Assembly: GCA_017883385.1 (NCBI GenBank) | Contig: JADGNQ010000002.1 | Location: 1 to 64,000, forward strand | Length of the DNA: 64,000 nucleotides | Origin: Candidatus Sulfotelmatobacter sp. | GTDB lineage: Bacteria; Acidobacteriota; Terriglobia; Terriglobales; Acidobacteriaceae | Reading direction: 5' to 3' | Shown: positions 1 through 64,000 of the stretch, piece by piece | Position numbering within the stretch: the first letter of the stretch is position 1 | Layout: every line of letters starts with the position of its first letter | Notes under the pieces: model-generated | The model's input: the letters and a program-made list of their open reading frames with translations, nothing else | What the model was told of the DNA's origin: nothing | Databases searched by the model: none | Position numbers and translations under genes: made by a program

Positions 1-1851
1 CTTGTTGACTTCCTGGGGATCGCTCGACGACGTGAGATCCAATGTCAACATCGTGCGCTTTTCGTGCGCCTCGACCCGTTGCACTTCGATATGACGCAGA
101 GCTGCCGTGGGCAGGATTCCGCCCGCCAGTTCGAGCACTTCTGCCAGCGAAGTTTCATCCAGCAGCTCGTACACCGCTGGGCGGCGCACCATCCCATCTA
201 CCGTCACCTGCGGGCCCATGGGTGGAATAAGCAAGGTGTCGCCGTTTTCCAAGCGCCTTAGGTCGGAACGCACGCCGTGCAAAAGCAAGTCGTACGCGTC
301 AACCTGTTGCACCAGTTGTTTGCCACGAGAGTGTCGAAGTGCGCGCAAGGAGCCCCGGGCCGTAACCCCACCAGCGGCAAACAATGCGTTAAGCGGGGTT
401 GATAGCGAGCTGATGTCATATGCGCCGGGCTCAGCGACATCGCCCACGACATAGACGCGCACCGTTCTCAGGCGCGAAAGGGACACATCCGCGGACACAT
501 TCGTGAACTGGGTCCGCAGTGCGCGCTGAACTTCTGACTGCACGTCGCCAAGATTTTTGCCAGTTACGAGCAAGGGGCCTGTTTCCGGCAGCGCAATTCG
601 CCCTTCCCGATCGACCAGGCGCACTAGTCTTTGGGAAACGCTGCCCCAAAGATCAATGGCCAAGCTGTCGCCTGTTCCGACTACATAATCCGGCCCCACA
701 GGAAGGTCCATGGGGACCACATCGGGCTGGTTCGTAGTATTGCGGAATACGTCGATGCCAAAGCGCTCCGCAGGACGCTGCCAAGCAGCTGCCTGCACGT
801 ACATATCGTAAAGCGAAGGGACGTCGGCATACGGATTGGGCGGACGTACCATTCTCACTGGTGCCGCATCTTCTTCTTCAAGCTTGCCGAGCTTTGACCT
901 CCGGCTCGAACCCATGGACCGTCCCGGAATATCGTTTGAAGCTGTAGTCTCGTGTCCGCTGGGCCTGGTGGCATAAGAAGAATTCGTGCGCCCCCCCGTC
1001 AATTCGTCGGTCGACGCCTGATCAGGGAACTGATAACCGAAAGGAGCGTCCGGACGTGCCTTGACCGAATTACTGGCCAATTCGATCTCAGGCTGGGACG
1101 AATGCTGCCCAGATCCCTCCGGCGAGAAGTCGGTTCGGAGAGTACGAGAGGGCGACACTGAGGGGGGTGTATCTGGCGGCAAAGTGGGATTTGTGTCGGG
1201 ATTCGGCGAGTCGCTTTCCGCCGGGCGACTAGACCGGGGATTCCGCGAGCCGGTTTTCTCGCAATCGCCGTCCTGACGCGGATTGCAGGCGGCGGTGCGG
1301 TCCAAGTCCTGTTCCCTGCCCTGATCATTCTTTCCGCGCTGGAGCGATTCGTTGTCCTCCTGTGCCTCAACTTGCACCAGACGGCGCGCGCGTTCTTTCA
1401 GTACGAGGTCTTCCTCTTTTGCGAAGCTCGAATCGGGATTCGGCGACGGTAACAAATATCCGTACCGTTGCAGCAAGCGAGTCGCAACCGAGCGAAACGC
1501 AACATCGCGATCAAGCCGGTCGAATATGGCCTGGTCGGAGAGGTTCGAATCTTCTACAACCTGCCCGTTGTCCGTGGCCTCCTTCGCTACCCACCGCTTT
1601 AACTCGACCAGAATCCCCGCATCTTTGACGAGCACTTCCCTAATCTGTACTGAGGAAGCCGCCACGCGGCTAAAGTTATCTTTGGCAAGGTCGGACAAGT
1701 CGGCCATGCGATTGCCTTGCGGATCGCTTTGCTGCGTTCGCGGCCGTTCGTTCGTCTGGCCATAAACCAACTGGCACAGCACAAGCAACGCTGCGCAAGT
1801 TGCCGCTCTTCCGAGCAGATTCCTGGACACTAACATCGGGGAAATTAACAT
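1..1851 (-). CDS. Polysaccharide export protein, SLBB/Wza-like (3' end outside window)
   Basis: The reading frame is open for 617 codons from the ATG at 1851 to the window edge without a stop. It begins with a signal peptide (hydrophobic run ending near LVYGQ). A long Pro/Ser/Asp-rich linker of roughly 200 residues follows. A Poly_export core then begins near VGPDYVVGTGDSL (about residue 395) and continues IDLWG...DREGRIALP, followed by SLBB-like segments (VYVVGDVAEPGAYDIS and VTVDGMVRRPAVYELL). Family members form the outer-membrane or periplasmic channel of Wza-type capsule and exopolysaccharide export. It lies directly downstream of an UpxY-like antiterminator, the usual arrangement in EPS loci. 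The long linker before the export core is unusual. The family is clear; the exact polymer exported is unknown. Confidence 0.85.
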   Translation of the reverse strand, partial: MLISPMLVSRNLLGRAATCAALLVLCQLVYGQTNERPRTQQSDPQGNRMADLSDLAKDNFSRVAASSVQIREVLVKDAGILVELKRWVAKEATDNGQVVEDSNLSDQAIFDRLDRDVAFRSVATRLLQRYGYLLPSPNPDSSFAKEEDLVLKERARRLVQVEAQEDNESLQRGKNDQGREQDLDRTAACNPRQDGDCEKTGSRNPRSSRPAESDSPNPDTNPTLPPDTPPSVSPSRTLRTDFSPEGSGQHSSQPEIELASNSVKARPDAPFGYQFPDQASTDELTGGRTNSSYATRPSGHETTASNDIPGRSMGSSRRSKLGKLEEEDAAPVRMVRPPNPYADVPSLYDMYVQAAAWQRPAERFGIDVFRNTTNQPDVVPMDLPVGPDYVVGTGDSLAIDLWGSVSQRLVRLVDREGRIALPETGPLLVTGKNLGDVQSEVQRALRTQFTNVSADVSLSRLRTVRVYVVGDVAEPGAYDISSLSTPLNALFAAGGVTARGSLRALRHSRGKQLVQQVDAYDLLLHGVRSDLRRLENGDTLLIPPMGPQVTVDGMVRRPAVYELLDETSLAEVLELAGGILPTAALRHIEVQRVEAHEKRTMLTLDLTSSSDPQEVNK

Positions 1852-1890
1852 TTGTCTCTTCTCAACTCGCAAGTGGACCAGCACAAAGAC

Positions 1891-2442
1891 TCAGGCCAAC
1901 TCCACATCGGCTTCATCCACTTCGACAGCCACCGATCGCATGATTAACTCGATCGTGAAGATGACGCGACAGCGATCCTTCTTGCGCTGGATGATGCCTT
2001 CCAGTCCTTCCATGGGTCCGCTGCGCACACGGACTCGGCGGCCCACTCGCAGGTAAGGGTGCGGTTCGAAGTTGCCGGAACTGGATAACCGATTCCGCAG
2101 ACTCTCAATTTCGGATTCCGGCAAGACAGCGGGCTGTCCGTTGAAGGTCACTAGCCGCACCGCGCCGGAGCACTGCAGTACCTGCAACCTCTTCTGAGGT
2201 GCGACCCGCACGAAGACATAACCAGGGAACAAGACCAAGTCCAATTCCTTGCGGCGGTCTTTCCACCGTCGTACCGACCGGTAAAGAGGCAGAAAGCAGG
2301 CGATACCGTGCCGCTCGATCTGCCCCGCCACACACTTCTCGTGACGCGGAGATGTGTAGAGCGCATGCCAACTTGCTCCGCTTGGGCTGCCGAGCAGGGG
2401 CAATGGAGCGTCCACTAACGCGGCTGTTGATATGTCTGTCAT
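1891..2442 (-). CDS. NusG-family (UpxY/RfaH-like) transcription antiterminator
   Basis: The product has 183 residues. An N-terminal NGN domain begins WHALYTSPRHEKCVAGQ and continues to LFPGYVFVRV. A C-terminal KOW-like domain carries VGRRVRVRSGPMEGLEG. Specialised NusG paralogues of this type ride on RNA polymerase and prevent termination in long polysaccharide operons. It sits 39 bp upstream of the SLBB export gene on the same strand, which fits that role. The frame is open upstream to a GTG at 2529, but the ATG at 2442 is preceded by a GGGGCG tract and places the NGN domain close to the N terminus as in homologues, so it is preferred. Confidence 0.85.
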   Translation of the reverse strand: MTDISTAALVDAPLPLLGSPSGASWHALYTSPRHEKCVAGQIERHGIACFLPLYRSVRRWKDRRKELDLVLFPGYVFVRVAPQKRLQVLQCSGAVRLVTFNGQPAVLPESEIESLRNRLSSSGNFEPHPYLRVGRRVRVRSGPMEGLEGIIQRKKDRCRVIFTIELIMRSVAVEVDEADVELA

Positions 2443-2563
2443 GATGCTTCGCCCCGCTGGATGCAGCTTCGCCGCCTCACTTACAGGGCGCGCGTGAGAT
2501 AAACCCTTTATTTTCAAGGCGATCTCCACAAACTAAGCAACTCATACTGCTTGTAGCGTCGGC

Positions 2564-2944
2564 TTAGTTTTGAGCTAAGCCGACCAAAGCTGGCCGCTCG
2601 CGCACTGCATTCAAGATGCCCGCTTCCGAACTCTCCAGCGACCTGGTTCGGATGTCGAGAATAGCCCAATAGAAGAGCGCGCGATTCTGTTCCGGAGCGA
2701 GCGCCAGAATCCTCATCTCGGGATGGCGCCCGAGCAGAAACCCGCACTGAGCGCGATAGGTTTCTGGCTCGTCCATAGCAAGAATGAGTACATCGGGCCG
2801 AACTTGCTCGACCGCTTCAGCGAGGTCTCCACCCTCCCCGATTTCGCCGACGATCTCGATGTCAGGCTGGTCGGCGAACATGGTAAGGATGAGTTCCCGC
2901 ATTAGACGGGGCCTATTTGCAACCAGCACGCGGACTCTCTTCAC
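2564..2944 (-). CDS. Stand-alone receiver-like protein with degenerate active site
   Basis: This is a 126-residue receiver-fold protein with no output domain. The GTG at 2944 is chosen because GGAG lies 6 nt upstream; an upstream ATG at 3007 would add 21 residues unlike the family. The fold resembles NarL-type receivers (VRVLVANRPRLMRELI, PDIEIVGE, RPDVLILAMDEPE). The acidic pocket is missing (VANRP instead of a DD pair), and the phosphoacceptor position after PDVLIL is Ala56, so phosphorylation is unlikely. The nearby full-length LuxR regulator at 3716 has the same style of receiver. It may act as a phosphorylation-independent partner protein; this is inference. Confidence 0.6.
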   Translation of the reverse strand: MKRVRVLVANRPRLMRELILTMFADQPDIEIVGEIGEGGDLAEAVEQVRPDVLILAMDEPETYRAQCGFLLGRHPEMRILALAPEQNRALFYWAILDIRTRSLESSEAGILNAVRERPALVGLAQN

Positions 2945-3007
2945 ATGATGCTCCGATAACTCTAGGCGGTTGTAAGATACGGCTGGAATCAGCGTGGCGC
3001 AAGACAC

Positions 3008-3715
3008 AAAGGCGATCTACGCGGCACTCTCGCTCTTCACCCTCGCCGTACTGAGTCGAGACAAGGTCTCGAGTACCAAGAATGCACAAGAAGCAGTACC
3101 AGACGTACTACGAATGGCTCCCATCGGCGGAGGTTGAACTTGGTTGTCTGAGCCAGGAATCTGGCAGACGGGTGGCATGCGAAAGACGCTACAAACCTTA
3201 ATTCGAGCTGTGCTTTCGAGCTTCCCCACCAAAAGAAACATCCTTTTCGTGATTGCGTTCACGCCAAGTCGTAATTGCGATCACATCCCGAGCGCTTTTG
3301 ACTTGACTCAGCACATATACTCCGGCTGTAATGATGAGCGTAATTCCTGCCTCCGATAGTAGTTCGGAAGAACACCCAGATAGGTAGTGGTTGTTCGGTA
3401 GGTCTTCCCTCAAAACCAAGAGCCAGGTTCCGCCAGGGTTGGATACTGTGCGCGGGCGGAGTTCTGTTCGCCCGCACGCCTCCATGGCAAAGACCCCACA
3501 CGCTCTGAACAAGAACTCATAGAAGGCGGGACGTCCACTGATCAGAGCACGCGGGAGGCTTCCCAAAACGGGCGGGAACATAAAAAGAAAACACAACTTT
3601 ATCGTGTGCTCCGGGTTGCAATTCGTGACAGTTTATTTACATTTTCTAGACAACTCGGTTTCGGCGGCAGCGTCTAATTCCTTTTGAGCCGTGCCGGAAC
3701 ATCAGGAGGTTACAG
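3008..3715. other. Intergenic region between divergent regulators
   Basis: About 700 bases separate the receiver-like gene (minus) from the LuxR regulator (plus). Short open frames occur here (for example 3198-3596 minus) but show no recognisable domain, good start or conserved-looking composition. I see one strong hairpin at 3048-3076 and an AT-rich stretch near 3620-3650 that may hold the promoter of the LuxR gene (TTGCAA at about 3617, TACATT about 16 nt further on). Nothing else is supported. Confidence 0.5.
3048..3076. repeat. Bulged hairpin GTAC/TCGAGAC
   Basis: TCGAGAC (3056-3062) and GTCTCGA (3066-3072) form a 7-bp stem with a 3-nt loop. GTAC on both flanks (3048-3051, 3073-3076) extends it across a 4-nt bulge. 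There is no T-tract on either side, so it is not a standard intrinsic terminator. It may be an operator or an mRNA 5' structure. Confidence 0.45.
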
Positions 3716-4441
3716 ATGTCTGGCCGACACGGCCTTCGCTGCGTAGCTGCAAAGCTTCGAGGGGAGTCAATGAATTCGCCGAGTATTGCTGAGGTTTTCC
3801 TCCTGGCTGAGAATCGGCTGTTGCGCGAAGCTCTCATCCGGCTCCTCACCAAGAGAAGCGATATACGCGTGGTGGGGGCAAATCCGTATTCGGCGGCCGT
3901 GCACGAGGAAATCATTGCCAGCCGCCCCAACATCATAGTCTTGGACTCCAGCGGTCTGGTCTTCTCCAAAGCGAGACTGATCCCGGCCCTCCATGCTGCA
4001 ATTCCGGATGTCCGGGTTGTCATGGTAGACATGGAGCCGGATGAGAACACGTTCTTGAGGGCAGTCCGCGAAGGCGTCGTCGGATACGTTTTGAAGGACG
4101 CTTCGGCCATGGAAGTAGCAGCCACCATCCGCGCCGTTGCCATGGGAGAAGCGGCGTGTCCTCCGGCTCTCTCCATGGTTTTGTTCCGCTCCGTGGCCCA
4201 ACAGGCGACACCTCTTTCTACGTTCTCCTGGGGAGCAGAGCTGGGGCTCAGCCGACGGGAGCAGCAAATGGTGGAACTGCTGCGCGAGCGCCTTACCAAC
4301 AAAGAGATCGCGGCGCGTCTGAACCTGTCGGAGCAGACCGTGAAGAACCACGTACACCACATCCTCCGAAAGGTGGGGGCGCCCAACCGCTCTACCATTG
4401 TGGAACGCTGCGAGTTGGAACGCCTGCGGGCGTCAGCTTAG
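3716..4441 (+). CDS. LuxR/NarL-type response regulator
   Basis: The product has 241 residues: an N-terminal receiver (about 25-140) and a C-terminal LuxR helix-turn-helix (LSRREQQMVELLRER, NKEIAARLNLSEQTVKNHV, about residues 174-225). The phosphoacceptor Asp77 is kept (NIIVLDSSG), but the usual DD pocket is replaced by AEN. The ATG at 3716 has a textbook AGGAGG 6 nt upstream. The ATG at 3770, preceded by GAGGGGAG, would give a more typical short N terminus and is a real alternative. No kinase lies beside it. Its place next to the EPS genes suggests control of polysaccharide or surface functions, which is inference. Confidence 0.85.
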   Translation: MSGRHGLRCVAAKLRGESMNSPSIAEVFLLAENRLLREALIRLLTKRSDIRVVGANPYSAAVHEEIIASRPNIIVLDSSGLVFSKARLIPALHAAIPDVRVVMVDMEPDENTFLRAVREGVVGYVLKDASAMEVAATIRAVAMGEAACPPALSMVLFRSVAQQATPLSTFSWGAELGLSRREQQMVELLRERLTNKEIAARLNLSEQTVKNHVHHILRKVGAPNRSTIVERCELERLRASA

Positions 4442-4453
4442 CCTGGAGGACGG

Positions 4454-6910
4454 CTACGAACCGATCTCGGCTGGCGAAGGCTGTGCCACCGGAAGAGAGT
4501 CCCTCCCGAGCAATAGCCGAAACAGGCACGCTGCGGCCAGGCCTACTCCCGCGATAACGCCCAACACCGCGGGATAGCCAAACCGTACGAACGAGGCCCC
4601 GGCGGCCGCTGCGGCGATGGCCTGCGCCACATTGATCACCAGAAAATTCAGCGCCGACGCTCCCGTCTGCTCCGACGGCTTCACTTGGTTCATTAAGAGG
4701 CTGTACATTCCCGGCTCGTTCATCCATTGGAACGCTGTATAACCCATGAAGATCGCTGTCGCGGCGGACGGCCCAGATACCGCAGCCAGACATCCGAGAG
4801 CGAGCGCTGCGGCGACCTGCGTATACACGATCCCGGTCACCAATCCAAACTTGCGGAACACCATGGGGGCGGCAAGAATCGCTAGCACTTGTGAAAGTTG
4901 CGAAACAGAAAAGATCGTTCCAATCTGCTTCATAGGCATTCGGAAGTGCTGAGCGAAGTAGACATTAAAAAAGGGACTGAACGCTCCGACCGCAAGAGTC
5001 CACAACGCAACCGCGGGCAGGTACCGGAGCAGGAACGGGTTTCGGGGGTAAAGCGTCTTCTCCGGGGCAGGCGCCGAGGCCAACCGCAGACGGGCAATGG
5101 GCCAGGCGCCTAAGGCCACGATCCCACAGGCGATCAGCAAGGCCAACTGCTTCGCGCGAACCGCCGTAACCGCAGGTCCAAAATGGGCCAACCACCCGGG
5201 TAAGTGACCTCCGACCTGGCCACCCAGAATTCCGATTGCAATCCCCGAAGAGAATATCAAGCTGAATCCAAACGGCCGGCTTTCCCGCGAAGTCAACTGC
5301 GCGATCGCCGGGGCGATGCAGACAGCGTAAATGGTGAGGGCGGCGCCGCCGAGAAAGGCGAGAGCCAGAAGCACTGCTGTTCCACTCAGCAGCGCGCGCA
5401 AAGCAAAGATCACCGGCGCAGCAGTCAAACAAAGGAGCAGCGCCTTGCGAAGTCCGAAACGATGAGCAAGCAGGCCAGCCGGGATGCTCCCCGCGATACT
5501 GCCAATGGCCGAGGCGCTGGTCACGAGGCCGAGAAAGTCTTCCTTGAATCCCCGGTCGAGCAGGTAGAGGTTATAAAGAAGGAAGAAAATATACATCCCG
5601 AACACGTAGAAAAAAGACGCAGCAAAGAAGCTCCAGAACCCGCTGCCGACTTCCTTCGCCGCCAGCCACCAGCGCGCACCACGCCAAAGCGTGGGCGGGA
5701 GAATTCGTGCATGGTATGTCATTCGGGAAGCCACATAGCCAAGGTGCTTCACGCGCCTCCGCAGCGGCGAAATCTGACCTGTTTGCCCTGTTTGCGCTAC
5801 TACGGGATTCTTTTCAATGTAGGGGGCGTTAGCCGGCGTGATCCGCCTCGGGAACAGGCGCTTGAGCAGGACGTCTCGTTTGTCGTGAGACGATTCCAGC
5901 AGGCTCAGGTGCAACCAGACCAGATCCTTGTTCGGATAGAACTGGCCATCCAGAGGAGAGTCGCCGTATCGTTCAAACCATGCGTTAACCGCGGCGGGCA
6001 TACGGTTGATTTCTTGTTCTACTTCCCCTGGAACCTGGCAGGCGAACACGTGGGCGGCCAGGCGAAATACGATGGCCTGCAGGGATCGCACCGGCTCCTC
6101 GTGCAACTCAGACCAGTTCTGCCAGAAAGGTGCATTATCCGCATTCTTGTGCAGGAACCGCGCCAGTTCGTAGAGATTGTGGGTGCGGAGCATACCGCGC
6201 AGCAAGTCTCGGAGCACGTTCAGTGAGAAATAGCCGAGCCCATCCACAAGACTGAGAGAGGGAAACGTAATATCGTCCAGCTTGCGTTCGACCCGTCGAA
6301 ACCAGAACTCATCCAGATTCTTCGGACCCACGTGCAAACCCTGCTGGTCCCACAGGCGAAAGTGCAACTCCACGCAAATCGGTAGCTCCGGATCGAAGAA
6401 GTCTCCCCGCCATTTCCAGCCCGGGTTGCGACTCATCGGGGGAAGATGGTCGCCCGGGCTTGGATCCACCCACTCGACATTTTCGTACCCGAGCGCGGCA
6501 ATCGCATCCCGAGCGCGGCCGATCGAGTCTGGAGGGCAGTAGAGGTCGATGTCAGACTGGCGACGAAACCGCGGATGGTCGACGAACCCGGGCCATTGTG
6601 CAAAGCCCTTCAGGACCAGATGTTCGGCGCCCGCCCGGCGAATCGCACTTGCCACCTTTGAGTAGTCCGCCTTAATGCGCTCGAACCGTCCTGAGTTTCC
6701 AACAATCTCCCGATCAATTTGCGAGCGAACCCAATCGGGAAGAAAGTCACCACACACTCGCCTCAGAGGAATCGTGAAGCGGTCGAGGCGCCAGCGCGAG
6801 AGAATATCCTTCCACTCGGCGTCGCTCAGAGTCCGCAAGTCTTCGGGGCGGGCATCGCAAAACTTGAGCGATGACAGCATCACGCGCACATGATGTGGGA
6901 TGTGAGGCAT
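4454..6910 (-). CDS. Fusion: nucleotidyltransferase-like domain + MFS transporter
   Basis: This 818-residue protein has two unrelated halves. Residues 1 to about 400 resemble the uncharacterised nucleotidyltransferase family PF14907: LKG at 100-102 and RRQSDIDLYC around 116-125, with Asp120 and Asp122 as likely metal ligands. Residues from about 425 to 805 form a 12-helix MFS carrier with family-like turns such as GLLAHRFGLRKALLLC and repeated hydrophobic helices. The frame is continuous with no sign of a frameshift. It starts 35 bp after the HprK-like gene and is probably co-transcribed with it. Nucleotidyltransferases of this family often sit beside HprK-like kinases in peptide-modification or EPS loci. 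The substrate is unknown. Confidence 0.8.
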   Translation of the reverse strand: MPHIPHHVRVMLSSLKFCDARPEDLRTLSDAEWKDILSRWRLDRFTIPLRRVCGDFLPDWVRSQIDREIVGNSGRFERIKADYSKVASAIRRAGAEHLVLKGFAQWPGFVDHPRFRRQSDIDLYCPPDSIGRARDAIAALGYENVEWVDPSPGDHLPPMSRNPGWKWRGDFFDPELPICVELHFRLWDQQGLHVGPKNLDEFWFRRVERKLDDITFPSLSLVDGLGYFSLNVLRDLLRGMLRTHNLYELARFLHKNADNAPFWQNWSELHEEPVRSLQAIVFRLAAHVFACQVPGEVEQEINRMPAAVNAWFERYGDSPLDGQFYPNKDLVWLHLSLLESSHDKRDVLLKRLFPRRITPANAPYIEKNPVVAQTGQTGQISPLRRRVKHLGYVASRMTYHARILPPTLWRGARWWLAAKEVGSGFWSFFAASFFYVFGMYIFFLLYNLYLLDRGFKEDFLGLVTSASAIGSIAGSIPAGLLAHRFGLRKALLLCLTAAPVIFALRALLSGTAVLLALAFLGGAALTIYAVCIAPAIAQLTSRESRPFGFSLIFSSGIAIGILGGQVGGHLPGWLAHFGPAVTAVRAKQLALLIACGIVALGAWPIARLRLASAPAPEKTLYPRNPFLLRYLPAVALWTLAVGAFSPFFNVYFAQHFRMPMKQIGTIFSVSQLSQVLAILAAPMVFRKFGLVTGIVYTQVAAALALGCLAAVSGPSAATAIFMGYTAFQWMNEPGMYSLLMNQVKPSEQTGASALNFLVINVAQAIAAAAAGASFVRFGYPAVLGVIAGVGLAAACLFRLLLGRDSLPVAQPSPAEIGS

Positions 6911-6945
6911 TCCGGTCCGTCATCCAGCCGCTTGTCGCCAGTGCA

Positions 6946-7953
6946 TCAGATACCTTCCCGGACCAGCGTCTCAAGCCGATTCACAGCCCAGTCAAGATCG
7001 CGATACCGAAGTTCCAGAACCTGGGTTGTCAGGAGCTTGCGCAAAGAAGCAGCTTGAGCTTCGCGCACTTCCCTTTCGCCAAAGCAGATGACCTGCTCAA
7101 ACCAGGAAAGGGCCGTTGGTTTTGGGAAGTGCACCAGAGAAGGATGATCATCATCTCGCCGGTTCAAGAAGACAACGTAGTCCACGGAGGAAGTGAGCGC
7201 GGTTGAGATTTCCGGAACGGTCGCAGTCGCGAGTTCGATGGCCAGGTCGCCCGTGGCGCGCGTAGTAACCTGCTGTCGGCTCAGTTCCGGAAACAATGTG
7301 ACGCCCACTTCTCGAAACCGAAACTGGTAGGGATTGCCGACGACGGAAAGTTCATCTCGGCTGCGAATCAACGAGCAAGTATCATCCGCGACGAATGTCC
7401 AACCGCGGCGGGCACAAGCATAAGCGAGCGAGGACTTACCTGCGCCCGAGTCGCCGCACAGAAGCACGCCTCGGCCGTTCAATCGTACACAAGCCGCGTG
7501 TAGCGGCACCAGATACATATGGTTCAACAGCACCAGTGCATTCGCTTCGAGGAAGTTGTAGCGCAGATACGGTCCATTTTCCGCCACCGTTTGCGTGAAC
7601 CAGGCGAAGGCAACGCCCCGCTGCAAGTCACACACAACAAAATTCTCCGCGTCGGCAACCGTGATCATGAGATTGCGCCACGCCCGGCAAGTCGGGATCG
7701 GAGGGACTCCGTTTCCCGGCCCCATCACGCCCACCCGAAACTGCAGCGGCGCCTCCGGAAACACCTGCCGAAACTGCCCCCAGCTTTCCCGTGCGCCCGC
7801 GAGCACTTCTGGCGAATTCGTCGAAATTTCGATACTGAATCCGCGCGGGTGGTAGATCCCGCGCAAGGGCAGGTCGACGTCGGCAAGCACGGGATCAAGC
7901 GCTGTGGAAGCGAACAAAGCCGCGGCCGTATCCGGGCTTTCAATCTCAGCCAT
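6946..7953 (-). CDS. HprK-like serine kinase domain protein
   Basis: The 335-residue product carries a C-terminal HPr kinase/phosphorylase-like P-loop domain: GDSGAGKS at 167-174, then ACARRGW and VADDT near 188-192, which match the Walker A and second acidic motif of HprK. The N-terminal 150 residues are unlike true HprK, and there is no HPr nearby, so this is a paralogue rather than the carbon-regulation enzyme. The start at 7953 has GGAGGA about 9 nt upstream. Such proteins occur beside PF14907 nucleotidyltransferases, and that is exactly the next gene here. It probably phosphorylates a small molecule, peptide or sugar rather than HPr (inference). Confidence 0.8.
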   Translation of the reverse strand: MAEIESPDTAAALFASTALDPVLADVDLPLRGIYHPRGFSIEISTNSPEVLAGARESWGQFRQVFPEAPLQFRVGVMGPGNGVPPIPTCRAWRNLMITVADAENFVVCDLQRGVAFAWFTQTVAENGPYLRYNFLEANALVLLNHMYLVPLHAACVRLNGRGVLLCGDSGAGKSSLAYACARRGWTFVADDTCSLIRSRDELSVVGNPYQFRFREVGVTLFPELSRQQVTTRATGDLAIELATATVPEISTALTSSVDYVVFLNRRDDDHPSLVHFPKPTALSWFEQVICFGEREVREAQAASLRKLLTTQVLELRYRDLDWAVNRLETLVREGI

Positions 7954-8037
7954 GGTCCCGGCTCCTCCGTTCTAAACCGCTTGCATCGTAGATCATTGTC
8001 GCCAAAAGGTTCACCGTCTTCCTCATCCACCGCTGCA

Positions 8038-11000
8038 TCAAAACGAGTACTTCAGCGCGAACTGAACAATCCGTGGATTAGCCACGGTAGAAGTGATCTG
8101 CCCAAATGGATTGGGCACGCCCGGAGCGTACAAGGAAAAATCGCTGACCGGCAATGCGAACTTGGGGGTATTCGTAAAATTGAAGAACTCAGCCCGGAAT
8201 TCGATTGCGCTCGCCTCGGTTATGACAAACTTCCGCTCAATTCCCAGATCGAGGTTGAGCTCGCTCGGTCCGCGCAGGATTCCCACACCGCAATTCCCAA
8301 AGCCAGTGGCGGCGCCATCGTCGCCTATCACCGGGGGCGGAGCAAATGCAGCGGGATTGAAATAGCCATTGAGACGGGAGCTCAGTGATCCCGAGGACGC
8401 GGGGTTCATGCCCGTACACTGCGCCCGCGAAAAGGCTGAAATATTTCCATAAGCTGAGCCCGCTGTGCTGTTCGTCACCGTGACTGGAAGGCCGGATTGC
8501 AGCACGGACTCGCCTGAAACTTGCCACTGTGAAAGCACACGCCTCACAAGTGCTGGTCCAGCTTCCAGCTTAGGCGGCGCGTACACAAAGCTCAGCACGA
8601 AGCGGTCCTCGCGGTCGAAGTCGGCCAGTCCGCGGGCCTGGCGCGGATTGTTCTGGTCGTTCGTCAGGAACGACAGCAGGAATGCCGACAACGAGCCCGA
8701 TCCGCTGGTGAAGTCCAGGTTCTTGGACCAGGTGTAGCTCCCCAGCAGATTCAGGCCGTGGCTCATCCGTTTGGTCACGCTGGTCTGCAGCGAGTTGTAG
8801 TTTGAATCGAAACTGGTTTGGCAGATGTACGACCCACCGGCGATACCCGCGAAGGGAGATCTCTGCGCGACATTCTCCAAGGTCGTTGTCGTCTCACCAT
8901 TGACTGGGTTCTGCGGTGTGGCAATCTGCGCCTGATTGAATTCCACGCATCCGGCTTGATGCGTAGTCTTGGCGCCAACGTACCCCACTTGCCACAGAAG
9001 ATCATGGGTAAGTTCGAGCTGCACGTTGAGGTTGTACTGCTGCACGTAGGGGCTGGTCAGGTTTCGCCCAACGGCAGCGAGAGACAAACCGCCGTCTGGC
9101 GTACGCGGGAGAAAGTTTGGGAAGCTGGAATCTGGCGGTAGCGCTGGAACATAAGGCTGCTGGAACGTAGCGGCCGCATTTTGTGCTCCCGAAAATGACT
9201 GCTTGAAAGAAAATGGCGGCTGGCCCACCGTCTGTTCAACGAGATCGCCGGAAAGTTGGTCATAGTAGATCCCGTACCCGCCGCGCAGCACCAAGTTTGG
9301 TTTGTCGAGCAGTCTTAACGAGAAACCTAAACGGGGAGCGAAATTCTTATAGTCCGCATTCCAGAGACCGTTGGTCTTGGTCTTGAGCACTCCGTCCGGA
9401 AGCGGCCCTTTGTAATTCGCGGGCAAGACGTATCCACTGAAGCTGCCGGTTGCCGGCACCTGTCCAACGGCGATGGTAGGATCGAAAGTCGGCAACTCGC
9501 CGTGAACCTCGCTGGGAGGGCCGAAGAACTCATAGCGCAGCCCTGCGTTGACGGTCAGCCGCGGTGTCACTCGAATGTCGTCCTGAACAAATCCCGCGAG
9601 ATCCGTGTAACGCTGGTCCTTGCGGAAGTTGCCCGACGATCCCGTGCTGTTAAAGACGTTGCTTACGCCACTTCCGTTCTGTGCCCCGCTTTGACCAAGC
9701 AGAAAGTCCGGGAAGCTCAGGAAGAAGAGAAATCCATCCTCCACGAACGGAGTGTTAAGCACCAGTTCGTGCCGCTTCGCTTCCCCACCCATGCGCAAGC
9801 TATGTCTGCCGCTAGTGAGGGAGACCGTGTCCTGCCAGCTGAACGAATTCGTGTTTTCAAAGTAGACCGGTTCCCCAGCGGTACCGATAGTGAACAGACC
9901 ATTGACGACAATTCCCGGAGTCTCCGGAAGACCCGAGGGCGTCGCTATCCCCACGTCTGAAGCGTTCAATGGTTGGGCGATCGCGGCGAGCCCCTGAAAA
10001 CGCATAAACCCAAAGCGGGTCACATTGATCAGATTGGGACTAAAAGCATGCGTGTCGGACAACACAAACATGTGGTTGCGACTGGTCTGGTTCGTTCCCC
10101 AGCCGGGCACGTTCGCTCCGAAGGGCGAGAACGGCTCGGTGAAGGGTTCGCGGGAGTAGAAATACCTCGCGGCGAGTTGGTTCGTGGCCGAAACGTTATG
10201 ATCCAGATTTGCCGTCACCTGATCTTCCCGGTAGTGTGCCGGGACTGAGAAGGTCGAACTTCCCGAGGGCTCACCCGTGTTCGGATCGGTCTGTACCACT
10301 TGTGGGGTCGGAATGGCATAGCTTCCATTCGGAAACTTAGCGCTCAGGATCGCAATCGCCACGGGATTAATATTCGAGCCATCGGGGGCTACCGCCGTAC
10401 CGCCGAATAACCCGGACTGACCTCCGTAGACGCCCCCAAGGAGACTTCGCAGGGACGCCTCGGAGCGGTCGTTGGTCACTGGCGGGAGGAACGAGAACTG
10501 CTTCGACACACTGGACAAACCATTTCGCTGGATCGTTCCCTGGTAGGCGGCGAAGAAGAACGTTTTGTCGGTCCGGATGGGACCGCCAATCGCGCCGCCG
10601 AATTGGTTCTGCTTCAAATCTGCCCGCGGTTGACCGCTCCTGTTTAGGAAGAAATCGTTCGCATTGAGCGCGTCGTTGCGGAGAAACTCCCACACCCTCC
10701 CGTGAAACCTGTTGCTTCCAGTCTTGCTCACAATATCGACATTTACCCCGGCTCCCCTTCCATAACCGGCATCGAACATTCCGGTCTGCACTTTGAATTC
10801 TTCGATCGTGTCGGGATTGGGGATGGCGAGCCCGATCTCAGCCCCGAATCCCGAAGCGGAGTTCTCGGAGAGGTTGTTCGCGTCGATGCCATTGAACTGA
10901 AAATTGTTGGAGGTGGGTTTGGCGCCATTGGCGGCGACATTCTGGTTGTTCTTGCCCAAAGCTCCGGCATCCGGAATCTCCACGACTACGCCGGGGTTCA

Positions 11001-11496
11001 GGGCGAGAATCTGAGAGAAATTTCGGTTGGCCAGGGGTAAGGAAATGATCGTGTCCTCGTCTGTAACGCGCCCCATAGCGGAACCCTCCGTTTGCGCCAG
11101 TTCTGGAGATCCAGAGACTTCGATCTTCGTGGCAGTCGCGCTCCCGACTGCGAGGGTAACGTTCACTACCGCGGTCTCGGTCACCGTTACGTGGACGGCA
11201 TGGAGGGTTTTCGACTGGAAGTTATTCGCACCCACAACCAGCGAGTAATTCCCCGGGGGCAGCAACGGGACATGGAATAAACCTTCGGAAGTGGTAGTGA
11301 CCGTTCTGGATGAATCTGTGGCCTCGCTCACTGCAGTCACGCGGGCATCCGCGATCACCGCACCGGAAGGATCAGACACCCGCCCGGCAATCGCGCCTGT
11401 GCCCGGGGCTTGCGCTGCCAGAAAACCTGCCATCTGGAGAACAAGAAAGCCAGACAGGAAGACCCTGCGCACCAATTGGCTCGTCTCGACTTTCAT
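8038..11496 (-). CDS. TonB-dependent receptor, Oar-like, with CarboxypepD regulatory domain
   Basis: The 1152-residue outer-membrane protein has a signal peptide (VFLSGFLVLQMAGFLAAQ) and a carboxypeptidase-regulatory beta-sandwich at about 30-115 (GAIAGRVSDPSGAVIADARV). A plug-like region follows (FNGIDANNLSENSASGFG), then a long beta-barrel ending in a terminal Phe (FALKYSF). Oar-type receptors are abundant in Acidobacteriota and take up large substrates across the outer membrane. The frame extends to a GTG at 11553, but the ATG at 11496 puts the signal peptide at the N terminus. It is the fourth gene of the cytochrome operon, 63 bp after the cupredoxin-like gene. Its substrate is unknown; metal or haem uptake fits the neighbours but is inference. 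Confidence 0.9.
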   Translation of the reverse strand: MKVETSQLVRRVFLSGFLVLQMAGFLAAQAPGTGAIAGRVSDPSGAVIADARVTAVSEATDSSRTVTTTSEGLFHVPLLPPGNYSLVVGANNFQSKTLHAVHVTVTETAVVNVTLAVGSATATKIEVSGSPELAQTEGSAMGRVTDEDTIISLPLANRNFSQILALNPGVVVEIPDAGALGKNNQNVAANGAKPTSNNFQFNGIDANNLSENSASGFGAEIGLAIPNPDTIEEFKVQTGMFDAGYGRGAGVNVDIVSKTGSNRFHGRVWEFLRNDALNANDFFLNRSGQPRADLKQNQFGGAIGGPIRTDKTFFFAAYQGTIQRNGLSSVSKQFSFLPPVTNDRSEASLRSLLGGVYGGQSGLFGGTAVAPDGSNINPVAIAILSAKFPNGSYAIPTPQVVQTDPNTGEPSGSSTFSVPAHYREDQVTANLDHNVSATNQLAARYFYSREPFTEPFSPFGANVPGWGTNQTSRNHMFVLSDTHAFSPNLINVTRFGFMRFQGLAAIAQPLNASDVGIATPSGLPETPGIVVNGLFTIGTAGEPVYFENTNSFSWQDTVSLTSGRHSLRMGGEAKRHELVLNTPFVEDGFLFFLSFPDFLLGQSGAQNGSGVSNVFNSTGSSGNFRKDQRYTDLAGFVQDDIRVTPRLTVNAGLRYEFFGPPSEVHGELPTFDPTIAVGQVPATGSFSGYVLPANYKGPLPDGVLKTKTNGLWNADYKNFAPRLGFSLRLLDKPNLVLRGGYGIYYDQLSGDLVEQTVGQPPFSFKQSFSGAQNAAATFQQPYVPALPPDSSFPNFLPRTPDGGLSLAAVGRNLTSPYVQQYNLNVQLELTHDLLWQVGYVGAKTTHQAGCVEFNQAQIATPQNPVNGETTTTLENVAQRSPFAGIAGGSYICQTSFDSNYNSLQTSVTKRMSHGLNLLGSYTWSKNLDFTSGSGSLSAFLLSFLTNDQNNPRQARGLADFDREDRFVLSFVYAPPKLEAGPALVRRVLSQWQVSGESVLQSGLPVTVTNSTAGSAYGNISAFSRAQCTGMNPASSGSLSSRLNGYFNPAAFAPPPVIGDDGAATGFGNCGVGILRGPSELNLDLGIERKFVITEASAIEFRAEFFNFTNTPKFALPVSDFSLYAPGVPNPFGQITSTVANPRIVQFALKYSF

Positions 11497-11559
11497 ATAT
11501 GTGTTTCCCAATCCGTTGTAGATACGCCTTAGACCGTGCGTTTCTTCTTTCACTTGGCG

Positions 11560-12303
11560 TTAAGAACCCGCTTGCGCCTTGAGCACGAACTCGATCGTCT
11601 TGGTCTCCGATTCTCCGACGGTGATTTTCTGAATCGTCGTGCCGAGCTTTCCGTGCCAGGCCGTGATCGTGTAGCTGCCGGGAGGAAGGTTACCAATTTC
11701 AAAGCTGCCGTCCTTACCGGTCACTGCGAAATAGGGATGCTTGAAAACGGCGATGTAGCTGTGCATCCATGGATGGATATTGCACTTCACCGGGATGGCG
11801 ATTTCTTCCCGTGCGAACGTCATGCTGAGAGGCGCTCCCGGAGGCTGCGTCTGGTTTGACTCGCGATTGTTGTTCGGCGCGGGATGTATGTTGTGCGTCG
11901 TTGTATCAGAATTGACTACCTTGAGTTCCTGGTTGGCCCGCACCGCAACCACGTGCGGCTTGTACATGCAGCCTTTCTGCTCGATCACCGCGGCCTCTTT
12001 CGGCGGTTCGAATTTCGCGTCCCCCAGGCCCTGCGACACGTAGACAATGGCGTCCTCCAGGCCGCTACTGCCATCCGCCACGATGTCGTCAGTCATCACG
12101 CCGCCGGGATGCCCCGGGGAGCACTTGGGATCTTGCGACATATCGATGCGCGTGGCCTTGGGAACGGCGCCCTGAACCTTCACTGTGCCCTTCACGACAG
12201 CGGCTGATGGCGCCGGCGCCGAACCCGCTCGTGGAGCACCTCCGCTAACAGCACCAGCCGCAAGTACGCCGGTAAGAATGGTTGAAACAAAACGCATGCT
12301 CAT
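11560..12303 (-). CDS. Secreted cupredoxin-like protein with carboxypeptidase-regulatory tail
   Basis: The 247-residue protein starts with a signal peptide (MSMRFVSTILTGVLAAGAVSGG). The central part looks like a cupredoxin: a conserved THNIHP segment and then VKCNIHPWMHSYIAVF, which carries Cys, His and Met in the spacing expected for a copper site. Residues from about 190 on form a carboxypeptidase-regulatory-like sandwich (DGSFEIGNLPPGSYTITAWH). GAGGAAG lies upstream of the ATG at 12303. It lies between a dihaem cytochrome c and a TonB receptor, which supports a periplasmic electron-carrier or metal role. Actual copper binding is not shown. Confidence 0.75.
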   Translation of the reverse strand: MSMRFVSTILTGVLAAGAVSGGAPRAGSAPAPSAAVVKGTVKVQGAVPKATRIDMSQDPKCSPGHPGGVMTDDIVADGSSGLEDAIVYVSQGLGDAKFEPPKEAAVIEQKGCMYKPHVVAVRANQELKVVNSDTTTHNIHPAPNNNRESNQTQPPGAPLSMTFAREEIAIPVKCNIHPWMHSYIAVFKHPYFAVTGKDGSFEIGNLPPGSYTITAWHGKLGTTIQKITVGESETKTIEFVLKAQAGS

Positions 12304-12363
12304 ATGAAATCACTTCCTCGAATTTGGGATCCGACCTGCACAACGAGTCAGCGCGACAATGAA

Positions 12364-13158
12364 TCACTCGCCTTTCGGCTCGGCCTTGACCAGGATTCCT
12401 TTCTTGGCGTTCAGGTGAAGAGTCTCGACGTAATGCACCAGGTCCCAAGCTTCTGCAGGCTTCACGGCATCCGAAAATGACGGCATCGGAGTGCCATCGA
12501 GACCGGTCATCAAGTCGCGGAACATAGCCTGGTCCGAGTCCCCGCACTTGAAATGCATTCCACTGGTCAGGTCGGGAGGGACGATCGGATAACCCTTGCT
12601 GTCCGTGAGCGTCCGAGCGTTGGGACCGTTCCCCCGCCCTTCCTTACCATGGCAACTCCAGCAGTTCATGCTCTCGAAAAGTTCTGCGCCGTGCTTTGCA
12701 CTCTCAGCCGAGTTGGGTGGCGCAGGCGGTATCTCCAAAGCAGCGCCCGGCTTTTCTTCCTCGAAACGAGATGAGAAACTCTTGACGTATGCAACCAGAT
12801 CGGCACGCTGCTGCCGGGTCAGCGGCCTCCAGGATGGCATTCCGCTGCTGTGCACCCCGCGGCTGATCGTGTCGTAGAGGTCGCTATCCAGCGGCAGGCT
12901 TCCGCTTGGTGTTGACCGGCATTTGAATGTGGCCTTGGTGAAATCCCGCGGCTTGGGATCCATATACGGCGCGTTTTCGCCGGTTCCATCGCCGTACGGA
13001 CCATGGCAGAAGATGCAGTAACGCCGGTACAGAGCCTTGCCTTGTTTGGCATTCCCGGTCAGCTTTCCGATGTGACTCTGTTGCGCGAAGCTCGTCACGC
13101 TCGAAAAGAGGAGCGCCAGCAGGACCACGCAATTTGTCGAAATGTTTTTCGTGCGCAT
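12364..13158 (-). CDS. Dihaem cytochrome c
   Basis: The 264-residue exported protein has a signal peptide ending near SFAQQ and two cytochrome c domains with CIFCH (48-52) and CWSCH (166-170). Distal Met candidates are in GMPSW and GTPMPSF. The ATG at 13158 has GAGGAG upstream and starts 26 bp after the haem-barrel gene stop; an upstream extension to 13344 would overlap that gene and bury the signal peptide. It most likely shuttles electrons in the periplasm between its operon neighbours, the haem-bearing barrel and the cupredoxin-like protein. Confidence 0.9.
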   Translation of the reverse strand: MRTKNISTNCVVLLALLFSSVTSFAQQSHIGKLTGNAKQGKALYRRYCIFCHGPYGDGTGENAPYMDPKPRDFTKATFKCRSTPSGSLPLDSDLYDTISRGVHSSGMPSWRPLTRQQRADLVAYVKSFSSRFEEEKPGAALEIPPAPPNSAESAKHGAELFESMNCWSCHGKEGRGNGPNARTLTDSKGYPIVPPDLTSGMHFKCGDSDQAMFRDLMTGLDGTPMPSFSDAVKPAEAWDLVHYVETLHLNAKKGILVKAEPKGE

Positions 13159-13184
13159 CGCTATGCTTCTCCTCAGCCGTCGCA

Positions 13185-14534
13185 TCAGAAATCGAAGTCG
13201 AATCCCATCACGTAGCTGCTTTTGTGCTCGCTTGTTCCGAACACCGGAGCAGCTTCCTGGGTAACGAGGTGCGAATACTCCTGCACCCAGGCAAGACCTG
13301 CTCGGCTGCTCATGAAGGGGTACCAGCGGTAACCCACTGTCCACGCATCGAGGTTCCCGAGTTCGCTGCGTACCCCGGGGTTCGCCTGCCGCGACATGCG
13401 CAATATTTCGTACCGGCTTATCAGGATGAGCTGCGGGTTGTAGGTGTAATGCGCTTCTGCGAAACCGCCGTTCCAGCTCGGACCTACCGCTCCGACCGGC
13501 AACAGAGCCGGCTGATTGGCGGGCGTGGAGTTCCCCAGATAGACATTGTCTTGCCCGTGCTCAAAGAAGGTACTCAGGTCAACCTTGCCCAGGTACCAGA
13601 GTCCATAGGCCCCGGCACGATAGAAGCTGCGGTTGCCGGTGCCAGTCCCTGCGATGGGCGACCCACCGACGGTTTGAAAATACGTAGGCGATTGACCGAG
13701 ATACCCGTAGACGCCTACCCGTTGTAATCCTAGCTTGGGCAACTCGAAGCCCTGGGTAAAGTTGCCAAACACGTTGTACGTCGAGTTCACCGCCAGACCG
13801 GTCGCGCCGTCGCTGCTGCTCGTCATCGCGAGGGAATAACGGGTGTAGCTATTCTCAGAGTGGCCCTGCAATTCAACCCCAAGCTGGGCATTTCCGATCC
13901 CGCCGAAAACATTGCTGTCAGCCACCGGGCGGAACTGATAGTTGAAGTAGGCGCCACCCGTGTTATCCAGGGTAAGACTGCGCTCCTCGGAGATCGGCAG
14001 ATCAAGCTCAAACTTCCCCATCTTGACGTTCAGCCATCGCGAACCCAGCAGATTGTCGAAGCGGATGTGCATCTGCCCGATGAAGACTCCACCGTCGGAC
14101 AGAAAAGGCTGCGCGAAAAACGAAACGTTCTTGTACAGGGTTCCCGCAACCAGCATGTCGATGGACGAGATATCAAGCCCTGATTTCGTGATCCCGCCAG
14201 CGACCGTGCCACTCCCTCCGTTCCCCGGAATCGCGTCAAGTGGCCGTGGACTGGTGCTCTCGCGATGCCACTGCGGTGTCATGCGGAATGCGATCGGCCA
14301 GTAGCCTGGGTCCTGATAAATCGGAGCGTCCCGGCCTTTGCCTAACTGGTAGCCGTTGTCACGAAATGTGATTCCGAAGTTATTCAGCTTGGGCCACGCC
14401 TCGTGGCAGGCAGAGCACGGCAGGCCGTACTTGCGGGCAAAAGCGGGGATAGCATACGAAGGCTGAACCGTCGCCATGAGAATTCCCAGAGCGACCACTG
14501 CCATGCCGATCTTCTTCACGGTTCCGATTCCCAT
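13185..14534 (-). CDS. Haem-bearing outer-membrane beta-barrel protein
   Basis: The 449-residue product has a signal peptide and, directly after it, a single c-type haem site CSACH at 40-44 (FARKYGLPCSACHEAWPKL). The remainder is rich in alternating aromatic strands and ends GFDFDF, typical of an outer-membrane beta-barrel. A cytochrome fused to a porin-like barrel suggests electron transfer at the outer membrane. It is the first gene after the winged-helix regulator (119-bp gap) and is followed at 26 bp by a dihaem cytochrome. The ATG at 14534 is chosen over the frame start at 14609 because it begins the signal peptide. Confidence 0.8.
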   Translation of the reverse strand: MGIGTVKKIGMAVVALGILMATVQPSYAIPAFARKYGLPCSACHEAWPKLNNFGITFRDNGYQLGKGRDAPIYQDPGYWPIAFRMTPQWHRESTSPRPLDAIPGNGGSGTVAGGITKSGLDISSIDMLVAGTLYKNVSFFAQPFLSDGGVFIGQMHIRFDNLLGSRWLNVKMGKFELDLPISEERSLTLDNTGGAYFNYQFRPVADSNVFGGIGNAQLGVELQGHSENSYTRYSLAMTSSSDGATGLAVNSTYNVFGNFTQGFELPKLGLQRVGVYGYLGQSPTYFQTVGGSPIAGTGTGNRSFYRAGAYGLWYLGKVDLSTFFEHGQDNVYLGNSTPANQPALLPVGAVGPSWNGGFAEAHYTYNPQLILISRYEILRMSRQANPGVRSELGNLDAWTVGYRWYPFMSSRAGLAWVQEYSHLVTQEAAPVFGTSEHKSSYVMGFDFDF

Positions 14535-14653
14535 ACTCGCTCTCACTTCTCCTCTCGGAGCAAACAGTACTTTTCCTGGTTGCGTGGCAAGTTCATGGTT
14601 GCGCGGCAAGTGCCCGCCACGCGCATCTTTTGATTCACGACGAAGGGTTGCGC

Positions 14654-15061
14654 CTATCCCTCGCCAGCCCTTTTCGAAGATCCTTTGCTGGCCGCTCCGG
14701 CCGCACCCCGCCAGACAGGACGCGGGTCTTCCTCAGGAACAAACTTGTAGCCAACCCCGTGGACGGTCAAAAGGTAGACAGGGTGAGCAGGATCTTTCTC
14801 GATCTTCTGTCGCAGTCGCGCGATGTGATTGTCCACCGTGCGCCGGCTGGAACGATTCCGCTTAGGCCAGACAGCGGTGATCAGCTTTTGGCGTGAAACC
14901 ACAACCTCCGGCCTGGAGACGAAAAACCTCAGCACTTTGAATTCCTGGAGAGTCAACCCAACCGGCTGATCCGCGCGGCGGAGCTCCATTTTCCTGAAAT
15001 CGAGAGAGATCTCGCCGAACCGGGCACCCTCGCTAATTCTCCTCGCTTGAAGATCAGTCAT
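14654..15061 (-). CDS. OmpR/PhoB-type winged-helix regulator without receiver
   Basis: The 135-residue protein consists of a trans_reg_C winged helix: ISLDFRKMELRR, LTLQEFKVLRFFVSRPEVVVSRQKL, RTVDNHIARLRQKIEKDP and VHGVGYKF. There is no receiver domain, so it cannot be controlled by the usual phosphotransfer. It lies upstream of the cytochrome/TonB operon on the same strand and may be its regulator. About 67 bp upstream are PhoB-like direct repeats that this fold would be expected to bind. A short basic tail follows the domain. Confidence 0.85.
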   Translation of the reverse strand: MTDLQARRISEGARFGEISLDFRKMELRRADQPVGLTLQEFKVLRFFVSRPEVVVSRQKLITAVWPKRNRSSRRTVDNHIARLRQKIEKDPAHPVYLLTVHGVGYKFVPEEDPRPVWRGAAGAASKGSSKRAGEG

Positions 15062-15127
15062 ATCCAGCTTCGTGGCTGCGGTGAAACGATGTTGCTCGGA
15101 TAACGTAAAGCTTGGGACTCGCCCGAT

Positions 15128-15156
15128 TTGTCACAGATCTGTCACGTTGTTGTTAA
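15128..15156 (+). promoter_or_regulatory. PhoB/OmpR-like direct repeats
   Basis: TTGTCAC (15128-15134), CTGTCAC (15139-15145) and TTGTTAA (15150-15156) are spaced at an exact 11-bp period with 4-nt spacers, as in a Pho box. It lies 67 bp upstream of the winged-helix gene start, though the repeats read in plus-strand direction, away from that gene. Binding by the adjacent regulator or by a PhoB homologue is inference. Confidence 0.55.
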
Positions 15157-15433
15157 ATCCGTGTATCTCAGGAGGCGAGACGATCAATTGTGTCTTCCCG
15201 CAGTGCGCATCGAAGGGCGACGGTGGACGAGGCTCAGACTAAAGACGCGAGGTCGGGTCGAGGTGAGTTCAGAGTGAAGAACAAGGACAGTGGAAGGACT
15301 GCGCAGAGAAAACACGAGCGGTCAAAAAACAACGGACCGGCGGACCCCGCGCACCTGACTGAGTTACAGCCCGATCCGTGGAGATCCGCGCAGTCCGTGG
15401 CCGATTCCTTTCGGCGCAATCTTGCCCGCTCAG
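15157..15433. other. Intergenic stretch with eroded inverted repeat
   Basis: No convincing gene is seen. GGACTGCGC near 15297 and its complement GCGCAGTCC near 15395 bracket a degraded palindromic stretch rich in GGACC and ATCCGCG, resembling remnants of acidobacterial intergenic repeats. An AGGAGG at about 15171 precedes a GTG frame (15190-15531, plus) that overlaps the peroxiredoxin gene and has no recognisable content. Confidence 0.4.
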
Positions 15434-16123
15434 CTACTTCGGCTGGGGAACAATGCGCAGATACGGCTTGGGCGACTTCCACCCCCCGGGATACTGTTTC
15501 TGCGCTTCCTCGTTCGAGACGCTGCCGCTGATGATGACGTCATCGCCGGGCTTCCAATTCGCGGGCGTTGCGACTTTGTGTTTCGCGGTGAGTTGAATCG
15601 AATCAATGACGCGCAGGATTTCGTCGAAGTTGCGGCCCGTAGTCATGGGATAGCTGAGCTGCAACTTTATCTTCTTGTCTGGACCGACCACGAAAACGGT
15701 GCGCACGGTAGCGTTGTCGGCAGCGGTGCGGCCTTCCGACGTGCTCCCGCTCGCGGCGGGCAGCATACCGTAGAGCTTCGCGATTTTGAGTTGCGGGTCG
15801 CCGATCATCGGGTAATTCACCTTGTGGCCCTGCGTCTCTTCGATGTCAACCGCCCACTTACTGTGGTTGGTCACCGGGTCGACGCTCAACCCAATAATCT
15901 TGACGTTGCGCTTGGCGAATTCCGGCTGCAGGCCCGCCATGGTGCCGAGTTCAGTGGTGCAGACGGGCGTGAAGTCTTTGGGATGCGAGAACAAGATGGC
16001 CCAGCCGTTACCGATCCATTCGTGGAAGTGGATCGTGCCTTGTGTCGTTTCAGCGGTGAAATCGGGGGCCGTGTCATTAATTCTGGGAACGCTGTAGGTT
16101 TCGGCTGCGGTCTCGATTGTCAT
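15434..16123 (-). CDS. 1-Cys peroxiredoxin (Prx6/AhpC-TSA family)
   Basis: The 229-residue enzyme reduces peroxides in the cytoplasm. The active-site motif is PKDFTPVCTTELG with peroxidatic Cys55. No other cysteine is present, so it must be recycled by an external thiol. The C-terminal Prx domain (DDVIISGSVSNEEAQKQYP, WKSPKPYLR) is of full family length. GAGGAG lies 11 nt before the ATG. Upstream on the same strand are a terminator hairpin, a Cys-containing mini-ORF and a sigma70-type promoter, giving a leader of about 200 nt. Expression is therefore probably controlled by attenuation, perhaps linked to cysteine or thiol status. Confidence 0.93.
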   Translation of the reverse strand: MTIETAAETYSVPRINDTAPDFTAETTQGTIHFHEWIGNGWAILFSHPKDFTPVCTTELGTMAGLQPEFAKRNVKIIGLSVDPVTNHSKWAVDIEETQGHKVNYPMIGDPQLKIAKLYGMLPAASGSTSEGRTAADNATVRTVFVVGPDKKIKLQLSYPMTTGRNFDEILRVIDSIQLTAKHKVATPANWKPGDDVIISGSVSNEEAQKQYPGGWKSPKPYLRIVPQPK

Positions 16124-16210
16124 ATTTCTTTTCTCTCCTCGTGGTTTTCAAATCGCTAAGATTCGGAAAATCCGCCCCCCGGGGCTCCAGATCTGGCACA
16201 AAAGCGGATG

Positions 16211-16243
16211 AAAATAAAACCCACCCGCTTCACCGGGTGGGTT
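16211..16243 (-). terminator. Intrinsic terminator (attenuator) in the prx leader
   Basis: A perfect 10-bp stem (16218-16227 with 16234-16243) and a 6-nt loop are followed on the minus strand by TTTTATTTT. It lies between the mini-ORF and the peroxiredoxin gene on the same strand, with no other minus-strand gene to terminate, so it would act as an attenuator. Its 5' arm contains CAACCCA, which can instead pair with TGGGTTG inside the mini-ORF. Confidence 0.75.
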
Positions 16244-16263
16244 GGGAAGAATCTCGCTGATCC

Positions 16264-16326
16264 CTATCCACACGCCGGCGCTGGTCGACAACAACCCATG
16301 GCCCCGGCGATGGAAGGACGAATCAT
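16264..16326 (-). CDS. Cys-containing leader peptide upstream of peroxiredoxin
   Basis: The mini-ORF encodes 20 residues ending MGCCRPAPACG and TAG, with codons TGT-TGT and a later TGT. The ATG at 16326 is exactly where transcription should begin from the promoter at 16333-16361, so the message would be leaderless; no Shine-Dalgarno is present. A second in-frame ATG is at 16299. The tandem Cys codons sit in a region that can form a hairpin (CGCCGG at 16304-16309 with CCGGCG at 16273-16278) and an alternative pairing with the terminator. Cys-codon leader ORFs upstream of sulfur genes are known in Actinobacteria; I know of no described case with this sequence. The role is inferred from layout. 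Confidence 0.55.
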   Translation of the reverse strand: MIRPSIAGAMGCCRPAPACG

Positions 16327-16332
16327 CTTGTT

Positions 16333-16361
16333 AGGATAAGAGCGCCGACGGCCACTGTCAA
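16333..16361 (-). promoter_or_regulatory. Sigma70-type promoter of the prx leader transcript
   Basis: On the minus strand, a perfect -35 TTGACA (16361-16356) is followed by a 17-bp spacer and TATCCT (16338-16333). The predicted start, 7 nt further, is the A of the leader-peptide ATG at 16326. Confidence 0.7.
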
Positions 16362-16401
16362 ACGCTCGGGTTTGCCTGTGTTGGTGCAGTCGAAGATGGA
16401 C

Positions 16402-16560
16402 GATTCGTATCAGGCCATCGCTTCAGCGATACCGCCAAAGCACATCGGACTCCAACGGCTTTCGCTGCTGCGGGTTTGACCGCCGCAGTCGCAGTGGCTA
16501 AAGCCGAGGTGTGTGGCGTGCTTCTGCGGCATGCCTAAGAGGCATGCCCTGATACGACTC
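16402..16560. repeat. Repeat family B, copy 1 (terminal inverted repeats)
   Basis: The element of about 159 bp is bounded by GATTCGTATCAGG and the near-complement CCTGATACGACTC. Each end is followed internally by a small hairpin (ATCGC-TTCA-GCGAT on the left, GCATGCC/GGCATGC on the right). It occupies most of the gap between the peroxiredoxin leader and the PhzF gene. Related copies lie at 29168 and 47884. Confidence 0.65.
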
Positions 16561-16680
16561 TCGCTCAGACTGCCCAGGCCCTCTCGCCGCAGAATGCGAT
16601 CGTTGCATTTTTTCTGCATCGCCTCTAGACGCCACGCATCCTTTCTCTAACACGGCAATTCAGGCAATCCGGGACTACTC

Positions 16681-17574
16681 ATGAGCACGCAGATGCGACG
16701 GCTTGCGATGGCGCAGTGGGACGTCTTCTCTTCCAAGTCGCTCGAAGGAAATTCCCTGGCCGTATTCTTCGACGCTCGTGCGCTCAGTGACGCCGAGATG
16801 CATGCGCTGGCCAAGGAAATGAATCTCTCGGAGACGACCTTCATCTTTCCCCGCGATCAGGAGACCGAACACGCACGCGGCGTGCGGGTAAGAATCTTCA
16901 CCGTGCAGGAAGAACTGCCATTTGCGGGCCATCCGACGCTGGGAACAGCTTTCGGCTTGCGTGCTGAAAGCCGGGCCAGGGAGATCGCGCTTGACCTGAA
17001 CGTGGGCAAGGTGCCGGTGCGATTTGAAGACCCTGCGGGTCAGCCGACGTTCGCTGAGATGACGCAAGTAGATCCCGTCTTCGGAGTTCAGCACGACCGC
17101 GAGGCCGTGGCGCGGGTTACGGGACTACGCATCGAGGATTTCGACCCGGCGCTTCCGATCGAGACAGTGTCGACCGGGTTGCCGTACACGGTGACGCCGT
17201 TGAAGTCTCTGGCCGTGATCCAGAAGTTACGGCTGAACTTGAGCTGCGCCGACGACTACCTGGAGAAAACCGGCGGAAAGTTCTTTTACTTCGTGTCGCG
17301 TGAAACCGTCGATCCCGACGCGCGCCTGCACGCCAGAATGCTGTTCTACAACGGCGAAGATCCCGCCACCGGCTCGGCGGCAGGCTGCACCGCCGCGTGG
17401 ATGGCGGCCCACGACGTGGCCCGATCGGACGAGCGCGTCCTCATCGAGCAGGGCCTGGAAATGCAGCGGCCCAGCCGGATCTTCGTTCGCGCTTCGCGTC
17501 AAGATAACCGGATAGTTAACGTTCGTGTCGGCGGCAACGCAATCGAGGTTTTGCGCGGCGAAGTTTTCCTCTAG
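16681..17574 (+). CDS. PhzF family protein
   Basis: The 297-residue protein matches the phenazine-biosynthesis-like fold: GNSLAVFFDA near the N terminus, the catalytic glutamate in NLSETTF, the conserved ELPFAGHPTLG and GEDPATGSAAG. Characterised members are isomerases or epimerases acting on small acids; most bacterial homologues have no known substrate, and no phenazine genes are nearby. There is no strong ribosome-binding site at the ATG at 16681; ATG codons at residues 5 and 10 are alternatives. Confidence 0.9.
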   Translation: MSTQMRRLAMAQWDVFSSKSLEGNSLAVFFDARALSDAEMHALAKEMNLSETTFIFPRDQETEHARGVRVRIFTVQEELPFAGHPTLGTAFGLRAESRAREIALDLNVGKVPVRFEDPAGQPTFAEMTQVDPVFGVQHDREAVARVTGLRIEDFDPALPIETVSTGLPYTVTPLKSLAVIQKLRLNLSCADDYLEKTGGKFFYFVSRETVDPDARLHARMLFYNGEDPATGSAAGCTAAWMAAHDVARSDERVLIEQGLEMQRPSRIFVRASRQDNRIVNVRVGGNAIEVLRGEVFL

Positions 17575-17784
17575 CTCCGAGCGCACAAGCTGCGGAAAAC
17601 ACTGCCACTCACCAGCGCGCAGGAAAATCAATGGCCAGATAGTCCCATTGGCATCGGCGGCACTTTACAGAGAGCGTTCTTCCCGTTAGCATCCTTCTCG
17701 CTCTGACATTCTTCATATTGAGAAAAGCTGCTGTTGGTTTTGCGATCGGCTGAACCGGTTGCGCCAACAGGTTGCGGAAGGCTG

Positions 17785-18207
17785 ATGAAACCAAAGCGCA
17801 CCATCCTATCTGTAGATGACAACGAACAGTCTCTGTCCCATCGCAAAATCATGCTGGAAACCCGAGGATACCGCGTGGCCAGCTTCTCGCGCGGAGAGGA
17901 AGCCCTGGCGCGTTTCCAACAGGGCGGAATCGACCTGGTGATCGCCGACATGGCGATGCCCGGACTGGACGGCCCGCAACTGATCGCCAAGATCAAGGAT
18001 GTGTCGCCACACATTCCTGCCATTCTTATCTCCAGTAAAGTGCGCATCTACGATCATGAATCCAAGGCGGACGTCTTCCTCGCCAAAGGAATGTATGCGC
18101 CTGTCGATCTGCTGGAACGCGTCCGGCAATTGCTCGTGCGCAAGCGCGGGCCCAAGCGCATGCAACAGCGGCCCCCAGAAATTGCACGGCAAGTCGGCGC
18201 GGCCTGA
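17785..18207 (+). CDS. Single-domain response regulator
   Basis: The 140-residue CheY-like receiver has an intact active site: VDDN (Asp11, Asp12), the phosphoacceptor Asp55 (LVIADMAMPG), Ser in ISS, and Lys in FLAKG. It ends in a basic tail (RKRGPKRMQQRP) rather than an output domain. The ATG at 17785 has GGAAGG 4 nt upstream; the frame runs back to 17734, but those residues do not belong to the fold. No kinase is adjacent. Its partner is unknown. Confidence 0.88.
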   Translation: MKPKRTILSVDDNEQSLSHRKIMLETRGYRVASFSRGEEALARFQQGGIDLVIADMAMPGLDGPQLIAKIKDVSPHIPAILISSKVRIYDHESKADVFLAKGMYAPVDLLERVRQLLVRKRGPKRMQQRPPEIARQVGAA

Positions 18208-18281
18208 GGCCACTTCCCCGGACACTTTGATTAGTGACATAGTGCGCGTCCGCACTCTGACTTGGCCTTCGTGTAAGATTC

Positions 18282-18995
18282 ATGTCAGGCATGGCCGGAG
18301 CATTCATCGAAGCAAAAGACCTGCGCAAGACGTATCACGTAGGCAAAATTGAGGTCGAGGCGTTGCGCGGAATCTCCTTCAGCGTGCAGAAGGGCGAATT
18401 CGTCAGCGTCGTGGGCCCATCGGGCAGCGGAAAATCAACCCTCTTTTATCTTTTGGGTGGGCTGACTCGTGCCGACGGGGGCAGTGTGGTTCTCGACAGC
18501 GACGACCTGGCCACCCTCACCGACGCCGCGCGAACCCGCATGCGCAAGCGCAAGATCGGCTTCGTGTTCCAGAAGTTTAACTTGCTGCCGACGCTCGACG
18601 CCCGTTCCAACATCACGATCGCGCAGGAAATCTCGGGCAACGGCGATCGCGATCCGGCGCATTTCAACCGCATTACCGACCTTCTCGGCCTGACCAAACG
18701 CCTGGGGCACCGCCCGTCCGAACTTTCCGGAGGAGAACAGCAGCGCGTCGCTTTGGCGCGCGCTCTCATCAACAAACCTGCCGTCGTGCTGGCCGACGAA
18801 CCCACGGGCAACCTGGATTCCAAGAACTCTGACATCGTGCTCAGCATGCTGCGCCGGTCGAACCAGGAACTGGGTCAAACCGTCCTGATGATCACGCATA
18901 ATCCGGAAGCGGCGAAGTACGGCGACCGCATCATCCACATGCGCGACGGCCAGATCGTAAGGCCGGAGGATGATCCGCAGTGGGTGGCTCACTGA
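18282..18995 (+). CDS. ABC transporter ATP-binding protein (MacB/LolD type)
   Basis: The 237-residue ATPase contains Walker A GPSGSGKST, Q-loop FVFQKFNLLPT, signature LSGGEQQRVALARAL, Walker B AVVLADEPTGNLDS, and the switch His in ITHNPE. These features, including EPTGNLDS, are typical of the LolD/MacB/FtsE subfamily, which works with FtsX-fold permeases. No permease gene is adjacent, so this is an orphan; one of the FtsX-like permeases at 53-57 kb has its own ATPase. An ATG at 18291 is an alternative start. Confidence 0.9.
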   Translation: MSGMAGAFIEAKDLRKTYHVGKIEVEALRGISFSVQKGEFVSVVGPSGSGKSTLFYLLGGLTRADGGSVVLDSDDLATLTDAARTRMRKRKIGFVFQKFNLLPTLDARSNITIAQEISGNGDRDPAHFNRITDLLGLTKRLGHRPSELSGGEQQRVALARALINKPAVVLADEPTGNLDSKNSDIVLSMLRRSNQELGQTVLMITHNPEAAKYGDRIIHMRDGQIVRPEDDPQWVAH

Positions 18996-19069
18996 CCCTG
19001 CCGCGCCGTCGGACCGTCCGCGATGGTATCCTAATCAATCCTATCCCGCGATGAGGCTGTAAACCTTTG

Positions 19070-20767
19070 ATGGCTGATCCAGTGACCCCCAACCCAGACA
19101 ATCCAGCAACCCAACCTCCCGCCGAAAACGTGGAATCCTTCGGCGACATTCTCTCGCAGTATCAAAAAAGCCATTCGCGCAAGACCGAAGGCAGCCGACA
19201 ACTGCAGGCCACGGTGATTGCAGTCAACGCCGAATCCGTCTTCTTCGACATCGGATACAAGTCGGAGGGAATCCTTCCGCTTGCGGCTTTGCAGGGTGAA
19301 ACCCTGAAACCTGGCGACAAGGCGCTGGTCACGGTCAAGGGACGCGACCCGGACGGCTACTACGAACTCTCCCGCTTCAAAGTTGAGCGGCCGATGGACT
19401 GGACGGCGCTGGAGAAGGCTTTCGCCGACAAGTCGACTGTCCTGGGCACGGTCACGGGCGTTATCAAAGGCGGATTCAGTGTCGACGTGGGTGTGCGGGC
19501 GTTCATGCCCGCCTCGCGCAGCGGAGTGCGCGAGGCCGCGGAGATGGAAAATCTGGTAGGGCAGGAGATCCGCTGCCGCATCATCAAGCTCGACGTCACC
19601 GATGAAGACGTTGTGGTCGATCGCCGCGCGGTGGCGGAAGAGGAAGAGCGCTCGGCCAAGGACCACCTTTACTCGCAAATCAAGGAAGGCGCGACGGTGA
19701 GCGGCACGGTTCGCAGCCTCACCGATTACGGCGCGTTCGTCGATCTCGGCGGAGTGGATGCATTGCTGCACGTGAGCGACATCGCATGGGGCCGGGTAAA
19801 CAAGCCGGCAGACGTGTTGTCGGTAGGCCAGCAGGTCGAAGTAAAGGTTCTCAAGCTCGCAACCGATTCCGACAAGCGACGCATTTCTGTCGGGCTCAAG
19901 CAGCTTCAACCGCATCCCTGGGACGCGGTCGCGGAGAAGTTCAAAGCCGGCGACCGCGTGCACGGCACCGTCACCCGCCTGGTAGAGTTCGGGGCGTTCG
20001 TTGAACTGGAACCCGGCATCGAGGGTCTGATTCACATTTCCGAGATGTCATGGTCCAAGGGCAAGATCAGGAAAGCCAGCGACGTCGTGAAGGAGGGTGA
20101 GACCGTTGAGGCCGTGATCCTAGGAGTGCAGGCAGCAGAGCGCCGCATCTCGCTCGGACTCAAGCAGGCGCTGGGCGATCCCTGGGTCGACGTGGCCCAG
20201 CGCTTTCAGGTTGGTTCAGCTATTGAAGGACCGGTCACGAACTTGACCAAGTTCGGAGCCTTTGTTCAGCTTTCCGAGGGAATCGAAGGCATGGTCCACG
20301 TCAGCGACATCAGCGCCGAAAAGCGCATCAACCAGCCTGCGGACGTGCTGCGAGTCGGGCAAGTGGTCAAAGCGCAGGTGCTTGCCATCGACCTCGAGAA
20401 GCGCCAGATACGGTTGGGCATGAAGCAACTCGTCCCTACCGGCATCGATGAATACCTCGCGGAACACAATGAGGGCGATGTGGTCACCGGCCGATTGATG
20501 GACGATGGCGGCAAGCAGTCGCGAGTGGAACTGGGCGACGGCATTCACGCCACCTGCAGGGTCACCACACCAGCTCCGGCGCAGGCCGAGACGCGGGCAG
20601 AATCAAAAGCAGATCTATCGTCTTTGACTTCGATGCTGGAGGCTCGCTGGAAAACCGGATCCAGCGTGGCTCCCAAGGCGGAACCGGCCCGCGCCGGCCA
20701 GGTTCGCAGTTTCCGCATCGTGAAGCTGGACCGGACTGCGAAAAAGATCGAGTTGGAACTGGCTTAG
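19070..20767 (+). CDS. rpsA: 30S ribosomal protein S1
   Basis: The 565-residue protein is built of repeated S1 RNA-binding domains: about 44-110, 128-195, 213-281, 300-370 and 387-455, plus a degenerate sixth in the C terminus. Typical strands are VSGTVRSLTDYGAFVDLGG and VHGTVTRLVEFGAFVELEPG followed by HISEMSW. S1 brings mRNA to the 30S subunit. The ATG at 19070 follows a distant GAGG; the frame also has a TTG just upstream. An Ala/Glu-rich linker precedes the last domain. It is followed by two tRNA genes. Confidence 0.92.
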   Translation: MADPVTPNPDNPATQPPAENVESFGDILSQYQKSHSRKTEGSRQLQATVIAVNAESVFFDIGYKSEGILPLAALQGETLKPGDKALVTVKGRDPDGYYELSRFKVERPMDWTALEKAFADKSTVLGTVTGVIKGGFSVDVGVRAFMPASRSGVREAAEMENLVGQEIRCRIIKLDVTDEDVVVDRRAVAEEEERSAKDHLYSQIKEGATVSGTVRSLTDYGAFVDLGGVDALLHVSDIAWGRVNKPADVLSVGQQVEVKVLKLATDSDKRRISVGLKQLQPHPWDAVAEKFKAGDRVHGTVTRLVEFGAFVELEPGIEGLIHISEMSWSKGKIRKASDVVKEGETVEAVILGVQAAERRISLGLKQALGDPWVDVAQRFQVGSAIEGPVTNLTKFGAFVQLSEGIEGMVHVSDISAEKRINQPADVLRVGQVVKAQVLAIDLEKRQIRLGMKQLVPTGIDEYLAEHNEGDVVTGRLMDDGGKQSRVELGDGIHATCRVTTPAPAQAETRAESKADLSSLTSMLEARWKTGSSVAPKAEPARAGQVRSFRIVKLDRTAKKIELELA

Positions 20768-20839
20768 CGGTGTAGGGAGTGTCGGTCACTGCGGTAACGC
20801 GCGCCTCGATCCAGGGCGGGCGTTCGGAACCGCAAATGG

Positions 20840-20845
20840 TATAAT
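20840..20845 (+). promoter_or_regulatory. -10 element for the tRNA pair
   Basis: A perfect TATAAT lies 11 nt before the 5' end of tRNA-Gly. No good -35 hexamer is seen at 17 bp. Confidence 0.5.
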
Positions 20846-20856
20846 TTTTGGGTCGA

Positions 20857-20931
<75 letters not shown>

Positions 20932-21004
20932 GTTTTTTGTGTTGCCAACCTGCTGGTTCCCCCAGATGGACTTTTTCCGGCCGGAACGCTAACGTATGGG
21001 CAGG

Positions 21005-21081
<77 letters not shown>

Positions 21082-21331
21082 CTTTCCTTCCAGATCAGCT
21101 AATCCCTGTGATTCTGGCATCGTTTGGCCTAAGCTGCCTCCCATTTCCTCACTTCGCCTCTTTTCAGCGGCCCTAGGAATTCATCGCTGCGTGCCGGCGG
21201 TCGCGAATTTCGAACACAAGCTGGCGTGATCCCGGTCACAGATAGACAGCCGGGCACGGACCGAACATGGGAGTTCGCAGCGCGAGACCAAGGGAGACTT
21301 CGCCAACGCCCCTGCGCTGCAGCAATCGGCC

Positions 21332-23002
21332 ATGCGGCCTTGCGGTCCAGGGATAGTCGTGCGCTTCCTCAAACCGACCAAGCTACGAAGAATGTCGCAG
21401 ATCATTTTCTTTCTGCTGTTTCTCTTCCTTCTGCTGCGCACCGAGTTCCGGGGATCGTTGGCAGCTTCAGGAAGCGACATCCGACTTCCATATCCCGTCG
21501 GACTCTTCTTCCAGCTTGACCCGCTGGTCGCTCTCTCGAACGCACTGGCCAGTCATGCCCTCTACCGCGGCCTGCTGTGGAGTCTGGCGATCCTGATTCC
21601 CACGATGTTCCTTGGGCGTTTCTTCTGCGGGTGGATATGCCCTCTGGGATCCATTCATCATTTCTTCAGCAGCTTTAAGTCGGAACGCAAACGCGGTAAG
21701 CAGTTGATCGAATCGAACCGCTACAAACGCTGGCAGACCACGAAGTATTACCTGCTGATCGTGGCCTTGCTCGCGGCCGTGATGGGCACGGGCGTGGTTG
21801 GATGGCTGGACCCGTTCTCCTTGCTGGTGCGTTCGTTGGGTTTGTCCATCATTCCCGCAACCAACTATGGCCTGCGGGCCGGGCTGAGCGTGCTCGAACA
21901 TAGCCGATTTGCTCCCGTTCAAACCTTGGGCGGCGTGCTGCACTTCATTCTCGGGGCGCTGCTGCTGAGCTTCAAACAGCCTTACTTCCGCCAGGGGGTT
22001 TGGCTAGGCGTGATCTTCATTTTTCTTGTGGCGCTGAACTTCCGCATCACCCGATTCTGGTGTCGCGCACTTTGCCCCCTGGGTGCGCTGCTGGGGATCG
22101 TCTCGCGGTGGTCGGTACTCGGGCTAGTTAAGCACCCGGAGCACTGCAACGACTGCAATCGTTGCCTGCTGCGTTGCCAGGGCGGCGACGACCCAATTGG
22201 TGGCGTCCCCTGGCATCAGGCCGAGTGCCATCTGTGCCTCAATTGCGTGGATGAATGTCCTGAGCACGGGCTGCAATTTAAGTTCTTCCCCGCACAGAAA
22301 GCGATTGGCGCAAACCTGCAGCGGCGCAAAGTCCTCACCGGACTTGCTGCCGGCGCCGCGCTGGTTCCGCTGGTGCGCGCCACTCCTGGATTCGCGGCGG
22401 AACGCCATGAGCGCTTGCTGCGTCCTCCGGGAGCGCTCGACGAAGAACATTTCCTGTCGCGCTGCATTCGCTGTGGCGAATGCATGAAGGTTTGCCCGAA
22501 CAACGCGCTGCATCCCACCTTGACCGAGGCCGGGATCGAAGGCCTATGGACGCCGGTTCTGGTGCCGCGCCTGGGCTATTGCGAGACCAGTTGCGTACTG
22601 TGCTCACAGGTTTGCCCCACCGGCGCCATCTGGGAGATCACGCCGAAAGAAAAAGGATGGTCGGTGGATGTGGCCGGTGCTGCGAAACCGATCCGGCTCG
22701 GCACTGCATTCTACGATCGCGGCCGGTGCCTGCCCTGGGCCATGGCCACGGACTGCATCGTCTGCGAGGAATGGTGTCCCACATCGCCCAAGGCAGTCTA
22801 CCTTCGCCCGGCGGAGGTGATCGACGCCGCAGGCAACGTCAAGCAAGTCAAGCAGCCTTATCTTGATCCCGCCCGCTGCGTCGGTTGCGGCGCCTGCGAG
22901 CATGCCTGTCCGGTGCAGGATCGCCCGGCGGTCTACGTCACCAGCGTCGGCGAAAGCCGCTCCCGCACGAATCAAATCCTGTTGAACCGGAGAAAGGGAT
23001 AG
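21332..23002 (+). CDS. Membrane polyferredoxin (NapH/CcoG-like 4Fe-4S protein)
   Basis: The 556-residue protein has an N-terminal multi-helix membrane part with CGWICPLGS and WCRALCPLG, as in NapH/NosR/YccM proteins. Several 4Fe-4S motifs follow: CNDCNRC, CHLCLNCVDECP, CIRCGECMKVCP, CVLCSQVCP and CVGCGACEHACP. An internal twin-Arg-like RRKVLTGLAAGAALVP lies between the two cluster groups, suggesting an ancestral fusion of NapH- and NapG-like parts. It begins a tight three-gene set with a lipoprotein and a DUF362 protein. Start choice is uncertain: ATG 21332, GTG 21359 (AGGGA upstream) and ATG 21392 are all possible. The likely role is electron transfer at the membrane. Confidence 0.85.
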   Translation: MRPCGPGIVVRFLKPTKLRRMSQIIFFLLFLFLLLRTEFRGSLAASGSDIRLPYPVGLFFQLDPLVALSNALASHALYRGLLWSLAILIPTMFLGRFFCGWICPLGSIHHFFSSFKSERKRGKQLIESNRYKRWQTTKYYLLIVALLAAVMGTGVVGWLDPFSLLVRSLGLSIIPATNYGLRAGLSVLEHSRFAPVQTLGGVLHFILGALLLSFKQPYFRQGVWLGVIFIFLVALNFRITRFWCRALCPLGALLGIVSRWSVLGLVKHPEHCNDCNRCLLRCQGGDDPIGGVPWHQAECHLCLNCVDECPEHGLQFKFFPAQKAIGANLQRRKVLTGLAAGAALVPLVRATPGFAAERHERLLRPPGALDEEHFLSRCIRCGECMKVCPNNALHPTLTEAGIEGLWTPVLVPRLGYCETSCVLCSQVCPTGAIWEITPKEKGWSVDVAGAAKPIRLGTAFYDRGRCLPWAMATDCIVCEEWCPTSPKAVYLRPAEVIDAAGNVKQVKQPYLDPARCVGCGACEHACPVQDRPAVYVTSVGESRSRTNQILLNRRKG

Positions 23003-23004
23003 CA

Positions 23005-23538
23005 ATGACAGTGATCTTGAAGCGCACGGCCGTGCAGCGTACAGCCAAAGTCCGCGCGGTTTTGACCGTGATGAGTCTGGCCGTCTTGTTTTATGCCAGT
23101 TGCAGCCGGCACCCGGAAGTTCAAGCCACGCCGTTTCCAGCCTCCAATGAAGTTGCTGGCTGGGCAAAGACCGGAGACACACGCACCTTCTCGGCCACAG
23201 AGCTTTGGAATTACATCGACGGAGACGCGGAGCGATATGTAAAGGCCGGCGTGCAGTCGACCTCTACTGCGGACTACAAATTCCAGAACAAGTTCGACGC
23301 AGTGGTCGATGTCTATACTATGGCCAGCGCGGGGGCCGCCCAGACGATCTTCCAATCGGAGCCGGCCGGCCAGGCGAAACCATTGCAACTCGGCGACAAC
23401 GGGCGCTTGTATGCCGGGAGTCTTGTCTTCGTCAAAGGGAAGTATCTCGTCCGGATCGTCGCCTACAAGGAACTGCCAGAGGTGCCCCCGGCACTTCAGG
23501 GTCTGGGCCGCGAGATCGAGACGCACCTCTCCCGATGA
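23005..23538 (+). CDS. Exported DUF6599-like protein (possible lipoprotein)
   Basis: The 177-residue protein starts 2 bp after the polyferredoxin stop, with AAAGGGA upstream. A hydrophobic segment ends in FYASC, a weak lipobox with Cys near residue 33. The mature part contains ATELWNYIDGDAERYVKAG, which I recognise from a family (DUF6599, to the best of my recall) found next to polyferredoxins and DUF362 proteins in Acidobacteriota. Function is unknown; co-transcription suggests an accessory to the redox protein. Confidence 0.7.
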   Translation: MTVILKRTAVQRTAKVRAVLTVMSLAVLFYASCSRHPEVQATPFPASNEVAGWAKTGDTRTFSATELWNYIDGDAERYVKAGVQSTSTADYKFQNKFDAVVDVYTMASAGAAQTIFQSEPAGQAKPLQLGDNGRLYAGSLVFVKGKYLVRIVAYKELPEVPPALQGLGREIETHLSR

Positions 23539-23628
23539 ATGATCGTCCCCTGAAGTGTGTCTGCGATCACTGCATGCGCGGGCCGACCGCAGTATGAATG
23601 TTACGTCTTATTAAGGTATGGAGTGTCT

Positions 23629-24612
23629 ATGGAAACCGACAACATCCTAAGTCGTCGCGAAGCGCTCATCAAGTTGTTGCGGGTTGCGGGAGCCAGTGCC
23701 GGAGCAGCGGGCGTGGGTCTCTGGCTCAGTGAACACAGCTGGCGTCCTGAGACTGCGTTGGCCATGACGGTAAAGCATGGTCACACGGTGGCGCCGGATC
23801 CGAAGCTTCCGGAAATGGCAATTATTCAAGGGGACGATCCCGCACAACTGGCCCGGCAGGCCATCGAAGAACTGGGAGGGATGCGCCGCTTCATCTCCCG
23901 CGGCGACGTTGTCCTGGTCAAGCCGAACATCGGCTGGGACCGCACACCAGAACAGGCCGCCAACACAAACCCTGACGTGGTCGCTGAAATTGTCCGCCAG
24001 TGTTTGAATGCTGGAGCCAAACGGGTCATCGTGACCGACGTGAGCTGCAACGACGCACGCCGCTGCTTTCAGCGGTCCGGGATCGCAGAGGCTGCACAGC
24101 GCGCCGGCGCGGATGTCATTCTTCCCGACCCCGCCCGATTCAAGGAAGTCGATCTGCAAGGTGAGGTTCTGCATGCCTGGCCGGTGTTCGATCCTTTCCT
24201 GAATGTCGACAAGGTCATTAACGTTCCGATCGCAAAGCACCACGGCCTCACCGGCACAACTCTCGGCATGAAGAATTGGTACGGTATGTTGGGCGGCCAA
24301 CGGAATCAGTTGCACCAGAGAATCCATGAGAGCCTCGTGGACCTTGCCGACTTTGTGCGTCCGACTCTGACCATCATCGATTGTTACCGGATACTCCTGC
24401 GCAACGGTCCAACCGGAGGCAACCTGGAAGACGTACTGCTCAAGAAGACTCTGGTCGCCGGAACCGATCCCGTTGCCCTCGATGCTTATGTGGCGAAGGC
24501 ATACTGGAACATGGAAGTCGACGCTCTGCCTTACTTGAAGATGGCGGCCAAGCGTGGACTGGGCACGTATCAGTTCGAAAACGTTCGCACGCGAATCAAG
24601 AAGCTGGCGTGA
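23629..24612 (+). CDS. DUF362 domain protein with Tat-like signal
   Basis: The 327-residue product starts at the ATG at 23629 with GGAG 6 nt upstream. The N terminus SRREALIKLLRVAGASAGAAGVG looks like a Tat signal. The body matches DUF362: VLVKPNIGWDRTPEQAANTNP, VIVTDVSC, INVPIAKHHGLTGTTLGMKNWYGML. DUF362 proteins are often fused to ferredoxins; here the ferredoxins are in the gene two positions upstream. No Cys cluster is present in this protein itself. It is the third gene of the set; the reaction is unknown. Confidence 0.85.
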   Translation: METDNILSRREALIKLLRVAGASAGAAGVGLWLSEHSWRPETALAMTVKHGHTVAPDPKLPEMAIIQGDDPAQLARQAIEELGGMRRFISRGDVVLVKPNIGWDRTPEQAANTNPDVVAEIVRQCLNAGAKRVIVTDVSCNDARRCFQRSGIAEAAQRAGADVILPDPARFKEVDLQGEVLHAWPVFDPFLNVDKVINVPIAKHHGLTGTTLGMKNWYGMLGGQRNQLHQRIHESLVDLADFVRPTLTIIDCYRILLRNGPTGGNLEDVLLKKTLVAGTDPVALDAYVAKAYWNMEVDALPYLKMAAKRGLGTYQFENVRTRIKKLA

Positions 24613-24740
24613 CGCCAGCACCACCGTTTCTACACGGACAGTTAGTCGTCATCGAGAACCAATAATCCACATTCTTTTTCTTGACTTCAGAAGTGGAGTG
24701 GGTCAATATGGCGTTAGGCGACATGTCATCGGAGGCCATA

Positions 24741-25064
24741 ATGGAGCCGCTGCCCCTCACCGAACCCGTTCTGCTCATTCTTCTCAGCCTAGCGGGGCAG
24801 CCTCGGCACGGCTATTCCATTCTCAAGGACGTCGAGCAGATGAGCGACGGACGCGTCGTGCTGAGCACCGGCACTCTGTACGGCGCGCTGCGCCGGTTGC
24901 TCGATGACGACTGGATTGAGCGTTTCAAAGAGGAGGAGATCTCCCGCGGCCGCCAGGCTTATCGCCTGACGTCCCAGGGACGCAGGAATTTGCAGTCAGA
25001 AGTAAGCCGGATGAAACATCTCACACGTTTGGCGAGCCTGCGCGCCGCACTCAAGGAGATCTGA
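24741..25064 (+). CDS. PadR family transcriptional regulator
   Basis: The 107-residue regulator has the PadR winged helix: PVLLILLSLAGQPRHGYSIL, VLSTGTLYGALRRLLDDDWIER and the wing RQAYRLTSQGRRNL, followed by a short helical tail. The ATG at 24741 has GGAGG 6 nt upstream; ATGs at 24708 and 24723 are in frame. A possible -35 TTGACT lies at 24681. It overlaps the control of the next gene (3-bp gap), a small membrane protein that is probably part of the regulated unit. Confidence 0.88.
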   Translation: MEPLPLTEPVLLILLSLAGQPRHGYSILKDVEQMSDGRVVLSTGTLYGALRRLLDDDWIERFKEEEISRGRQAYRLTSQGRRNLQSEVSRMKHLTRLASLRAALKEI

Positions 25065-25067
25065 TTG

Positions 25068-25592
25068 ATGCTCAGAATCTACCGGTGCCTGCTGCATGTC
25101 TACCCGGCGGTCCATCGCGTCCGGTTCGGCGACGAGATGATTGCCGTGCTCGGCGAGAGGCAGTCGGAGACCACCCATAAGAAAGCGACCACTCGTGCCG
25201 CATTTTGCATGCGCGAGGCTTCCGGCCTGCTGACCGGCGCTCTGCGGGAACACTTGCGAATTCTGACCAGCACTCAGAAATGGTTACCGTTTTCAACCAG
25301 GAGGTTTAACATGCGCAGCGAATTCCGTTTCCCACGAGCAACCGCGGTACTCATGATGATTATTCTTGCCGGAATCGTCGTCGCCATCGAAAAGGCAAGG
25401 GTGATTCAGACGTCACAGTCCCACGGGACTCCGCTCGTACCCCTGGAGGCGGCACGCCTCACCTTTTTCCCGACGGTCGCACTCCTGCTGGTGATTTTCT
25501 ATGCCGCTGGGCTGGTCGGATGGGCGATCCTGTTCGCCATGCATCGCTCAGGAATGCACCGGCTCGCCGACATGTCAGCCGAACAGAAATAG
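25068..25592 (+). CDS. Membrane protein coupled to PadR regulator
   Basis: The 174-residue protein starts 3 bp after the padR stop, with AAGGAG inside the end of padR, so translation is probably coupled. It has a cytoplasmic N-terminal half (YRCLLHVYPAVHRVRFGDEM, a segment typical of proteins encoded beside PadR in Acidobacteriota) and two hydrophobic helices (about 95-110 and 138-160). There is no catalytic motif. It may sense or anchor; function unknown. Confidence 0.75.
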   Translation: MLRIYRCLLHVYPAVHRVRFGDEMIAVLGERQSETTHKKATTRAAFCMREASGLLTGALREHLRILTSTQKWLPFSTRRFNMRSEFRFPRATAVLMMIILAGIVVAIEKARVIQTSQSHGTPLVPLEAARLTFFPTVALLLVIFYAAGLVGWAILFAMHRSGMHRLADMSAEQK

Positions 25593-25847
25593 TCGCAAGC
25601 CCTCCCGGCTTTCCAACTCCGGCGGGAGGAATTCCGTTGGTTTCCGTAAGGTCGCAACGTTCTTGGCGACACCTCGCTCTGGGAATGGCCCCCGTTTGCG
25701 TTTCCCGACCCCCGCGGGGAATTGCGGCAGCGCATCGCCCATCTGATCTCGAGTCAACTTGCCTGCTGCGCCCAATCTCTCTACACTCGTCTCTCCACAG
25801 TCACATGTTATCGCCGCGCGGGATGCGGCCGATCGAGGGCAGAAGAC

Positions 25848-28055
25848 TTGAACTGGTACTTCATTTTTTTCTTTATCTCTGGGTTTTGCAGCGTTCTGTA
25901 CGAACTGGTGTGGTTGCGGCTGGCCATGGCGCAGTTCGGCGTGACTACCGCAATGGTTTCGATCGTGCTCTCTGTGTTTATGGCCGGGCTTGGCCTGGGC
26001 TCGTGGGCCAGCGGCCGGTGGCTGCGCCAGACAGAAGATGCCAGCAGATTCCCGGCCTTGCGTCTATATGCACTCATCGAATTGCTGATCGGCGTGTCGG
26101 GCATCGTTGTGCCCTTCGGACTCTTGTGGGGCCGCCGCGCTCTCGAACACCTTGGACCTTCGACTTCCTTCGGTTACTACTCTGTAGCCGGATTGTGGGT
26201 CGCCGCCACTCTCGTACCATGGTGCACCCTCATGGGCGCCACAGTCCCGGTGGCGATGCGGGCGATTGGGCAGACGCTTCCCGCCGAATCCAGCCGGTCT
26301 TTCAGCTATCTCTATACCGCGAACGTCGCAGGTGCGGTTGCCGGAACGACTGTGCCTCTGTTCCTGATCGAGCTGCTCGGATTTCACGGAACGCTGAAGA
26401 TCGGCGCTGCGTGCAACTGCCTGATTGCAGTCTCGGCGCTCGCTCTTTCTCTAACGTCACCGAAACAGAAACTGCAGAATCAGACTACTCCCACCTCGGC
26501 GCAACCCGTCGCTCCGCTGGCTCCGCGTTCCGGAGGCAGAACGCTGACCCTTCTTTTCCTGAGCGGCCTGACCTGCATGGCGATGGAGGTCGTCTGGGTG
26601 CGCCGCTACACACCATACGTTGGAACGATGGTGTACGCCTTCGCTTCGATCCTCGCCGTGTATCTTCTGGCCACGTTCGTCGGCTCCGTCCTCTATCGCC
26701 GTTGGAGTTTGCGGCATACGCAAGAGAGCCCGGTCTTGTGGATCTGGCTGGCCTCGTTCGCCTTGCTTCCGCTGATCGCTGCAGGACCCAGCACGGACCT
26801 CGATCCTTTCCTGCGGCTCTTGTTGGGCATCATGCCATTTACGGGGCTACTCGGCTTTATCACTCCGATGCTGGTGGATCGCTTCTCTGCGGGAGATCCA
26901 GCCAAGGCCGGCAGGGCCTATGCGGTCAACGTTGCGGGCTGCATCCTGGGGCCGCTGCTGGCAGGCTTTGGGCTGCTGCCGTTCGTGAGCGAACGTTGGG
27001 CCTTGATCATTCTTACGCTGCCTTGGCTGATCATCGGACTGGCCCCGCTGCGTTCTGTCAGCAGACCCAGCACCACCGCGCGAATTGCAATTTACGCTTC
27101 GCTGGCGCTCGCCGCCGTGTTGATAACTGCGGGCAAAGGCTACGACGAAAACTTTCCCGGCCGGAGGGTTCTTCGAGACTCGACCGCCACGGTCATCGCG
27201 ACCGGCACGGGCATGGATAAGCAACTTCTGGTCAACGGCTACGGCATGACGTCCCTGACACCGATTACCAAGGTGATGGCTCATCTTCCCCTGGCTTTTC
27301 TCGATCGCCCGCCGCAGGATGCGCTTGTGATTTGCTTCGGCATGGGCACGACCTTCCGTTCCCTTCATTCCTGGGGCATTCCCGTGACCGTCGCGGAACT
27401 CGTACCCAGCGTCCCGCACCTGTTTGACTACTATCACAGCGATGGCCGGAAGATCCTGCTATCGCCGCTGTCGCATGTGGTCGTCGACGATGGCCGCCGC
27501 TACCTCGAACGCACTACTCAGCAATTTGATGTCATCACGATCGATCCTCCGCCCCCCGTAGAAGCCGCGGGCTCGAGTTTGCTGTATTCGGAGGAGTTCT
27601 ATCAGGCGGCGCGGCGGCGATTGCGTCCCGGGGGGATTCTGCAGCAGTGGTTGCCCTCCGACGTCACCGACGCGGAAGTGACTGCCGCAGTGGCGCGTTC
27701 CCTGCGCAATTCCTTCCCCTACGTGCGGACGTTTCGGGACGAATTCGGGTATCACTTCCTGTGCAGCGATCGCCAGATTCCTGTCCGCACCGCGAACGAC
27801 TTGCTGCAGCGGATGCCCACTAGCGCGGTGGCCGACTTTATTGAATGGGCCGGGCCGTCCAGCGATGGCAACGCCGTTGTAGCGTCCCGCCAACTGAATG
27901 CGTTGCTCCAACAAGAAGTAGCCCTGGATCAGCTGGTCGCTGCAGCTCCGGGCACTCCGGCGCTGACCGATGATCGTCCAATCAACGAGTACTTCGCTTT
28001 GCGCCGCTGGCGCCGTTCTGGGGATCTCTCACTATTGAACGGAGACTCTCAATGA
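25848..28055 (+). CDS. Fused membrane/spermidine-synthase-like protein
   Basis: The 735-residue protein has a multi-helix N-terminal part (residues 1 to about 440, opening [24 protein letters not shown]) and a C-terminal Rossmann methyltransferase-like domain of the spermidine synthase superfamily ([68 protein letters not shown]). The TTG at 25848 with GAGGGC 8 nt upstream is preferred over an earlier TTG at 25722, which adds residues unlike the family. Such fused proteins are common, but their substrate is mostly unknown. It overlaps the next gene by 4 bp. Confidence 0.85.
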
Positions 28056-29137
28056 TGCATATTCGCCGATTCTTCTTGTCCGTCGTCTGCCTGAGTTTGT
28101 TCTTCACGGTCGTCAGCGCGCCGGCGCAAAGCCCCGCGACCACGGCTGCCGTCACCGACTACGTCAAGGCAGAGATGCAGCGCCAGCACATTCCCGGCCT
28201 GTCGCTGCTCGTGGTGAAAAATGGCAAGATACTACGCGCCGAAGGTTTCGGATTGGCCAATGTGGAATTACAGACTCCCGTGAAAGCAGAAACGGTGTTC
28301 CAGTCGGGATCGGTGGGCAAGCAGTTCACGGCAACCGCGGTCATGATGCTGGTCGAGGAGGGCAAGATCGGCCTCGACGATGCGCTCACAAAATATTTCG
28401 TGGATGCTCCGGCCACTTGGAAGGACGTGACCGTGCGCGAGTTGCTCAGTCACACCGCAGGCTTTGGCGACTATCCGAAGAACTTCGATTTCCGCAAAGA
28501 CTGGACCGAAGATGAAGAGCTCAAGCTGATCGAGAGCATCCCCCTGGCGTATCCGCCCGGGACAAGCTGGGCGTACAGCAATTTCGGATATGTGACGCTC
28601 GGCATTCTGATTCATCGTGTCACGGGCGAGCCTTACGGCGACTTTCTGCAGCAGCGGATCTTCCATCCGCTCGGCATGCAGTCGACGCGGATCATCAGCG
28701 AGGCCGACATCGTCCCGAATCGGTCCTCAGGCTACCGGTTGGTTAAGGGCGAACTGAAGAACCAGGAGTGGGTGTCGCCCGTCGTGAACACCACCGCCGA
28801 CGGCAGTCTCTACTTCACGGTTCTGGACCTTGCCAAGTGGGATGCCGCCCTCTACACGGAAAATCTGCTGAAGCGGTCAAGCCTCGACTTAATGTGGACT
28901 CCCGTGAAGTTGAAGAACGGCCAGCCCAACAAGGGCAGCTACGGTTTTGGTTGGTTCATGGAGAACCGGCAGGGGCACCGGTGCATTCAGCACGATGGCT
29001 CATGGCAGGGCTTCGAGACTGCAATCGACCGCTACGTAGACGATCACTTGACTGTGGTCGCGCTCACGAATCTGGCGGACTCCAAACCCGGAGACATCAC
29101 CAAGCGCGTCGCCGAAATGTATCTGGCAGACAAGTAG
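28052..29137 (+). CDS. Secreted serine hydrolase (beta-lactamase/class C family)
   Basis: The 361-residue protein has a signal peptide ending near SAPAQ. It carries the class C serine-hydrolase motifs: SVGK (nucleophile Ser in [11 protein letters not shown]), YSN (WAYSNFGY) and HDG near the C terminus ([11 protein letters not shown]). Members include esterases, D-peptidases and beta-lactamases; nothing here tells which. ATGA overlap with the upstream gene indicates translational coupling. Confidence 0.88.
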
Positions 29138-29167
29138 TTCTCCGGCAGCAGGCGGCTGAAATAGCCA

Positions 29168-29200
29168 GGATTCGTATCAGGGTATGCCTTCGGGCATACC
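29168..29200. repeat. Repeat family B, copy 2 (single end with UUCG hairpin)
   Basis: GGATTCGTATCAGGG is the family-B end. It is followed by GGTATGCC-TTCG-GGCATACC, an 8-bp stem closed by the very stable C(UUCG)G tetraloop. It lies in the 89-bp gap between convergent genes and may help stop transcription. No matching right end is seen. Confidence 0.6.
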
Positions 29201-29226
29201 GCAAGTGCAGGTTGCCAATTGCGTTT

Positions 29227-30663
29227 TCAGGCGCCGCGATGGCAGAGCTGTTCATCAGCCGACCGCGAGGCCTTGCTCTGGTTGCGCGCCTCCACCTGCA
29301 TCCGCATCCCATACTTCGGACGCAACGTAATGAGCGGCTCCGGCTCGACGCGGTGTCCTGGAACTAGTCGCAACTTCCATTTCTGCGCCAGCGTAGTTAG
29401 CAGCAGCACGCCCTCCATCGACGCAAACGACTCGCCAATGCATTGCCGAACTCCCGCGCCAAATGGAAAGTACGTCAGCTTGGTTCGCCGCGACCGGGCT
29501 TCGGGTGTGAAACGCTCCGGATCGAAGCGCAGAGGATCGGGAAAGAACCGGGCATCGCGATGGGTGACGAACTGGCTCATCAATACCGTCGTCTTCGCCG
29601 GCAGGAAAAAATCGCCAAGTTGAAAGTCGGCGCGCGCGTAGCGGCCCATCGCCCACGCGGGTGGATACAGCCGCATGGATTCCGCCAGCACCATCTCCAC
29701 ATAGCGTAAGCGCGGAACGTCGTTGAACGTGGGTAGACGGCCCTGCAGCTCGCGGTCAATTTCCTCGTGGAAAAGTCGTTCGCACTCCGGATTCTGCGAG
29801 AGCAAATACCAAGTCCAGGAGAGCGCGTTGGCCACGGTTTCATAACCAGCCAGGAAGATCGTAATAACCTGATCGCGTAGCGACTGCTCTGACACCGCGC
29901 TCTTATCCGGCGAGGCCGCGAGCATCAGATCGAGCAAGCTGCCACCCTCGGAATGTCGCTGACGATGCGCGGCGATCATCCGGTAGACGACCGCGTCAAT
30001 CCGCTTGCGCGCTCGCACGAACGCGGCCAGCCCTGGCGGCCGCACATGCACCAGCCACTCCGCCGCAGGCAGCATCACCAGAAAATTGTAGAGGCCCATG
30101 ATGCGGTTGATGGCATCCGCGAGTTCATCAACTTCCCCACGAAGATCGGTGGCAAACAGCGTTTGCGCGACCACGTTGAGCGTGAGATGCATCATGTCGA
30201 TGGCAATGTCGCGCTCCTCGGCGTCCCGCCAACTGTCGCGCATCCGGGCTGCCTCCTCGACCATTGTGTTGGCGTATTCGCTAATGCGCTGGCGATGAAA
30301 TGCCGGCTGCGCCACCAGTCGCTGCGTACGATGCTGAGCACTCTCGCTGGTGATCATGCCCTCGCCCAGCAGCATTTTGGTGCGCTGCACCGTGCGCTCC
30401 TTGATGAAGTTATCGTTCTGCACCACTAGCACTTCGCGGATGTAGTCCGGGTGATTCAGGAAAACGATGTGATGCCACCCGATCTTGTAGTGCGCGATGT
30501 CCCCGTAATCCCGGGCCAGGTGCTGAAACAGCAGAATCGGATTCGCCGGACGAAACTTGCGCAACGCAAACCAGAGCAGATTCCGCTGGAAGCCGGGCGG
30601 GAAGCGATACTTCGCTGGCCTACCGGCCGGTTCGCGGACATCATTTCTGGCTGCGGTTGCCAT
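29227..30663 (-). CDS. Cytochrome P450
   Basis: The 478-residue monooxygenase shows the oxygen-binding I-helix motif AGYET, the K-helix ESMRLYPP, the PERF-like FDPERFTPE, and the haem-binding loop FPFGAGVRQCIGESFA with the Cys ligand near residue 415. There is no signal or membrane anchor. The ATG at 30663 lacks a clear Shine-Dalgarno; a TTG at 30687 is in frame. No ferredoxin partner is next to it. The substrate is unknown. Confidence 0.93.
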   Translation of the reverse strand: MATAARNDVREPAGRPAKYRFPPGFQRNLLWFALRKFRPANPILLFQHLARDYGDIAHYKIGWHHIVFLNHPDYIREVLVVQNDNFIKERTVQRTKMLLGEGMITSESAQHRTQRLVAQPAFHRQRISEYANTMVEEAARMRDSWRDAEERDIAIDMMHLTLNVVAQTLFATDLRGEVDELADAINRIMGLYNFLVMLPAAEWLVHVRPPGLAAFVRARKRIDAVVYRMIAAHRQRHSEGGSLLDLMLAASPDKSAVSEQSLRDQVITIFLAGYETVANALSWTWYLLSQNPECERLFHEEIDRELQGRLPTFNDVPRLRYVEMVLAESMRLYPPAWAMGRYARADFQLGDFFLPAKTTVLMSQFVTHRDARFFPDPLRFDPERFTPEARSRRTKLTYFPFGAGVRQCIGESFASMEGVLLLTTLAQKWKLRLVPGHRVEPEPLITLRPKYGMRMQVEARNQSKASRSADEQLCHRGA

Positions 30664-30713
30664 GTGGTTAGTGTACGTCGCTGTCAAGAAGGTTGGGGAA
30701 TGCGGATCGAATC

Positions 30714-30807
30714 GTAGAGACGTAGCTTGCTACGTCTCTGCCGGCGGTGGCAATGAACTCTGCGGTTGCCTTGGTGCCGGCGGAGACGTTGCAAGCAACA
30801 TCTCTAC
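30714..30807. repeat. Repeat family A, copy 1 (double hairpin, 94 bp)
   Basis: The left half is the palindrome GTAGAGACGTAGC-TT-complement (last base changed). The right half is a related palindrome around GAGACGTTGC. Copy 2 at 34276 has the same 94-bp length and layout. The right end overlaps the last codons of the peroxiredoxin gene and supplies its TAG stop. Confidence 0.75.
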
Positions 30808-31361
30808 AGATGAGTCCTCGTATCACCGGCCTTCTGCAGCGCATCCAACTCCGCCAGAACTTCGCCGCTGTGCTTGATCGGATCCACGCTGGTATAGGCC
30901 TTCGCAACCTTGCCGCTGGGATCGATCAGGAAGGTATGCCGCGCGGCAAACTTCACCAGCCCGAGATTGGTGAGCGACCCGTAGGAGTCGGTCACCTTGT
31001 GGTCGGTATCGGCCAGCAGTTTGAAGTTCAGGCCTTCCTTGGCGCAAAACTTCTTGTGCGAATCCACACTGTCCAGGCTCACGCCCAGCACCACCGCATT
31101 GCGCTCGGCATACTTCGGCTGATCCACTTGAAAGTTGTGGGCCTCGCGCGAGCACCCCGGTGTCTGGTCCTTGGGATAGAAATAAAGGACCACCCATTTC
31201 CCCCGGTAGTCCTTCAGGCTGACTGCCGAGCCTTCCTGCGATGGGAGCGTGAACTCGGGAGCGGCGCTGCCTTCGGCGGGCGCGGCCGAACGCGATAACA
31301 GGCGCGGGACGAGCACCACTAGCACGACCACCACGGCCAAGAGCAGCACGATCCGTAACAT
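30804..31361 (-). CDS. Membrane-anchored Bcp-type peroxiredoxin
   Basis: The 185-residue protein has an N-terminal hydrophobic anchor (LRIVLLLAVVVVLVVLVPRLL) and an AhpC/TSA thioredoxin fold: PEFTLPSQEG, YPKDQTPGCSREAHNF with peroxidatic Cys70, and a second Cys in KKFCAKEG. The resolving Cys usual at +5 in Bcp is His here. The ATG at 31361 has GGAGG 5 nt upstream; the open frame before it reads through repeat C and is not coding. The stop codon lies inside a family-A repeat. Confidence 0.85.
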   Translation of the reverse strand: MLRIVLLLAVVVVLVVLVPRLLSRSAAPAEGSAAPEFTLPSQEGSAVSLKDYRGKWVVLYFYPKDQTPGCSREAHNFQVDQPKYAERNAVVLGVSLDSVDSHKKFCAKEGLNFKLLADTDHKVTDSYGSLTNLGLVKFAARHTFLIDPSGKVAKAYTSVDPIKHSGEVLAELDALQKAGDTRTHL

Positions 31362-31433
31362 ACGTCCTCCTGCAGATCTTCCCCGCCGCCGCGATTCTAA
31401 ACCAGCCGTGTCTCCCGCGAGGCGCAAAAAGAC

Positions 31434-31505
31434 ATAACCATGAAGGACACGAGGGTTCACGAAGTTCGGCGTTCCTTCGTGAACCTTCGTGCCCTTCGTG
31501 GTTAT
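31434..31505. repeat. Repeat C: imperfect long hairpin
   Basis: GGTTCACGAA and its perfect complement TTCGTGAACC form the core of a roughly 30-bp imperfect stem that extends to ATAACCA and TGGTTAT at the ends. The wording (CTTCGTG...CCTTCGTGGTTA) resembles an intergenic repeat widespread in Acidobacteriota. It lies between the divergent peroxiredoxin and aceE. Confidence 0.6.
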
Positions 31506-31588
31506 CGCTCTTACCCCTCCCACCAGCAAGAATCCTCTCCATTGAATTATGATGGAACATTGCGCATTCTACGACGGAGAAACCAGAC

Positions 31589-34267
31589 GTGGCTCAGACG
31601 GAAACTGACGGTTTAGAGGTTTTGGAAACCAGGGAATGGGTCGATTCCCTGGACTATGTCCTTTCCAAGGGCGGCCCCAACCGGGCAGGCCGCTTACTGC
31701 AGCAGTTGGCTCTGCATGCACGGCGCGAAGCCGGCATCAACCTGCCTTTCTCCGCCACAACGCCCTATCAGAACACCATCGCTTCGCGGCAGCAGCCTCC
31801 ATTCCCCGGCAGCCAGGAGATGGAGCGGCGCATCAAGAGCCTGGTCCGGTGGAATGCCCTAGCCATGGTGGTCCGCGCCAATAAAATTCAGGAAGGCATC
31901 GGCGGCCACATCTCGACTTTCGCCTCTGCCGCCACCCTGTATGAAGTTGCGTTCAACCACTTCTTTCGCGCGCAAACGGAAGGCGGCGATCGCGATGTCG
32001 TCTATTTCCAGGGACACGCCGCTCCCGGAATCTATTCCCGTGCCTATCTCGAAGGCCGTATCTCGAAAGAGAAGCTGCAAAACTTCCGCCGCGAACTAAA
32101 GCCCGGTGGAGGACTCAGTTCTTATCCCCATCCGTGGCTCATGCCCGAGTTCTGGGAGTTCCCCACCGTCTCCATGGGATTGGGGCCAATCCAGGCGATT
32201 TACCACGCGCGCTTCATCAAGTACCTGGAGAATCGCGGGCTTAAACAGACCACCGGAGGCAAAGTCTGGGCGTTCTTGGGCGACGGCGAAATGGACGAAC
32301 CGGAGTCCCTCGGGTCGATTACGCTGGGCTCGCGCGAAAAACTCGACAACCTGATTTTCGTCGTGAACTGCAACCTGCAGCGGCTCGACGGCCCGGTACG
32401 CGGCAACGGAAAGATCATCCAGGAACTGGAGGCCATCTTCCGTGGCGCTGGCTGGAACGTGATCAAAGTCATTTGGGGCACCGATTGGGACAGCCTCATC
32501 CAGAGCGACCGCGATGGCCTGCTGGTCAAGCGACTCGGAGAAGTCAGCGACGGGCAATACCAGAAGTACTTCGTCGAAAGCGGAGCCTACTTCCGCCAAA
32601 ACCTGTTTGGCACCGATCCCCGTCTGCTGAAAATGGTCGAGCACTTATCCGACGATCAGCTGGCGCGCATGCGCCTGGGCGGCCACGATCCCATCAAGGT
32701 TCACGCGGCCTACCGCGCTGCGATGGATCACACGGGCCAACCCACCATCATCCTGGCCAAGACGATCAAGGGTTACGGCCTGGGCGAGGCGGGTGAGGGC
32801 AAGAACATCACCCACCAGCAAAAGAAATTGAACGAAGACGAGTTGCAGATGTTCCGCTCGCGTTTCGGAATTCCAATTCCCGACGACGAACTGCAAAACG
32901 CCCCGTTCTACCGCCCATCCGATGACAGCGCCGAAATCAAATACATGCAGGCTCGCCGCCAGCAACTCGGCGGATACATGCCTACACGCAAAGTGCGGGC
33001 CGAAGCGCTGAAATCTGTCCCCGACGCGCACTTCGAGGAGTTCCACAAAGGCACCGACGGACGCGAAGTTTCCACCACCATGGTCTTCGTGCGGCTGCTG
33101 GCGAAGTTGCTGCGCGATCCCGAACTCGGCAAGCTGATCGTGCCCATCGTTCCCGATGAAGCACGCACGTTCGGCATGGAGGCGCTCTTCCGCCAGGTGG
33201 GAATTTATTCCAGTGTCGGCCAAAACTACGAACCCGTCGACATGGACACGCTGCTCTACTACAAAGAAGCCAAGAACGGCCAGATCCTCGAAGAAGGCAT
33301 TACTGAGTCCGGTTCGATGTGCTCGTTCATTGCGGCCGGCTGCGCGTATGCGAATCACGGCATCAACACGATTCCCTTCTTCATCTATTACTCGATGTTC
33401 GGATTCCAGCGCATTGGCGATCTGATCTGGGCCGCTGCCGACATGCGCTGTCGCGGGTTCCTGGTCGGAGGCACCGCTGGCCGCACCACCCTCGCCGGCG
33501 AAGGCCTGCAACACCAGGACGGTCACAGCCACGTGCTCGCGCTCCCCGTGCCGAACCTGCTCTGCTACGATCCAGCGTTTGCCTACGAGATCGCCATCAT
33601 CATTCAGGATGGCATCAAGCGGATGTACGTCGATCAGGAGTCGATCTTTTACTATCTGACTGTCACCAACGAGCCTCTGCCCATGCCCGGAATGCCCGCC
33701 GGCGACAATGTGCGCGAGGGGGTGCTGAAAGGGCTTTACCGGTTCAAGGCGTCGACCAAGAGCGACGCCAATCTGCGGGCACAACTGCTGGGCAGTGGCA
33801 CGATCATGTACGAAGTGCTCAAAGCACAGCAGATTCTGGAAGAAAAGTACGGCGTCGGCGCCGATGTGTGGAGCGTCACCAGCTACAAGGCACTCTATCG
33901 CGACGCCAACGATTGCGAGCGCTGGAACATGCTGCATCCCGGCGACGCGGCGAGGGTTCCGTATGTCACCCAGACTTTGAAAGACGCTGTCGGACCGTTC
34001 ATCGCGGCCTCTGACTACATGAAGGTGCTGCCGGAGAGCCTGGGCAAGTGGGTGCCCGGACAGCTCGTCTCTCTCGGAACCGACGGCTTCGGGCGCAGCG
34101 AGAGCCGCGTTGCATTGCGTGATTTCTTCGAAGTCGACGCCAAGCACATCGTGCTCGCAACTCTGGGAGCGCTGGCGCGGGAGAAGAAGATCGGCACTGA
34201 CGTGGTCAAGCGCGCGATTCAGGAACTGGGGATCAATCCCGAAAAGGTGAACCCGGCGGTCAGCTAA
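31589..34267 (+). CDS. aceE: Pyruvate dehydrogenase E1, homodimeric type
   Basis: The 892-residue thiamine-diphosphate enzyme decarboxylates pyruvate and passes the acetyl group to E2. Its length and sequence are typical of homodimeric AceE: IGGHISTFASAATLYEVAFNHF, the TPP-binding GDGEMDEPESLG ... VVNCNLQRLDGPVRGNGK, and TAGRTTLAGEGLQHQDGHSH. The start is GTG at 31589 with GGAG 9 nt upstream. It is the first gene of aceE-aceF-lpdA; a family-A repeat fills the gap to aceF. Confidence 0.96.
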   Translation: MAQTETDGLEVLETREWVDSLDYVLSKGGPNRAGRLLQQLALHARREAGINLPFSATTPYQNTIASRQQPPFPGSQEMERRIKSLVRWNALAMVVRANKIQEGIGGHISTFASAATLYEVAFNHFFRAQTEGGDRDVVYFQGHAAPGIYSRAYLEGRISKEKLQNFRRELKPGGGLSSYPHPWLMPEFWEFPTVSMGLGPIQAIYHARFIKYLENRGLKQTTGGKVWAFLGDGEMDEPESLGSITLGSREKLDNLIFVVNCNLQRLDGPVRGNGKIIQELEAIFRGAGWNVIKVIWGTDWDSLIQSDRDGLLVKRLGEVSDGQYQKYFVESGAYFRQNLFGTDPRLLKMVEHLSDDQLARMRLGGHDPIKVHAAYRAAMDHTGQPTIILAKTIKGYGLGEAGEGKNITHQQKKLNEDELQMFRSRFGIPIPDDELQNAPFYRPSDDSAEIKYMQARRQQLGGYMPTRKVRAEALKSVPDAHFEEFHKGTDGREVSTTMVFVRLLAKLLRDPELGKLIVPIVPDEARTFGMEALFRQVGIYSSVGQNYEPVDMDTLLYYKEAKNGQILEEGITESGSMCSFIAAGCAYANHGINTIPFFIYYSMFGFQRIGDLIWAAADMRCRGFLVGGTAGRTTLAGEGLQHQDGHSHVLALPVPNLLCYDPAFAYEIAIIIQDGIKRMYVDQESIFYYLTVTNEPLPMPGMPAGDNVREGVLKGLYRFKASTKSDANLRAQLLGSGTIMYEVLKAQQILEEKYGVGADVWSVTSYKALYRDANDCERWNMLHPGDAARVPYVTQTLKDAVGPFIAASDYMKVLPESLGKWVPGQLVSLGTDGFGRSESRVALRDFFEVDAKHIVLATLGALAREKKIGTDVVKRAIQELGINPEKVNPAVS

Positions 34268-34275
34268 CGCGATCC

Positions 34276-34369
34276 GTAGAGACGTAGCTTGCTACGTCTC
34301 TACCGGCGGTGCCGGCAAGCTCTGGGCTCGCGGTGCTGCAGGCAGAGACGTTGCCAGCAACGTCTCTAC
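34276..34369. repeat. Repeat family A, copy 2, between aceE and aceF
   Basis: This 94-bp double hairpin has the left palindrome GTAGAGACGTAGC...GCTACGTCTCTAC and the right palindrome around AGAGACGTTGC...CAACGTCTCT. It begins 8 bp after the aceE stop and ends 75 bp before the aceF start, so both hairpins would be in the PDH mRNA. Confidence 0.8.
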
Positions 34370-34444
34370 AATGCGAGTTAAGGACGTCATCACGCATTGC
34401 ACTTTGGGCGGTGCGACAAGATCTCACAAAAAGGAACCGACGCT

Positions 34445-36172
34445 TTGATTGAATTCAAACTTCCCGAGCTGGGAGAAAACATCGAACAGGGCGACCTCGT
34501 GCGCCTCATGATTGCGCCGGGCGCCACGGTCAGCGTCGGCCAGTCCGTCATGGAGCTCGAAACTGACAAGGCCGTCGTCGAAGTGCCTTCGTCGGTGAGC
34601 GGAACCGTGCAGGAAATCCGCGTAAAAGAGGGCGACAAGATCAAGGTTGGCCAAGTAATTTTCACCGTGGACGGAACGGAAGCCAAAGCTTCCGTCGAGC
34701 CTGCCGCACGGGCCGCCGCTGCAACCTCAGCACCAGTTCAGCTGAGTGCATCGCCTGCCGCCGCGCCGCCAGCCAGCGCTCCGGCCGCGGCTATCTCAGC
34801 AGCCTCCGGGCCCAGCGAATTCAAGCTCCCCGAGCTCGGCGAGAACATCTCGCAAGGCGATCTTGTCCGCTTGATGATCGCTCCCGGCACCAAGGTCTCA
34901 GAAGGCCAGCCGGTCATGGAGCTGGAAACGGACAAGGCCGTCATCGAAGTGCCTTCGTCGATCACCGGCATCGTGAAAGAGGTAAAAGTCAAAGAGGGCG
35001 AGAAGATCAAAGTTGGCCAGGTGATCTTCACCCTCGAAGGCGGATCTCCCGCGCAACCTGAGCCCACCCGTGCGCGCAACGCTCCGGTCGAGTACGTAAC
35101 CGGGCAGCATGGAGCGCGCCTGGCGTTTCAGGCAGCGATTCGTGCCGAGGGTAAGACCGAAGAACAGGCGCTGCCTCCCGACCAACCGCAACCAGCCCCG
35201 CCGGTATTCAGCATGCCCGTGCAACTGGGCAAGGTCGCGGGCACAGAACATCGCCAACCCGTTCCCGCGGCGCCTCATGTACGGCGACTGGCGCGTGAGG
35301 TCGGGGTGGACATCTACGACGTCAAAGGCACAGGCCCCGGCGGCCGCATCCTCGAGGACGACGTCAAAGCTCACGCAAAAGTTTTGGTGTCGGCGGCATT
35401 TACCGCGGCACAGGCGCCGCCGCGCGCCGGACACTTCGCTCAGCCTCAACTTCCCGACTTCGCCAAATGGGGGAAGGTCGAACACGTCTCGATGCGCGGA
35501 GTTCGCCGCAAGACAGCCGAGCACCTGGCAGAAGCCTGGAATACTGTTCCGCACGTTACGCAACACGACCGCGCCGACATTACCGAACTCGAGCAACTGC
35601 GCGCGCGTTTTGCTCCGAAAGCACAAGAAGCCGGTGGCAAGATGACGGTGACGGCGATTGCGCTGAAGGTCTGCGCTGCCGCGCTCAAAGTTTTCCCGCA
35701 GTTCAATGCCAGCATCGACGTGGAGAAGGAAGAAATCATCTACAAGCAGTACATCCACATTGGCGTGGCCGCCGACACAGACCGGGGTCTGCTGGTTCCT
35801 GTGATTCGGGACGTGGACAAGAAGAACATCGTCGAACTGGCCGTCGAATTGTCTCAATTCTCCAAGAAGGCGCGTGACAAGAAACTTACACCCGCCGACA
35901 TGGAAGGCGGTACGTTCACCATCACGAACCTGGGCGGCATCGGCGGCATCGGCTTTACGCCGATCGTGAACTACCCTGAAGTCGCGATCCTGGGCCTATC
36001 GCGGTCACGCATGGAGCCCGAGTGGATCAACGGCAAGTTCGAGCCGCGGCTGATTCTGCCGCTCTCGCTCTCCTACGATCACCGCCTGATTGACGGAGCC
36101 GATGCCGCCCGCTTCCTGCGCTGGATCGCGGAAGCCTTTGAGCAGCCGTTCCTGCTGTCGGTGCAAGGCTGA
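34445..36172 (+). CDS. aceF: Dihydrolipoamide acetyltransferase (PDH E2)
   Basis: The 575-residue E2 has two N-terminal lipoyl domains with lipoylated lysines in ELETDKAV at Lys42 and Lys164. A Pro/Ala-rich linker precedes an E1/E3-binding domain (PHVRRLAREVGVDIYDVKG) and the 2-oxoacid acyltransferase core ending in DHRLIDGADAARFL. TTG at 34445 is taken as start: AAGGA lies upstream and LIEFKLPELGENI begins the lipoyl fold; an upstream TTG at 34397 adds unrelated residues. The two lipoyl domains are nearly identical, probably from a recent duplication. Confidence 0.94.
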   Translation: MIEFKLPELGENIEQGDLVRLMIAPGATVSVGQSVMELETDKAVVEVPSSVSGTVQEIRVKEGDKIKVGQVIFTVDGTEAKASVEPAARAAAATSAPVQLSASPAAAPPASAPAAAISAASGPSEFKLPELGENISQGDLVRLMIAPGTKVSEGQPVMELETDKAVIEVPSSITGIVKEVKVKEGEKIKVGQVIFTLEGGSPAQPEPTRARNAPVEYVTGQHGARLAFQAAIRAEGKTEEQALPPDQPQPAPPVFSMPVQLGKVAGTEHRQPVPAAPHVRRLAREVGVDIYDVKGTGPGGRILEDDVKAHAKVLVSAAFTAAQAPPRAGHFAQPQLPDFAKWGKVEHVSMRGVRRKTAEHLAEAWNTVPHVTQHDRADITELEQLRARFAPKAQEAGGKMTVTAIALKVCAAALKVFPQFNASIDVEKEEIIYKQYIHIGVAADTDRGLLVPVIRDVDKKNIVELAVELSQFSKKARDKKLTPADMEGGTFTITNLGGIGGIGFTPIVNYPEVAILGLSRSRMEPEWINGKFEPRLILPLSLSYDHRLIDGADAARFLRWIAEAFEQPFLLSVQG

Positions 36173-36185
36173 GGAAAATCAGATC

Positions 36186-36213
36186 GTAGAGACGTAGCTT
36201 GCTACGTCTCTAC
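36186..36213. repeat. Repeat family A, copy 3, between aceF and lpdA
   Basis: A perfect 28-bp palindrome, arms GTAGAGACGTAGC and GCTACGTCTCTAC around TT, begins 13 bp after the aceF stop and ends 20 bp before lpdA. Only the left half of the 94-bp unit is present. Confidence 0.8.
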
Positions 36214-36233
36214 GAAGAAACTTATTCATCCCC

Positions 36234-37658
36234 ATGACTGAATCCCAATTCCACAACATTGCCGTGGTCGGTGGCGGTCCCGGTGGATACGCCGCCGCAT
36301 TCCTCGCTGCCGACCTCGGCATGACTGTCACGCTCATCGATCCCGAGCTAAACCCGGGCGGCGTCTGCCTCTACCGTGGCTGCATCCCGTCGAAAGCACT
36401 CCTGCACGTGGCCAAACTGCTGGAAGAGTCGCATCAGGCCAAAGACTGGGGAATCGAATTCGCCGCGCCGAAAATCGACTTGGCGCGCCTCCGTTCGTGG
36501 AAAGAGAGCGTGGTCAAGAAATTGACCGGAGGCCTCGGCGTGCTTTCGAAGCAGCGCAAAGTGAAATATGTGCAAGGCCGTGCGGCCTTCGCCGCCTCCA
36601 CCACTCTGCGTGTCACGAAGTCAGATGGTTCCGAAGAAACACTGGCGTTCGACCGCATCATCATCGCGACCGGCTCTCGCCCTGCGATTGTTCCGACATT
36701 GAAGCTCGACACACCGCGCATGATGGACTCCACCGGCGCGCTCAATCTCGAAGACATCCCCGGCAGCCTGCTCGTCGTCGGTGGCGGATACATCGGTCTC
36801 GAACTCGGCTCCGTCTATGCCGCACTCGGCACGCGTGTAACCGTCGTCGAAATGCTTCCCGGCCTGCTCCCCGGCGCGGATCGCGATCTCGTCCTCCCGC
36901 TGCACAAGCGACTGGAGAAACTATTCGACGGAATCCTGCTCAACACGACGGTCGAGTCGGTCAAAGAGGAAGGTGCCGGCATCCGCGCAACGCTCAAAGG
37001 GCAAGACGGCAACGCCCAGGAAAAACTATTCGACCGGGTCCTCGTGTCCGTCGGCCGCAAGCCAAACTCTGAAATTCCAGGTCTCGAGAAGACACGCGTG
37101 CAAGTCGGTCCGCGCGGCTTCATTCAGGTCAACAAGCAGTTGCAGACCGATGACCCGGAAATCTACGCCATCGGCGACGTAGTCGGCGAGCCCATGCTGG
37201 CCCACAAGGCGATGCACGAAGGCCGCACCGCCGTCGAAGCCATCGCCGGGCACAAAGTCGCCTTCGAACCGAACGCGATCCCCGCCGTCGTGTTCACCGA
37301 TCCCGAAATCGCGTGGTGTGGCCTTACCGAGACCCAGGCGCAAAAGGAAAACATCGAGATCAAAGTCGCAAAGTTCCCCTGGGCTGCCTCGGGCCGAGCC
37401 GTTACGCTCGACCGCCCGGAAGGCTTGACCAAGCTCCTCTTCGATCCGCAGACCGAACGCCTGCTTGGAGTCGGCATCGTCGGCGCCGGCGCTGGTGAGA
37501 TGATCGCCGAGGGCGTTCTCGCCATCGAAATGGCCGCACTCGCTAGTGACGTAGCTCTGACGATTCATCCGCATCCAACATTGTCAGAGACGATCATGGA
37601 ATCCGCCGAAGTCTTCTTCGGCACGAGCACCGACATCTATCGGCCCAAGCGCGGGTGA
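36234..37658 (+). CDS. lpdA: Dihydrolipoyl dehydrogenase (PDH E3)
   Basis: The 474-residue flavoprotein reoxidises dihydrolipoyl groups of E2. It has FAD-binding [15 protein letters not shown], the redox disulfide [19 protein letters not shown]-binding [19 protein letters not shown], and the C-terminal active-site histidine in [10 protein letters not shown]. The position usually Asn in CLNxGC is Tyr. It is the third gene of the PDH set. No strong Shine-Dalgarno precedes the ATG at 36234. Confidence 0.95.
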
Positions 37659-37740
37659 TGTCTGCTACAACGGCAGCCGGAGAAGACTATGCCCTTTTTG
37701 CTCAAAGGAACTCCGAACGACTTCCTCAAACTCGATCCTT

Positions 37741-37790
37741 TCATTCTGAGCGAAGCAAATGCCTGCCCTGAGCTTGCCGAAGGAAATCCC
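37741..37790. repeat. Short dispersed repeat (CCTGAGCTTGCCGAAGG type)
   Basis: CATTCTGAGCGAAGC followed by CCTGAGCTTGCCGAAGG is a pair of arms known from intergenic repeats in many bacteria. Reading through it produces the false extension PELAEG upstream of the mechanosensitive channel gene. Confidence 0.55.
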
Positions 37791-37865
37791 TTCCAGGCCC
37801 GCGGCACCGGACGCCTCCAAGCGAATTCCCACCACCGCCTCAGGGTTCTACTCTCATTCTGCAAC

Positions 37866-39650
37866 ATGGTTTTTCGTCGCCTCCCCGAATCGCTACTCAT
37901 CTCGTTGCTTTGCCTAGGCACCAGCTTTCCCTCCAGTGCGCAGTCGCCCCTCAGCAATCTGCTGCAATCGTCACCCGCAGCCGGCACGTCCAGTACCCCC
38001 GCCGATCCCTTGGGACGAAGCACACCCCAGAGCACCGTGCTCGGCTTTCTCCACGCAGCGCAAGCGGGCGACTACAGCATCGCTGCGCAATACCTTCAAA
38101 TGAGCGCCGCGCGCCGCCAGTCCGAGGGCGAGCCACTGGCGAACAAGCTCGATTTTGTGTTGAACCACGCGTTCACCGGCGCTCCGAAGGGCTGGAGTAA
38201 TCAGCCCGAAGGAACTCCGCAGGAAGGCGTTCCACTCGGCCGTCAGAAGCTTGGCACCATGTCGTCGGGCGATGTGGAGACCGACCTCGAGGTCGTGCGC
38301 TTGTCCGATCCGAACGCAGGCAAGATCTGGCTGATCTCCTCCGACACGCTCACCAAGATCCCCGAGCTTTACGATCAGGTCCAGGCACGTCAGGTCGAGC
38401 ACAAGCTTCCCAGCGTGCTGGTGAAACATCAGGTCGCGGGAGTGCCCTTATGGCAGTGGCTGGCTCTGTTGCTTGCGCTGCCCGTGGCTGCGGCGCTCGG
38501 CTGGCTCGTGCTGGTGCTGCTGGAAATTCCCCTGCGGTGGTGGGCACGGAGACGCGGCCAAATCGAGATCGCGAACTGGCGCTCAGTATCGGCGCCAGCA
38601 TGGATGCTCGCAGGCACGCTGGTACATCAGGTATTCGTCCGCTATCTGGGCATCGCGCTGCTGCCGCGCCATTATTACTTTCAGGTCACTTCCGTCGCAC
38701 TCATCGTCAGCGCCACCTGGATTCTCTGGCGCGCCGTTCGATGGTCGCTGTACCGCGTGCGCACTCGAGCCCTGGCTCATGGGCACGTAGGCACAGGATC
38801 GCTCATGCTGCTGGGGGAACGCATCCTCAAAGCCGTTATTTTTGTCGTGGGTGTTCTGGCGATACTCGGCAACCTCGGCTTCAACATGAGCACAGCCCTC
38901 GCGGGCCTCGGCATCGGCGGCTTGGCGATCGGTTTCGGCGCGCAGAAGACGATAGAGAATCTCTTCGGTGGCGTGTCTGTCCTCGGCGACGAAGTCTTTC
39001 GGGTCGGAGATGTCTGCCGTTTCGGAGATCGCACGGGAGTCGTGGAAGACATCGGCTTGCGCTCCACCCGCATCCGCACCGAGGAACGCACTCTGCTCGC
39101 CATTCCCAACGGCACCGTCGCCACGATCAATCTCGAGAATCTCAGCCGCCGCGACAAGATTCTTTTCAAAACGAATCTCGGCCTGCGCAGCGAGACCAAG
39201 CCCGACCACCTCCGCTTCTTACTCTCGGAAATCCGCCGTTTGCTCTACAGCCATCCCAAAGTCGAAACCAAAACCGTCCGTGTGCGACTCACCGATATCG
39301 CAGGCAGTTCTCTCAGTGTGGAAGTTCTCTCCTACATACTGACGCAAGACTTCAATGAATACGCCGCTGTCCGCGAAGATTTGCTGCTGCGCATATTGGA
39401 TGTGATGGAAGACTCCGGCGGGGGCCTTGCACTCCCCTCCCAGACTCTCTATCTAGGCCGCGATGCCGGAGTCGAGAAAGAAAAAGCCGAGAGCGCCGTC
39501 AAGAAGATTGCAGAATTGCGCGACGGCAAGCAGTTGCCCTTCCCCGACTTCCACGAGGAAGACATCTCTTCCTTCAAGGGATCGATCGAGTACCCACAAC
39601 CCGAGTCCGCCGTGCGCAAGGAACCAGGCGAGTCCGGCAAAACCCGCTAG
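37866..39650 (+). CDS. MscS-family mechanosensitive ion channel
   Basis: The 594-residue protein has a signal peptide (LPESLLISLLCLGTSFPSSAQ), a periplasmic domain of about 200 residues, several membrane helices and the MscS core: GLGIGGLAIGFGAQKTIENL and the beta domain DEVFRVGDVCRFGDRTGVVEDIGLRSTRI. It likely relieves osmotic pressure. ATG 37866 is chosen because it starts the signal peptide and the frame before it reads through a dispersed repeat. It is 207 bp after lpdA and not clearly co-transcribed. Confidence 0.9.
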   Translation: MVFRRLPESLLISLLCLGTSFPSSAQSPLSNLLQSSPAAGTSSTPADPLGRSTPQSTVLGFLHAAQAGDYSIAAQYLQMSAARRQSEGEPLANKLDFVLNHAFTGAPKGWSNQPEGTPQEGVPLGRQKLGTMSSGDVETDLEVVRLSDPNAGKIWLISSDTLTKIPELYDQVQARQVEHKLPSVLVKHQVAGVPLWQWLALLLALPVAAALGWLVLVLLEIPLRWWARRRGQIEIANWRSVSAPAWMLAGTLVHQVFVRYLGIALLPRHYYFQVTSVALIVSATWILWRAVRWSLYRVRTRALAHGHVGTGSLMLLGERILKAVIFVVGVLAILGNLGFNMSTALAGLGIGGLAIGFGAQKTIENLFGGVSVLGDEVFRVGDVCRFGDRTGVVEDIGLRSTRIRTEERTLLAIPNGTVATINLENLSRRDKILFKTNLGLRSETKPDHLRFLLSEIRRLLYSHPKVETKTVRVRLTDIAGSSLSVEVLSYILTQDFNEYAAVREDLLLRILDVMEDSGGGLALPSQTLYLGRDAGVEKEKAESAVKKIAELRDGKQLPFPDFHEEDISSFKGSIEYPQPESAVRKEPGESGKTR

Positions 39651-39786
39651 GCGTCGACCAAACCAGAAACCCCCGCGGACGCACGGAACCCCACAAGGGG
39701 CAACGAAGCGATGCTGCAAACTCCCCCCATAAGTCTCCTCGGCCGCGCCTATTCTGATCGCGGGATCTTCTGTTAAGCTCGTCTCT

Positions 39787-40113
39787 ATGCGTTCGCGGAC
39801 CAGTTACGTCTGGGCACTAGGCGCTTTCGTCGCTTTTGTGGCCATGTTCGCCTTCGACGGACGTACTAACCTTCCGATAGGCGGCTCCGCCGTTGCGTCC
39901 GCACCGACTGCTCCGCTGGCATCCGTCGCATCACCTTCTGGCACCCCGTTCGTGCAGTCGCATTTCGAGCGCTGCGGACCCGCTGTTCGATCTGCCAATC
40001 TCGAGCTCACGTTCCGGGCCATCTCCGCCAGTGAGAGATCTCGCGAGATTGCAGTCGCCGCTCATCCACACTACGGCCCTCTCCATCGACGTCCCCCACC
40101 AAGCTTCTCCTAA
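39787..40113 (+). CDS. Possible small membrane-anchored protein
   Basis: This 108-residue frame starts with a plausible hydrophobic helix (YVWALGAFVAFVAMFAF), followed by an Ala/Pro/Ser-rich stretch (GGSAVASAPTAPLASVASPSG) and a basic tail. No domain is recognised, and there is no strong ribosome-binding site. It fills the otherwise empty 585-bp gap between the MscS and secF genes. It may be spurious. Confidence 0.3.
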   Translation: MRSRTSYVWALGAFVAFVAMFAFDGRTNLPIGGSAVASAPTAPLASVASPSGTPFVQSHFERCGPAVRSANLELTFRAISASERSREIAVAAHPHYGPLHRRPPPSFS

Positions 40114-40235
40114 GCAATTCTCAAAATCGATGCGGCGCATGACGAAGCATCCACGAGTGCGTTCTCGTGAGGTGCGTTCTGGCGTCCGTAGATTCCACGA
40201 TTCGAACAAACGATTTGCATTGGAGAGGCTTACAT

Positions 40236-41174
40236 ATGGAACTATTTCGAGACACGCATTTTGATTTCCTGGGCAGGAAGTGGTGGTTCATCTTGCCTTC
40301 GTTGATTCTTCTTCTCGCCGGATTCGTCAGTCTGTTTGCCAAAGGTGGTCCGCTGTATAGCATCGACTTTAAGGGTGGCGCCGAAATGGAGGTTCGCTGG
40401 GAAGGCACACCTCCAGTCGACCGCATACGGGCCGCTGTCTCGTCCCGGTTGAGGGGTGTATCCGTAGTCTCAGCGCACGATCTGACCGGCTCTAACGAAG
40501 TCCTCGTCTCAGCTGAGCTCCCTGCCGGAGGACCCTTAACGCAGGTGCGGCAGACGATGGACCATGCTCTGTCCACGGTTTCTACGGGATACTCGATCCG
40601 CAATTTTGAAGCGATCGGCCCGCAAATCGGCCAGGACTTGCGCCGCCAGGCTCTCATGGCGACGGCCGGGGCCTCGGGCGGCATGCTGCTGTACCTGTCG
40701 TACCGCTTCCGACCGGCATATGGCGTGGCCGCCGTGCTAGCCATGGCGCACGACGCGCTTATCACCGTTGGCTTGTTCTCGCTGCTCCATCAGGAAATCT
40801 CGCTCACGGTGGTGGCCGCTCTGCTCACGCTGGTTGGCTACTCCATGAATGACACCATCGTGGTGTTCGATCGTATCCGGGAAAATCGCCGTACCCATCA
40901 GCGCGAGCCTCTGGCTGAAACGATCAACCGCAGCATCAACCAGACACTCAGCCGCACCTTCCTGACTTCCGGACTGACGCTGCTCACGGCCCTCTCCCTG
41001 CTCCTTTTCGGCGGCGACGTATTGCATGGATTCTCTCTCGCGCTGGTGATCGGCATCGTCGTCGGTACCTTCTCGTCGATTTTCATCGCCAGCCCGATTC
41101 TGCTCGCCTGGGAGCAGTGGCGCGCCGGATCGAAAGCACCGCACGCATCTTTGTCCGCCGGAGGTGTGCAATGA
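40236..41174 (+). CDS. secF: Protein translocase subunit SecF
   Basis: The 312-residue protein shows SecF features: SIDFKGGAEMEV after the first helix, GPQIGQDLRRQAL, and the helix pair around GYSMNDTIVVFDRIRENR ... INRSINQTLSRTFLTSG. With SecD it uses proton flow to aid protein export. The ATG at 40236 has GGAGAGG about 8 nt upstream. secD starts inside its stop codon (ATGA), the reverse of the usual secD-secF order. Confidence 0.9.
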   Translation: MELFRDTHFDFLGRKWWFILPSLILLLAGFVSLFAKGGPLYSIDFKGGAEMEVRWEGTPPVDRIRAAVSSRLRGVSVVSAHDLTGSNEVLVSAELPAGGPLTQVRQTMDHALSTVSTGYSIRNFEAIGPQIGQDLRRQALMATAGASGGMLLYLSYRFRPAYGVAAVLAMAHDALITVGLFSLLHQEISLTVVAALLTLVGYSMNDTIVVFDRIRENRRTHQREPLAETINRSINQTLSRTFLTSGLTLLTALSLLLFGGDVLHGFSLALVIGIVVGTFSSIFIASPILLAWEQWRAGSKAPHASLSAGGVQ

Positions 41175-42502
41175 AAAGACCACTGATCCGGAAGACTCTG
41201 TTCATTGTCGCCATCGTGCTGGCCAGCGCCTTCGCCATACTCCGCGCGCCTTTGCGCCTCGGACTTGACTTGCGGGGAGGAGCTGGCTTGATCCTCCGCG
41301 TCAACGTCGAAGACGCATCCCCGGAACGACGGCGTGAAGTTGTCGAGCAGACGCGCCAAATTCTGCAGCGTCGCATCAACGCCTACGGGCTTTCCGAAGC
41401 AACGGTGCAAACGTACGGCAGCCGGGGCAACGAACTCCTGGTGCAGCTTCCAGGCATCAACGATCCTTCGAGAATAAGGAACTTGCTGCAGAGCCGAGGC
41501 GTCCTCGAATGGTATTCCGTTGCGGGCGGTCCCTACACCAGCCCGGCGGGCGCCGCGGCGCAGCACGACGGCATTGTGCCTTCCAACCTTAAGCTGGTGG
41601 CAACCAAGCCGGCGGCGTACCGGGCGATCAGTTGGTACCTGTTGGACAGCCCACCCGTAGTCCGCGGTACGGACTTGCGCGACGCCCGCGAAGCTGCCGA
41701 CGCGATGGACCAACCCGTCACCGCGTTCACCTTGAGCCAGGACGCGGCGGCGCGTTTCGAACGGTACACAGAAGCAAACATCGGGCACCGTTCCGCGATC
41801 GTGCTCGACGACGAGATCCTCAGCGTTCCGGTAATTGAGGATGTCATTCGCGACTCGGGTCAGATTCGCGGTGCTCACAATCGCGAGGAGGCCGAGGATC
41901 TCGCCGCCAACCTGCGCTCTGGAGCACTCCCCGCGACGATCGATGTCGTGCAGCAGAGGACCGTGGAGGCATCTCTGGGCGCAGACTCCATCCGTCACGG
42001 GCTGCAGGCGGGTGCGGCCGGCCTTGCGGCCGTGGTTGCGGCCATGCTGCTTTACTACCGCGGGTCGGGGGCCAACGCAACGCTTGCCTTGCTGTTGAAC
42101 GGACTGCTGCTGATGGCCGCCCTGGCGTGTTTCGGGGTGGTGCTGACGTTGCCGGGAATCGCCGGCGCAGTCCTCACCATCGGTATGGCGGTGGACAGCA
42201 ATGTGCTGATCTTTGAGCGCATTCGCGAAGAGCTACGATCGGGCAAGTCATCTACGGCCGCTCTGGCAGCCGGGTTCTCCAAAGCCTTTGCCACCCTGGT
42301 GGATACTCACGTGACCACGGTCGTCTCCTGCATCTTTCTCTTCTTCTTCGGGACTCCGGCGGTGAAGGGATTCGCGACCACTCTGGTGATCGGCCTGACA
42401 ACGAACCTGTTCACATCCGTATTCGTCTCGCGCGTGGCCTTCGATTGGGAATTGTCGCGGAGAAAGCGCAGGGCGGAATTGAGCATCGGAATACCGGGGT
42501 AG
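41171..42502 (+). CDS. secD: Protein translocase subunit SecD
   Basis: The 443-residue protein carries SecD motifs: LGLDLRGGAGLILRV after the N-terminal helix, a P1-like periplasmic domain (RRINAYGLSEATVQTYG ... ELLVQLPGI), a P1-head-like segment, and the transmembrane block IGMAVDSNVLIFERIREELR ... FATLVDTHVTTVVSCIFLFFFG. It is at the short end for SecD. The 4-bp overlap with secF implies coupled translation. No yajC is present nearby, so this pair may be separate from the main secDF locus. Confidence 0.9.
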   Translation: MKRPLIRKTLFIVAIVLASAFAILRAPLRLGLDLRGGAGLILRVNVEDASPERRREVVEQTRQILQRRINAYGLSEATVQTYGSRGNELLVQLPGINDPSRIRNLLQSRGVLEWYSVAGGPYTSPAGAAAQHDGIVPSNLKLVATKPAAYRAISWYLLDSPPVVRGTDLRDAREAADAMDQPVTAFTLSQDAAARFERYTEANIGHRSAIVLDDEILSVPVIEDVIRDSGQIRGAHNREEAEDLAANLRSGALPATIDVVQQRTVEASLGADSIRHGLQAGAAGLAAVVAAMLLYYRGSGANATLALLLNGLLLMAALACFGVVLTLPGIAGAVLTIGMAVDSNVLIFERIREELRSGKSSTAALAAGFSKAFATLVDTHVTTVVSCIFLFFFGTPAVKGFATTLVIGLTTNLFTSVFVSRVAFDWELSRRKRRAELSIGIPG

Positions 42503-42716
42503 ATCGAGATGATTCGTAGTACGACCGCTGCCAGTCGCGCGAGTGCATGAGGCTGGCAGCGAGCCCGTGCTCCACAATCAAGGATGCCAAGCTGTGGGAT
42601 GATACAGGATATTTTGCGCAGCCCTGCGATTACACAAGTTGAGAATTGGCCGATCAGGGTCAATGAAGCGTAACAAGGGAGGTTGTTAGGCTCAAATCAA
42701 AATGACGGCGGGAAGG

Positions 42717-43205
42717 CTATCTCTGGCCGTCTGGGTAGCAGCACATATCAATGACAACAGTACATGCAAGAATCAGGACGTCATCCTGGCCGGGAGCAAT
42801 CTGCACGCCATATGTATCTGACAACGCAAACCACTGCTTGGAAACCTGGGCTACCTGCTGTTCGTCACGGGTAAAGACGTAATCGTGGTCAGTGAAGTTT
42901 CCCTGGGCGTGCAGATGGTTCGCTCCCTCGCCTTCAATGGTGAAGGTACAGTTGAAGAAGGTAAACAGCTCCTTGTGTACCGTTGCCAGCAATTGGCCGT
43001 TACGAGAAATCTCATACGTGGGGCCCCAACTCAACAGCCTCTGGCTGATGTACGCCAACGGTGTGCCAGACGAGTTTTGGAATGAGAGCTGATTCCCTAG
43101 GCTGAAAGCCTTGCCGTCAACGAAAAAGCGGTCTTGGCCAGTCTCATCCTTGATGACAAAATCGTCGCCCCAGGAAAAGAGCTTTTGCTTCATCACGTAG
43201 GTCAT
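42717..43205 (-). CDS. LURP-one-related (tubby-like) protein
   Basis: The 162-residue protein fits the LURP-one/DUF567 family: MKQKLFSWGDDFVIKDETGQDRFFVDGKAFSLG, ISQRLLSWGPTYEISRNGQLLATVHKELF, and a C-terminal hydrophobic helix (DDVLILACTVVIDMCC). The fold is related to tubby and scramblase domains. Bacterial function is unknown. No strong ribosome-binding site is seen; ATG 43193 is an alternative start. Confidence 0.8.
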   Translation of the reverse strand: MTYVMKQKLFSWGDDFVIKDETGQDRFFVDGKAFSLGNQLSFQNSSGTPLAYISQRLLSWGPTYEISRNGQLLATVHKELFTFFNCTFTIEGEGANHLHAQGNFTDHDYVFTRDEQQVAQVSKQWFALSDTYGVQIAPGQDDVLILACTVVIDMCCYPDGQR

Positions 43206-43387
43206 GGGAGGGCACCCCGCACAGAGAATTGTATGGCAACGCGAGCAGAAACCCCATCGAGACCGTTAGCTGGTGTTAACAGCCCGTACCCTCGAAACCC
43301 TGGTCTCTAGATTGTGACGTCAGAGAAGACGAATAGCCAATCGTCGGCATCTGGCCGCCTCGCGGTCGCGGCCTGCAACTACATCGC

Positions 43388-44020
43388 TCACTGTGAACGT
43401 CGTGCCTGCCAGCGGCGGCTGAGCCAGTTCAGAAGTAGGTGCGTAGGAGAATAAACGAACAGCGGCACCACGAGCAAATACCCCACCAGGTACACCCACC
43501 CCGGCATCGCGTGTTGCTCATGAAAGAACGGCCCCCGAGCCCAGTTCACATTCTGCTCCGGCCGCCAGAAGAAATTGATCGGCACCACGATCCACGACAT
43601 CAGCGTCTGCAACTTCCATCCCCGCCGGTCATAACCCATCCGCCAAATCGCCCATAGCAACAGCGGTGGAGTTACCACGTGAAACAAACTGAGCAGGCGA
43701 ATCGCAAGACGCAATCCCGGATCGAACATGTATTCCGTGCCGCCGATGATGTGGCGCCCCATTAGCAGCGCGCCCGCAAGATCCACGGTGTACAGCGACT
43801 GGAACAACAACAATCCGCAGGCCACCCACGAAAAAATCAGCGGGCTCTCCAGCCACAGGCCAATCCCAATCAGCACATTCCCCAGATCGCAGAAGTATAC
43901 GAAATTCTGCGATCCATACTGCCGCCAATACACGGGCGCCCAAACGATCAGCCAGACCGTCCAGCCGACCTTGAGCCACAGCGGCACTCGTCCGGATCGC
44001 GTGGCAGGTATCGACAGCAT
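43388..44020 (-). CDS. Multi-pass membrane protein of unknown function
   Basis: The 210-residue protein has about six hydrophobic segments, for example LKVGWTVWLIVWAPVYW, FSWVACGLLLFQSLYTVDL and VYLVGYLLVVPLFVY, with conserved-looking polar loops (FDPGLRLAIRLLSLFHV, PEQNVNWARGPF, HEQHAMPGW). It ends with a basic tail. I do not recognise a family with certainty. It stands alone on the minus strand, divergent from the receiver-TonB gene. Confidence 0.7.
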   Translation of the reverse strand: MLSIPATRSGRVPLWLKVGWTVWLIVWAPVYWRQYGSQNFVYFCDLGNVLIGIGLWLESPLIFSWVACGLLLFQSLYTVDLAGALLMGRHIIGGTEYMFDPGLRLAIRLLSLFHVVTPPLLLWAIWRMGYDRRGWKLQTLMSWIVVPINFFWRPEQNVNWARGPFFHEQHAMPGWVYLVGYLLVVPLFVYSPTHLLLNWLSRRWQARRSQ

Positions 44021-44200
44021 GGACCGCTATTGTATGCGTCCCTGGGCGCTCCTTCTTACGTTGGTTCATGGCCTAGCGTAAGCCAGAGACAGTTCACCCA
44101 GCGCTTTCCCCGGCTAAACGCAACACCACAAAAATCAGCAGAACTCGAATTACCAGCGTAACTTGCTGGGCCTTACGGCTGTACCTACGATGACCTTGGT

Positions 44201-45985
44201 ATGGCTTACCGAGCTCTTCTCTTTTGTCCCGATGAAAAGGCCGCTCGCACGGTGACGCAAGTCCTGGGCGAACTGGAATTTTCCGTCGAGTCCTGCATGG
44301 AACCCTTCGCCGCCGTTAAGCGGTTGATGGGCGAACATTTCGACGCTGTTGTGGTTGACTGTGATAACGAGCAGAACGCCACGCTTTTATTCAAGAGCGC
44401 GCGAAATTCGACGTCAAACCAGGCGTCGCTTGCCGTAGCCGTGGTGGAAGGTCAGGCCGGGGTAGCGAAGGCGTTCCGTATCGGCGCCAACCTGGTCCTG
44501 ACCAAACCCATCAACATCGAACAGTCCAAGGGAACACTGCGCGTAGCCCGCGGGCTGCTGCGTAAGGGTGAACCGGCCAAGCCAGGAGTTCCGGTGGCAA
44601 CCGCTCCCCCGCCTGCAGCGTCCCCGGTGAAACCTGCTGCGACCAGACCAGCGGCGACTGCCAAACCGGCAGCGTCACCGGTGGCCCCGACTCCGCGTCC
44701 AGCCACTCTTCCCGTGACAAGGCCGGTAGTAAGCGCCGTGCCCGTGAAGGCTGCCGCAGCCAGTTCGGCCCCTGCCGCGCATGACGAAGCTCTGCCCAAA
44801 ATTAATGCGGGAGAATCCGCGCCGCCACAGGCGGCAGCCCCGGTTGCGCCCGCGCCACGGATGCCGATCTTGGGAAGCCATGCGGCCTCCATAGAAGTGA
44901 CCTCCGGATTTAAGAACGCGTCGCCGGCCGCGCCAACAGCCACATTCGGCAGAGGAGCTGCCAGTGCTCCTGCTCCAGCCCGTGAAGCCCAACATTCTCA
45001 CAGTGCAGAAACATCACCAGCCGCCGCCGCTCCAGCGGATGTTCCGTTCGACAAACCAGCGGACGCAGTCGCGAGCGAGTCGCACAGTTCCCATGCAGCT
45101 GCGGCATCATTCACATTTGGTGGGGCCAACGCTCCTGCCGAGTCCACTGGCGGAACCAAGAAGATCCTGTTGGGAGTAGCCGCAGCCATACTGGTTGCAG
45201 CGGGACTCTACGCCGGATGGACCTATTTCCAGGGCCGCGCAAGTCAACCTGCCGTCAGCCAGACGACCACGCTACCCGCTCCCGTCGGCACGCCGGAGAC
45301 TGCCAAGCCGGTCAGCGTTGCGCCCAAACCTGCGGTAACGACGACTTCGACCTCGGCCTCTTCGCCCAACACGCAGCCTTCCGCGAACGCTGCTGCGCCG
45401 GCCACGAGTACCGACACAGACGATACTGAGTCGGTGCCTGAGAAGGCCGCTCCGTCCGCTCTATCCACAAAATCCTCAACTGCCGCCTCGTCCCCGGCAA
45501 GCAAGTCTGCTTCATCGGCCAAGACTGACGCGACGCCGCGGTTGGTCAAAGGCGGTTCCGTTCCAGCGGTTCACACCAAGCCAGCGGCTCCAGATTCTCC
45601 GGCTCCCAGCTTGATTGAGATGGCTCCGCCAAGTTCCGGTGCACCGCCGCCGAACCTTGTCAGCGGCGCTGTGAACGCGCCCAAGCCAGTCCTTCAGGCC
45701 CTGAACATCTCGCAAGGCGTGTCGCAGGGATTGCTGATCAAGAAAGTGCAGCCCGCCTACCCGCGGAACGCCCTGACCATGCATGTTGAGGGCACCGTCC
45801 TGTTGATCGCAACCATCGCCCCGTCCGGCAACATTTCCACAGTCAAGGTTCTAAGCGGAGAGCCGCTGCTGACCAAGGCCGCTGTAGATGCCGTCAAGCA
45901 GTGGAAGTACAAGCCTTATATGCTCAACGGCGAGCCCGTGGAGATTCAGACCCAAGTCACTGTGGACTTCAAGCTACCGCACTAA
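44201..45985 (+). CDS. Receiver-TonB fusion protein
   Basis: The 594-residue protein combines three parts. Residues 1-110 form a receiver-like domain with Asp53 (FDAVVVDCD) and Lys102 (LVLTKPIN). Residues 120-315 are a long Ala/Pro-rich linker, followed by one membrane helix at about 320-340 (ILLGVAAAILVAAGLYAGW) and a second Ser/Thr/Pro linker. The C-terminal TonB domain (about 510-594) carries IKKVQPAYPRNALTMHVEGTVLL and AVKQWKYKPYMLNGEPV. TonB normally carries energy to outer-membrane receptors; a cytoplasmic receiver on it would let signalling act on that function. No ExbB/ExbD is adjacent. Confidence 0.85.
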   Translation: MAYRALLFCPDEKAARTVTQVLGELEFSVESCMEPFAAVKRLMGEHFDAVVVDCDNEQNATLLFKSARNSTSNQASLAVAVVEGQAGVAKAFRIGANLVLTKPINIEQSKGTLRVARGLLRKGEPAKPGVPVATAPPPAASPVKPAATRPAATAKPAASPVAPTPRPATLPVTRPVVSAVPVKAAAASSAPAAHDEALPKINAGESAPPQAAAPVAPAPRMPILGSHAASIEVTSGFKNASPAAPTATFGRGAASAPAPAREAQHSHSAETSPAAAAPADVPFDKPADAVASESHSSHAAAASFTFGGANAPAESTGGTKKILLGVAAAILVAAGLYAGWTYFQGRASQPAVSQTTTLPAPVGTPETAKPVSVAPKPAVTTTSTSASSPNTQPSANAAAPATSTDTDDTESVPEKAAPSALSTKSSTAASSPASKSASSAKTDATPRLVKGGSVPAVHTKPAAPDSPAPSLIEMAPPSSGAPPPNLVSGAVNAPKPVLQALNISQGVSQGLLIKKVQPAYPRNALTMHVEGTVLLIATIAPSGNISTVKVLSGEPLLTKAAVDAVKQWKYKPYMLNGEPVEIQTQVTVDFKLPH

Positions 45986-46002
45986 CTTTAAGACGAGAAA
46001 TC

Positions 46003-46042
46003 AACAGGGCATGCGAACGCTGTTCGCATGCCCTGTTTTCTT
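46003..46042 (+). terminator. Strong terminator between convergent genes
   Basis: A perfect 16-bp stem (46003-46018 with 46022-46037, loop GCT) is followed by TTC and TT. It begins 17 bp after the receiver-TonB stop and may serve both convergent genes. Confidence 0.85.
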
Positions 46043-46067
46043 GGGCCCGACTAACTGCGCCTCACGA

Positions 46068-47675
46068 TCAGAAGAAAGGCTGCCCCGTGCTTGGATTCAG
46101 GAACAGGTAGCCGTTGAACCGAATTCTGTTGAAGTTGAACATCTGGCCGAGCGAGTTGGCGATGGCATCGTACGAACCGGAGCCAATGCGCTGTCCTCCA
46201 AGCCAGTTATCTTCAACAAACCGAATGACTGATGTCTGGTCTGTGATGCTGTGATCGACGAAGTTCTGTTTAGCCCAGGGCGAGACTACTAGCAGCGGCA
46301 GCCGGGGACCATAGCCGCACCGGCCAAGAGCGTGCTCGTTGGCCGAATTCAGGCCGGGCAGCGACGTAGCCCCAGAGCCGCAGGCGCCGGGTCCGGTCAG
46401 ACCATCCTGCGGTCCGGTTGAGGTGTTGACGATCGGCCCTATCTGGTGGTCGTACCATCCGTCCGAGTCGTCGTACACGATGACCACTGCCGTGCTTCTC
46501 CACGCAGGCAAGGTTTGCAGGAAGTTGATGGTGTTCACCAGGAATGTCTGCTCGTCCAGAGGATCTGAGTAACCCGCATGGCCGTCCTGGTAGGCTTGCG
46601 CCTTCAGGAAGCTCACCGCAGGGAGACGTCCTGCTGCGGCGGCGGTGTAGAAATCCTGCAGATCATACTGGTGGTTTGCCGGCCCGGCGTTACCGATCTC
46701 TGCCAGCGAAGCCGGACGGGTGTGGGCCAGATTCGCTGTGGACGCAAAGTAGTTGAAGAACGAGTGGTGGGGAATGTAGTCGCCTGTAGCCACGCCATTA
46801 ACGGCGTTGGCCGAACTGCGCGCGCAGCCCGTCGTTCCGTTGGAATTGACAGTCGACAGGTTGAAACCACCCATGAACGATCCCCAGGTCACGCCAGCCC
46901 CGGTCAACAGGTCGCCAATATTCTTGCTGCCCATCGTAACCTGGTTGCGCGTGGCATTGGAGCACACATCGCCGAGCGGGTCCGCATCCCCGATCAAGGT
47001 GAGGGATCCATCGCTGCCCCCGCTTACTTCGAAGTTCGTCCCGTTCACAATAGCGGCAACACCGTTGGTCTGCCCAGAGACGAGATTGATCACGCCCGGC
47101 GTGGAGGGTCCGAACGTCGTGCCGTAGGAATTGTCGCTCATGGCGAAGGCCTGAGCATAGTTCCACAATCCCGTCACGGTGTTTCCGTCATAGTAGCCCA
47201 TCACAATGCTGCTGCCGCCTGCGCCGACATCCAGAGGAAACAGATCCATCAGTCCTGCATCAAATGATTGTTGCTCGGCCAGATAGTTGTGGTCCTGGTC
47301 CGAGGTCACGGCCTGGGAACGATCCAGCCGGAAGGGGTTCGACGCGCCAGCGCCGTTGGCTGGATTGAGGTTGGGATTGGCGTTCAACAGCGCGTTGTTG
47401 AGCCCGTTGACCGTCGGAGTGTTGGGCGATGCTATGAACTTGGGTTCTCCCGCAGGATTCGTCGCGGCCGGATACGTTCCGAAGTAGTGGTCGAAGGAAA
47501 CATTTTCCTGGAAGATCACCACCAGGTGCTTGATCGGCGTGGCGGTCGGCGCATCTTTCGGCTTCGAATTGGAAGTGGCAAACGCGGGCATGAGCGTGGG
47601 TCCCAGGGCGGTGGTCAGCGCAAGCAGCAGTGCCATCGTTTTTCTGGGTGCATTTGACTTCAGAGAATGGATCAT
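46068..47675 (-). CDS. Secreted phosphoesterase (phospholipase C/acid phosphatase family)
   Basis: The 535-residue protein has a signal peptide (MALLLALTTALGPTLMPAFA) and the phosphoesterase family PF04185 opening IKHLVVIFQENVSFDHYFGTYP. Further family segments are GGSSIVMGYYDGNTVTGLW, AVVIVYDDSDGWYDHQIGP and GYGPRLPLLVVSPWAKQNFVDHS. Members hydrolyse phosphate esters or phospholipids outside the cell. AGGAGG lies 5 nt before the ATG at 47675. Confidence 0.9.
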   Translation of the reverse strand: MIHSLKSNAPRKTMALLLALTTALGPTLMPAFATSNSKPKDAPTATPIKHLVVIFQENVSFDHYFGTYPAATNPAGEPKFIASPNTPTVNGLNNALLNANPNLNPANGAGASNPFRLDRSQAVTSDQDHNYLAEQQSFDAGLMDLFPLDVGAGGSSIVMGYYDGNTVTGLWNYAQAFAMSDNSYGTTFGPSTPGVINLVSGQTNGVAAIVNGTNFEVSGGSDGSLTLIGDADPLGDVCSNATRNQVTMGSKNIGDLLTGAGVTWGSFMGGFNLSTVNSNGTTGCARSSANAVNGVATGDYIPHHSFFNYFASTANLAHTRPASLAEIGNAGPANHQYDLQDFYTAAAAGRLPAVSFLKAQAYQDGHAGYSDPLDEQTFLVNTINFLQTLPAWRSTAVVIVYDDSDGWYDHQIGPIVNTSTGPQDGLTGPGACGSGATSLPGLNSANEHALGRCGYGPRLPLLVVSPWAKQNFVDHSITDQTSVIRFVEDNWLGGQRIGSGSYDAIANSLGQMFNFNRIRFNGYLFLNPSTGQPFF

Positions 47676-47883
47676 TACGTCCTCCTGTGCCCTGCGGGAA
47701 CCAGTGTTTCAGGGCCGTAGCCGCGCTCTGCGGCACGCGCACCGGTACCGGACCGGGTCTCGGGACTTAACATAATGGCGCCATGTTTCAACTGGGTTGC
47801 GTGATTGTGAAATGAATATGAAAATGAGCTCGCACAGCTGTGTGAAGAAAAGCTGAAGGTTCGCTATTGGTACAGTTTGGTCG

Positions 47884-48048
47884 GGATTCGTATCAGGGCG
47901 CGCCTTCAGCTTCAGGCACGCCGCATCAGCACTCAGCACACATCCGGCTTCGGCCGCTGCGACTGTAACCGGTGAGAGCCAGCGGCTGAAGCCTTCGGGT
48001 CTCGTGTTAACTGGCGGCATCGCTGAAGCAAAGCCCTGATACGAATCC
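47884..48048. repeat. Repeat family B, copy 3 (16-bp perfect TIRs)
   Basis: The 165-bp element has perfect terminal inverted repeats GGATTCGTATCAGGGC and GCCCTGATACGAATCC. Inside are subterminal GC-rich palindromes and CGGCTGAAGCCTTCGGG. No coding capacity is seen. It is the best-preserved copy of the family also found at 16402 and 29168. Confidence 0.8.
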
Positions 48049-48551
48049 GTACTTTCCAAAACGCACGATTAACCGCTAACGTTCGACCTGCGGGAAATTC
48101 AAATTGCACAACTACCGAGACCGAAGTTTTCCACAGATATTTTCGCGGTATGTGACGAACAACCTTCACTGAGAATTCTGCTTTCACTAATGTGAATCGC
48201 GTAGGACCCGGATGTGGCGCGGCGCAAGTCCTAGGAAACTCGCGGCCCCCGCAACCTCCCCATGCGAGTGAGGGACAGTTGGGACATCCGAAAGCCAGGG
48301 CGCTTCAGACAAGCTACCTCGAATAGCTCGAGGCTGGCGCCCGTTGTGGGAGTGATCACTTCCAAGCTAAAGAGTTGGAGAGGATCGAAATAGGAAGGAA
48401 GCAATGAAGACGAGCCCAGGGAAACCACGAAAAGAGCCCTCGGGACTCAAGGAGGAATAAAGAAAGAACGGAATCCAGCAACAGAACCCGCACCAACAAT
48501 TCTCGGTGAAGGCTTTCCGAGCCGGTCAGTTCAGACGGCAGGAAGCAAGCC
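48049..48551. other. Intergenic region, no gene recognised
   Basis: Together with 47676-47883 this is the longest gene-free stretch in the window. A 65-codon minus frame at 48231-48428 has no family resemblance. I see no riboswitch or tRNA. A purine-rich stretch near 48440-48480 has no start codon in a useful place. Confidence 0.5.
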
Positions 48552-51182
48552 TTACTGCCGCTGCAGCACTTCGTCCACTACCACTTTGCCACCCTTGTCG
48601 GCAGAGACGACCTTGTGCACCGTCTCATACCCGGTCAGCGTAATGTCGATCACGTAGTTGCCGGGATCAAGCGCCACATCAAGCGGCGAATTCTTTTCCA
48701 TGATGTGCTGGTTGATCGCAACCTGCGCACCCTTGGGCTGGGTGCGGATGCTGAGCGTCGCCTGGCCGGGCTGCACACCCTTTCCGCCGAACAGCTTCGA
48801 CATCTTGCCCACAGTCTTGATGTTGTCGGCGTTGCCGAGAGGCCGCAGCGTCGGAGCAAAGTTGAACGTCTGCCCAAGCACGAACTGCGCGTTCATGGTC
48901 TCGTCAATGTAGCCCATCATCCGGACCAGAACCACGTGCTGCCCTTTGTCCACACTGACCTGCGCGGGCGTTTTCGTCCCCACATCACGGCCGTCCACGT
49001 AGACGCTGGCTCCAGCAGGATCGGTCTTCACAACGAGCGTCGCCATCAACTGGGCGAGGTGGACCACCGTCGTCGCACGGTTGCCGGAAGTCACCTCCAC
49101 CGAACGCGTGTCGGTGGTATAGCCCGGTTTGCTGACGGTAATGGAATGTTGCCCGGGCTGAAGATTCGACAAAGCAAATGGAGTAACCCAGCTCGGTTCG
49201 TTCCGGCCATCCACTTGCACTTGGGCGCCCTGGGGTGTGGAATCAACGGCCAGTTGCCCGGGAATGACCACCGGCGCCGCACCTGCCTTCTTCCGGGAGT
49301 TATGCGATTTCGAAGTCGCCACTGGCTGAGCTTCAACAGGCTCAGGCTCAGAAATCTCGGCGGGCTGGGCCGCGACGGGGGCGGGGGCTTTCTTTGGTGC
49401 GGGCTGGCTGGCATCCGGCTGCGCTGGAGTTTCCGCAACGGCTGCAGCGCGTCCGGCGCCCGAGTCATCGTCGCTGTTCAAGCTGTGAATGTAAATCGTC
49501 ACCCCGATGCCGATGAGCAGAATCAGCGCTGCCGCACCGCCCAGGGCGTAAAGCATCAGCCTGGGTGGAACGCTCTTGATCTCTTTGATTGCCTTCTGGG
49601 CCACTTCGCGCGGCTGCACCTTGGGCTTCTCTTCGGCCTTCACGTCGCCATCAAACATCGTTGACGAAGGAGCAGCGCCATGCACTGGCTGATATGCCGA
49701 CGTTGATGGCGGGGGCGGAGGCGGCGCAACGTAGACTTCTTCCTTGAGCGGCGGCAGTTCGGTCATTTCCGAAAAACTCACGCCGCTGGGGCCGCCACGA
49801 CCGCCTTCGGCCATCATCGGATCAACTGCAATTTTCGGAGTATCGCCCGCTACCTGCGGCTGGAAGGTTTCGACCTGGGGCGCCTGAACTTCGTCGGCCA
49901 CAGCCGAAGACATGTACGCGGACTGGGGTTGGGTCGCCTGAATGGTCGCCTTGACGCTCGAACTAATGAACTGATCCGACAGGTCGAGTTCTTGGGTTTT
50001 AGAAGACGACGGCGAAGATTCGTACCCTCCAACGCCGGCAGCTGCTGCAGTCGCTTTCGGAGCAGCCAGCGACGACGGCTTGGCTAGGGCCGATTGACCC
50101 GGCGCCCTTGCCGGAGAAGGCGTGGCAAGTCTCGCTTCACTTGGCTTGGCCAGCACGGACTTGGTTTCCGCCGGACGTGAGGCTGGAACCGCCAGTGCGG
50201 GAGCAGGCTTGGCCAGACTTGGCGATGCGGGAACGGGTAGGGATACGGCCCTCGGTGCAGCCGGTTTTGGCGTGGGCGGCGTGGCAAACTTCGATTGTGC
50301 CGCTGCTTTCGCCTTGTCGGGAGCCGCGGGGCCCTTCGGGGCCTCCGGCTTTTTGGCCACCAGAGTCTTCGATTCCTTGCATTTCTCCAGGTCTTCGAGC
50401 AGTTCCTTGCCAGTTTGGTAGCGCTGCGCCGGATCCTTCGACAGCGCCTTCATAATGAGATCGCTGAAAAGTGGATGCACCTTCGAATTCACATGAATCG
50501 GCGGAACGGGAGTGCTTTCCAGAATGCTTTGCCGCAGACCCTCCACGTCATCGCGATCAAACGCCTTCCGCTCTGTCACCATTTCGTAAAACATGGCACC
50601 CAGGCTAAACAGATTCGAGCGGCCATCCATGGCCTGGCCCGAAACCTGCTCCGGCGACATGTAGTGGAGAACCGTCGGGAGCCCTTCCTGAACGTGCTGC
50701 ACAAAATTGCCCACACTGGAGACGCCGAACCCAAGAATCCTTACGGTCCCGTCCCAGCCACACATGATCTTGGAGGGCTCGAGGCTGTAATGAACCACGT
50801 TCTGCGAAGTCGCGTAATCGAGACCGCTGCACAACTGCCGTCCGATGTCGAGAAGATCCCAGATCGAGAATCCTTCTTTGCGCGCCAGCATCGTGGCGAT
50901 GCTGTTGCCCTGTACATATTCCATGGCGGCGCAAAACTGGCCTTCAATCTCGCCCGCCCCAAACACATTCGTGATGTTAGGGCTGCTCAAGACCTTGGTG
51001 CTCTCGGCCTCCGCCAGCAGCGCGTGTTCGAGGGCATCCGCGTTATCGCCGAACGCGTTCAACTGGATTGCCTTCAACGCAATCGTTTGACCGCTTTCCA
51101 GGTCGTTGGCTTTGTAGACGGCGCCTGTTGGCGATTTCGCCAGTTCACTCAGAATTTCGAAATGGCCGATTTTCGTAGACAT
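48552..51182 (-). CDS. Ser/Thr pseudokinase with PEGA domains
   Basis: The 876-residue protein has an N-terminal protein-kinase fold (about 8-270) that keeps the ATP-anchoring Lys37 (IALKAIQL) and SPEQ of the activation segment. The catalytic HRD is H131-Y-S, the following LKP is LEP, the Asn is Lys, and DFG is G151-F-G, so phosphotransfer is not expected. A Pro/Ala-rich linker, one membrane helix (about 541-563) and a C-terminal region (about 640-876) with three PEGA repeats (TPQGAQVQVDG, DPAGASVYVDG, QPKGAQVAINQ) follow. ATG 51182 is preferred to 51215. It probably acts as a membrane scaffold or sensor. Confidence 0.85.
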   Translation of the reverse strand: MSTKIGHFEILSELAKSPTGAVYKANDLESGQTIALKAIQLNAFGDNADALEHALLAEAESTKVLSSPNITNVFGAGEIEGQFCAAMEYVQGNSIATMLARKEGFSIWDLLDIGRQLCSGLDYATSQNVVHYSLEPSKIMCGWDGTVRILGFGVSSVGNFVQHVQEGLPTVLHYMSPEQVSGQAMDGRSNLFSLGAMFYEMVTERKAFDRDDVEGLRQSILESTPVPPIHVNSKVHPLFSDLIMKALSKDPAQRYQTGKELLEDLEKCKESKTLVAKKPEAPKGPAAPDKAKAAAQSKFATPPTPKPAAPRAVSLPVPASPSLAKPAPALAVPASRPAETKSVLAKPSEARLATPSPARAPGQSALAKPSSLAAPKATAAAAGVGGYESSPSSSKTQELDLSDQFISSSVKATIQATQPQSAYMSSAVADEVQAPQVETFQPQVAGDTPKIAVDPMMAEGGRGGPSGVSFSEMTELPPLKEEVYVAPPPPPPSTSAYQPVHGAAPSSTMFDGDVKAEEKPKVQPREVAQKAIKEIKSVPPRLMLYALGGAAALILLIGIGVTIYIHSLNSDDDSGAGRAAAVAETPAQPDASQPAPKKAPAPVAAQPAEISEPEPVEAQPVATSKSHNSRKKAGAAPVVIPGQLAVDSTPQGAQVQVDGRNEPSWVTPFALSNLQPGQHSITVSKPGYTTDTRSVEVTSGNRATTVVHLAQLMATLVVKTDPAGASVYVDGRDVGTKTPAQVSVDKGQHVVLVRMMGYIDETMNAQFVLGQTFNFAPTLRPLGNADNIKTVGKMSKLFGGKGVQPGQATLSIRTQPKGAQVAINQHIMEKNSPLDVALDPGNYVIDITLTGYETVHKVVSADKGGKVVVDEVLQRQ

Positions 51183-51347
51183 TATCTTTATCCAACTCCA
51201 TTCCATCGCGGGCATTTCGTGGACAAAGCCCGGCCGATGGAGACCCAGATGATTGGTAGGGCTAGGATATCTCTGCTAGTGCCAAGCTTCGAGTTACCAA
51301 GGTAAGGGGGTCGGGCGCGGCAGGAATCATGGCAATTCGGCACGCAG

Positions 51348-52301
51348 CTAGCCGGTGGCGCGGTTCAGGCGGTCGGTCAACCGGCGGACGTAGTCGATCA
51401 GTTCCGGGGGTTCGTGCACCTGGAAATCAACTCCGAGCAACGACAGGTGGATCGTGATTCCCTCCAGCGAGTGCGCCCCTGTGTTCAGCATGCAAGACTG
51501 CTCGTCAATCGCTTCCAGGACTCCGGCGGACGGAGGCACGCGTTTGGCGACGGCTTCAACTGGGGCGTGCAGGGTTATCCGGGCGCGGTAGGGGTAAGGC
51601 ACCTGCGACAGGGACTTCGAAACAAAGGCGGCAAAATCTCCCTCGGGTGGTTTGCGAGGCTTGAATCTAGTCGAAGTCTTTAGCTTCCCTTCGATTCGGT
51701 CCACCCGAAACGTTCGCCAGTCTTTGCGGGCAAGGTCCCAGGCCACGAGATACCAGCGATACCCGGTGTGGACGACACGGTGCGGCTCGACGACGCGGAC
51801 ACTGGGCGCGCCGGTGCGATTGTGGTAGTTGAATCGAATCCCTTCATGATCGCGGCAGGCGCCAGCGATGACCGACAGGCGCTCTGCGTCGACCGTGGGA
51901 CCTCGGCTGCCCAGGGGCAGGATGAAGGAGTGCAACGCTGCGACGCGGTGGCGCAACCGTGGCGGCAGCACCTGCTCCAGCTTTAGAAGAGCGCGCACTG
52001 ACGCTTCCTCGATGCCGGCCACACTCCCGCTCGCGGCGGTGCGCAGCCCCAGGGCAACCGCTACCGCTTCATCATCGTCGAGCAGCAGTGGGGGCAGGTT
52101 TGCGCCCGCGCCCAACTGGTAGCCTCCCGCGGTTCCCGATGTCGAATGCACGGGATACCCAAGGCTGCGCAGACGGTCGACATCGCGCCGCAGCGTCCGC
52201 GCTGTAATGTCGAGCCGCTGCGATAGGCCGGCGCCCGACCAGTAGCGCTGCGCCTGAAAGAGAGACAGGAGCCGGAGCAGCCGGGCTGAGGTCTGGAGCA
52301 T
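51348..52301 (-). CDS. WYL-domain transcriptional regulator (YafY-like)
   Basis: The 317-residue regulator has an N-terminal HTH (SGAGLSQRLDITARTLRRDVDRLRSLGYPV) followed by TAGGYQLG, a WYL domain at about 135-205 (VVEPHRVVHTGYRWYLVAWDLARKDWRTFRVDRI) and a WCX-like C terminus. It is divergent from the DinB gene (110-bp gap), the common pairing for this type of regulator, so it probably controls that gene and itself. Confidence 0.9.
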   Translation of the reverse strand: MLQTSARLLRLLSLFQAQRYWSGAGLSQRLDITARTLRRDVDRLRSLGYPVHSTSGTAGGYQLGAGANLPPLLLDDDEAVAVALGLRTAASGSVAGIEEASVRALLKLEQVLPPRLRHRVAALHSFILPLGSRGPTVDAERLSVIAGACRDHEGIRFNYHNRTGAPSVRVVEPHRVVHTGYRWYLVAWDLARKDWRTFRVDRIEGKLKTSTRFKPRKPPEGDFAAFVSKSLSQVPYPYRARITLHAPVEAVAKRVPPSAGVLEAIDEQSCMLNTGAHSLEGITIHLSLLGVDFQVHEPPELIDYVRRLTDRLNRATG

Positions 52302-52411
52302 GCTGTGTATTGTGCCATGGATCGAGGACTGAATCTGTCCTCAATAGCTGTTACCGTCCGGATTGTCGATTCGGTGGAGTATTCAAGGCGAATCGCACAA
52401 TGGAGAGAATT

Positions 52412-52924
52412 ATGAAGCTAACCGATCTGTTGCTCGCGGAACTAGAACGAGAAGCCGCCAGCAGTCGCCTCACCTTGGAACGTCTGCCCGAGGGACACAA
52501 TGACTGGAGGCCGCACCCGAAGTCGATGCCCCTTGGCTATTTGGCTTCGCTGGTTGCAACGATGCCGGCGTGGGTCGTGACGATGGTGAAACAGGACGAA
52601 CTTGATCTGAAGTCGCCCGGCGCAGCGAAGTTCAAGCCGCTGGAATGGCGTACGCGGGGCGAACTGGTCGCTGCGCTCGATGCCGGTTTGGCCCAAGCGC
52701 GCGAAGCGTTGCGAAACACAACCGACGAGCACCTGATGACTCCCTGGAGGTTCATGGCCGGCGGCCAGGTGGTCGACGAGAATTTACGGCACGTCATGAT
52801 TGAGCATGCTGTCTTCAGCCATCTGGCGCATCATCGGGGACAGTTGACTGTATATCTGCGGCTCAACGAAGCGTCCGTGCCTGCGCTCTACGGGCCGTCT
52901 GCGGATGAGGGACGCGTCGCCTAG
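52412..52924 (+). CDS. DinB family protein
   Basis: The 170-residue protein fits the DinB/YfiT four-helix bundle: an N-terminal helix with ERLPEGHNDWRPHPKSMPLG, and the C-terminal metal-binding histidines in HVMIEHAVFSHLAHHRGQL. Members are metal-dependent, often thiol-transferase-like enzymes; the substrate is unknown. The ATG at 52412 has GGAGAG 6 nt upstream; an earlier ATG at 52400 has no such site. Confidence 0.88.
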   Translation: MKLTDLLLAELEREAASSRLTLERLPEGHNDWRPHPKSMPLGYLASLVATMPAWVVTMVKQDELDLKSPGAAKFKPLEWRTRGELVAALDAGLAQAREALRNTTDEHLMTPWRFMAGGQVVDENLRHVMIEHAVFSHLAHHRGQLTVYLRLNEASVPALYGPSADEGRVA

Positions 52925-52990
52925 TACAGCGCGCGGGGTCCGATTATCCGGAAGCTCGCAATTACGGCGTAACTTACTCACTGTGCCAGC

Positions 52991-53045
52991 GGTTGTAACT
53001 GTTATGTGTAACCCTGTGTGACATTTGTCATCCCGCTTTGATGAC
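52991..53045 (+). promoter_or_regulatory. Candidate operator upstream of the export cluster
   Basis: Four similar pentamers (GTAAC, GTAAC, GTGAC, GTCAT) recur every 9-13 bp, and GTCATC (53027-53032) and GATGAC (53040-53045) form an inverted repeat. The site lies about 190 bp before the first permease gene in a 306-bp gap with no other recognisable content. Confidence 0.35.
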
Positions 53046-53230
53046 GATCTCCACTTGCGAGCAGGACCAGCACGCGGAAGTATAGAGAAGGATGTGGGAT
53101 TGAGCACTTTGACTGATTCAAAAATCAAATCCGGCCCGGTTGTGGATGACGAGCGACTTCGTCTATTCTTGGTGGGCCGGGGCGTGACCACCTTCTGCGA
53201 CCGGCCCCCGGTTCTCCCTGGAGTGTATCC

Positions 53231-54376
53231 ATGACCCTGACCCGGTTTGTCACCAAGAACGCGTTTCGCAACAAACGCCGCAGCATCCTGACGGTGTTGA
53301 GCATCGCTTTCTCATTGCTTTTGCTCACGTTCATGATGACGCTCTGGCACGCATTCGCGCTTGACGACGGCAGCGCCGAATCGGCCCAGAGGCTGGTGGT
53401 CCGGCATCGCGTTTCCCTCACTTTCTCTCTGCCCGGTTTCTACCGGGAGAAGATTCGGGCGGTGCCAGGCGTGGTGTCGGTGGTACCGGTTTCATGGTTT
53501 GGCGGGATCTACAAAGACCAGAAGGCGGAGAACTTTTTCGCACAGTTCGGCACCGATCCGGAGGAGTTTTTCAAGACCTTCCGCGATATGGAAATGCCGC
53601 AAGAGCAAGTCACGGCATGGCAGCGCGACCGCCAGGGCGTGATCGTAGACGATTCCCTGGCGACGAAGTACGGATGGAAACTGGGCGACCGGATTGTTTT
53701 GCAGGGAACGATCTACCCGGTCAATCTTGAATTGAACATCCGCGGCATCTTCCACTCGAAGCCGGACAATAAGTCGGTTTACTTCAATGCGAAATACGTG
53801 GAAGAAGCCGTGGCGTTCTTCAAGGGACAAGCGGGTACCTTCAGCATTCTGGCGGCGTCTCCCGCGGATGTGAGCAAGATTGCCAGCACCGTGGACGACA
53901 TGTTTCGCAACTCGCCGCAGCCCACCAAGTCGGAAAGCGAAAAAGCATTCGGCCTCGAGTTCGTGGCCATGATGGGCAATGTGAAGGCATTCATTCTAAG
54001 TATCTGCTCGGCGGTCGTCTTCGCTACGCTGCTGGTTTCGGCCAACACGATTGCCATGACGATCCGCGAACGCACTCGGGAAGTGGCCGTGCTCAAGACT
54101 CTGGGCTTCACCAGGCGAGGAGTTCTGGGTCTATTCGTGAGTGAAGCGGTCGCGTTGGCGCTAGCCGGAGGACTGCTTGGATCGAGCCTGGCAGCGCTGA
54201 TGGTATTCGGCTTTTCGCACGCGGTGCAGTTAACATTCTTTCCATTGCGCATGACGCCGTTAATCTGGGGAATGGGGCTGTTGACTTCTGGCTTGGTCGG
54301 ACTGCTGAGCGCGGCGCTACCTTCCTATCACGCATCGCAGATAAACATTGTGGACGGATTACGCCACATCGGCTGA
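53231..54376 (+). CDS. FtsX-fold ABC permease 1 (MacB-like)
   Basis: The 381-residue permease has an N-terminal helix after RNKRRSILTVLSIAFSLLLL, a periplasmic MacB-type domain, and three C-terminal helices with the FtsX signature (RERTREVAVLKTLGFTRRGVLGLFVSEA) ending NIVDGLRHIG. It is the first of five genes in a row. GGAG precedes the ATG. Sequence is close to permease 2 (54395) throughout, showing tandem duplication. Confidence 0.9.
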   Translation: MTLTRFVTKNAFRNKRRSILTVLSIAFSLLLLTFMMTLWHAFALDDGSAESAQRLVVRHRVSLTFSLPGFYREKIRAVPGVVSVVPVSWFGGIYKDQKAENFFAQFGTDPEEFFKTFRDMEMPQEQVTAWQRDRQGVIVDDSLATKYGWKLGDRIVLQGTIYPVNLELNIRGIFHSKPDNKSVYFNAKYVEEAVAFFKGQAGTFSILAASPADVSKIASTVDDMFRNSPQPTKSESEKAFGLEFVAMMGNVKAFILSICSAVVFATLLVSANTIAMTIRERTREVAVLKTLGFTRRGVLGLFVSEAVALALAGGLLGSSLAALMVFGFSHAVQLTFFPLRMTPLIWGMGLLTSGLVGLLSAALPSYHASQINIVDGLRHIG

Positions 54377-54394
54377 AGTTACGTAGGATGACTT

Positions 54395-55549
54395 ATGACG
54401 TTAAGCAGTTTTGTCGTGCGCAACACCCTTTTCCGGAACACGCTGCGCAGCGTGCTGACCATGTTTAGCATCAGCTTCTCGCTGCTGTTGCTCACGCTGA
54501 TGATTTGCATCTGGCGGTCCTTTTATGTGGATCAGGTAGCGCCGGAGGCGTCGCGGCGCCTGATCGTCCGCGACCGCGTTTCGCTGGCGTTTTTTCTGCC
54601 GGCGTTCTACCGCGAAAAGATCCGCGCTGTCCCGGGCGTAACCTCCGTCGTGCCCATCACATGGTTTGGCGGCCGTTATATCGATGATCGGCCAGAGCAT
54701 TTCTTTGCTCAAATGGGTACGGATCCGGACGAGTACTTGAAGGTAGCTTCGGACAAGATCGTCCCGCCCGATCAGGTGAAGGCTTGGCAGCAGGATCGCG
54801 CGGGTGCTTTGGTAGATGAGACGCTGGTGAAGAGATATGGCTGGAAGATCGGCGACCACGTCACTTTGCAGCAAAACATTTTCCCGACGAACCTCGACTT
54901 GACGATTCGCGGCATCTATCATCGCGATCCTCCGCAGAACGCGCTGTACTTCAATGCCAAGTACCTGGAAGAGGCAGTGCCTTGGTTCAAGGGTCAAGCG
55001 GGCTGGTACGCCGCTCAAGTCGACTCGGCGGACAATGTGGCGAGCGCATCGAGAACGATCGACGACATGTTCCGCAACTCGCCGCTGCAGACGAAGACCG
55101 AGAGCGAGAAGGCCTTTCAACTTGGATTTGTGGCTTCTCTGGGCAACATCAAGGCATTCATCCTGGGCATTTGCGGAGCCGTGGTGTTCACCATCATGCT
55201 GGTTTCGGCCAACACCATGGCGATGTCGGTGCGCAGCCGAACCCGCGAGGTGGCTGTGCTGAAGACCCTCGGTTTCACGCGCTTGCGAGTGCTGTGGATT
55301 TTCGTTAGCGAATCGGTGGCGCTAGCCGTCGCGGGCGGAGTGTTGGGGATTCTGACGGCGGTCCCGGTGATTTGGTTCCTGACGCGCGGTTTCATCGCAC
55401 TGGGAGTTCCGATCGCAATGAAAGTCAACGCACCCGCGGCAGGGCTGTCATTGTTGGTGGCCCTGACCTTGGGATTAGTGAGCGGCTATTTGCCGGCCTT
55501 CAATGCATCACGCATGAACATTGTGGAAGGACTGCGTCACATCGGCTGA
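54395..55549 (+). CDS. FtsX-fold ABC permease 2 (MacB-like), duplicate of permease 1
   Basis: The 384-residue protein parallels permease 1 almost segment by segment: FYREKIRAVPGVTSVVPITWFGG, DDMFRNSPLQTKTESEKAF, RTREVAVLKTLGFTRLRVLWIFVSES and the end NIVEGLRHIG. AGGA lies upstream, and it starts 18 bp after permease 1. The pair may form a heterodimeric channel with permease 1. Confidence 0.9.
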   Translation: MTLSSFVVRNTLFRNTLRSVLTMFSISFSLLLLTLMICIWRSFYVDQVAPEASRRLIVRDRVSLAFFLPAFYREKIRAVPGVTSVVPITWFGGRYIDDRPEHFFAQMGTDPDEYLKVASDKIVPPDQVKAWQQDRAGALVDETLVKRYGWKIGDHVTLQQNIFPTNLDLTIRGIYHRDPPQNALYFNAKYLEEAVPWFKGQAGWYAAQVDSADNVASASRTIDDMFRNSPLQTKTESEKAFQLGFVASLGNIKAFILGICGAVVFTIMLVSANTMAMSVRSRTREVAVLKTLGFTRLRVLWIFVSESVALAVAGGVLGILTAVPVIWFLTRGFIALGVPIAMKVNAPAAGLSLLVALTLGLVSGYLPAFNASRMNIVEGLRHIG

Positions 55550-55564
55550 GTTGAGAGACTACTT

Positions 55565-56728
55565 ATGGCGATACCGATCAGCTACAACGTCCGCAATTTG
55601 ATTCTCCGCAAGGGCCTCACCATCATGACGGCGCTGGGCATCGCGCTTACGGTCACGACCGCGATCTTTCTGATGGCGCTGGTGGCAGGACTGAATAGGG
55701 CTTTTGTCAGCAGCGGCAATCCGTTGAACGTGCTGGTGCTGCGCAAGGGCTCGGAGGCGGAGTTATCGGGCGGGTTCGATGCCGCGCTCTACCCCACATT
55801 GAAGACTCTTCCCGGCATCGCGAAAGACAGCCACGGCGAGCCGATGACGTCGGGGGAGTGGGTCGTAGTGATCATCCTGCCACGCAAAGACGGCACGGGT
55901 GAAGTGAACGTGACGGTGCGGGGCATGATGCCCGACGGCCTGGAGTTGCGGCCTGGAGCGAAACTAGCCGAGGGACGATGGTTCCAGACAGGGCAGCGGG
56001 AAGTTGTGGTCAGCAAGTCGATTCGGGGACGCTTTTCGCACGCCAATATCGGCGACACGATGGAATTTGGCAAAGGATCGTGGAAAGTCGTGGGAGTATT
56101 TGATGCCGGGGGCTCGGCGTACGAGTCCGAGGTTTGGGGGGATGTGAATCAGATGGCGTCGGACTTCGACCGCCAGGGCGGCTTCTCGTCGGCGTACCTG
56201 CATGCGACCGATCCCATCGCCGCCGAGGCGCTCAAGAACCGGGTCAGCGACGATCAGCGCTTGAAGCTCGAGGGAATGCTGGAAACCGACTACTACGCCA
56301 AGCAGACCAGTTCCGGCGCACCGATCAAGGTGATCGGCATTGTGGTGGGCTTCATCATGGCCATCGGCTCGATCTTCGCGGCTATGAACACGATGTATGC
56401 GGCGGTGGCGTATCGTGGGCGAGAAATTGCGACGCTGCGCGTGATCGGCTTCTCGCGGCCTGCGATTCTGACATCGTTTGTGCTGGAATCCTTGCTTCTG
56501 GCGTTGCTAGGCGCGCTGGCGGGGATTTTGCTGATGCTCCCGTTTAACGGGATGCAGACAGGCACGTCGAATGCCGTCACGTTCAGCGAGGTGGTGTTCG
56601 CCTTGCGCATCACGCCGCAGGTGGCCACCTACGCCATCGTGTTCGCGTTGATTATGGGATTCGTGGGCGGACTGGCTCCGGCGTGGCATGCGGCGCGGCA
56701 GAATATTCTCAACGCGCTGCGAGGATAG
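55565..56728 (+). CDS. FtsX-fold ABC permease 3 (MacB-like)
   Basis: The 387-residue permease has the same overall layout (N-terminal helix, periplasmic domain, three C-terminal helices with YRGREIATLRVIGFSRPAILTSFVLES, ending ARQNILNALRG) but is clearly more distant from the first two. It starts 15 bp after permease 2. Confidence 0.9.
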   Translation: MAIPISYNVRNLILRKGLTIMTALGIALTVTTAIFLMALVAGLNRAFVSSGNPLNVLVLRKGSEAELSGGFDAALYPTLKTLPGIAKDSHGEPMTSGEWVVVIILPRKDGTGEVNVTVRGMMPDGLELRPGAKLAEGRWFQTGQREVVVSKSIRGRFSHANIGDTMEFGKGSWKVVGVFDAGGSAYESEVWGDVNQMASDFDRQGGFSSAYLHATDPIAAEALKNRVSDDQRLKLEGMLETDYYAKQTSSGAPIKVIGIVVGFIMAIGSIFAAMNTMYAAVAYRGREIATLRVIGFSRPAILTSFVLESLLLALLGALAGILLMLPFNGMQTGTSNAVTFSEVVFALRITPQVATYAIVFALIMGFVGGLAPAWHAARQNILNALRG

Positions 56729-56777
56729 ATGACTGCGGCGGGAAACTATTTGAGGGTTTAGAGCGTAATCATCTCTT

Positions 56778-58157
56778 ATGGCGATTGATACCAAACACGA
56801 AGATCTGCAGAGCTTGCGCATTGACCGCACGCAACGGGGCGATAGCGGCGGCGAGCCGCCCACCTGGGCGCGACGCTACATCATCGGCGGAGTTGCGCTG
56901 GTGGTGGTGCTCGGCCTGTCCACGTTGGCCTACCGTGCGTTCTCGTCCGACGTGCCGGAGGTCGAGGTCGCTCGCGCCGCTGCGGAGAGCAGCGACGTGG
57001 GCGGTACCGTCCTATCGGCGACCGGCTATATTGTGGCTCATCACACCATCAACGTGAATTCCAAAGTCACCGGCCGCTTGGCGTGGATCGGCGTGGAGAA
57101 GGGCGACAAGGTCAAGGAGGGCCAGGTGCTGGTACGCCTGGAAGATCAGGAGTTCCGCGCGTCCTATGGACAGGCCAGAGGTGCGGTGGCGAATGCACGC
57201 GCCTATCTGGACGAACTGCAGCACGGCTCGCGGCCGGAGGAGATCCAGCAGGCGCACCACAATCTCGATGAATCCCGTGCCACACTGGCCAATGACAAGC
57301 TGACTCTGGACCGCACGAAAGAGCTCTCCAGTGGAGGCGTGGTTTCGCGGCAAGCGCTCGACGACGCTACGGCAAAGTTCGAAGCCGACCAGCAGCGCGC
57401 GAATTCTCTGGAAAAGGCGTTCCAACTGATGAAGATTGGGCCGAGGCCGGAGGAAATCGCGCGCGCGCAAGGCGCTCTGATGCAGGCGCAGGGCCAGCTT
57501 GATTATGCCCAGTCACAACTCGATGCCACGGTGATCCGCGCGCCGGTGACGGGCACGATTCTCGACCGTACGGCAGAAAAAGGCGAGCTCATTACGGCGC
57601 AGTTTGCCAGCGCCGCGGCCGGTGGTCCACAAGGATCGGTCGTATCGCTCGCGGACTTGAACGATCTACAAGTCGAACTCGACATCGCGCAGGCGGATTT
57701 CGCCCGGCTCGGTCCCACGCAGAAAGGGATCGTGACCACCGACGCCTATCCCGACAAGCAGTACGACGGAGTCATTGCGCAGATCTCTCCGGAAGCCAAC
57801 CGGCAGAAAGCTACCGTGCAAGTGAAGGTGCAGGTAGTGAACCCGGGAAAATATCCGGATGTTCAACTTCGACCGGAGATGAATGCGACGGTGAAGTTCC
57901 TGGCCGACCAAGCACCGAAAACTGTGAAGGGGCCGGCGGGTGTGTTCGTGCCGTCGGCGGCCATCCGCGATCGCGATGGCAAGAAGATTGTGCTGATCGC
58001 CTTTAACGGCAAGGCTGTGGCGCGAGAGATTCACGTGCTGGGCCAGCGCAGCGATGGGGCGCTGGTGGACGGGTTGGTTGGGGGCGAAAGCGTTATTACG
58101 ACAGCGCCCGCGACTTTGAAAGATGGAGACAGAATTAAAATCAAGGGGCAGTCATAA
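56778..58157 (+). CDS. Periplasmic adaptor (HlyD/MacA-like)
   Basis: The 459-residue adaptor has one N-terminal helix (YIIGGVALVVVLGLSTLAY) and a biotinyl-lipoyl-like segment split around a long coiled-coil hairpin (ARAYLDELQHGSRPEEIQQA ... FQLMKIGPRPEEIARAQGAL). Rejoining segments VIRAPVTGTILDRTAEKGE and a beta-barrel/membrane-proximal domain follow. It links the inner-membrane permeases to an outer-membrane exit; no TolC-type gene is seen in the cluster. Confidence 0.9.
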   Translation: MAIDTKHEDLQSLRIDRTQRGDSGGEPPTWARRYIIGGVALVVVLGLSTLAYRAFSSDVPEVEVARAAAESSDVGGTVLSATGYIVAHHTINVNSKVTGRLAWIGVEKGDKVKEGQVLVRLEDQEFRASYGQARGAVANARAYLDELQHGSRPEEIQQAHHNLDESRATLANDKLTLDRTKELSSGGVVSRQALDDATAKFEADQQRANSLEKAFQLMKIGPRPEEIARAQGALMQAQGQLDYAQSQLDATVIRAPVTGTILDRTAEKGELITAQFASAAAGGPQGSVVSLADLNDLQVELDIAQADFARLGPTQKGIVTTDAYPDKQYDGVIAQISPEANRQKATVQVKVQVVNPGKYPDVQLRPEMNATVKFLADQAPKTVKGPAGVFVPSAAIRDRDGKKIVLIAFNGKAVAREIHVLGQRSDGALVDGLVGGESVITTAPATLKDGDRIKIKGQS

Positions 58158-58166
58158 GAGGCAAAC

Positions 58167-58880
58167 ATGAGCACAGTTGCACAAGCAAACGTTGCCACGA
58201 GCACCAAAGTTGTTCAGGTCCGCAGCGTCAGCAAGATCTTCAAGCGCGACGCTTTTCAGGTGACGGCGCTCGACGATGTGTCGATCGACATCGCCAAGGG
58301 GGAATTCCTCGCCCTGATGGGGCCATCAGGATCGGGCAAGACGACGCTGCTGAACATGATCGCGGCGATCGACCGTCCGACCAGCGGGGAGCTGCTGGTG
58401 CAGGGAGAAGACATCTTCCGCTTCAGCGACTCGCAGATCGCCCGCTGGCGCAATGAGCACATCGGCTACATCTTTCAGACGTTCAATCTAATTCCTGTGC
58501 TCACGGCCTTTGAGAACGTAGAACTGCCGCTGTTGCTGACCAAGCTGACGGGCCAGCAGCGCCGCGACCACGTGATGACCGCCCTGAAGCTGGTCGGGCT
58601 GGAGGATCGAGTCGGCCATCTGCCAAAGCAGCTCTCTGGCGGACAAGAGCAGCGCGTCGCGATCGCGCGGGCGATCGTCAGCGATCCGACGTTGTTACTC
58701 GCCGATGAGCCGACGGGCGATCTGGACAGTCATTCGGCAACTGAGGTGTTGGAGATTCTGAAGCGGCTAAACGAAGACTTCCACAAGACGATTGTGATGG
58801 TGACGCACGATCCGCACGCAGCTTCGTACGCGCACGTGACGCGGCACCTGGAAAAAGGAATGCTGCTGCCGCCCGGGTAG
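58167..58880 (+). CDS. ABC transporter ATP-binding protein (MacB/LolD type)
   Basis: The 237-residue ATPase has Walker [11 protein letters not shown]-loop [11 protein letters not shown], signature [15 protein letters not shown], Walker [13 protein letters not shown] and switch His in VTHDPH. It is the last gene of the export cluster, 9 bp after the adaptor, with GAGG upstream, and presumably drives all three permeases. Confidence 0.93.
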
Positions 58881-58978
58881 TCAGCGGCACGCCGGAGAAG
58901 AGCAAACAGCGCAGCAGGGAGTTGCGCTGTGCCGAGGAGACTCCTTGCCGGGCATAAACCAGAAGGATCCAAACCAGG

Positions 58979-59494
58979 TTAGCAGCGAAGCTCTCCGACG
59001 CTAGGGGCGGGTGATTCCGCCCCGCTCTCCGTAACCCAGCGCCAGGCCCGCCGACCATTCGCAAGCACCGCCTGCGCTTCTCCGTAGTCCACCAGGCGGT
59101 TCAGGACCGTCGTCACCGAGGCCATGGGATCCTTGTGGCGGGCCAACATGGAGGGCAGGTTTTGCTGGAAATAGTCGCAGATGTCCCGCGCACTCATGGC
59201 GCGGCCGGACTCCATCAGCATCATTCGACAAGCTTTGGTGAAACCGGGCTGGCGGCCGTTGCTTTTGCGGTCGACCAGCTCCAGCAGTTCTTCGCTTAGG
59301 ACTCCATCGCCAAACAGATTCGCCAGACCGGCGATGGTCTGCTTGACGGTTCCGATGCGCTTCATAACCTCGGCGCGCTGTTGCAGCAGTTGGCGCAACT
59401 CGTCGTGCGCCTGCCGAATTACTTCCTGCACGTGACCGACGTCATACCTGTCGGACGGCTTGATCGAGCCATTTCCCTTCTGCCCGTTTTCCAT
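58979..59494 (-). CDS. Small protein with coiled coil and winged-helix-like domain
   Basis: The 171-residue protein has an N-terminal coiled coil (VQEVIRQAHDELRQLLQQRA) and a C-terminal helical part (ACRMMLMESGRAMSARDICDYFQ, SVTTVLNRLVDYGEAQAV, ANGRRAWRWV) reminiscent of HARE-type winged helices. ATG 59494 follows a GGGGGG tract; the frame goes back to 59527. It converges on the export ATPase. I cannot assign a function; DNA binding is a guess from the fold. Confidence 0.65.
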   Translation of the reverse strand: MENGQKGNGSIKPSDRYDVGHVQEVIRQAHDELRQLLQQRAEVMKRIGTVKQTIAGLANLFGDGVLSEELLELVDRKSNGRQPGFTKACRMMLMESGRAMSARDICDYFQQNLPSMLARHKDPMASVTTVLNRLVDYGEAQAVLANGRRAWRWVTESGAESPAPSVGELRC

Positions 59495-59527
59495 AACAAA
59501 TATCCCCCCAGTGTTTAGACGTGTCAA

Positions 59528-59838
59528 TCACAGCGCGACTTCGGCTTTTCGCCACCGATGAACTGGCTTGGTCCACAACCTCATGCACGCAGGGGTGCAG
59601 TTGCCATCTTCAGACGAGCTCCCCGTAGAGAACGTCCAGCGAGGGGCAGAACCTCGCTTAGGGATCTATACGCAGGATGCCTTCCCGGCGTTCCCTCAAT
59701 TCTTCTCCAGTGAATGCTTTTCGAGGGCATGCCGCATCTTGTGGCATTAGACGGGGCAATTGCAGATTGGTTAACAAGGAACGACAACTTGATTCACACC
59801 AAACGAAGTTCGACTGCGAGCGGTATTCAGCTTGTGGA
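59528..59838. other. Intergenic region upstream of repeat A4
   Basis: No convincing gene. Overlapping minus-strand frames of 60-70 codons occur (59581-59787, 59658-59855) and may be remnants of an older coding sequence, but no family is recognised. Confidence 0.4.
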
Positions 59839-59870
59839 GAGGAGAGACGTAGCAAGCAACGTCTCTCCTC
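59839..59870. repeat. Repeat family A, copy 4
   Basis: GAGGAGAGACGT and ACGTCTCTCCTC form a 12-bp stem with an 8-nt loop. It lies 14 bp beyond the 3' end of the LssY-C gene and is the most diverged copy of the family. Confidence 0.65.
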
Positions 59871-59884
59871 ACAGCTTCTATTTG

Positions 59885-61165
59885 TTATTGGAGGAAGATG
59901 ACCAGCAGCTTGCCGTCGGAATGGTAGCCGTCTCCGGTGGCGTTCCGTGCGTCCTGCACGGGGTTTAGGGGAAGGTAGTAACTCACTGTCTTTGTCTTGT
60001 TGGCTTTTTGCAGGCTGCTGCCGATGTTGTCGCGCTCGCCGTCGACTGCGGGATCGATCTTGTGAGTGACGCTGTTATTGCGCTTGTCCTTGGCGAAACC
60101 AATGTCGCGGGTCCCGGCGCCGCACCATACTTCGCTTCCCTTCCAGGTAAAAGGAGCCTTCCAGATGCGGAAGTGGTGGCGGCTGGCGACCATCGCGATG
60201 GGCTCCGCCATCTCGTAGCCAAAATCCTGACGCCGTCCGAACAGGTACAGCGTACTCATGGGCATCGCCAGGTAGTCTTTCTTCTCGTAGGTCTCCATAA
60301 GGGCGTTGAGCACGGCATTTTGATTGCTCGTGTCAGCAACATGCCAGGTTGCGGCCTCGAGTGCGGCTTGCACGTCCTTTTGATTTCCGACGATCACGAA
60401 GTTCACCGTGTCCCCAAGGTTCTGGAACTGGTCGTTGACCCGGCGTGGCAGAGTGTCGATGCTCTTTCGGAGGTCTGCGTCGAGCGGAGCGTCTGACACC
60501 TTGAGCGGGGCGGCGGCAGCGGAAGAGTCTGCACTCGGCGTGCCTACGGACGTGCTCTCTGAGGAGGATGCCTCGTTTGTCGCGTTCGAGGTTGACTCCG
60601 ACTTGCCCATGCCAAACTGGCCCGACATGAAAACCTGCGCCGCGGTTGCGAGTTGGGATTTGAGCTGCTGTGCGCGAGGCTTCTCCTGACTGTCGGTTGC
60701 GCTGGTCGCGTCCGAACCCGCAGGAATCACATGGATCTTGACAACAATCTTTCCCTGGCACGGCGGTGTGCCAGAAATGTTCATTGCCAGCATCAGGTGA
60801 GATGGCGCTGAGATGTGCAGTTCAGTGTTCGCTCCTACTAGAAGCGGGGCCGCCCCGTGAGCGTGGAGACGCGCAATCAGGGCACCGGCGGGTGCGGTGG
60901 GCATGGGCAGGTCCGCGGTTTGAGCAACCGATCCGGTCCCACCCTTGGGATCACAGGCTAACCCTCCAGAAACCTGCTGATCCGAAGAGGCTGCGGCCGA
61001 GATGTCGAGCACGTCCCCGGATTGCAGGTCAAGGCCACTGTCAGTCCAGAGCTGTGCGGGCGAAACCTGAACGGTAACGTCGTGCGCAGTCGAGATTACC
61101 TGTGCCCCAAGCTGAGAAGCGCAAAACACGAGAGTCGCTAGCAGCAGAATGAATTGCCGGTTCAT
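59885..61165 (-). CDS. Secreted LssY-C domain protein
   Basis: The 426-residue protein has a signal peptide (FILLLATLVFCASQLGAQ). Its N-terminal region (about 20-150) is beta-rich, followed by a Ser/Ala/Glu-rich linker and a C-terminal LssY-like domain (about 235-420: LGDTVNFVIVGNQKDVQAALEAATW, STLYLFGRRQDFGYEMAEP, HHFRIWKAPFTWKGSEVWCGAGTRDIGF). In other bacteria LssY-C is often joined to PAP2 or DedA membrane proteins; here it is alone and exported. ATG 61165 is chosen as the signal-peptide start. Function unknown. Confidence 0.8.
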   Translation of the reverse strand: MNRQFILLLATLVFCASQLGAQVISTAHDVTVQVSPAQLWTDSGLDLQSGDVLDISAAASSDQQVSGGLACDPKGGTGSVAQTADLPMPTAPAGALIARLHAHGAAPLLVGANTELHISAPSHLMLAMNISGTPPCQGKIVVKIHVIPAGSDATSATDSQEKPRAQQLKSQLATAAQVFMSGQFGMGKSESTSNATNEASSSESTSVGTPSADSSAAAAPLKVSDAPLDADLRKSIDTLPRRVNDQFQNLGDTVNFVIVGNQKDVQAALEAATWHVADTSNQNAVLNALMETYEKKDYLAMPMSTLYLFGRRQDFGYEMAEPIAMVASRHHFRIWKAPFTWKGSEVWCGAGTRDIGFAKDKRNNSVTHKIDPAVDGERDNIGSSLQKANKTKTVSYYLPLNPVQDARNATGDGYHSDGKLLVIFLQ

Positions 61166-61377
61166 ATCGCACTTTTCCGGAAAGCCGTCCTTATTATCTT
61201 CTAATGTCGGTTCCCCATGGCAAGTGGCTAGCAGCTTTCCGAGGGTTTGCTGGCGGCCCGGGCGCACCGGCAGTCATGCTCTTGGTCCCGAATCAACCAT
61301 CGCCGATTTGGGAATCGCAACGTGGCCGCCCAAATTAAAGTGCCACCAAGACCCAAGGCAAGTGCTCCGTCATTCCG

Positions 61378-63375
61378 ATGGTAACAAGTGATGGAGCGAC
61401 TGCCTTGTTGACCGGAGCAAAAACCGCCAAGTCTCCCACGCCCCTGCGTGTCTTGTTAGTGGGTAACCAGGAGGAGGATTTCTTCTTGATTCGCGAGATA
61501 CTGCAGCGCTCCCGTGGCACACTCGCGGCAGAACTCGACCATGCTCATTCGTTGGAACAAGCAAGGGAGATGCTGCAGCAGCAGCCCTACGGCCTGGTTC
61601 TGTTCGAGCATGAGACTGGGAACGCGGAGGCCGTCAGCTTTCTATCAGAGTTCCTTCATGCCGGGGTCTTGTTGCCCTTCATTCTTCTGACCGAAGATGC
61701 GGACGAGAAGACAATAGCGGAAAGTATCGAGGCGGGGGCATGGAACTGCGTGGCGAAATCGCAACTGGACGGAGCGACCCTGGTCCGCACCATCCGGGGC
61801 ACGCTGGCGGTGCATTCCTTGCGGCAGGAACAACACTCGGCAGAGGAGTCATTGCGAAAACTCTCGCGGGCAGTCGAGCAGTCGGCGGACACCGTGATAA
61901 TGACCAACCAGCAAGGAATCATCGAGTACGTCAATCCAGCCTTTGAGGCTCTGACCGGCTATGGCCGCGACGAAGTGTGCGGGCAAACTCCGCGAATTCT
62001 CAAATCGGGCGAGCAGGGACCGGAATTCTACCAGGCCATGTGGAGGATCATTCTCGCTGGGAGTGTTTACCGCGCCATTCTGGTGAACCGGAAGAAGAAC
62101 GGCGAGTTGTATTACGTGGAAGAAAGTATTTCCCCGGTGCGCGATACCGAAGGACGAATCACGCATTTCATCTCGAACGGGCGCGACCTTACCGAGCGGC
62201 TCCGCCTGGAAGCGGAGCTGCGGCAGGCGCAAAAAATGGATGCCATCGGGCATCTGGCCGGCGGGGTCGCCCACGACTTCAACAACCTCTTAACCATCAT
62301 TACCAGCTACTCTGAGCTGGCCCTCGACGCTGTGCACGAAGACAGCGCACTTGAAACCAAGATCCAGGAGATTCTGCTGGCAGCGCGGCGGGCTGCGGAA
62401 TTGACGCGGCAACTGCTGGCTTTCAGCCGGAAACAGCCGCAGGCATTGCGGGTGGTGGAACTCAATCAGGTAGTCGGGCGCGTTGCCAAAACTCTTCCGC
62501 GTCTCATCGGCGAAGATATCGAGTTCAGTTTCACACCGGGGTCAGGATTGGGACGGGTGCGCGTGGACCCCGTGCAGATCGACCAGATTCTGATGAACCT
62601 GGCGGCCAATGCGCGGGACGCCATGCCGCAAGGAGGCCACCTGCGGATCGAGACCTCGAATCTGACGCTCGACGACGAATACATGCATCGCAAACCCGCC
62701 GTCATTCCTGCGGGACATTATGCGTTGATCACCGTTAGCGACGACGGAGAGGGGATTGCGCCTCAACACTTGCCTCACATCTTCGAGCCTTTCTACACCA
62801 CGAAGCCCCTGGGGGAGGGCACGGGGCTTGGCTTGGCCACGGTTTACGGAATCGTGAAACAGAACAAGGGGTTCATCTGGGCCTACAGCGAGCCACAGAT
62901 GGGTACCGTGTTCAAGATCTACCTGCCCTGCGTGTCCATGGACAAGCAGGCGGGAGAGAGCGACGGAGTCAAGGCAGAGGGCCTGGCGCGCGGTTCGGAA
63001 ACCATCCTGGTCGTGGAAGACGAGCATGCGGTCCGACAGGCGACCGCGGAATTTCTGAGACTCCACGGCTACACCGCGCTCGAAGCCAAAGATGGCCTGG
63101 ATGCCCTCTCGGTGGCAAGGAACTACGGCGCGACCATTCATCTGGTGGTCACCGACGTGGTGATGCCGAACCTGAGTGGCGGCCAGTTGGCAATGGAACT
63201 CAATCACCTGAGGCCGGAAGCAAAACTGCTGTTCGTTTCCGGCTATGCGGGCAGGACTGTACTCAACCACAAGGTATTCGACCTCGAAACGAATTTCCTC
63301 CAAAAGCCCTACACACTGAAACAACTCTCCAGCAAGATTCGTGCCGCACTTGACGCAAAGCGAGCTAAGGAATGA
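61378..63375 (+). CDS. Hybrid sensor histidine kinase (REC-PAS-HisKA-HATPase-REC)
   Basis: The 665-residue soluble kinase starts with a receiver-like domain (about 22-140) in which the phosphoacceptor is Glu77 (LVLFEHET). A PAS domain follows (SADTVIMTNQQGIIEYVNPA ... GRDLTERLRLE), then HisKA with His299 in GGVAHDFNNLL and an HATPase with N, G1, F and G2 boxes (NLAANARDAM, DDGEGI, FEPFYTTK, GEGTGLGLA). A C-terminal receiver with Asp593 (VVTDVVMPN) and Lys in LQKPY ends the protein. No output gene is adjacent. No clear ribosome-binding site precedes the ATG. Confidence 0.92.
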   Translation: MVTSDGATALLTGAKTAKSPTPLRVLLVGNQEEDFFLIREILQRSRGTLAAELDHAHSLEQAREMLQQQPYGLVLFEHETGNAEAVSFLSEFLHAGVLLPFILLTEDADEKTIAESIEAGAWNCVAKSQLDGATLVRTIRGTLAVHSLRQEQHSAEESLRKLSRAVEQSADTVIMTNQQGIIEYVNPAFEALTGYGRDEVCGQTPRILKSGEQGPEFYQAMWRIILAGSVYRAILVNRKKNGELYYVEESISPVRDTEGRITHFISNGRDLTERLRLEAELRQAQKMDAIGHLAGGVAHDFNNLLTIITSYSELALDAVHEDSALETKIQEILLAARRAAELTRQLLAFSRKQPQALRVVELNQVVGRVAKTLPRLIGEDIEFSFTPGSGLGRVRVDPVQIDQILMNLAANARDAMPQGGHLRIETSNLTLDDEYMHRKPAVIPAGHYALITVSDDGEGIAPQHLPHIFEPFYTTKPLGEGTGLGLATVYGIVKQNKGFIWAYSEPQMGTVFKIYLPCVSMDKQAGESDGVKAEGLARGSETILVVEDEHAVRQATAEFLRLHGYTALEAKDGLDALSVARNYGATIHLVVTDVVMPNLSGGQLAMELNHLRPEAKLLFVSGYAGRTVLNHKVFDLETNFLQKPYTLKQLSSKIRAALDAKRAKE

Positions 63376-63414
63376 GCCTTCCTTCGCACGAGTAACTGGC
63401 CGGGATGCGCTGGA

Positions 63415-63443
63415 TTGATCAGCACCTTCCCACACCCTATAAT
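63415..63443 (+). promoter_or_regulatory. Sigma70-type promoter of the ArnT-like gene
   Basis: TTGATC (63415-63420), a 17-bp spacer and a perfect TATAAT (63438-63443) point to a start near 63450, giving a very short 5' untranslated region of about 13 nt. Confidence 0.75.
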
Positions 63444-63462
63444 CAGCCTGCGCGGACTCCGC

Positions 63463-64000
63463 ATGAATATCGCCCCCCGGGACCGGGAAGCCGGTGCCCG
63501 TGCCACGCCGACGAATCCGGACTATCTCATCCCACGCGCGACTCTGGTATCCATCCTTATTCTCATTGCTCTGTGGCTCGCGATTTACGCGGCGGGCATG
63601 TTCACGCCACCGTTGCTCGATGACGTTGACACCATCCACGCCGAGGCGGCACGCGAGATGTTGTTGCGCCACGATTGGGTGACGATGTACACGAACGGCC
63701 TGCGCTACCTGGAGAAGGCACCGCTGATGTACTGGGGGCTGGCCGGCAGCTACGAAGTTTTCGGGATCAGTGACTGGAGCACCCGTTTTCCGCTCATGCT
63801 GGGCCTGCTCGCCATGGTTCTGGCCACATACTGGCTCGGCACTTATGCCTTCGGCGAGCGCGGTGGATTTTATTCCGGCGTTGTTCTGGTAACGTCGGTT
63901 GGCCCCTATATCTTCACGCGATTTCTGATTCCTGACGTGCTGGTGGGGCTGTGGCTCACCATCTCATACTATTTTTTCTTGCGCTCCCTGGAGGAAGGAA
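63463..64000 (+). CDS. ArnT/PMT-like glycosyltransferase (3' end outside window)
   Basis: The open 179-codon frame begins with a short cytoplasmic part, a membrane helix (LVSILILIALWLAIYAAG) and the catalytic loop LLDDVDTIHAEAAREML ... NGLRYLEKAPLMYWGLAG, with acidic residues typical of the GT39/GT83 superfamily. More helices follow up to the window end. Members transfer sugars from polyprenyl phosphate to lipid A, proteins or other acceptors in the periplasm. The acceptor cannot be told from this fragment. Confidence 0.85.
   Translation, partial: MNIAPRDREAGARATPTNPDYLIPRATLVSILILIALWLAIYAAGMFTPPLLDDVDTIHAEAAREMLLRHDWVTMYTNGLRYLEKAPLMYWGLAGSYEVFGISDWSTRFPLMLGLLAMVLATYWLGTYAFGERGGFYSGVVLVTSVGPYIFTRFLIPDVLVGLWLTISYYFFLRSLEEG

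Follow-up and report, generated by a model that had tools for sequence, protein, structure and literature searches.

Upstream of a 1-Cys peroxiredoxin gene (prx) of Candidatus Sulfotelmatobacter sp. lies what appears, from sequence comparison, to be a conserved cysteine attenuator: real by comparison, classical in design, apparently leaderless and unexpected in its target. Comparison and computation reveal, in the window (i.e., the whole stretch of 64,000 nucleotides analysed), a short open reading frame (ORF) with Cys codons, a promoter, a terminator and an alternative pairing, and, in this and related genomes, Cys-rich leaders of the same layout ahead of sulfur genes. The leader is very probably a ribosome-mediated transcription attenuator which reads the supply of charged tRNA-Cys and has taken in prx as a target. 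Three features of a leader-peptide attenuator are present, i.e., (i) a run of codons for one amino acid; (ii) an intrinsic terminator; (iii) a mutually exclusive antiterminator, the last by computation only.

According to the proposed mechanism, the transcript would start on the leader ATG or close beside it, with a ribosome trailing RNA polymerase, as deduced from the spacing between promoter and ATG. When cysteinyl-tRNA is plentiful, the ribosome would reach the stop codon and cover the ORF end; the 5' arm of the terminator would then pair with its own 3' arm and transcription would end short of prx. With little cysteinyl-tRNA, stalling at the tandem Cys codons would leave the ORF end (GTGTGGGTAGGG and the bases around it) free to pair with the terminator 5' arm, no terminator would form and prx would be transcribed. 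The leaderless start, the stalling, and the read-through with its size are what we infer; the natural trigger would be sulfur starvation or the loss of cysteine to oxidation.

Layout and conservation of the prx leader

Every element listed in the preliminary description is present on the minus strand of the window (Table 1), i.e., the promoter, the 20-codon Cys ORF opening on an ATG, the terminator, whose stem begins 20 nt past the leader stop codon, and the strong ribosome-binding site of prx. The leader ATG (16326) is located 6 nt past the -10 hexamer. In this single sequence, the elements do not go beyond chance: there is 1 promoter-like site versus 0.6 expected from shuffles and 2 terminator-like sites versus 2.0 expected, and the whole-leader fold is ordinary (z of -0.79 versus shuffles). 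The case for a switch thus rests on comparison. An Rfam scan of positions 15900-16700 gave no family, its two matches being both sub-threshold; on the leader strand, Trp_leader reached 15.5 bits versus a gathering score of 41.

Table 1. Features of the prx leader region and their coordinates in the window.
Feature	Position	Strand	Details
Sigma-70 type promoter	16333..16361	-	-35 TTGACA 16361-16356, 17-nt spacer, -10 TATCCT 16338-16333
Leader ORF, apparently leaderless or near-leaderless	16264..16326	-	20 codons, MIRPSIAGAMGCCRPAPACG; stop TAG 16266-16264
Cys codons of the leader ORF	16293-16288 (tandem codons 12-13); 16272-16270 (last Cys codon, 19)	-	
Antiterminator 5' strand (predicted)	16261..16278	-	CCGGCGTGTGGATAGGGA; ORF end, stop codon and few bases; predicted duplex, pair counts, swap test
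Antiterminator 3' strand (predicted)	16233..16247	-	TCCCAACCCACCCGG; overlaps the terminator 5' arm; predicted duplex, pair counts
Intrinsic terminator	16211..16243	-	Stem 16243-16218 (10 bp, loop 6); T-rich tail to about 16211
1-Cys peroxiredoxin (Prx6 type) gene, prx	15434..16123	-	229 aa; Pfam AhpC-TSA 5.5e-30, 1-cysPrx_C 1.2e-14
prx Shine-Dalgarno sequence	16140-16133	-	GAGGAGAG; from sequence; prx ATG at 16123
PhzF-like gene	16681-17574		Divergent from prx, other flank of the leader region

The peroxiredoxin was searched for in 61 genomes (its own and 60 relatives) at E <= 1e-60; a match was obtained in 34 of them and 30 loci were fetched. The whole module, i.e., promoter, Cys ORF and terminator, is found in 27 of these 30 loci, which supports the earlier proposal of a Cys-codon leader peptide and terminator laid out as an attenuator before a 1-Cys peroxiredoxin (AhpC-TSA and 1-cysPrx_C domains). 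The host is a soil acidobacterium whose closest named relatives belong to Terriglobia/gp1. It is absent from the other three: L022, of the same genus, and L030 and L034, of other families. In all 27 aligned leaders, (i) the -35 box is an exact TTGACA, accompanied by TATNCT; (ii) the start codon, ATG or GTG, is located 35-37 nt from the -35 box (in L021 it is a GTG at 35 nt, an ATG being at 31); (iii) the ORF has a length of 16-23 codons and contains tandem Cys codons; (iv) a GC-rich stem followed by a T-rich tail constitutes an intrinsic terminator, the core of which (CCACCC / GGGTGG) is identical throughout. Conservation of Cys codons and terminator in relatives had been put forward as a check, and it holds for the 27 leaders.

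In the aligned loci, between 84 and 432 nt separate the beginning of the terminator from that of the prx match. This variable distance, together with the own Shine-Dalgarno sequence of prx in the window, does not support the translation-coupled control that had been suggested earlier. The same distance bears on translational attenuation, in which a stalled ribosome would free the ribosome-binding site of prx and the hairpin would be no true terminator. Leaderless polycysteine ORFs are reportedly a mycobacterial hallmark of such control, and three leaders of the family lack the terminator 3' arm and keep the ORF and the pairing partner. However, the GC-rich stem and T-rich tail of all 27 aligned leaders, the stretch of DNA left between terminator and prx, and an antiterminator which competes with the terminator arm and not with the Shine-Dalgarno sequence make translational attenuation improbable to a high degree.

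In L012, L026, L031 and L033 (and, more weakly, in L008), a common element like AACCCTAGTA..CTGATAGACTTTA is located between terminator and prx; it is possibly a second promoter or a regulator site.

A covariance model (R1) was built from the 27 prx leaders. Full-length matches (E <= 1.4e-17) are found in 38 of 45 genus genomes, the seven others having no R1 match or a terminator-only match. Among the 18 genus genomes outside the training set, 11 have a full-length match; the leader is followed by prx, or by its first codons before the contig end, in 10 of these 11, and in the remaining one (L154) the contig ends 259 nt past the leader.

For the other genera of the family, the 27 best-scoring prx loci were considered, which covers about half of 54 genomes. 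A Cys-rich leader ORF is present at 17 of these loci and no leader at 10, one of which has only 124 nt of upstream sequence. Fourteen of the 17 Cys leaders have a terminator (11 by pattern and 3 by eye). L274, L278 and L279 keep the Cys ORF and the antiterminator partner, the terminator 3' arm and the T tract being missing; these are possibly decayed attenuators or leaders with a different output. In L187, L253, L255, L295 and L298 (genus g20), a GCTAGCTTAGCTGGC-like stretch is found before the leader in place of an evident TTGACA.

On a prx tree of 61 rows, with low backbone support, the leader label is clustered, i.e., about five changes versus a mean of 13.7 after shuffling; L285, with no more than 124 nt upstream, was left out, and five rows from another genus had been chosen for having the leader. 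The leader was thus probably gained or lost more than once. L125 (in G196) and L296 (in G140) have a Cys leader before a different, more divergent 1-Cys Prx-type gene (identified by Pfam for L125 and by eye for L296), which suggests more than one uptake of the leader. On a small contig (C165) of G248, a genome of another family, the leader L121 shares 118 nt without a mismatch with that of L014; it is likely a bin contamination.

Cys codons are not used in the same manner in leaders and in genes. The 27 prx leaders contain 132 Cys codons, i.e., 96 TGT and 36 TGC, versus 22 TGT and 88 TGC in 25 long ORFs of the window and 0 TGT and 34 TGC in 21 prx coding sequences (of the 30). Leaders thus favour the Cys codon that genes avoid; the Fisher value for this contrast is too small, since relatedness keeps the leaders from being independent. 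Some leaders contain runs of as many as six Cys.

Predicted antiterminator pairing and direction of control

The ORF end (...GTGTGGGTAGGG) is a conserved antiterminator strand, able to base-pair with the 5' arm of the terminator. Typically, the ORF end and stop region CGTGTGGGTAGGGA pairs with TTCCCAACCCACCCGG, located before and in the terminator 5' arm. This duplex is predicted in all 27 prx leaders, with energies of -13.8 to -25.7 kcal/mol versus -14.8 to -20.2 kcal/mol for the terminator. The antiterminator core found in the window, GTGGATAGGG, makes a poorer pairing partner than GTGGGTAGGG, the common form. The last Cys codon has been lost from the ORF in five of the 27 leaders (L011, L017, L019, L021 and L029), where GCGGGTAGGG or GTGGGTAGGG is retained; this points to a constraint on the RNA rather than on the peptide at the ORF end.

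Two other pairings had been proposed from the window and both exist there. As an antiterminator, TGGGTTG/CAACCCA is not general, since GGGTTG occurs in only 4 of 36 leaders; as for the CGCCGG/CCGGCG hairpin around the Cys codons, both halves are found in only 10 of 36. No strong conserved pause or protector hairpin, separate from these structures, was found in the 27 leaders, for which RNAalifold gave three weak pairs within the ORF.

In alignment A1, 88.7% of 293 cells are standard-paired versus 29.9-61.7% when slid, a comparison which leans towards the tested structure since the pairing was drawn from these very sequences. Four of the 11 pairs are changed on both sides, and 21 of 500 shuffles reach as many; the number of double-change cells is equalled by 8 of 500 shuffles, the percentage paired is reached by 71 of 500 and the pair types by 91 of 500. 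Covariation, which had also been put forward as a check, is modest for the antiterminator, and the sequences are related. It is nil for the terminator, which RNAalifold recovers from the 27 prx leaders, since this terminator is invariant.

The partners of the antiterminator were also swapped between leaders. Own pairing is better in the 36 prx leaders tested, where 84 of 20000 permutations equal it; the corresponding numbers are 82 of 20000 for 23 leaders of sulfite-reductase-type genes (sir) of the genus and 693 of 20000 for 18 sir leaders of families f5/f7, relatedness not being corrected in any of the three. The effect is small for prx (own -17.9 versus swapped -17.3 kcal/mol). Compared with mononucleotide-shuffled ORF ends, the prx pairing is only moderately strong (mean z of -1.79); at most 2 of 200 shuffles are as good for 8 of 36 prx leaders, 12 of 23 genus sir leaders and 4 of 18 f5/f7 sir leaders. 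For these tests and for the footprint tests below, the prx set corresponds to the 38 genus matches minus L176, which was not listed, and L032, for which no terminator was called, and the genus sir set to 26 in-frame Cys ORFs with L205, L212 and L214 left out. The f5/f7 sir set was hand-picked, leaving out L128, L179, L232, L236, L238, L240 and L243 (incomplete or atypical), the repeats L225-L227 and L231, and a separate group of loci.

The first tandem Cys codon is located 27-30 nt before the stop codon in 31 of 36 prx leaders. With this spacing, a ribosome stalled at the first tandem Cys codon would end before the antiterminator strand, while at the stop codon it would cover that strand. In the footprint model, the ribosome covers 16 nt on the upstream side of the first A-site base and 12 nt on its downstream side, and the RNA is taken only up to the terminator loop. 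Under this model, upstream RNA holds the 5' arm of the terminator in 36/36 prx leaders when the ribosome stalls at the first tandem Cys codon, in 5/36 when it stalls at the last Cys codon and in 0/36 when it stands at the stop codon. For sir leaders, stall versus stop gives 23/23 versus 0/23 in the genus and 16/18 versus 0/18 in f5/f7. The arm is also held in 24/36 prx leaders with no ribosome (not in that of the window, 0.09), so that the model does not show termination as the untranslated default.

The result at the stop codon is nearly built in, since the footprint there blocks most of the upstream RNA. Moreover, dinucleotide-shuffled segments still exceed 0.5 in 828 of 1440 prx cases, and shuffled sir segments in 552 of 920 (genus) and 419 of 720 (f5/f7), the control being weak for sir leaders. 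At least 39 of 40 shuffles are beaten by 24 of 36 prx leaders, 3 of 23 genus sir leaders and 5 of 18 f5/f7 sir leaders. These shuffle controls temper the footprint result, and expression of prx when charged tRNA-Cys is low is therefore graded as the best-supported direction only, by footprint geometry.

The preliminary description considered that the direction of control could not be settled by reading; the conserved geometry of the ORF-end antiterminator predicts, in this model, that prx is ON at low cysteine. With the opposite polarity, a stall at the Cys codons would cover the antiterminator and low cysteine would switch prx off. The GGGTTG of the window, beside the first Cys codons, can indeed pair with CAACCC in this sense; however, its restriction to four leaders out of 36, whereas the ORF-end antiterminator is general and predicted to form in 36/36 with a ribosome at the first tandem Cys codon, renders this polarity extremely unlikely.

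The sir leader and leaders of other genes

prx is not a cysteine-biosynthesis gene, whereas the NIR_SIR gene of the same genome and other sulfur genes do fit cysteine metabolism. A single NIR_SIR protein was found in this genome (two matches in one ORF, domains confirmed by Pfam); it is closest to the NirA-type and ferredoxin nitrite/sulfite reductase models, below their curated cut-offs. Ahead of its gene lie a promoter, a Cys-rich leader (MSSSQNLRATCCCTCCCCACVCTGAGRLLT) and a terminator (fold z of -4.01). With R1, the own genome yielded 6 matches up to E 10, and the sir locus was not among them. A second model (R2) was built from 13 sir leaders, including that of the own genome, and no prx leader; it recovers the prx leader of the window at E 9.0e-11. 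All 41 genus genomes searched contain an R2 match at E <= 0.1, some of these matches being prx leaders or terminator-only. A Cys-run ORF shows, in the frame that was read, in 26 of 30 genus sir loci; among the remaining four, L199, L200 and L224 were apparently read out of frame and L220 at a wrong offset.

R1 also matches leaders such as MGKRLHSGDCMCCCTSAPACGG directly before sulfite-reductase-type genes of family f5 (L127 by Pfam, the others by eye). Elsewhere in the class, Cys-rich leaders precede, with one or a few cases each, genes of the PALP family (CysK-like), with a PAPS_reduct domain (CysD-like) and of siroheme-synthase type, as well as TauE (by eye only for L143), rhodanese, NMT1-type substrate-binding and conserved membrane protein genes. 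Outside the class, one or a few examples are found before tetrapyrrole methylase and Sulf_transp protein genes.

Leaders of other pathways contain other codons. Aspartokinase leaders are Thr/Ile- or Thr/Met-rich, including one in the own genome (L305, G000:C283, about 17751-17790, minus strand), where an AA_kinase aspartokinase gene lies behind a leader ORF, MKTLIHKNARITSTGTGMSTRITCLLEDGNG, with Thr/Ile; its terminator closely resembles that of the sir leader. In L294 (G600, another family of the phylum), a trpE-like gene lies behind a leader with ...SRYYWWWCHS..., a probable Trp attenuator. The choice of leader codons thus follows the pathway. This bears on the reading in which the Cys-rich peptide would itself be functional (as a thiol- or metal-binding micropeptide, or as a metal or oxidant arrest peptide), the terminator just ending a short gene. 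The six Cys in a row of some leaders are in line with such a role, and a trans-acting leader peptide is reported in the consulted part of one source (PMC7298713). However, the residues outside the Cys run vary, the last Cys is dispensable while its DNA is kept, and codon identity tracks the downstream pathway (Thr/Ile or Trp elsewhere), so that a functional peptide has only a very slight probability.

A LysR-family-like regulator ORF (by eye) is located beside the L305 aspartokinase gene, at about 2695-1781 (minus strand) and a few kb from sir; it could act on sulfur genes as well. Terminators are also found before DAHP-synthase-like genes (by eye) in L131, L133, L135, L144 and L183, one of them with an aromatic-rich mini-ORF, MFAARRFWSYYFST; aromatic amino acid attenuators are thus possible in the class.

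These five DAHP-synthase-like loci were not counted as Cys leaders, nor were the 5S rRNA terminator L139, L129 and the aspartokinases L146, L147, L249, L252, L263 and L305 (L252 and L305 by Pfam). Terminator-only or unclear matches (L184, L188-L192, L248 and L256) were set aside, as were L300 and L301, where a PAPS-reductase-type gene (Pfam for L300) and a terminator are present and the Cys ORF was not found. Gene names of the matches set aside were given by eye unless Pfam is stated, and the reading covered the matches other than L116-L120 (weak, own genome), L136, L137, L141, L148 and L149. It must be noted that the tallies at E <= 0.01 (46/299 and 172/399) and at E <= 1e-5 in the phylum (15/297) include non-Cys attenuators, and are thus not counts of Cys leaders.

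Relation to known systems and significance

Classical attenuators (trp, his and thr leaders) consist of an ORF with regulatory codons, an intrinsic terminator and a mutually exclusive antiterminator, stalling leading to read-through. The prx leader resembles them by its codon run, its terminator and its mutually exclusive antiterminator. It differs from them in that (i) its start appears leaderless; (ii) its target, a peroxiredoxin, does not serve to make the amino acid that is sensed; (iii) it has no strong conserved separate pause or protector hairpin.

Mycobacterial polycysteine leaders are said to be leaderless, reportedly by Canestrari in 2020. In the consulted parts of two sources, the leaders of mycobacterial cys operons have Cys runs near the end of short ORFs with no conserved terminators, Rho being suggested (PMC1262725), and the control by Cys leaders is described as translational (PMC13236596). 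As far as these parts go, the present leaders are similar in their Cys runs near the end of a short ORF before sulfur genes and in their apparently leaderless start (35-37 nt from the -35 box in 27/27), and differ in the intrinsic terminator (27/27) and the antiterminator.

The uORFC-8-2 motif, located before cysS in Rhodobacterales, is described in the accessible part of its source as an ORF with tandem Cys codons followed by an intrinsic terminator, the proposed signal being cysteinyl-tRNA; its Cys codons are mainly UGC, the tandem pair most often occupies codons 14-15, and no gene other than cysS, in a single order, carries the motif (PMC8632094). On that account the prx leader is alike, i.e., a short tandem-Cys ORF and then an intrinsic terminator. 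Unlike in uORFC-8-2, TGT prevails here, and in Acidobacteriota the leaders are found ahead of sir, prx and further sulfur genes. The same part of that source describes PBC-28-3, a structured motif before ahpC-like genes, with no mention of Cys codons (PMC8632094).

LsfA of Pseudomonas is, in the portions consulted, a 1-Cys peroxiredoxin induced by sulfate starvation (PMC4199769, PMC12581299). In both cases a Prx6-type enzyme is tied, here by prediction, to sulfur limitation; the link here is a Cys-codon leader, unlike LsfA, for which those portions mention no cysteine leader attenuator. One of them presents the reason for antioxidant induction in sulfur starvation as largely unexplored and proposes an iron-based one for Pseudomonas (PMC12581299). 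Since the link is here a short DNA element which can be mutated codon by codon, the cause of this induction becomes testable.

In the open literature (titles and beginnings of abstracts, subscription papers being mostly outside), no report was found of an attenuator with a Cys leader, be it before a peroxiredoxin gene or in Acidobacteriota. Cysteine attenuation in Acidobacteriota is thus without earlier assignment, as far as the searches of this literature reach. According to the part consulted of a 2010 source, almost none of the attenuators predicted in Acidobacteria had an assigned function (PMC2965389). The present leaders would give functions to attenuators in that phylum. They would define a cysteine-attenuation regulon which includes genes for sulfite reductase, cysteine synthase, siroheme, sulfur transport and sulfurtransferase, and would tie a peroxiredoxin directly to cysteine supply.

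A further reading, tentative and rather doubtful, is that the leader acts as a translation-based oxidant sensor: peroxide would drain cysteine (to cystine, or by hindered charging), the TGT run would bring ribosomes to a halt, and prx would be switched on jointly with sulfite reductase, no dedicated redox protein being needed. If this is true, sulfur starvation and peroxide stress would, in Acidobacteriota, share cysteinyl-tRNA charging as their signal.
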